Positions 1-21,096 of a stretch of 21,096 nucleotides of DNA are shown piece after piece. Both the position numbers and the translations under genes were made by a program. Under the pieces are notes generated by a model. It saw nothing but the letters and a program-made list of their open reading frames with translations, was not told the origin of the DNA and did no database searches. How positions within the stretch are numbered: position 1 is the first letter of the stretch; each line of letters begins with the position of its first letter. Source of the DNA: a virus; IMG/VR virus record IMGVR_UViG_3300046665_000283, positions 1 through 21,096 of that record; one strand, 5' to 3'.

Positions 1-232
1 TGTTCTGGCCGGCGTCGACGACTTGTGAGCCGTTCTGCGCGCGGTCCTGCACCATCTGCATGCCCTGCGTCTGCATCCCGTTCATGCCGGCGGTGCGCTG
101 CCCCTGATACACAGGCATGTTCTGGCCCGACAGCATGGCGCCGCGCGACAGCAGATCCTGAGAATACGGCTGCGCCCATGCGGGCAGTTCGGTGGTGGTA
201 GTGGTGTGATCGGGTGCGCTTGAGCCGCCCAT
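1..232 (-). CDS. Virion-associated protein, N-terminal part (gene runs off the left edge)
   Basis: An open frame begins at the ATG at 232 and stays open for 77 codons to the window edge, so only the N-terminus is seen. The start is supported by a GGGAG ribosome site a few bases upstream. The protein begins MGGSSAPDHTTTTTELPAW and continues as a Gln/Met/Gly-rich stretch (SGQNMPVYQGQRTAG, then several MQ and GMQ steps). Proteins starting with a short Thr-rich tail followed by a LPxWxQPYxxxLL motif and a YxGQR motif are common at this place in short-tailed phages, just after the nozzle genes and before ejection proteins. I infer a structural or internal virion protein. It lies a few bases after the GNAT-like gene, whose TAG stop overlaps the ribosome-site region, so the two are probably cotranscribed. 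Confidence 0.7.
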   Translation of the reverse strand, partial: MGGSSAPDHTTTTTELPAWAQPYSQDLLSRGAMLSGQNMPVYQGQRTAGMNGMQTQGMQMVQDRAQNGSQVVDAGQN

Positions 233-242
233 GATGGACTCC

Positions 243-659
243 CTATAGTGTCAATTCGTAGGTGGTTTGCACCGGTTTAAAGCCGATGCGCGGCGCCGCT
301 TTTCCCCATTCGGGCCGGGCCGAACTAAAGCCAATCGACTGCGCGCCCGCCTGTTTCGCTAATTCCTTGATTTTAGGCAAGTATATCCTCATTGCTGATT
401 GCTTTCCAGAACAATAAGCCGCCCAGATGTCGAGCCGCTTGCCGTGGAACGTGGGAACCAGTTTCAGCACCACGAAGCCCAGGTAATCGCCATGCTCGTC
501 TTCCAGCAGGAACAGCGCGGCGCCACCGGTCTTGATCGCCATGTAGACGTCTTCGGGTAGCCAGTCGTCGGAGGTCGCCCGCTTGACGACCATCAGGCCG
601 GCGCGTACGCGTTCCCATTCAAAGGCAATTTCTGCAGGCGGAATCGGTCGCAGGTTCAT
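243..659 (-). CDS. GNAT-like acetyltransferase-fold phage protein
   Basis: This is a 138-residue protein starting at the ATG at 659, whose first base overlaps the stop of the preceding gene (TGATG), so translational coupling is likely. A frame continues upstream, but the coupled start MNLRPIPPAEI is more natural. The central part has the look of a GNAT fold: an acidic first helix (EIAFEWERVRAGL), a beta strand with a bulge (GAALFLLEDEHGDYLGFVVLKL), a short segment resembling the acetyl-CoA-binding region (CSGKQSAMRIYLPKIKELAKQAG), and a final GFSSARPEWGKAAPRIGFK segment typical of the C-terminal GNAT strand and helix. The classic Q/RxxGxG/A loop is not clear, so CoA binding is uncertain. Such genes recur among the tail genes of short-tailed phages, and their substrate is unknown. 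Confidence 0.6.
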   Translation of the reverse strand: MNLRPIPPAEIAFEWERVRAGLMVVKRATSDDWLPEDVYMAIKTGGAALFLLEDEHGDYLGFVVLKLVPTFHGKRLDIWAAYCSGKQSAMRIYLPKIKELAKQAGAQSIGFSSARPEWGKAAPRIGFKPVQTTYELTL

Positions 660-961
660 CAGTTCCCCGTCAGCACACGGCACGGCACGAAGCCGCTAGG
701 CAGATACGTCCAGCCCAGCAGAATCCACTTGCTGCCGGCGCTGCCCTGCTCGGTTGGTGCGCTGTTCTTCACGAAGTCGCCCACCGCATAGGAGCCGGTC
801 GTCGGCACGTTCGGCGCCGCGTTGACGCTGCCGGCCAGTCGGCCCTCGGCCAGCGCGTTGACCAGTGCAGCGTTCTCGCGTTGCAGCTCGGCCAGGCGGC
901 GCAGCAGCGATGCCGTGTCGCCGTTCTGCGGCAGGCGTGCGTCGGTATTGAGCCGGTTCAT
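659..961 (-). CDS. Small coiled-coil structural protein
   Basis: This 100-residue protein overlaps the stop of the nozzle-like gene by ATGA. Residues 18-42 form a leucine-rich amphipathic helix (SLLRRLAELQRENAALVNALA) that probably makes a short coiled coil. The C-terminal half (GSYAVGDFVKNSAPTEQG followed by SKWILLGW) resembles the small beta domain often found at the ends of phage fibre and spike proteins. I infer a minor tail component that trimerises through the helix. No enzymatic motif is visible. It sits between the nozzle-like and GNAT-like genes in a run of overlapping genes, which supports a virion role. Confidence 0.65.
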   Translation of the reverse strand: MNRLNTDARLPQNGDTASLLRRLAELQRENAALVNALAEGRLAGSVNAAPNVPTTGSYAVGDFVKNSAPTEQGSAGSKWILLGWTYLPSGFVPCRVLTGN

Positions 962-2409
962 TGGTCGCCATCCGGTACGAGCGCAGGCGTCAGCCCGACA
1001 ATCTCAAAATCCCCGGTGCAGTCAATGCGAAGCCGATGCCAGCGCCCTGATGCCAGCGGCTCGAAACGGTTACCATCGAGCGTGCAGGTCGACCGCTGAT
1101 CTAGTGCGCCGCCTGACACATCGCGCGTGCTGTGCGTCATGCTGGCGTTTGCCGGCGGTAGCGTGAAGCGCGGCGTCACGCGGGTCAACGTGGTAAATTG
1201 GTCATCGTCGCCCAAGTCGCCAGTCGTCAGCGAAGCCGCCGCACATGGCCCGATGATCTGCTTGATTTTGTTGTCGACGCCGAACACGGCCATCACAGCC
1301 GCCGAGGTGTCGAACACCGGCGAATCGAACGGTATGTCAGGGATCGCATCGAACGTGACCGCCGCGCCCGGAGGCCAGTTGTCGTAGGTCGTGTCCGGCT
1401 TCTGGTACAGCAGCACGGATTGAATGTTCAGCGTCACATGGCCCCAGCGCCCGTTATTCAGGTTGTAGACGATGGCGTGCGACAGCGCCCCGCCCGTGCC
1501 ATTGGCGGGATAGAACCACCACGCGACGTTCTGGTACTGGTCGAAGTACGCGCGAATGTTCTGCCGGTAGGTGCTGTCCGAGTGCGCAAAGAACCACTGT
1601 TTGACCGGTGCGCCGATAGGCTTAGGGACAGTCCCATCGAACATCCAGAAGTCGTCGCGCCCGATGAACAGGTGCGCCGTTCCGGTGTCGATCACGGCTT
1701 CCTGGCAGATGGCGCCGGCATTCGCGGCAATGAGATCGAACGCCCACACGACCGGTGGACCAACATAGCGCCCCAGGTACGTGCTGCGCTCCTTGTACAC
1801 GGCCACGTCCTTGCCGAGTCGCTTGGCCGCGCGTATTTCTCCCGGCGTGTCGAGCAGGTAGCCGAATGCCGCCTGGTTCGTTGCCGCCGGCGTCCACGTC
1901 GCGTAATCGTACAGGCCGGAGCACGCCCAGGCATCCGGACGATCACCGCCGACATAGGTATCGTTCAGCCCGAACGCGAGGATGAAGCCGGAAGCGGTTT
2001 CGATGATGCGCGCGTGCGGCGCCTGCGCAATGTCCGCAAACGTGGTGCCGGTCGATACCTGGATCTGCTCGGTCTGGTTGCACGCGAGGGACACGTTGCC
2101 GAACTGCGCAAAGCGCCAGCGGTTTTCCGACGACCCGGTATAGCCCCCGGCGCGCGACTGGTCGACAAAGCTGGTGCCGGTCAACTCCAGCAATTGCGTC
2201 TGCGTGCCGGCAAACACCCTGCGCGCATTGTTCAGCAGGGACAACACTGCAGCGCCCCGGCAGGCGCTTGGTAACGCATCGGCTCCGGCATCGACCGGCG
2301 TCGGCGCCCCCGCCATGCCCTTCAAGGTCGGGATCAGGTTGTCGCACTCGGCAATCACGCCCGGCGCGGTCGGGTCGAGATCGGGAGAGAATCCGGTCAG
2401 CGGGATCAT
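958..2409 (-). CDS. Tail nozzle or hub protein (P22 gp10-like, beta-propeller type)
   Basis: This 483-residue protein is encoded directly after the adaptor gene, with an ATGA overlap. It begins MIPLTGFSPDLDPTAPGVI, a pattern typical of short-tail nozzle proteins, whose N-terminus runs GF-x-PD-x-DPTxPG followed by DxxNxIPTxxG. The rest is beta-rich with repeated aromatic strands: SENRWRFAQFGN, ETASGFILAFG, AYFDQYQNVAWWFYP and HAIVYNLNNGRWGHV. The YNLNNGRW type of motif recurs in the P22 gp10 tail-accessory family. In such phages the protein closes the channel below the portal and adaptor. The call rests on motif style and gene order, not on alignment. No transmembrane or catalytic motif was seen. 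Confidence 0.65.
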   Translation of the reverse strand: MIPLTGFSPDLDPTAPGVIAECDNLIPTLKGMAGAPTPVDAGADALPSACRGAAVLSLLNNARRVFAGTQTQLLELTGTSFVDQSRAGGYTGSSENRWRFAQFGNVSLACNQTEQIQVSTGTTFADIAQAPHARIIETASGFILAFGLNDTYVGGDRPDAWACSGLYDYATWTPAATNQAAFGYLLDTPGEIRAAKRLGKDVAVYKERSTYLGRYVGPPVVWAFDLIAANAGAICQEAVIDTGTAHLFIGRDDFWMFDGTVPKPIGAPVKQWFFAHSDSTYRQNIRAYFDQYQNVAWWFYPANGTGGALSHAIVYNLNNGRWGHVTLNIQSVLLYQKPDTTYDNWPPGAAVTFDAIPDIPFDSPVFDTSAAVMAVFGVDNKIKQIIGPCAAASLTTGDLGDDDQFTTLTRVTPRFTLPPANASMTHSTRDVSGGALDQRSTCTLDGNRFEPLASGRWHRLRIDCTGDFEIVGLTPALVPDGDQ

Positions 2410-3059
2410 CGGCTGTTCCCAATCGTCAGCGTCGAGCCGCTAAAGCGTTCCACCTGATCGGCGTACAGCAACGCATTGATGGCAGCGGCATACTGGCGCG
2501 CAGCAGAGATCGCGTGCACGTCATCGCGGACATGCTGGTACGCTTCGATCAGGACCGAATACAGATACACCTGCGGCGCATTTTGCAACAGCCAGTTGGT
2601 GTCGTTGTCGCCGGCCAGCGGCATGAAGCGGCGATAGTAGGACAGGGTGAACTGCTTCGGCTGTCCGCCCTCGACCTGCACCACGCCATCGGCAATCGTG
2701 TAGTAGCGCGGTGAGCCACCGCCCGGCAGCAGGTTGGAAAACTCTTGCGGCGTCAGGTAGGCCAGAGAAGGCGAAGCGCCCGAGCCATCCGGCACGGTGA
2801 CGCGCTCGACCGACAGGAATCCATCGGGCAGCGACGACAGGGACGCGGTTTCAGCAGCCAGCATCGGGCGGATGCGTAGCGGGTCCACCGACACGTCGAG
2901 GTCGCGGAAACCGTTGTAGATGCGCGCCTCGCCATAGGTGATGAACTCGCCCAGCATGTTGGACAGCGAATTGCGCCCCAGCCGGTTGGCAATCGACTGC
3001 TTTAGGGTCGAGAGCGTAAAACCTACTGGAGCGGCAGACTGATTAACAATGATTGGCAT
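2406..3059 (-). CDS. Head-to-tail adaptor protein (gp4/gp11-like)
   Basis: This is a 217-residue, mostly helical protein. Its N-terminal part resembles short-tail adaptors (TLSTLKQSIANRLGR and then an ITYGEARIYNGFRDLD helix), a middle beta segment follows (LPDGFLSVERVTVPDG and FTLSYYRRFMPL), and the C-terminal helix is LYSVLIEAYQHVRDD. The GEARIYN plus LSYYRR arrangement is one I associate with phage adaptors that bind the portal ring from below. The stop overlaps the nozzle start (CGATGATC), so the two are coupled. It follows the tail spike gene after only a few bases. The product is likely a dodecameric ring, inferred from the family. The start at 3059 has no strong ribosome site. Confidence 0.6.
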   Translation of the reverse strand: MPIIVNQSAAPVGFTLSTLKQSIANRLGRNSLSNMLGEFITYGEARIYNGFRDLDVSVDPLRIRPMLAAETASLSSLPDGFLSVERVTVPDGSGASPSLAYLTPQEFSNLLPGGGSPRYYTIADGVVQVEGGQPKQFTLSYYRRFMPLAGDNDTNWLLQNAPQVYLYSVLIEAYQHVRDDVHAISAARQYAAAINALLYADQVERFSGSTLTIGNSR

Positions 3060-3062
3060 GGA

Positions 3063-4763
3063 TTAAGCTGGCTCAAAGATTTCGTAAGCAACCGTCGAAG
3101 TGTCCGATGCGCTGCCGCTGGTGATCGTGAAACTGGTGCCGGCCACGCGCGCCGATACCCGCAGGAAGCCTGGCGTGCCGCCATCCGATTGCGACGTGAG
3201 GAAGATCCGGCTGTTGGCCGTCACCGACGTATTTGCCACCGTCACGGTGCCGCCCACCAGCGTTGCAGTACCCTGCTTTGCGTTGCTTCCCTCCTTGACC
3301 CGCAGGCCGGCGCCCACGCGCATTACCAGCGCATTACCGGACGCATCCAGCGACAGCGTGTCGGCCATCGCATCGGATGCGCGGGCGCGGAACGTGATCG
3401 TGCTGCCGGTCAGGTTGGAATTGGTTGGGGCGACGACAATTTCAGCGGTATTCTTGAGGCTGTTGATGGTGTCCCGGCCACGCGCCACCATCGTGATCGT
3501 TTTTGTCGTCACGCCGGCGGTGCTGGCGTTTTCCATCACCAGCGCATTCAGGCCGGTCGAAGAGTCGGCCTTGAACGTGCCGCCGGCGCCGAAGATCGCG
3601 CCATACGCGTCGACGTGGAACAGGGTTGTCGAGTTCACGCCATCCACGCCACGGATCAGGTAACCCGATGGCGACGTATCGGTGAACCGCTGTAGCATCA
3701 GGGTTTCGCCGCCGTTGACAAGCTGCTTGAACGACGCTGCCGCGCTCGGCTGCGCCGATGGATCGCCAACGATAACACCCTGCGTGAGTCCGCTGGTGTT
3801 GCGTACCTTGATGCCGGTAATCGCCTGCATGATGTCGACGCCGACATTCCAGCGGGTCGCATCGGTGCGGATCAGTTCAATGCCGACATCGGGATTGGCC
3901 GAGCCTACGCCATTGATGCTCAAACCCTTGACCAGCGCCGCATCGGAAAAGCAGTCCACGTCCAGCTCGATGCCCTGGTAGGTGCCGCCCGCGCCAGCCG
4001 CCGCGTTGATGAGCGCATTGATCGCCCACACGTTCGCGCCCGCATTCGCGTTCGATCCCTGCGCGCCGGCATACAGTGCCACGCTCTGCCCCACCACATC
4101 GGCGGGCTGGATCATTTCGGCCTGAAACGCTGCTACACCGCCATTGCTCAGTGTGTAGGGAATCCGCGACTGCGACTGGATATACGGGCCGACCGCGATC
4201 TGTCCGCCGTTGGTACGCATCGACGGGAATTTGTTCTGGCCGGTGCCGGCGCCCGTAAAGGTTGCCGCCGTGCTGATATCCCAATGAATCGATTTGGCGC
4301 CAGGAGCCGGCGTGGTCGCCAGCACATAGGACTTGGCTGGCACAAGGATTTTACCGCCCAGCGCCGGCAGCGCATCGATGGCGCGCTGGAAGGACAGCGA
4401 ATCGTCAGGATCGCCCGCAGCCAGGTAATCGGCCACGCTGATGGATTCTTGCAGCTTGTCGAAGGCGCCGCGCTTGATGGCGCCGGCGCCGGTCTGGCGG
4501 TATTCGTTCGGATCGAACAGCGTCACATCGTTGTAGTTGATCGGCGTGATGCCGGTGCCGTTGACGGCGAAGCTGTAATGCCCGTTGGCCGCGTAAAACG
4601 CAAAGCGCCCGTTCTGGTCGGTCAGCACGAAGGCCACGGCAGGACCGCCATCGGCGGCATAGATCGTGGCCGGCTGGCCGTCCGGGTAGGTGATGACGGT
4701 AATCGTGGCGCCATTGATCGCCTTGCCACTCTTGTCGAGTACGACGTCAGAATACTTTTGCAT
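3063..4763 (-). CDS. Tail spike or fibre with beta-helix domain
   Basis: The protein is 566 residues. Residues 1-80 look like a CarboxypepD-reg or Ig-like domain (DVVLDKSGKAINGATITVIT, then DQNGRFAFYAANGHYSF), a known virion-anchoring head of tail spikes. Residues 105-160 carry a pectate-lyase-type start (SLSFQRAIDALPALGGKILV), which begins the right-handed beta-helix of many depolymerase spikes. The middle is rich in Gly, Asn and Thr. The last 70 residues (GTATLVGGTVTVANTSVTAN, then SRIFLT and FTITSG) match the beta-rich trimerising end common in phage spikes. The enzymatic substrate cannot be read from sequence. The start overlaps the previous stop as TGATG, with a GAAGGG ribosome site. It is unusual to find the receptor-binding gene between the capsid and the adaptor genes. 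Confidence 0.8.
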   Translation of the reverse strand: MQKYSDVVLDKSGKAINGATITVITYPDGQPATIYAADGGPAVAFVLTDQNGRFAFYAANGHYSFAVNGTGITPINYNDVTLFDPNEYRQTGAGAIKRGAFDKLQESISVADYLAAGDPDDSLSFQRAIDALPALGGKILVPAKSYVLATTPAPGAKSIHWDISTAATFTGAGTGQNKFPSMRTNGGQIAVGPYIQSQSRIPYTLSNGGVAAFQAEMIQPADVVGQSVALYAGAQGSNANAGANVWAINALINAAAGAGGTYQGIELDVDCFSDAALVKGLSINGVGSANPDVGIELIRTDATRWNVGVDIMQAITGIKVRNTSGLTQGVIVGDPSAQPSAAASFKQLVNGGETLMLQRFTDTSPSGYLIRGVDGVNSTTLFHVDAYGAIFGAGGTFKADSSTGLNALVMENASTAGVTTKTITMVARGRDTINSLKNTAEIVVAPTNSNLTGSTITFRARASDAMADTLSLDASGNALVMRVGAGLRVKEGSNAKQGTATLVGGTVTVANTSVTANSRIFLTSQSDGGTPGFLRVSARVAGTSFTITSGSASDTSTVAYEIFEPA

Positions 4764-5071
4764 CAGATGCGCCCTTCATATACGCGGCACGCCGCATGCT
4801 CGGAGAGGAATTCGTCCAGCTTCTTGTCGTCCGCGCTGATGATCTCCCAGCCGACACCGTACTTGCGCATCCCCCAGCTTTGCAGCAGATCCAGCGGGAT
4901 CGATGCGGCAAAGTGGTCGCCGTCATGAGTCTTGGTCATGCCGTGGCGGCGCAGTTCCTCGTTGCGCGCGAGGGCGCCGGAAACGTCGGTGGATTGGCAG
5001 ATCACGCCGGAGCCGTCGCCGTGCTCGGTCATGGTCAACTGGCTGTTGGCGGTGGCGTCGAGAATACGCAT
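4763..5071 (-). CDS. Small conserved-looking head-module protein
   Basis: This 102-residue protein of mixed composition (HGDGSGVICQSTDVSG, then MTKTHDGDHFAAS and ISADDKKLDEFLSEHAA) has no motif I recognise. It starts with an AGGAG ribosome site four bases before the ATG. It lies between the major capsid gene, from which it is separated by a terminator-like hairpin, and the tail spike, with which it overlaps by one base. It could be a head-completion or decoration protein, but that is inferred from position only. Confidence 0.6.
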   Translation of the reverse strand: MRILDATANSQLTMTEHGDGSGVICQSTDVSGALARNEELRRHGMTKTHDGDHFAASIPLDLLQSWGMRKYGVGWEIISADDKKLDEFLSEHAACRVYEGRI

Positions 5072-5091
5072 GGCGCTCCTGTGGAATTCGG

Positions 5092-5117
5092 AAAGGGGCC
5101 AGCTTGTGGCCGGCCCC
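5092..5117 (-). terminator. Hairpin with short T run after the major capsid gene
   Basis: On the minus strand, a nine-pair stem with one G-T wobble (GGGGCCGGC paired with GCTGGCCCC) closes a five-base loop and is followed by TTTCC. It lies about 25 bases past the capsid stop. The T run is short, so it probably terminates only partly, which would give capsid mRNA in excess over the downstream tail genes. Confidence 0.55.
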
Positions 5118-5143
5118 TGTTACTGCGGTGCTACGCTGTCAGA

Positions 5144-6085
5144 TCACGACAGATCGAGGATGGCGCCGTGCGCGCGGGTATTCTTGTTGATGAGGGTCCA
5201 CTCGGCGTTCACCAGCACGTTCTGGGTGTCGCCAATCTTTGCCAGCGGCTGGTCCTTCATGTTGCGCAGCATGCCCAGAGCCAGGAACTCGGGGTTGATG
5301 ATGGCGACTTCGCGCTGACGCATGTGGCGCGCGTTGACGGTCTTCACGCGACCGAACGGGCCGATGTAGACTTCCAAGGTGGCGGTGAGGGTCTTGTCTT
5401 CGGCCTTGTCGAAGCGGGTCGTGCCAGCCAGGAACGAGTCGAACACGGTACGCTGCGACGACGGCAGCAGCGCGTAGACCTGCGACAGGTCGGCGCCGTT
5501 GTCGAACATGTTCTGCATGACGGTCTTCATCAGCGCCTCGGTGAAGGCGCGCTGAGTACCATCGGTGGCAGCGGTGTTGGTGGTCGGAGCCGCAGCCACG
5601 CCGCCAGTGCCGAGCGACACGTTCGAATCCATGAAGCCGAACAGGCCGCGCGCCTGCGGAGCCACGCCAGCCGAGGCAGCGATGGAAGTGGTGTTTTGCA
5701 GCGCGCCGAACTCGATGTCCTTCTTGAGTTCGACCATCTTCTTGGCGAGCTGGTAGCCATACTCGGACTTGCCGCCGGCCTTCTCGACCACTTCCTGGGT
5801 GCCGGTCACGCCGAAGGTTTTCTCGGAGATCTGGGTACGGTTGTTCAGGCGGGTGGTCGGGGTAACGGCGTTGATGGTCGACTGGTTGCCCTGCTCGACC
5901 TTGTTGGCGGCAGCGGCTGCGTAGGTGTCGGTATTCCATTCCACGAACACGCCATCGACTTTTTCTTTGCCGATCAGCTTGACGAACGGGGTTTCCGAAA
6001 CGCTGACGTTCCAGATGTTGTTCATCAGTTGCTCGCGGTTGCGGGTGCTGTTGAACGAAGCGAAAGTGTTAGCGACTTGAGCCAT
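5144..6085 (-). CDS. Major capsid protein (SU10/DUF5309 family, HK97 fold)
   Basis: This 313-residue protein is the most recognisable structural gene here. It starts MAQVANTFASFNSTRNREQL, with an AAGGA ribosome site. Hallmarks of the SU10-type major head protein are visible: an N-terminal MNNIWNVSVSETPFVKLIGK segment, then the VEWNTDTY strand, then TRLNNRTQISEKTFGVTGTQ, in which the capsid E-loop and spine helix begin. The spine continues as GGKSEYGYQLAKKMVELKKDIE. Near the C-terminus, the segments LEVYIGPFGRVKTVNARHM and VAIINPEFLALGML are typical of the P-domain and A-domain end. The protein assembles with the scaffold encoded just upstream into an icosahedral shell. A downstream hairpin (5092-5117) could help set its high level of expression. 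Confidence 0.9.
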   Translation of the reverse strand: MAQVANTFASFNSTRNREQLMNNIWNVSVSETPFVKLIGKEKVDGVFVEWNTDTYAAAAANKVEQGNQSTINAVTPTTRLNNRTQISEKTFGVTGTQEVVEKAGGKSEYGYQLAKKMVELKKDIEFGALQNTTSIAASAGVAPQARGLFGFMDSNVSLGTGGVAAAPTTNTAATDGTQRAFTEALMKTVMQNMFDNGADLSQVYALLPSSQRTVFDSFLAGTTRFDKAEDKTLTATLEVYIGPFGRVKTVNARHMRQREVAIINPEFLALGMLRNMKDQPLAKIGDTQNVLVNAEWTLINKNTRAHGAILDLS

Positions 6086-6098
6086 GATCTATCCTTGT

Positions 6099-7052
6099 TT
6101 AGAGAGAAGCGCCCAGCAGCGCGGCAAAGTCTTTGACTGAGCCAGTCTGCGCGAGGCGGTTTTTCAGTTTTTCGGTACGTTGCTCGGCCACGGGTTTCGC
6201 GGCAGGAGCAGGTTTCGCGGCCTTGGTCGGCAATGCCGATACCTTCTTGACCGCCTGTTTCGTTTCTGCTTGCGTCTTGTCGTAGGCGCTGGCCTTGTAC
6301 AGGGCTTCCATCACGCGCTTGTCGGCAATCGCTGCCAACTCCTGCGCATTGAAGCCGAGTTTCAGGCCGAAGTCTTTCATCTGCTCCAGGTGCTGCTTGC
6401 CGAAGCCAGGAACCACAGTCGCCATGTGCGCGGCTGCTTCCTTGGTCTGCGTGGCAAACGTTTCCTGTTGCTTGGCCGTTAGCTGCTGCTGCTTCTGGCC
6501 GATCTGGTTTACCACATCGCCACGGCGCGCGCGCAGATCGTTGAACTCGGCCAGGTGCGTGCTGTACGAGAGCGGATCTTCTGCCCTCAGTCGCTGCCAG
6601 TCCACGTTCTGATACTGCTGCAAGGTGGCGTCGATCTGGTGCAGTTGGCCGAGTTCCCTCGACATCTGCGTGACCGATTCCATCTGCGCCTTGACGAATT
6701 CCGCCTGATCCTGCTTTTCGCGGGCGAGGTTCTGTGCCTTCTGCGTGTAGTCCTGCTGGCGCAGGTAGCCGGCCTTTACCTCGTCCTTGGTCAGCGCGAC
6801 TTTCTCGCCGTCGATTTCCAGCTCGATCACATCTTTGGACGAGTCCGTTTCCGGTTGTTCGTCCTGCGCTTCGTCTTCCCCTTCGCTTTCCTCTTGCGAT
6901 TCCTGCTCGGGTTCGTCCTGCGCGGTGTCCTCGCTGTTTTCCTGGTCGTCGTCGGCGCTTTGCGAGTCCGTTTCCGGTTGTTCGTTATCGCCTTCTCCGC
7001 CCAGCATCGATGCGAAACTGTCGGTGGTCAGTGCTTCAGTGGTGTCACTCAA
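6099..7052 (-). CDS. Capsid scaffold protein
   Basis: The gene is best started at the TTG at 7052. A GGAGA ribosome site lies just upstream, and the resulting protein (317 residues, MSDTTEALTTDSFASMLGGE) begins like other scaffolds. The open frame continues upstream to 7112, but no ribosome site fits there. The N-terminal third is very acidic and Glu/Asp/Gln-rich, roughly residues 15-80. A beta segment follows (DVIELEIDGEKVALTKDEVK), then GYLRQQDYTQKAQNLAREKQ, which is a signature of many phage scaffold proteins. The rest is a long helical coiled coil, and the C-terminus is Lys/Ala/Pro-rich and ends with a basic helix that could bind the capsid protein. It directly precedes the major capsid gene. 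I recognise no protease in the window. Confidence 0.85.
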   Translation of the reverse strand: MSDTTEALTTDSFASMLGGEGDNEQPETDSQSADDDQENSEDTAQDEPEQESQEESEGEDEAQDEQPETDSSKDVIELEIDGEKVALTKDEVKAGYLRQQDYTQKAQNLAREKQDQAEFVKAQMESVTQMSRELGQLHQIDATLQQYQNVDWQRLRAEDPLSYSTHLAEFNDLRARRGDVVNQIGQKQQQLTAKQQETFATQTKEAAAHMATVVPGFGKQHLEQMKDFGLKLGFNAQELAAIADKRVMEALYKASAYDKTQAETKQAVKKVSALPTKAAKPAPAAKPVAEQRTEKLKNRLAQTGSVKDFAALLGASL

Positions 7053-7144
7053 TTCAATTCTCCGTTGAGGTGTGAATCCGAAAACATGGTTGTTCCTAGA
7101 CTCATCGGGCAACGATCAAAGGCTCGTTACCAGCCCAATATGCT

Positions 7145-7540
7145 TTACAGCGTCGAGCCGTCAGCGATCAAGGCTTCGATCTTGTCGCCCTTGACCAGCC
7201 GGATGCCGGCATACTTGCCTTCATGGATGCCACCGTCGACCGCTTCCGGGTGAGTGATGCGGCACACGGCCAGCGGCTGCGCCTGTTCTTCGATGCGGGC
7301 AGCGAATGCCGCCAGCGACTCGATAGGCTCAGGCTCTTGGATTGGTTTCGCTGGCTCAGGCTCGGCAATCTCCTCGGCGATAGGCGCAACGGGCGCCAGT
7401 TCAGGCTCGGGGAATTGTTCGGCACCGGGAGCAACGTGCTCGTTATCCTGAGGCGGCTGCGGCTCGATTGCCGGCATGATTTGGGCTTCCACTTGCGGCG
7501 CTACTTGCGGCAGTTGTTGAATCTTCTTTGGCCTAGCCAT
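7145..7540 (-). CDS. Pro/Glu-rich small protein of the head module
   Basis: This 131-residue protein has a basic start (MARPKKIQQLP) and a long Pro/Glu/Ala-rich low-complexity stretch at about residues 20-75. Its folded C-terminal piece (CRITHPEAVDGGIHEGKYAG, then IRLVKGDKIEALIADGSTL) resembles a small beta domain. I do not recognise a family. It sits between two head-module genes just before the scaffold, and overlaps the preceding gene by a few bases. A minor virion or assembly role is inferred from position only. Confidence 0.6.
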   Translation of the reverse strand: MARPKKIQQLPQVAPQVEAQIMPAIEPQPPQDNEHVAPGAEQFPEPELAPVAPIAEEIAEPEPAKPIQEPEPIESLAAFAARIEEQAQPLAVCRITHPEAVDGGIHEGKYAGIRLVKGDKIEALIADGSTL

Positions 7541-7841
7541 AGATGCGTTCCCTCATTGCGTTATGCCGAACCTGCATGTGCTCGGCGTTCAGTAATTCAT
7601 TCTTTGCCACCGACCCACCCGCAATCGTGACCTCGAACACCGCGCGGAACTGTTTGGCAGCCCACAGCAGGCGCTTGAGTTCTTCCGCTTGCACGCGGTT
7701 CTCGACGCCGAGCGCGACCCATTGCTCGATCACGGTCTGCTCGATGGTGTCCAGTGCGCTTGAGATCAGCGGGTTCTCTAGCACCATGCGCGCCGCGTCC
7801 GCAGCGGCCATTGCCTGTATTTGTTGGGGTGTCGGTTCCAT
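7533..7841 (-). CDS. Small helical protein of the head module
   Basis: This 102-residue protein is mainly helical by composition (QQIQAMAAADAARMVLE, then IEQTVIEQWVALGVENRV and ELKRLLWAAKQFRAVFE). No catalytic or metal motif is seen. It lies between the LamG-repeat gene and the Pro/Glu-rich gene, close enough to both to be cotranscribed. I do not recognise a family. It is kept as a gene because it is tightly packed in the late operon. Confidence 0.6.
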   Translation of the reverse strand: MEPTPQQIQAMAAADAARMVLENPLISSALDTIEQTVIEQWVALGVENRVQAEELKRLLWAAKQFRAVFEVTIAGGSVAKNELLNAEHMQVRHNAMRERIYG

Positions 7842-7849
7842 AACTCGTA

Positions 7850-9445
7850 TTATGTTCCAAAAAGCAATAGTTCAACATCATTTTCTTCATCTTCGGCAAC
7901 TTTCTGCTGCTCAAGAGCTTCCGCGAGCAATTTATCGATCAGTTGGCGAAGGGCTTCATGCGCATCGAATACTTCGGACACTGGCTGCATGGCGACAATC
8001 GTGCGCTCGGCGTACAGTGGTGCCAGTGCGCGGGCTTCCTGCTCGTACACGATGCGCGCGGCAATCGGCGCCAGCTTCTCGGCTTCGGGCAGGTCCGGCA
8101 GCAGTTCCAGCGCCTCGGCTTCCAGTTCTCGGCGGCGTGCCTTCTTCTGGCTGCGGCTGGGCTTGTGCGCCTGGTTCAGTAGGTCGGCAAAAGCGCGCAC
8201 TTCGCGCACCGATCCGCCGCCACCTGCACCGCCCGCGCCTCCGCCATCGGCCATAGGCGTCGCCACGATGCCTTGCGTGACTTCCGGCCCATAGCCAGCC
8301 ATCAGCATCACGGCGCCCGAAGGCGACAGTGTGACCGGCGCCACTTGCGAGACTGCCGGCGCGTAACCAGTGAATGCGAGCGCAGCACCAACCGGCGCCA
8401 GCGTGACCGTCTGCCCGACTATCGGCGCGTAACCACTGAGCATCAGTGATGCGCCAGAAGGCGACAGGGCGCTTGATTGCACGATGGATGGTGCGTAACC
8501 TGCCAGAACCAGCGCGGCTGTTGCGGGCTCGAGCGTGACCGCCTGCGACAAGGCTGGGGCATAGCCGGCCAGTGTCAGCGATGCCGAGGATGGCGCGAGT
8601 GTCGACGCCTGTACGATGCTCGGCGCGAATCCGGCAAGCGACAGCGATACACTAGCCGGGTCAAGCGTGAGACCGGATGGCGCGACCGATACCGTTAAAT
8701 CGTCTTCCTCGTAGGCGTCTGCGAACAGTTGCCACGGATTGTCAGCGACTGCCGCCCATTCTTCCGGCGCCAGTTCCCGGTTCCACACCAGCACAAGGCC
8801 GGCGTGTGACTGCATGCCCTCGCCTGGTGCCGTGTTGGAACGGTTGAACAGCATCAGCGGCTGCTTGCCGGACCAGTCCGGCACGGTAGTGCCAATTGAT
8901 GCATCAACACCATACTGGGCTCTGCCGTTATAGAATCGTACCCGCGTACTGTTACGGGTCGAGCCTACCGGCTTTGTAACGCCATTCGTGAACAGGCCGG
9001 TATAGCTGGTAGCAGATTCTCGCGTACTACTGTTGGTGGCGAAGGAGTAGCCGCCCAGCGTACTATCCGATCCCCCACCCAAGTTCCACGCGTAATACGG
9101 GCTTGCCCATGCTCCGGCACGATACGGCACGCCCAACAGGTTGTTGTAGGATGTGCCGGCAATACGCCTGGCCAACACAAAAATCGTGTCCTGCGTCGTG
9201 ATCCCGTACAGCGGGTGATTTGCCGGCAGCGGCCAGTACCAGCCGTCCGAGGTCACGCCAGGCGTGTACAGCGTCTTGCCCTGCTCAAAGGCGGACCTTG
9301 CGGCGGCGCCCATGCTGCGCGGCAGGGTTCCGCTGATGAGGTCGGGTCCGCCCGCGACGGATGCGAACACCAGCCCGCGCACCAGCGGATTGGACTGGTC
9401 GAGCCTTGCTCTTCCCTGCGGCTGATAACGCATTGAAGCGCCCAT
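7850..9445 (-). CDS. LamG-domain protein with six 22-residue repeats and a helical tail
   Basis: This 531-residue protein has three parts. Residues 1-245 form a LamG/concanavalin-like domain typical of phage proteins, ending in the diagnostic VLVWNRELAPEEW and NPWQLF motifs. Residues 261-391 are six tandem repeats of about 22 residues, each of the form LxPxxAxLxLxGYAPxxxQ. A Gly-rich hinge (about 400-412) leads to a charged helical end (412-531) rich in Ala, Arg and Glu, suggesting a coiled coil or virion anchor. LamG domains bind sugars or proteins, and the repeats resemble beta-solenoid-like phage repeats. The gene lies in the head module, between two small structural genes and the scaffold. 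It may be a head fibre or decoration protein, but a tail role is equally possible. Confidence 0.75.
   Translation of the reverse strand: MGASMRYQPQGRARLDQSNPLVRGLVFASVAGGPDLISGTLPRSMGAAARSAFEQGKTLYTPGVTSDGWYWPLPANHPLYGITTQDTIFVLARRIAGTSYNNLLGVPYRAGAWASPYYAWNLGGGSDSTLGGYSFATNSSTRESATSYTGLFTNGVTKPVGSTRNSTRVRFYNGRAQYGVDASIGTTVPDWSGKQPLMLFNRSNTAPGEGMQSHAGLVLVWNRELAPEEWAAVADNPWQLFADAYEEDDLTVSVAPSGLTLDPASVSLSLAGFAPSIVQASTLAPSSASLTLAGYAPALSQAVTLEPATAALVLAGYAPSIVQSSALSPSGASLMLSGYAPIVGQTVTLAPVGAALAFTGYAPAVSQVAPVTLSPSGAVMLMAGYGPEVTQGIVATPMADGGGAGGAGGGGSVREVRAFADLLNQAHKPSRSQKKARRRELEAEALELLPDLPEAEKLAPIAARIVYEQEARALAPLYAERTIVAMQPVSEVFDAHEALRQLIDKLLAEALEQQKVAEDEENDVELLLFGT
8273..8665 (-). repeat. Tandem 66-base coding repeat (six copies)
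   Basis: In the LamG-repeat gene, six consecutive units of about 22 codons each encode the motif LxPxxAxLxLxGYAPxxxQ, with one slightly longer unit (the fifth, with an extra two codons). The DNA units are diverged, so this is an old protein repeat rather than a recent microsatellite. Confidence 0.8.
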
Positions 9446-9817
9446 TTACAGCGCCGTCACCGCTTGCAGGTACGCTTCGACCGTCACCGGGTTGGTGGTG
9501 TAAGCGTAGGCGATGGCGCGCAGGTACATCACGCCCTTGTCGAGCTTGATGGCGCCGCTGTTGACGCTCGACGCCGTAACATCGCCGGCCACCGTGTAGT
9601 AGTCATACCAGTTGGTGCCATCATGCGATGCCTGAAATGTCAGCGACAGCGCGACACCGGGCGCAGTGCCATTGGTGATCTTCCACGTCAGCTCGCCGTC
9701 ATAGTAGGCGCGGCAATCGACGCTCGATCCAGTGATGCCGGGCGATGCCTTGGTGCTGCTGTAGGTCGAATTGGAAGTCGACGCCAAGACGGTTACTGCG
9801 GCTTTGGTCAGTGCCAT
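9446..9817 (-). CDS. Small beta-rich structural protein
   Basis: This 123-residue protein is rich in Thr, Ser and Ala, with an all-beta look: LTKAAVTVLASTSNSTYSS at the start, then GELTWKITNGTAPGVALSLT, FQASHDGTNWYDYYTVAGD and VMYLRAIAYAYTTNPVTVEA. The SHDGTNWYD pattern is common in phage structural proteins with Ig-like or fibronectin-like folds. It lies just before the LamG-repeat gene, at a spacing of about one base. A capsid-decoration or head-fibre role is possible. No signal peptide or enzymatic motif is visible. Confidence 0.65.
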   Translation of the reverse strand: MALTKAAVTVLASTSNSTYSSTKASPGITGSSVDCRAYYDGELTWKITNGTAPGVALSLTFQASHDGTNWYDYYTVAGDVTASSVNSGAIKLDKGVMYLRAIAYAYTTNPVTVEAYLQAVTAL

Positions 9818-9832
9818 TGCTTCTCCGTTCCG

Positions 9833-10303
9833 TTAGGCAGTCGTGATCCAGCCCGCAGCCGGGCAATTGATCGTCAACGGCGAGTTGCTGGTGGTGGTCG
9901 CGGGAACGTCAGCCGGCGCAGCATCGCCGAGGAAGTGGCCGACAATCGGATTCACTTTACCGTTGAAGGTGCCGACCGCGTAGATGACGCCACGACGCCA
10001 GGCCGGGAAGCCGGCGCCGGTCGCGGTCCAGCTTGCGCTGCCGGTAGCGAATTTGACGGTACCGCCAGTCTGCGACAGCGCGACCGATGCCAGCGCGACG
10101 CCACCCGCCGTGTAGCCGTTGCCGGCGGCGATCTCGTTGGCCGACACATCCGCGAACACCTCGTTACCGGTATCGGAGTTGTCCGGGGTCCAGGTCGAAG
10201 CGATCAGCGCCAGTTTAAAAGTGTTGGCCGGGTTCAGCAGGTTGGTAGCCGACTCGATGTTCAGCTTGGCCTTGTTCGGGATGATGAGTGCGCCTGATGC
10301 CAT
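9833..10303 (-). CDS. Structural protein next to portal
   Basis: This 156-residue protein starts at an ATG whose first base overlaps the portal stop (TAATG), with an AGAGG ribosome site. The sequence (MASGALIIPNKAKLNIES, then ATNLLNPANTFKLALIAST and ADVSANEIAAGNGYTAGG) is rich in Ala, Thr and Gly, with beta strands. It continues with ATGAGFPAWRRGVIYAVG and ends with PLTINCPAAGWITTA. I know this general type as a conserved phage structural protein near the portal, but not its exact role. Its place between portal and LamG gene supports a head or head-surface function. Confidence 0.65.
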   Translation of the reverse strand: MASGALIIPNKAKLNIESATNLLNPANTFKLALIASTWTPDNSDTGNEVFADVSANEIAAGNGYTAGGVALASVALSQTGGTVKFATGSASWTATGAGFPAWRRGVIYAVGTFNGKVNPIVGHFLGDAAPADVPATTTSNSPLTINCPAAGWITTA

Positions 10304-12552
10304 TATTCAGCCTCTTGGGTAAATTGTTGTGGGTCGATCTTGACGGCGTGCGATGCCTTGCCATCCGGGCCGCGTACGATGTGCGTTTCCATGCGCGCGT
10401 GGGAGTCGAGCTTTTCGTGCAACGCGCCGAGGGCATGCAGGACTGGTGCGTGATCGGCTGCGATCTTCCCGCGAGTCTCGGCTTCGACGGTGGCGTGGTG
10501 GCGATCCAGTTCGATCTTGTGCTGGAGTTCGGCATTCTTGAGGCCAAGGTCGATTTCCTTGATGCGCACTTCCTTGTCCTTGATCTGCAAATCCATCGCC
10601 TTGAGTTGCGTGTTTGCGGCGAGGGCTTCGCGGTCGGCCTGCTGCTTGGCCTGGATCTCGGCCATCTTGCCCTGCTGGCGCATCTGCTCCTGTTGCAGCG
10701 TGGTTTCGGCCAGCAGTTGCTCCGGTGACTTCTGCGGCGCTTTCGGCGGCGTCTTGCTCGGATCGGTCAGCAGCTTGGCATCGGCGCCTTGCAGGTTGCC
10801 GGCCTTCAGCAGGCGCTTGCCGAGCTGGTAGACGTTCTCCGGCGTCACCACGCCGACCATCGCCGCTTCCTGGAAGAATGGCGTCATCAATTGCAGGAAC
10901 TGGACCTCTTGCGACTTGTCTCCGGTGCCGAGACCCACAGCAATGTTGACGTCCATATCGCCCGACCACTGGCGCGGGTCGTAGTCGATCCATTCGCCGC
11001 GCAGGCGCACGGTGGCCGGCTTGTCCTGATAGGTGCAGGTCAGTTTCAGCATCTTCTGGAACAGTGCCTTGACGCCGCACTCCGCGAAAATCCGCAGTGT
11101 CATTTTCAGGCGCTGCTGTGCCTGGCTGAGGAACTGTGCGGCGCCGCTGGCGGTCTTGTGCAGCGCGTCGGCGTCGAGTCCCTGCGTGTAGCGGGTCACG
11201 CCAATGCGCCCTTCGCGCACGGTGTCCATCAGCTCCAGGCCTTGCAGCGATTCATTGGCAACCAGCGTGCTTTGCATCGGGCCGGCCATGCCCGGCTGCT
11301 TCATGCGCACGACCTTGCCGATGCGGGTCGACAGCATGTCATCGAGATTGACCTGGCCGTCGACTGCGAACGACGTCGGGTTATTCGCTGTGTACAACGA
11401 ATCGAGATACTGGCGCATCAGCGAAGTCTTGGTGTCCTGCACCTCGATCATGGCATCCGCGTAGGCCATGCCGATGACACGGTGCGGCAGCAGGATCGGC
11501 GACCACATGCAATATTCGTGATCGTCCACCTCTTCATTTTCAAGGAAGCCATTGCCACCCTGAAGAACGCGCCTCCACTCAGCGATGCCATCGCCGTTGA
11601 AGTCTACCCGCGCGAAGCCATAGAACAGCCACAGCTTTTGCATGGAAGTGTCAGCCTGCGAATCATCAAGGCCATTCCATGTCGTGTCCTGATTGCGTAG
11701 CGCCAGTTCGCTGATGCCGCTCGGGATATCGTACTCGGACAGGTTTTCGACCTCGGCCTTCTTGTAGCCCATCTCGATCAGGTCGGAACGCGTGTACTGG
11801 CGGAACTCGCCAATGACTGATGCCTCCTCAATCTTCTTGGCGCCGCGGCTGATGACGAACAGTTCCGGCGGCACGTTGTCGGTGCGGGCGCCGCGCGGTC
11901 CCTGGTCGATGGTCACGTCGATATCATGGAGTTGCTGCGGCGGCTGCTGGAGCATCGCGGCAATCTGTTGCTGCTGCTCGGGCGGCGCACTTGCCATGTG
12001 TTGCTGTGCCTCGGCGCGGTGCTGCTCGTCGTCCGGGTCAGGGTAGGCATCGTGCGCGGTGATCGTGATGCGCTTGTCGTTGACGATCTTGACCAGTTGC
12101 GCGTCGGTCAGCCCCTTGTAGGACTCCTTCTTGATCTTGGCGCTCGCATCCCACCACACGCGGACCACGCCGGCTTTACTCAGCAAACCGTCCTTGATCC
12201 ACGTGTTGAACATCACGAAGCCGTCGTTCTTCTTCTTGATGAGGTGGTTGATGTAGTCGGTGGCCTGCTCGGCGTAATCCTCGTCGCCCGGCTCGACCGG
12301 CTCGAACTCGCCAATGTGGTCGCCCGCGAAGAACGGCTCCAGCATCGACGGAATGGCCGACTCGATCACCTCGAACACGTCGCGCGATACCACCTGCGAG
12401 CGCCCGGCCACCTCGTTACCCATCGGCAGGCCGTAGTAATATGCCAGGTTGCGCTCGCGATCGCCGGCCAGGTTCGTACCTGCCCATGCAGCCGCTTCCG
12501 CCACTTCGCCATCGACCACTTGCCGCAGGTCGTCGTCTGTCATTTTCGCCAT
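10303..12552 (-). CDS. Portal protein
   Basis: This 749-residue protein, encoded directly after the large terminase with an eight-base-spaced GGGGA ribosome site, fits a P22-like portal. The N-terminus contains NLAYYYGLPMGNEVAGRSQV followed by SRDVFEVIESAIPSMLEPF, a segment typical of podovirus portals. The body continues with KAGVVRVWWD, and the region SLYTANNPTSFAVDGQVNLD, then RIGKVVRMKQPG, is seen in the same family. The C-terminal part (about residues 610-700) is a long Gln/Lys/Glu-rich coiled coil resembling the portal barrel of P22-type portals. It forms the dodecameric ring through which DNA enters and leaves. Length is within the usual range for long-barrel portals. Confidence 0.85.
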   Translation of the reverse strand: MAKMTDDDLRQVVDGEVAEAAAWAGTNLAGDRERNLAYYYGLPMGNEVAGRSQVVSRDVFEVIESAIPSMLEPFFAGDHIGEFEPVEPGDEDYAEQATDYINHLIKKKNDGFVMFNTWIKDGLLSKAGVVRVWWDASAKIKKESYKGLTDAQLVKIVNDKRITITAHDAYPDPDDEQHRAEAQQHMASAPPEQQQQIAAMLQQPPQQLHDIDVTIDQGPRGARTDNVPPELFVISRGAKKIEEASVIGEFRQYTRSDLIEMGYKKAEVENLSEYDIPSGISELALRNQDTTWNGLDDSQADTSMQKLWLFYGFARVDFNGDGIAEWRRVLQGGNGFLENEEVDDHEYCMWSPILLPHRVIGMAYADAMIEVQDTKTSLMRQYLDSLYTANNPTSFAVDGQVNLDDMLSTRIGKVVRMKQPGMAGPMQSTLVANESLQGLELMDTVREGRIGVTRYTQGLDADALHKTASGAAQFLSQAQQRLKMTLRIFAECGVKALFQKMLKLTCTYQDKPATVRLRGEWIDYDPRQWSGDMDVNIAVGLGTGDKSQEVQFLQLMTPFFQEAAMVGVVTPENVYQLGKRLLKAGNLQGADAKLLTDPSKTPPKAPQKSPEQLLAETTLQQEQMRQQGKMAEIQAKQQADREALAANTQLKAMDLQIKDKEVRIKEIDLGLKNAELQHKIELDRHHATVEAETRGKIAADHAPVLHALGALHEKLDSHARMETHIVRGPDGKASHAVKIDPQQFTQEAE

Positions 12553-14088
12553 TTAGACGATCCCCAATGATTGATAGTTAAGTGAAGCGCCCCAGCTTCC
12601 AGCCTGCGTGATGAGGCCGGCGCTCTTGGCTTGCGCCCATTGCCGGAAGGCATCGCAGCCCTCGCTGGTGTGATCCTTGCGCGGCTCGTCGCTCCATCGC
12701 GAGTCATGCTCATTCCACCGCTTCTTGTATTGCGTCAGGTGCGCGAAGCCGAGCTTGGTGCCTTCTTCATCGAAGTAGGCAGAGCCGAACTCAGCGCGCG
12801 TAATGTTGATGCCGGTGTTGATGTCGGAAATGCGCGGCACGATCTCGATGTTGCGCAGCCCACGTTCTTCCAACATTTCCTTGGTCGACTTGTTGGTGTC
12901 CGACAGCCGCTTGTGCGCGGCGTCGTGCGGCAGGAAATGCTTGTTGAAGATGTAGCCAGTGTCCTGCAACAGCTTGACGTAGTAGCGCAGGTCTTCGCCG
13001 TGCGCTTCCTCGTACTTGATGAATCGGTCTTCCATGCCGACCTGCTGGTGGAACCAAATAGCCACGCCGTCACTGTTGCCGATGTCCCAAAAGGTATTCA
13101 CTGGCACGTCAAGCATAGGGATGCGCAGGATGCGGCCAGTCTTGCGCACAGCCGTTACCTGCTTGGTGTAGTAGCAGCCTTCGGTGGACACCTGGAACGC
13201 CTCCTGCGGCGTGCTCGGATACTCCTGCCACATGCGCTCGTCTTCGCCGGCAAAGTCCGTGTCGCGGGTCGCCACGTACCAGGCGCGCTGGCCGGCGTCG
13301 ATGGTCGTTCCCATCGTTGCCTCGATGGCGGCAAAGTAGTCGCGATCCTTGTCGGTGATGACGGCGGAGCCTTCCGGCATCCGGTAGCCATCCTCCTGCC
13401 ACCAGGGGAAGAAGTGGAAGCGCCAGTCCTTGGCCGACAGCTTCTTGCCCTGCTCCTGCTGCGCGATGGCGCGCTGGGTCATGGCGTGGAATTCGCCCTC
13501 GGCGCCCTCGGCGGTCGACTCGATGACCGTGATGCCGTTGGTCGGCACGGCAGGAATCGAACCGGTGACGACTTCCTTGGCCTTCTCGGGATACTTCGCG
13601 CAGATTTTGCCGAACTCGGAGATATGCAGGCGGTGGATGGTGCCGGAGCGCATCGACGTAGCTACACGCACGGACGAGTTATTGTGCGCGAACAGCAGCT
13701 CGTCGGCGTTGTCGGCCTTGAGAGGCATTGCCGCCTTGAGTTCGGGCGGCAGGTTCTCGTACGCAAACTTCACCTTGTCGCGGAAAATGACCTTGGCGGC
13801 TTCGCGGTCGTGCGCAATGATGCCGCAACGGCTGTTAGCATTGAACAGCGCGTGATCCAACCAGGCAATCGCGATCAGCGTGGTAAAGCCGAGCTGGCGG
13901 GCCTTGAGGATGATATTGCGATGGTGCAGGCGATCCAGAAACCGGCGTTGTGCGCGGTTCGGCTTGAACTGCATGACCAGCCCTTCGCCTTCACCATCGC
14001 CCTTGACAATGATCTTGTACAGATTGCACAGCCGCCACATGGGGTCAGCCAGCAACTGCTGGAGTTCCGCCTTGGCGTCACTCGTCAT
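12553..14088 (-). CDS. terL: Large terminase subunit (ATPase and nuclease)
   Basis: The protein is 511 residues. A Walker A variant KARQLGFT is at about 62-69. A Walker B, RLHISEFG, is at about 153-160, with the acidic residue after the hydrophobic strand. The motif III coupling segment ITVIESTAEG lies at about 186-195. The C-terminal nuclease shows TFWDIGNSDGVAIWF (Asp at about 335), then FLPHDAAHKR (about 386-395), then GCDAFRQWA (about 477-485), with the spacing of RNase H-fold terminase nucleases. The protein cuts concatemeric DNA and drives it into the head. Its start overlaps the small terminase stop by about ten bases, so the two are coupled. Confidence 0.93.
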   Translation of the reverse strand: MTSDAKAELQQLLADPMWRLCNLYKIIVKGDGEGEGLVMQFKPNRAQRRFLDRLHHRNIILKARQLGFTTLIAIAWLDHALFNANSRCGIIAHDREAAKVIFRDKVKFAYENLPPELKAAMPLKADNADELLFAHNNSSVRVATSMRSGTIHRLHISEFGKICAKYPEKAKEVVTGSIPAVPTNGITVIESTAEGAEGEFHAMTQRAIAQQEQGKKLSAKDWRFHFFPWWQEDGYRMPEGSAVITDKDRDYFAAIEATMGTTIDAGQRAWYVATRDTDFAGEDERMWQEYPSTPQEAFQVSTEGCYYTKQVTAVRKTGRILRIPMLDVPVNTFWDIGNSDGVAIWFHQQVGMEDRFIKYEEAHGEDLRYYVKLLQDTGYIFNKHFLPHDAAHKRLSDTNKSTKEMLEERGLRNIEIVPRISDINTGINITRAEFGSAYFDEEGTKLGFAHLTQYKKRWNEHDSRWSDEPRKDHTSEGCDAFRQWAQAKSAGLITQAGSWGASLNYQSLGIV

Positions 14089-14527
14089 CAGGCACGACTT
14101 TCAGCGAACTACCATTCACAGCGGCCAGCAGCGCGCCCAAGGCGTTGCCGGTATGTTCCTGCGTCACCTTGTCGCCGTACTTCTTCGGCGCCATCTTGGA
14201 CGCCAGCCACTTGCGGGAGTCAACACGCAGGCGGGAACGGGCGATGACTTCCTGATCCGTGCGCGTATTGCCTTCGGAGTCAAGATAGGTGTCGTTGCGC
14301 CCATCGTCAGCGATCTCAAGGATCTCGTCGGCCAGGGCATCGGCCTGAGCCTCGCGCGCGCATGTGTATTGCTCGCGGAACTCGTCATGCTTTGCCAACC
14401 AGCGGAACACGGTCGCACAGTCGGGCATCGCATCATCACGACATATGGCGCGCAGACTCTCGCCTTCGGCCAGGCGTGCGCAGATCGCAGCGGCAGTATC
14501 TAGCGAGTAGTCGGAGGGACGGCCCAT
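14078..14527 (-). CDS. terS: Small terminase subunit
   Basis: This 149-residue protein begins the late operon. Its N-terminal DNA-binding region (MGRPSDYSLDTAAAICARLA, then EGESLRAICRDDAMPDCATV and FRWLAKHDEFREQY) is the helix-turn-helix seen in small terminases of the Sf6 and P22-like groups. The middle part (EAQADALADEILEIADDGRN) and the SRLRVDSRKWLASKMAPKKY motif are typical of the family. It recognises the packaging site and hands DNA to the large subunit. The start at 14527 has only a weak ribosome site, so an alternative start cannot be excluded. It lies just downstream of the divergent regulatory gap. Confidence 0.88.
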   Translation of the reverse strand: MGRPSDYSLDTAAAICARLAEGESLRAICRDDAMPDCATVFRWLAKHDEFREQYTCAREAQADALADEILEIADDGRNDTYLDSEGNTRTDQEVIARSRLRVDSRKWLASKMAPKKYGDKVTQEHTGNALGALLAAVNGSSLKVVPDDE

Positions 14528-14560
14528 GCGTGCTGTTCAGTATGTGAGGGGAATGGCGCT

Positions 14561-14589
14561 AGGTTGCCACCAATCACTGTTGATGTCAA
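14561..14589 (-). promoter_or_regulatory. Candidate late promoter (perfect -35, weak -10)
   Basis: On the minus strand, TTGACA (14584-14589) matches the sigma70 -35 consensus. At 17 bases the -10 would be CAACCT (14561-14566), a poor match, so activation by a phage protein is plausible. It lies about 35 bases upstream of the small terminase start. Confidence 0.4.
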
Positions 14590-14603
14590 GAATCTATTGA
14601 TTC
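14590..14603. repeat. Inverted repeat GAATC-TATT-GATTC
   Basis: Perfect five-base arms with a four-base centre, abutting the minus-strand TTGACA. Position suits an operator that controls the late promoter, though it could also be chance. Confidence 0.45.
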
Positions 14604-14621
14604 ATGGCAAGCACGGACCGG

Positions 14622-14636
14622 TGAAAAATATTTTCA
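14622..14636. repeat. Inverted repeat TGAAAA-ATA-TTTTCA
   Basis: Six-base perfect arms, AT-rich, with a three-base centre. It sits between the two divergent promoters (plus strand at 14655 and minus strand at 14589). It may be an operator for the small HTH protein at 15096-15266. Confidence 0.45.
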
Positions 14637-14654
14637 TCTTTCCATCAAATCCAC

Positions 14655-14682
14655 TTGCTAATGCACGGAATCCGCGTATAAT
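14655..14682 (+). promoter_or_regulatory. Sigma70-like promoter for the plus-strand operon
   Basis: TTGCTA (14655-14660) and a perfect TATAAT (14677-14682), separated by 16 bases. It lies about 38 bases upstream of the first plus-strand gene, which has its own AAGGGG ribosome site. Confidence 0.7.
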
Positions 14683-14719
14683 GAACTTCATCGACACCAC
14701 AACAACGAAGGGGAACAAA

Positions 14720-14929
14720 ATGAACAAAGTTACCAACCTGCTGAACATGATTGCTGAAGAACTGAACACCACCGACAAGAACCTGGTCATCAGCGTGGCG
14801 ATGAGCGCGCTGGTCAAGTCCGGCGCTGAAGTCGACGTGGCATTCGAGCTGCTGTTCGGTGAAGGCGCCTGGAAGAAGTTCGCCGGCAACCTGTACGACG
14901 CGCTCCGCGCCAAGGCAGCAACCGCATGA
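14720..14929 (+). CDS. Small acidic protein, first gene of the plus-strand operon
   Basis: This 69-residue protein starts at the ATG at 14720. An AAGGGG ribosome site sits about six bases upstream, and a strong promoter at 14655-14682 precedes it. A longer frame starting at 14564 lacks a ribosome site, and its start would lie upstream of this promoter. The sequence (MNKVTNLLNMIAEELNTTDK, then NLVISVAMSALVKSGAEVDV and AFELLFGEGAWKKF) is helical. I do not recognise its family. It is followed by a second and third gene that each overlap the previous stop. The stop codon lies inside the hairpin at 14921-14940. Confidence 0.75.
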   Translation: MNKVTNLLNMIAEELNTTDKNLVISVAMSALVKSGAEVDVAFELLFGEGAWKKFAGNLYDALRAKAATA

Positions 14930-14940
14930 TGCGGTTTTTC
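14921..14940 (+). terminator. Terminator-like hairpin over a gene junction
   Basis: ACCGCA (14921-14926), TGA loop, TGCGGT (14930-14935), followed by TTTTC. The six-pair stem with a three-base loop spans the stop codon of the first plus-strand gene and the start codon of the second. It could act as an attenuator or block the second start until the ribosome of the first gene opens it. Confidence 0.5.
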
Positions 14941-15099
14941 GTTAGCCCAGACCGTATGCACGCGGTCTGGCGTCATGAACTCGATCCGCGCGAAGGCACT
15001 GAATACGCGGACTGGATCGACGTTACCGACATGGACGACGCGCAGTTTGATGCGTTCATGAAGGAGCATCCGATAATCAAGGCGCGCGCCAACCAATGA
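14929..15099 (+). CDS. Small unknown protein, second gene of the plus-strand operon
   Basis: This 56-residue protein has the frame MRFFVSPDRMHAVWRHELDP, then REGTEYADWIDVTDMDDAQF, then DAFMKEHPIIKARANQ. A start at the overlapping ATG at 14926 (ATGATG) would add one Met. The start overlaps the previous stop as TGATG or ATGA, which suggests coupling. The domain looks small and mixed alpha-beta. No family recognised. The next gene starts at the ATG overlapping its stop (ATGA), which supports it as a real gene. Confidence 0.65.
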   Translation: MRFFVSPDRMHAVWRHELDPREGTEYADWIDVTDMDDAQFDAFMKEHPIIKARANQ

Positions 15100-15266
15100 C
15101 ACCAACACCCGATCAGATCAGGACAGTTCGCCAGTCGGCGGGCTTGTCGCAGACCGCAGCCGCTACCCTGATTTACTCCACCCTGCGCACCTGGCAGGAC
15201 TGGGAAGCAGGTAAGGCCAAGATGCACGCCGGCCTGTGGGAACTGTTTCAAATCAAGACGCAATGA
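15096..15266 (+). CDS. Xre-like helix-turn-helix regulator
   Basis: This 56-residue protein overlaps the previous stop as ATGA. The sequence (MTPTPDQIRTVRQSAGLSQT, then AAATLIYSTLRTWQDWEAGK, then AKMHAGLWELFQIKTQ) has the RTWQDWEAG pattern of small Xre-type DNA-binding proteins, where the recognition helix is followed by the W-x-x-WE-x-G motif. It lacks room for a second domain, so it may act as a dimer with a short dimerisation end. It is the last gene of an operon diverging from the late genes, which suggests it regulates the operator region at 14590-14636. The link is inferred from position. The TGA stop overlaps the A run that forms the T-tract of the opposing terminator. Confidence 0.75.
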   Translation: MTPTPDQIRTVRQSAGLSQTAAATLIYSTLRTWQDWEAGKAKMHAGLWELFQIKTQ

Positions 15267-15291
15267 AAAAAAGCCCGCTGGTTGCGCGGGC
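15266..15291 (-). terminator. Strong intrinsic terminator of the minus-strand transcript
   Basis: On the minus strand, GCCCGC pairs with GCGGGC around a seven-base centre and runs straight into seven T. It closes the noncoding RNA region. On the plus strand no T run follows, so it serves the minus strand only. Its T run overlaps the stop of the plus-strand HTH gene. Confidence 0.85.
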
Positions 15292-15381
15292 CAAGCTCTG
15301 CTACGGGAAAGGGTTGTGGTGCCGTCCACAAGTTCCGGTTCGTTTCGACGGCGCTACCGGCTTGCACAGCTTACGCTGCTA

Positions 15382-15505
15382 CCACACAGCATGAGGCAGG
15401 AATCGAACCTGCATCTACGGCCGGGAACCCCCAACCCCCATCCCGGAATCGAACCGGTCGCGCGAGACATTTGAAACGCGCTATGCCAACGCCCATGTTG
15501 TGTGG
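15382..15505 (-). ncRNA. tRNA-like domain with two T-arm-like hairpins
   Basis: Two hairpins carry the universal T-loop sequence TTCGATT: one with a five-pair GCAGG/CCTGC stem (15396-15412), one with CCGG/CCGG (15443-15457). A closing helix pairs CCACACA-A-CATGGG with a CTCATGC-TGTGTGG strand, which includes the seven positions expected of an acceptor stem (one A-C mismatch, one G-T wobble). A D-arm-like hairpin GCG-TTGGCATAG-CGC (15478-15492) has GG in the loop. The anticodon arm is not convincing: the loop TTTCAAA would read UCA, but its stem pairs poorly. The insert of about 50 bases between anticodon region and second T-arm is far too long for a normal tRNA. I therefore do not assign an amino acid. 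Confidence 0.45.
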
Positions 15506-15789
15506 TGCTTGTCTTTCCAAGCTGCCATCCGGTCTTTGTGCAGTACCGAAACTCTGCTGTGGTGGCCAGTGCTGATCTCCGGCTTCGCGATTTATCGAGG
15601 GCATCGCGTGGCCCCTAGCGCATCAGCCTGCGCATTCACCACACGACTGCACCCTGGAAGCGGCTGTTATGCCACCTTATCGAAGAACACAGGGCGCATG
15701 CGTGTGGCCCCTAAAAAGTCCCGGCGCGCTTTTCAGCAGCGACCGGGTAAAGTCCAAACTAGGGGAAAGCGTCTGAAAGAGACAGCCTC

Positions 15790-15818
15790 AATTTACTCCC
15801 GTTGTTCCTTTGCGTCAA
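15790..15818 (-). promoter_or_regulatory. Sigma70-like promoter upstream of the noncoding RNA
   Basis: Minus-strand TTGACG (15813-15818), 17-base spacer, TAAATT (15790-15795). It lies immediately past the stop codon of the 70-residue gene, so it drives the noncoding region and not a protein gene. Confidence 0.6.
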
Positions 15819-15828
15819 CAAGTTTTGG

Positions 15829-16041
15829 CTACTGCTTTGGCTTTGCCATCTGGTCCAGTTGATCCGCAATCTGGCGAAAACTCATGGCAACGCCGGCGCG
15901 CACGCTCACATCGGGGATTAGCTGCGCTGCTGTCATAATCATGTTTAGATTCGCGCCAATGACTACAGCCGCGCCTTTACCGCCGCACTTCTTTGCAAGT
16001 TCATTGGTCAATGCTTCGATCTTGCGTTCCATGTCGCTCAT
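15829..16041 (-). CDS. Small unknown protein, last gene of the early block
   Basis: This 70-residue protein overlaps the previous stop (ATGA). A basic start MSDMERKIEALTNELAKKCG forms a helix, followed by GAAVVIGANLNMIMTAAQLI, a hydrophobic stretch too weak to call a membrane segment with confidence, and a helix SFRQIADQLDQMAKPKQ. No family recognised. It is the last protein-coding gene before the noncoding region. Confidence 0.65.
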   Translation of the reverse strand: MSDMERKIEALTNELAKKCGGKGAAVVIGANLNMIMTAAQLIPDVSVRAGVAMSFRQIADQLDQMAKPKQ

Positions 16042-16202
16042 ACGGTGCTTTCTTTTGTGGTTGGGATACTGTCTTGTTTCGGCAATGGCGGCGGAACATA
16101 CACCTTGCGCTCCTTGCGCCCGAAGATCGCTTCATGGCGGGCTGCGAATTCGTCAGCAGGCACAGAGTACGGCCGTGGGCTTGAACCTTTACCGGCGCTC
16201 AT
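16038..16202 (-). CDS. Small MSAGKGS-type phage protein
   Basis: This 54-residue gene lies in a gap that otherwise looks empty. Its ATG at 16202 overlaps the preceding stop (ATGA), and its own stop overlaps the next start in the same way, which is strong evidence that it is real. The product starts MSAGKGSSPRPYSVPADEF, then AARHEAIFGRKERKVYVPPP. Proteins with an MSxGKGSxPRP start and an IFG-x-K end are common small phage proteins of unknown function. Its first ten residues closely match those of the preceding gene. Confidence 0.8.
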   Translation of the reverse strand: MSAGKGSSPRPYSVPADEFAARHEAIFGRKERKVYVPPPLPKQDSIPTTKESTV

Positions 16203-16444
16203 TGCTTCCTCCGATTCCAGCGCTTGATGGCTAGATCCTTGTATGCGCCTGACCCGCGCTCATCGGCCTGTTTGCTACCGTCGCGGCAGGAAGGCTGTAC
16301 CGCGCAGCGTGCGTTCACGCATTTTACGGCGCCCCATGCATTGCCATCCAGATCCGGGTTTGAAGGCATTACGTGCGGGTTCTTTCCGCAGAATGGACAC
16401 GGCAGCGGTGTCAGGCGGGGCGTGCTGCCCTTGCCTGCGCTCAT
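16199..16444 (-). CDS. Lar-like restriction-alleviation zinc-ribbon protein
   Basis: This 81-residue protein has the Lar-family pattern: PLPCPFCGKNPHV (Cys at 16 and 19), then Cys at 42 and 47, and an AIKRWNRR end that matches the typical AI-x-x-WN-x-R of the family. Lar proteins reduce the effect of type I restriction by modulating the restriction-modification enzyme. The N-terminal tail MSAGKGSTPR is unusual for a Lar protein and is shared with the next gene. Start and stop both overlap neighbouring genes by ATGA. The assignment comes from the motif only, so activity is inferred. Confidence 0.75.
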   Translation of the reverse strand: MSAGKGSTPRLTPLPCPFCGKNPHVMPSNPDLDGNAWGAVKCVNARCAVQPSCRDGSKQADERGSGAYKDLAIKRWNRRKQ

Positions 16445-16887
16445 TTGCCCACCTTAGCGATCGTTGCAGCAATGTCAGGCGTTCTGAAAACTGTTTCCCA
16501 TGAGCGATGCTCACCCTTGCATTCATTCATGACGGCTTCGGCAACAAGCCAGTCCCGCGCCTTCCTGTCGCCAATAGCGCAGTCGAATTCTTCGCGCGTC
16601 ACCACTTGGCCGTTGTCGATGGCATGGCAAATGACGTGATTAACCAAATCGCGGCGGTCTTCACTTGCACTCGTATCGCGGCGCGACAGGCGATCCTCGA
16701 TAATGTTAAGCTCATTATCCGTCATCGTGGTTTTCGGATACTCGCGCGGCAGCTCAGTGCAATACTCGTAATCCGCGATGAATGCCGGGTCAGCGGTGAA
16801 TTTCCACTTCTCGCTGGCGTTCTTGCGCATGTACACATCGGCGCCATTGGCCCATGCAACGATGGTGTCGTGATGCTTACGCTTCAT
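16441..16887 (-). CDS. Unknown phage protein with a W-P-x-EY-type start
   Basis: This 148-residue protein starts at the ATG at 16887, which lies inside the 3-prime end of the previous gene. A frame continues upstream to 16923, but the later start MKRKHHDTIVAWANGADVYM is the better match, since phage proteins with an HxxxIVAWANGxxV start usually have such a short leader. The first 60 residues resemble this common small phage module (AWANGADVYMRKNASEKWKF, then ADYEYCTELP). The rest, about 60-148, is helical and charged (DNELNIIEDRLSRRD, REEFDCAIGDRKARDWL). The function is unknown. Confidence 0.65.
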   Translation of the reverse strand: MKRKHHDTIVAWANGADVYMRKNASEKWKFTADPAFIADYEYCTELPREYPKTTMTDNELNIIEDRLSRRDTSASEDRRDLVNHVICHAIDNGQVVTREEFDCAIGDRKARDWLVAEAVMNECKGEHRSWETVFRTPDIAATIAKVGK

Positions 16888-17071
16888 GCTTGGTCGCCTC
16901 GATAGCGCACTTGCCAGCAGCATCCAGCATCTTGCTGGTGCGGTGGAATGGGCTCTTGTTGTCGTGCGCGCTGGCTGGCAGCGTCAGGATATCCGCTACC
17001 AAAGCAACCGGCGCCAGCGTCACGGCGATCCCTGCTTTGGTGACATTGGTCAATGCGCTTAAAATGCTCAC
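16877..17071 (-). CDS. Small protein with hydrophobic N-terminus
   Basis: This 64-residue protein has a hydrophobic segment at about residues 12-32 (AGIAVTLAPVALVADILT), then an SPFHRTSKMLDAAGKCAIEA helix. The type is known from many phages, with a short APVALVADxLTLP motif, but its role is not known. It may touch the membrane. The next gene starts inside its last codons. Confidence 0.65.
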   Translation of the reverse strand: MSILSALTNVTKAGIAVTLAPVALVADILTLPASAHDNKSPFHRTSKMLDAAGKCAIEATKHEA

Positions 17072-17256
17072 TTCATCTCCCCATGATTTTTTGCATCGAG
17101 CGCATAATTTACCTGTGCCTTCTGCTTTTGAAAATGCTTGGTCAGTGCGCTGCGCGAGATCCCTGCCTGGCGCGCGGCTTCGGCCTGGCTCATGCTCGCG
17201 TCCTTCTGGAGCAGGCGCAATGCCTTCCTCATCTCTGCCGACTGTCGGGCGCCCAT
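17068..17256 (-). CDS. Small helix-turn-helix protein
   Basis: This 62-residue protein is basic and helical. The segment MSQAEAARQAGISRSALTKH (about 22-41) is a clear helix-turn-helix of the sigma region 4/resolvase type, with A in the second-helix start and G in the turn. The N-terminal helix MGARQSAEMRKALRLLQ and the C-terminal FQKQKAQVNYALDAK flank it. It is a candidate DNA-binding regulator of the early block. The start overlaps the TAA stop of an eight-codon frame just upstream, which I do not call as a gene. The stop overlaps the next start. Confidence 0.7.
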   Translation of the reverse strand: MGARQSAEMRKALRLLQKDASMSQAEAARQAGISRSALTKHFQKQKAQVNYALDAKNHGEMK

Positions 17257-17306
17257 TACACTCTCGCTTTCACTGATTCCATACCTAGATTCTCGTTGAA
17301 TTATTA

Positions 17307-17504
17307 TTAGCCGTCAACCTGTTTTTGCATGAGTTGCCGAACAATCCGCGTGCGGGCTTCGCGGTCCTTGGCAGGACTGTGCAGGACACAGGCCGGATAG
17401 TTCCAGCCGCGCTCCTGCTCGAACCACGGACACAGCGCGCGACCACTTTCCGTCAGGGCGAAGTCGCGGCAGCTCGCGCAGGTTTCCGTCGACCGGCGGA
17501 TCAT
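17307..17504 (-). CDS. Small four-cysteine protein
   Basis: This 65-residue gene starts at the ATG at 17504, overlapping the previous stop as ATGA. The frame extends upstream to 17591, but that part overlaps the 51-residue membrane gene in another frame. Cysteines at 9, 12, 25 and 39 (TCASCRDF, ALCPWFEQERGWNYPACVLH) suggest a single zinc or iron-sulfur site. Similar small Cys-rich proteins recur in phage early regions without known function. Confidence 0.65.
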   Translation of the reverse strand: MIRRSTETCASCRDFALTESGRALCPWFEQERGWNYPACVLHSPAKDREARTRIVRQLMQKQVDG

Positions 17505-17656
17505 GCGAAGCTCCGTTTCACCTGGGGCCTTGCCCACCACAGATCGAGCGCGAACAGCGCCACGGTTTGCGCCATGATCCACCAGGCCCATGCTGGATCA
17601 ATCAGCCATTCCAGGCACAGTACCGCGCCAGCCAGCAGCATCAACAGGTTAGCCAT
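17501..17656 (-). CDS. Small two-span membrane protein
   Basis: This 51-residue gene is too short for most gene tables. Its ATG overlaps the helicase stop (TGATG), and its stop overlaps the next start (ATGA). It encodes MANLLMLLAGAVLCLEWLID, then PAWAWWIMAQTVALFALDLW, then WARPQVKRSFA. Two hydrophobic spans, about 2-18 and 23-41, are followed by a basic end. It looks like a small inner-membrane peptide. It is not next to a recognisable lysis gene, so a holin call is not justified. Confidence 0.7.
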   Translation of the reverse strand: MANLLMLLAGAVLCLEWLIDPAWAWWIMAQTVALFALDLWWARPQVKRSFA

Positions 17657-19032
17657 CAGTTAAACCCGCCGCGGCGTTCACCCTGTCGGCGATCCGATGC
17701 CGATTCTTTCCTTGCCGGCGTCCAGCGATACGGCAGGTCATCGAAGCGCGTCAGGTGGCCGGTGTAGCGCATCCCAATCGTGCCGGGTTCGCCCTGGCGC
17801 TGCTTGGCAAGAATCCATTCACAGACTTCGCGCTCGTCGCCGGTCAATTCAGTGTTGTAGACGACTTCGCGGTACAGGAAAATGATGTTGGCGGCGTCCT
17901 GCTCAATCGACCCCGATACCGCAAGGTCGGCCAGGATCGGGCGCTTGTTCGGCCTTTCCTCGCACTTCCGGTTGAGCTGGCAAAGCAGGATGATGGCGCA
18001 GTCCAGTTCCTTCGACAGCGCAACCAGTGCGCGCGTGTACTCGCCCACCACTTCGTAACTCTTGTCGGACTGGCCGCCAGTGATGAACGAGAGTTGGTCG
18101 ACCACGATCAGATCCAGCCCCGCCTTGCGCTTGACGGCACGGGCCTTGGCGCGGATCTCCATCATGTTCAGCCCGGTTTCGTCATCAATGAACAGGTTCA
18201 TGTCGCGCGCCTTGTGGAAAGCTGCCGTCATGGTGTCCCAATACATCGAGTCTTCCGGCTTGTTGTCGCTTGGCTTGCGCAGCCACTTGATCGGCACCCG
18301 GCCCAGCGCCGCCACGTTGCGGTCGCTGACCTGATGGCGCGACATTTCCATCGAGAAGAACAGTGCGGAGCCATCCATCGACACGTTGCGCGCCACGCCT
18401 AACCCTGCTGCCGTCTTGCCCATGCCCGGCCTGCCGGCGATGATCGTCAGTGTGCCACGCTCCAGTCCGCCGTCCAGTTGCTCGTCCAGGTGCTCATGCC
18501 CGGTAGAGATTGGCTTGATGGCGCCGTTCATGCGCTGGGTCAGCACGTCCGCATAGTCGCCCAGCATTTCATCGATCCGCATCGGGTCGCGGCTGGTTTT
18601 CTTGTGCGCCAGGTCTTCCAGCCGGGAAGCTGCCAGATCGACGCATACGGCTGCCGATTGCGGCGAGGCTGCCATTTCCCGCATTTGGTCCGAAAGCGCC
18701 AGCAGCGCCCGTTTAGACGCCCTGTCGATGATGATTGACGTGTGGCGAGTGATGTTGGCGGCGCTGACGGACGACTGGCGCAGTTGGGCAAGGTATTTCA
18801 GGCAATCTTCAACCTTGTCTTTCAGCTTCTCGAAAACGGTAATGGCGTCAGCGCGCTGGCCAGCGGCGATCTGGCGGCACAGTTCGTCAAAAATCAGGCG
18901 GTGGTCCTGCCGGTAGAAGTGGTTCGCTTCCAGGTCGGCAATCCGGTCGAGTGAGTCATTGTCAGCCAGCAGGGCGCCCAGCACGGCCTGTTCTGCACGG
19001 ATGGATACGGTGTGGTCTTCGTGGTCGATCAT
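17656..19032 (-). CDS. dnaB: Replicative DNA helicase, DnaB-type
   Basis: The protein is 458 residues, standard for phage DnaB helicases. Residues 1-140 hold the DnaB N-terminal domain (SIRAEQAVLGALLADNDSLD, then EANHFYRQDHRLIFDEL). The RecA core begins around 175 (ISTGHEHLDEQLDGGLERGT) with Walker A GRPGMGKT at 200-207 and Walker B DLIVVDQLS at 307-315. The motif LLCQLNR, a sensor-like strand, is at about 349-355. The segment GSIEQDAANIIFLYRE near 374-389 is a classic DnaB core motif. The protein unwinds the fork as a hexamer, likely loaded by the protein encoded just upstream. It lies directly after that gene. Confidence 0.93.
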   Translation of the reverse strand: MIDHEDHTVSIRAEQAVLGALLADNDSLDRIADLEANHFYRQDHRLIFDELCRQIAAGQRADAITVFEKLKDKVEDCLKYLAQLRQSSVSAANITRHTSIIIDRASKRALLALSDQMREMAASPQSAAVCVDLAASRLEDLAHKKTSRDPMRIDEMLGDYADVLTQRMNGAIKPISTGHEHLDEQLDGGLERGTLTIIAGRPGMGKTAAGLGVARNVSMDGSALFFSMEMSRHQVSDRNVAALGRVPIKWLRKPSDNKPEDSMYWDTMTAAFHKARDMNLFIDDETGLNMMEIRAKARAVKRKAGLDLIVVDQLSFITGGQSDKSYEVVGEYTRALVALSKELDCAIILLCQLNRKCEERPNKRPILADLAVSGSIEQDAANIIFLYREVVYNTELTGDEREVCEWILAKQRQGEPGTIGMRYTGHLTRFDDLPYRWTPARKESASDRRQGERRGGFN

Positions 19033-19033
19033 T

Positions 19034-19801
19034 TTATTTTTTATCCCTGTGAACGTTTTGTGCCTGCACGCCGTCAGTCGTCAAATGGAAACCACTTCCA
19101 TCCTTGGCTGCGTACCATAAGTGAAACCAATTCCCGCGCACCGACTTGGAAAACACTGTGCGCCATTCCGTGTACTTCTTTTTGCCGTCAGAGTAACGGT
19201 CCTTGAACTCAAGCCAGTGCAGCGACAGGAACTCATCCGGTATGCCGGCCTGCGAAGCGTAAGCAAAGACAGGATGCTCGTTAGGGATTGGGGTTTCGCC
19301 TGCTTCCTTGCAGCGCTTCATGAATTCAGGGAACGTGATACTTCTTGCCCTCCCGGTTGCCCCCTCGGGGGGTATGGGGGGATTTTTTATTTCTTCTCTT
19401 CTCTTCTCTTCTCTGGTCCGCTTTTTGTCCGCACCGGATGCGGACGATTCTGCGGACTTCTTGCGGTCGTTACGCTTTCGTTCAGCCTCTTGCGCACGGC
19501 GCTTGGCAGACTGCCCGTTATGCTCATCGAAACGAGGTGTGCAGAGTGAAACCCCATCGTTTTCAAGCCACTCAACGGCCACCATTGCTGCCGAAAATCC
19601 AGGCCAGGCAATGTCTTCGTCCAGTGTTTCGACCGTATATCCATCAAGCCGTCCGTCAGCAGAGTGCGCGTCAAACAGACACCAGACCGCATGCAATCCG
19701 CCAATCACGCGCAATCTGTCCGCTTTCAATGCGGACGCGATGCGGACAACCTTTGGATGCGTGCGAAGATCCATCCTCATCTTGATCCAGTCACCCGCCA
19801 T
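19034..19801 (-). CDS. Replication initiator or helicase-loader-like protein
   Basis: This 255-residue protein has a GGAG ribosome site eight bases upstream. The N-terminal 110 residues (DWIKMRMDLRTHPKVVRIAS, then LRVIGGLHAVWCLFDAHSAD and WPGFSAAMVAVEWLENDGVS) match a common phage replication domain, winged-helix-like. A basic and Glu-rich linker follows (about 105-140). The C-terminal 90 residues (WLEFKDRYSDGKKKYTEWRT, then NWFHLWYAAKDG) resemble DnaT/O-type loader ends. The linker is encoded by a pentanucleotide repeat and by G-rich and A-rich runs, noted separately. Location directly before DnaB favours a loader or origin-binding role. Confidence 0.7.
   Translation of the reverse strand: MAGDWIKMRMDLRTHPKVVRIASALKADRLRVIGGLHAVWCLFDAHSADGRLDGYTVETLDEDIAWPGFSAAMVAVEWLENDGVSLCTPRFDEHNGQSAKRRAQEAERKRNDRKKSAESSASGADKKRTREEKRREEIKNPPIPPEGATGRARSITFPEFMKRCKEAGETPIPNEHPVFAYASQAGIPDEFLSLHWLEFKDRYSDGKKKYTEWRTVFSKSVRGNWFHLWYAAKDGSGFHLTTDGVQAQNVHRDKK
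19391..19414 (-). repeat. AGAGA pentanucleotide repeat in coding sequence
   Basis: Four AGAGA units and one AGAAA on the coding strand, encoding the EEKRREE linker of the replication protein. Five is not a multiple of three, so a change in copy number shifts the frame. Confidence 0.85.
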
Positions 19802-20333
19802 TTTTGATCTCCGAGGTGGACGGAAATTCAGTATCCAGGCCTACAAAGCGATTCGGAATGGGCTTGATCTCTACTTCAAGAAGCGTCGTCCGGTCCCAGT
19901 CTTGAAGCTGCCCGATGAGGGCTTCTGAGGAATGCACGTTGAGTGCGCACTCCAGTTCATTTGCCAAAATCCCAATGCGGAATGCATGTGGGCACTGCAT
20001 ATCAATTTTGTCCACGCCTGGATACCCATTAGCCCATCCGAGCAATAGATCCGCAATCTCGGCCCAACGCACGGAAGGAACGCATGCCAGCACGTCCATG
20101 ATTCTGGCTTTAGACTCATGCGTACTTTCATGGCAGTTCTCGCAAAGTGCGTCAAAGTTCGTGATGTCATACTCCCAAGCCATCCTCCCCTTGATGTATT
20201 GCTTGTGATGAACGTTCAAGGTTGTCTCATCATCGCCGCAGATCTGACACTTGAAGCCAGCCTTTTCAAACACCTTGAGGCGCATCCTTTGCCAGTTCGG
20301 GTGCCGCAGTTGTTCGCTGTACGTCATCTTCAT
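19791..20333 (-). CDS. HNH endonuclease-like protein
   Basis: This 180-residue protein overlaps the next gene by about ten bases. The HNH/zinc-finger core shows CQIC (29-32), then LNVHHKQYIKG (HH at 42-43), then CENCHESTH (Cys 64, Cys 67, His 68, His 72). This is the pattern of the HNH fold with a four-Cys zinc site. The rest (about 80-180) is helical and not recognised. Phage HNH proteins cut or nick DNA. Its place among replication genes could mean a role in DNA processing, and a homing role is less likely as it splits no gene. Confidence 0.75.
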   Translation of the reverse strand: MKMTYSEQLRHPNWQRMRLKVFEKAGFKCQICGDDETTLNVHHKQYIKGRMAWEYDITNFDALCENCHESTHESKARIMDVLACVPSVRWAEIADLLLGWANGYPGVDKIDMQCPHAFRIGILANELECALNVHSSEALIGQLQDWDRTTLLEVEIKPIPNRFVGLDTEFPSTSEIKNGG

Positions 20334-20578
20334 GGCTTCTTCCCTTCCTGGCTCATATCGTCAGCGATCCGGTCTGCACGGTCACGGATGACAGCGCGGC
20401 GGTCAATAATTTGCAACTCGTTCAAGCGCGCGCATTCATCCTCGGCCAGTGACTTGCTCTTGCTGGCGCCGGCCACGGTTCTAACGTGCGGCGCTCCCGG
20501 TGTTTCGTAGGTCAGCGTGTAGATGCCATCGGCATCAGGACCATCGACTCTGTATTCAAGCATTTTTCGTTTGCCCAT
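20330..20578 (-). CDS. Small unknown protein after a structured leader
   Basis: The 82-residue product starts MGKRKMLEYRVDGPDADGIY from the ATG at 20578. The frame could begin at a GTG at 20605, inside the closing stem of the hairpin, but no ribosome site fits that start. No ribosome site lies next to the ATG either, apart from a GGAGG on the far side of the stem. The product is charged, with helices at ASKSKSLAEDECARLNELQ and IIDRRAVIRDRADRIADDMS. The family is not recognised. The stop overlaps the next start. Confidence 0.6.
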   Translation of the reverse strand: MGKRKMLEYRVDGPDADGIYTLTYETPGAPHVRTVAGASKSKSLAEDECARLNELQIIDRRAVIRDRADRIADDMSQEGKKP

Positions 20579-20666
20579 AAAAAAAGGCTTCAAGTGCACC
20601 GTCACTCTTGCGAGCGTTGGCAGACAGGGTCACGAACCCTGCACGATGCACTTGAAGCCTCCGTGA
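20579..20666 (-). promoter_or_regulatory. Structured leader or small RNA with three-way junction and U-tract
   Basis: On the minus strand, a 14-pair stem (AGGCTTCAAGTGCA at 20647-20660 with its partner at 20585-20598) encloses two hairpins: CAGGGT-tcgtg-ACCCTG and a GC-rich hairpin with a GCAA tetraloop (CGCTC-GCAA-GAGTG). The stem is followed by seven T, and the ATG of the next gene comes immediately after. A GGAGG overlaps the 5-prime foot of the stem at 20658-20662. A promoter ends just upstream. Confidence 0.6.
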
Positions 20667-20723
20667 TATTAAATTGCCTGCCAAGGCAAGTCCAATTATC
20701 TCTTTTTGATTAACGACGCGCAA
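20666..20723 (-). promoter_or_regulatory. Two overlapping sigma70-like promoters with an internal inverted repeat
   Basis: Reading the minus strand, one pair is TTGCGC (20718-20723), 17 bases, GATAAT (20695-20700). A second is TTGGAC (20690-20695), 18 bases, TAATAT (20666-20671). The spacer of the second contains a perfect inverted repeat, TTGCCT-TGGC-AGGCAA (20674-20689), well placed for a repressor. Matches are partial, so one or both may be weak. Confidence 0.5.
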
Positions 20724-20735
20724 CAGAAGAATAAC

Positions 20736-20749
20736 CGTGACGCGTCACG
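20736..20749. repeat. Perfect 14-base palindrome CGTGACGCGTCACG
   Basis: Self-complementary, just past the stop of the winged-helix-like gene and 13 bases upstream of the -35 element TTGCGC. It could be an operator or the end of the preceding transcript. No T run follows it. Confidence 0.5.
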
Positions 20750-20753
20750 CAAA

Positions 20754-21089
20754 TTACAGGCCGAGCGCGGCGAACGGACTGGCGACCGGACGCGGCGAAT
20801 AGTTCAGCTTGCGGATCGGCATCCCCTGCCGGCGCCGGGCGTCATACTTCCATTCTGCCGGCGTCTTCGGCCTTGGCTGGCGTACGTTCTTGCCCTTGCC
20901 GAACCGGTACACCGGCCAGCGGTGGCCGTTGGCCTTCGGTTCCCGCCAGCCGCAACAATGCACCTTGTTCTTCGACACTAGATAGGCCATGTACGCCAGT
21001 ACCTTGCTCGGTGCGCTCATGTGGATACCTTGTGCAATCTGCGCCTGGTCGCGGTCGCCATCCAGCAACAGGTCGAGGATTTGCTTCAT
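20754..21089 (-). CDS. Winged-helix-like small protein
   Basis: This 111-residue protein starts close to the right edge. The N-terminal 50 residues (ILDLLLDGDRDQAQIAQGIH, then MSAPSKVLAYMAYLVSKNKV) look like a winged-helix or HTH: a helix, then a D/Q-rich turn, then the recognition helix, followed by the wing (VHCCGWREPKANGHRWPVYRFG). A basic Arg/Pro-rich C-terminus follows. Similar phage proteins carry a W-x-x-G-HRWPVYR-x-G wing and are taken for regulators. A role in controlling the early promoter downstream is possible from position. The true start may lie outside the window. Confidence 0.65.
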   Translation of the reverse strand: MKQILDLLLDGDRDQAQIAQGIHMSAPSKVLAYMAYLVSKNKVHCCGWREPKANGHRWPVYRFGKGKNVRQPRPKTPAEWKYDARRRQGMPIRKLNYSPRPVASPFAALGL

Positions 21090-21096
21090 GCGGTAG

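Follow-up and report, generated by a model that had tools for sequence, protein, structure and literature searches.

A branched hairpin before the replication operon of an epsilon15-type phage, possibly an intrinsic terminator/attenuator with a coupled leader frame

Background

The tR1 element of phage lambda is an intrinsic terminator situated between cro and cII. Other elements in phage leaders act at different steps: T4 gene 38 has a stem-bridged start, and leaders processed by RNase III include the lambda N leader and T7 early mRNA. A stop codon that overlaps the next start codon is the usual geometry for translational coupling. In Salmonella, a leader ORF of mgtCBR is reported to act as a transcription attenuator (PMC3641672). 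The c4 antisense RNA of P1/P7-like phages corresponds to Rfam family RF01695 (listed in PMC2864571).

We analyzed a 21,096-base virus record (the window) in which a branched hairpin precedes a set of replication genes. Like tR1-type terminators, this hairpin is GC-rich, is followed directly by seven U residues (U7) and lies between an early gene and a replication operon, and relatives repeatedly have compact terminators at the equivalent location. Unlike such terminators, it branches: the 40 nt separating the two arms of its outer stem fold as two hairpins. It also extends into the start region of the following operon and contains a ribosome site and a start codon. It shares with attenuators of the mgtCBR type a short leader frame whose translation would affect a stem-loop controlling downstream transcription. 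In the window, however, the frame is contained in the terminator hairpin and would be coupled by overlap to the first gene, and no convincing antiterminator fold was found in the window's leader. As with c4 RNA, the element is a phage RNA located upstream of an early gene in the same transcript, and an upstream hairpin is possibly complementary to the downstream structure. Nonetheless, the element matches no Rfam model, including RF01695, either at the gathering threshold or in a permissive scan of the locus.

Structure and genomic setting

The RNA corresponding to positions 20570-20675 of the minus strand has a predicted minimum free energy (MFE) of -49.7 kcal/mol (z = -6.33; shuffle mean -27.9, sd 3.4), which was equaled by 0 of 200 shuffles. 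The plus strand folds less strongly (z = -4.51), which favors a minus-strand RNA. The branched structure is real at the coordinates given in Table 1, and the features reported in a preliminary description of this locus, namely the fold, U7, the ATG at 20578 that adjoins U7 on its 3' side, a GGAGG located 80 nt upstream of this ATG, and a TAATAT sequence, are all present on the minus strand. The 14-pair stem of that description is the unbroken Watson-Crick core of an outer stem whose full extent is larger (Table 1), and three U's of U7 are able to pair within this outer stem.

Downstream of the element and on the same strand are, in order, a small gene, an HNH endonuclease gene, a replication initiator gene and a gene for a DnaB-like helicase. 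The ORF on the upstream side is, by its position alone, a possible early regulator. With this ORF upstream and replication genes downstream, the element occupies the leader of the replication operon.

Table 1. Positions of the leader element and of neighboring genes in the window
Feature	Position	Strand	Basis
Branched hairpin, whole	20583..20662	-	RNA fold and stem scan
Outer stem, 20 contiguous pairs including G-U	arms 20662-20643 with 20602-20583	-	RNA fold, stem scan
Hairpin 1, 8 pairs, 3-nt loop	20642-20624	-	RNA fold
Junction, 7 nt	20623-20617	-	RNA fold
Hairpin 2, 5 pairs, GCAA tetraloop	20616-20603	-	RNA fold
U7 tract directly 3' of stem, terminator-like tail	20579..20585	-	Sequence
GGAGG in 5' foot of stem	20658..20662	-	Anti-SD energy -9.5, mean unpaired probability 0.08
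Leader frame, 31 codons, GTG start, VHRAGFVTLSANARKSDGALEAFFYGQTKNA, runs through hairpin	20556..20651	-	Sequence and translation
Upstream hairpin UUGCCUUGGCAGGCAA	20674..20689	-	Scan
Upstream ORF, 111 aa, no family match	20754..21089	-	ORF list; Pfam and PHROGs blank
First operon gene, ~77 aa, MLEYRVDGP..., unnamed family	20330..20563	-	Alignment at its Met with relatives
HNH endonuclease gene, same operon	19791..20333	-	Pfam PF01844, PHROGs
Replication initiation protein, epsilon15 type	19034..19801	-	phrog_2509 (E 3e-61); phage matches
DnaB-like replicative helicase	17656..19032	-	Pfam PF03796, phrog_19

A hairpin upstream of the element includes the sequence UUGGCAGGCA, which can form 10 pairs with the element's junction strand UGUCUGCCAA (shuffle p 0.0016, found post hoc). 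A leader-junction pairing is the MFE structure only for transcripts of about 86-94 nt. Just past the upstream gene is a perfect 14-bp palindrome, CGTGACGCGTCACG (20736-20749), which is operator-like and occurs as one exact copy in the window; a search for repeated operator copies of the upstream palindromes yielded none that are convincing. Elsewhere in the window (region 15380-15507), a 14-bp inverted repeat, TACCACACAGCATG / CATGTTGTGTGGTG, has one arm overlapping a tRNA-Pro (15388-15463; anticodon GGG).

Leader frame and start of the small gene

The GGAGG sequence was previously described as the only ribosome site, situated far from the ATG at 20578. It is the sole strong ribosome site of the leader, but it has a partner of its own: a GTG at 20651 follows after 6 nt, which is an ideal spacing. 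This GTG was expected to be masked in the folded form, and it is indeed paired (unpaired probability 0.0). The stop codon of the leader frame (TGA at 20556) overlaps the ATG at 20563 of the small gene (ATGCTTGA). Since the leader peptide has no detectable homologue in phages, the argument for this frame is one of geometry.

Relatives of the small gene are found in L005, L015, L036, L043 and L156, and more distant ones in L092, L125, L171 and L173. The first Met of the aligned relatives, which begins the motif M-L-x-Y, corresponds to the second ATG in the window (20563), 15 nt past the U-tract and the ATG at 20578, and most relatives open exactly at this residue. Judged from this alignment, the ATG at 20578 that the preliminary description took as the start codon is probably wrong, and the family start is probably the ATG at 20563. 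The anti-SD energy before the conserved start is almost nil in the window (-2.4) and in L005 (-0.4), both of which carry a long stem there; the stem-less L036 and L156 have a strong ribosome site directly before the start (-11.1 and -11.6, respectively).

No Pfam or PHROGs match was found for the window's copy of the small protein. The family follows the pattern MLxYxVxGP...GxYxxxYxTPGAPHV and is uncharacterized, and its genes lie beside epsilon15-type replication initiators. A search for the family in the order to which a Duganella genome belongs recovered the known Duganella copy alone.

Terminator-like features

Intrinsic terminators typically have a stable stem, an immediate U-rich tail and a short loop of about 3-10 nt. 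The element has the first two of these features and, in place of the third, a 40-nt branched region. Although a short loop is typical of the family, it is not mechanistically required, and we therefore consider that the element works like a terminator. The window contains two T7 runs in total on either strand, and both end strong hairpins. The other run (15272-15266, minus strand) ends an ordinary compact terminator, GGCCCGCGCAACCAGCGGGCT (15266-15292).

Among 114 dereplicated relatives, we detected 35 compact sense terminators within 2.5 kb before the replication gene, using a scan that misses the window's own element. Roughly 21 of the 35 are located 300-950 nt upstream of the replication gene, and the window's element is at 778 nt, although this zone was picked after the data had been seen and antisense terminators are also frequent in it. 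By inspection, these terminators commonly follow the previous early gene and are often 30-110 nt before the next gene; a few abut a start codon. Lambda tR1 is arranged in this way. The top matches to a covariance model built on the outer stem and U-tract, beyond its two training sequences, were ordinary terminators, the best of which precedes the replication gene of a Cupriavidus prophage by 597 nt.

The attenuator half of an earlier proposal that the element is an attenuator or a short RNA is favored by U7, the strength of the stem and the recurrent terminators in relatives, but the short-RNA half gains no promoter support. The -10-like TAATAT (20671-20666) lies 4 nt before the stem, and is weak evidence because a sigma-70 promoter scan of the locus found no site above threshold.

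Related structures in other phages

Exact-arm and degenerate arm patterns revealed no relatives of the element in viral_contigs, and blastn searches of phages with the element gave only chance-level matches. A covariance model of the outer stem retrieved no further members, only ordinary terminators, from 186 sources, and retrieved nothing from 399 genomes in the order of the Duganella genome, a search run without a positive control. L002, which was considered as a relative, reflects a spurious protein match.

Two loci merit comparison. In L005, whose replication protein is 53% identical to that of the window, a perfect stem of 17 pairs encloses two inner hairpins and ends 4 nt before the ATG of the homologous small gene. 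No U-tract follows this stem, which is unrelated in sequence to that of the window, and its frame reads in phase with the small gene. In L107 (740-843), a 21-pair stem with a U-rich tail and a similar arm sequence, GAGNCUUNAAGUG, is at the same distance from an ATG as in the window, and the gene that follows encodes, as named from its sequence, a putative Rha-like regulator. L107 is the sole sequence that aligns with the window's stem, with two compensatory double changes in 13 pairs, and covariance-model searches indicate that the similarity is partly generic to any terminator stem. The RNA folding check proposed in the preliminary description gave a strong minus-strand fold; support from covariation is thin, as the collections searched yielded no close homologue.

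Both loci also have complementary upstream sequences. In L005 (1923-2074), the loop of an upstream hairpin, GCUAGUAAU, can form 7 pairs with the 9-nt loop of an inner hairpin, CAUUACUAA, a possible kissing interaction between two 9-nt loops (shuffle p 0.003-0.03, post hoc). In L107, 11 nt at the 5' foot, AUGAGGUAAGA, can pair without a mismatch with an inner loop, UCUUACCUCAU (p about 0.001 or less, post hoc). These observations raise the idea of a scattered group of phage leader RNAs that open early or replication operons. Each would combine a long duplex carrying inner arms with one foot rich in purines and a start codon at the opposite foot, plus an upstream segment able to pair with an internal loop or junction (10 pairs in the window, 7 in L005 and 11 in L107). 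Such RNAs would use a kissing or pseudoknot switch to control both termination and translation, and their sequences would diverge almost freely. We regard the existence of this class as improbable. A general class of long stems before an ATG was rejected as evidence in its own right: 22 of 213 stems in 186 loci have this arrangement, and our own rough estimate of the chance expectation is ~17. Because these figures are close, the L005 and L107 cases are suggestive only. Separately, L167 contains long inverted repeats of TTTACCAAAATGGTAAA-like palindromes (3452-3554 and 6559-6635) that resemble repeated operators.

Proposed mechanism and alternatives

Our preferred reading, to which we assign a probability of roughly 0.42, is that the element is a branched intrinsic (Rho-independent) terminator/attenuator in a tR1-like position, and that a leader frame coupled to the replication operon begins within its 5' arm. 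The fold, U7, the geometry of the GGAGG-GTG frame and its overlap, the family start codon and the matching position of terminators in relatives are observed directly. Since no close homologue was found, we infer the regulation and its direction, as well as actual termination, translation of the frame and coupling. When the hairpin forms, RNA polymerase would halt at U7 and the ribosome site would be masked, leaving the operon off. A ribosome translating the leader frame, which with its ribosome site overlaps the terminator, or the passage of an antiterminated polymerase, might keep the hairpin open so that transcription goes on. A ribosome terminating at the leader stop could then restart on the overlapping ATG, and the operon would be on. 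The 40-nt region between the arms, which is far larger than canonical terminator loops, counts against this reading, as do the unmatched leader peptide, the L005 stem with its missing U-tract and in-phase frame, the result of the promoter scan, and the post hoc choice of a zone in which antisense terminators are frequent.

A plain tR1-like terminator that yields only to read-through or to antitermination by the phage could instead end the upstream transcript. In that case the 31-codon frame would be incidental and the small gene weakly translated from its own start. This explanation is unlikely, but it accounts for all of the terminator evidence without the frame, and fits a leader peptide that is not conserved. 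It leaves unexplained the perfect GGAGG-6-GTG arrangement and the exact overlap of stop and start, and it deprives the small gene of a ribosome site.

The 20-pair duplex might alternatively be cut by RNase III to mature or activate the leader, with the U-tract being secondary. The presence of two duplex-rich leaders of similar length, one with a U-tract, before the same gene family in the window and L005 despite their unrelated sequences is consistent with such processing. We nevertheless consider it quite unlikely, as it leaves U7 unaccounted for, no site for RNase III is recognizable from the sequence, and the frequency of long stems close to start codons in these phages is about what chance would give.

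Two further explanations are slightly less probable still. An independent RNA of about 80 nt that starts from TAATAT, ends at U7 and acts in trans would make use of the -10-like sequence close to the stem and of a complete terminator-like 3' end. However, it has neither a promoter above threshold nor an Rfam family nor a sequence homologue, and with nearly all of its bases paired, little of it would be free to act. The other explanation stems from the observation that a run of T6 instead of T7 would make the leader frame continuous with the small gene: T7 might have arisen by misassembly or by a natural lesion, or might be a site of slippage, and the hairpin would be the structured coding 5' end of a longer, fused protein. 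L125 and L005 do carry in-frame N-terminal extensions ahead of the same Met, but these extensions share no clear similarity, and the start of most relatives exactly at the conserved Met argues against a frame broken by one base.

The preliminary description also suggested that the fold brings GGAGG beside the ATG at 20578, like the stem-bridged start of T4 gene 38, a proposal that we consider very improbable. As in gene 38, the ribosome site is on one side of the stem and an ATG on the other, and looping out the stem below GGAGG would reduce the effective spacing to this ATG to 9 nt; L005 likewise has a purine foot (AAGAG) with an ATG at the other foot. In contrast to gene 38, however, the GGAGG is paired, a GTG of its own stands at ideal spacing, the insert is far larger, and the conserved start is not at the foot but 15 nt further, so that its effective spacing is about 24 nt even with the stem looped out. 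The ribosome site in L005 is also very weak. Finally, a DNA-level replication or primosome site is not favored, as folding is stronger for the minus-strand RNA, which is followed by U7, than for the plus strand.

Conclusions

The element probably works as an on/off switch, and switches of this general type are known. If the terminator/attenuator reading is incorrect, it is a well-made but ordinary terminator. If that reading is correct, a single RNA structure would gate a phage replication operon by serving both as transcription terminator and as a mask for the ribosome site, and would be opened by translation of a 31-codon leader. Epsilon15-type phages would then be shown to have branched terminators, which predictors that limit loop size miss, at their tR1-like position.
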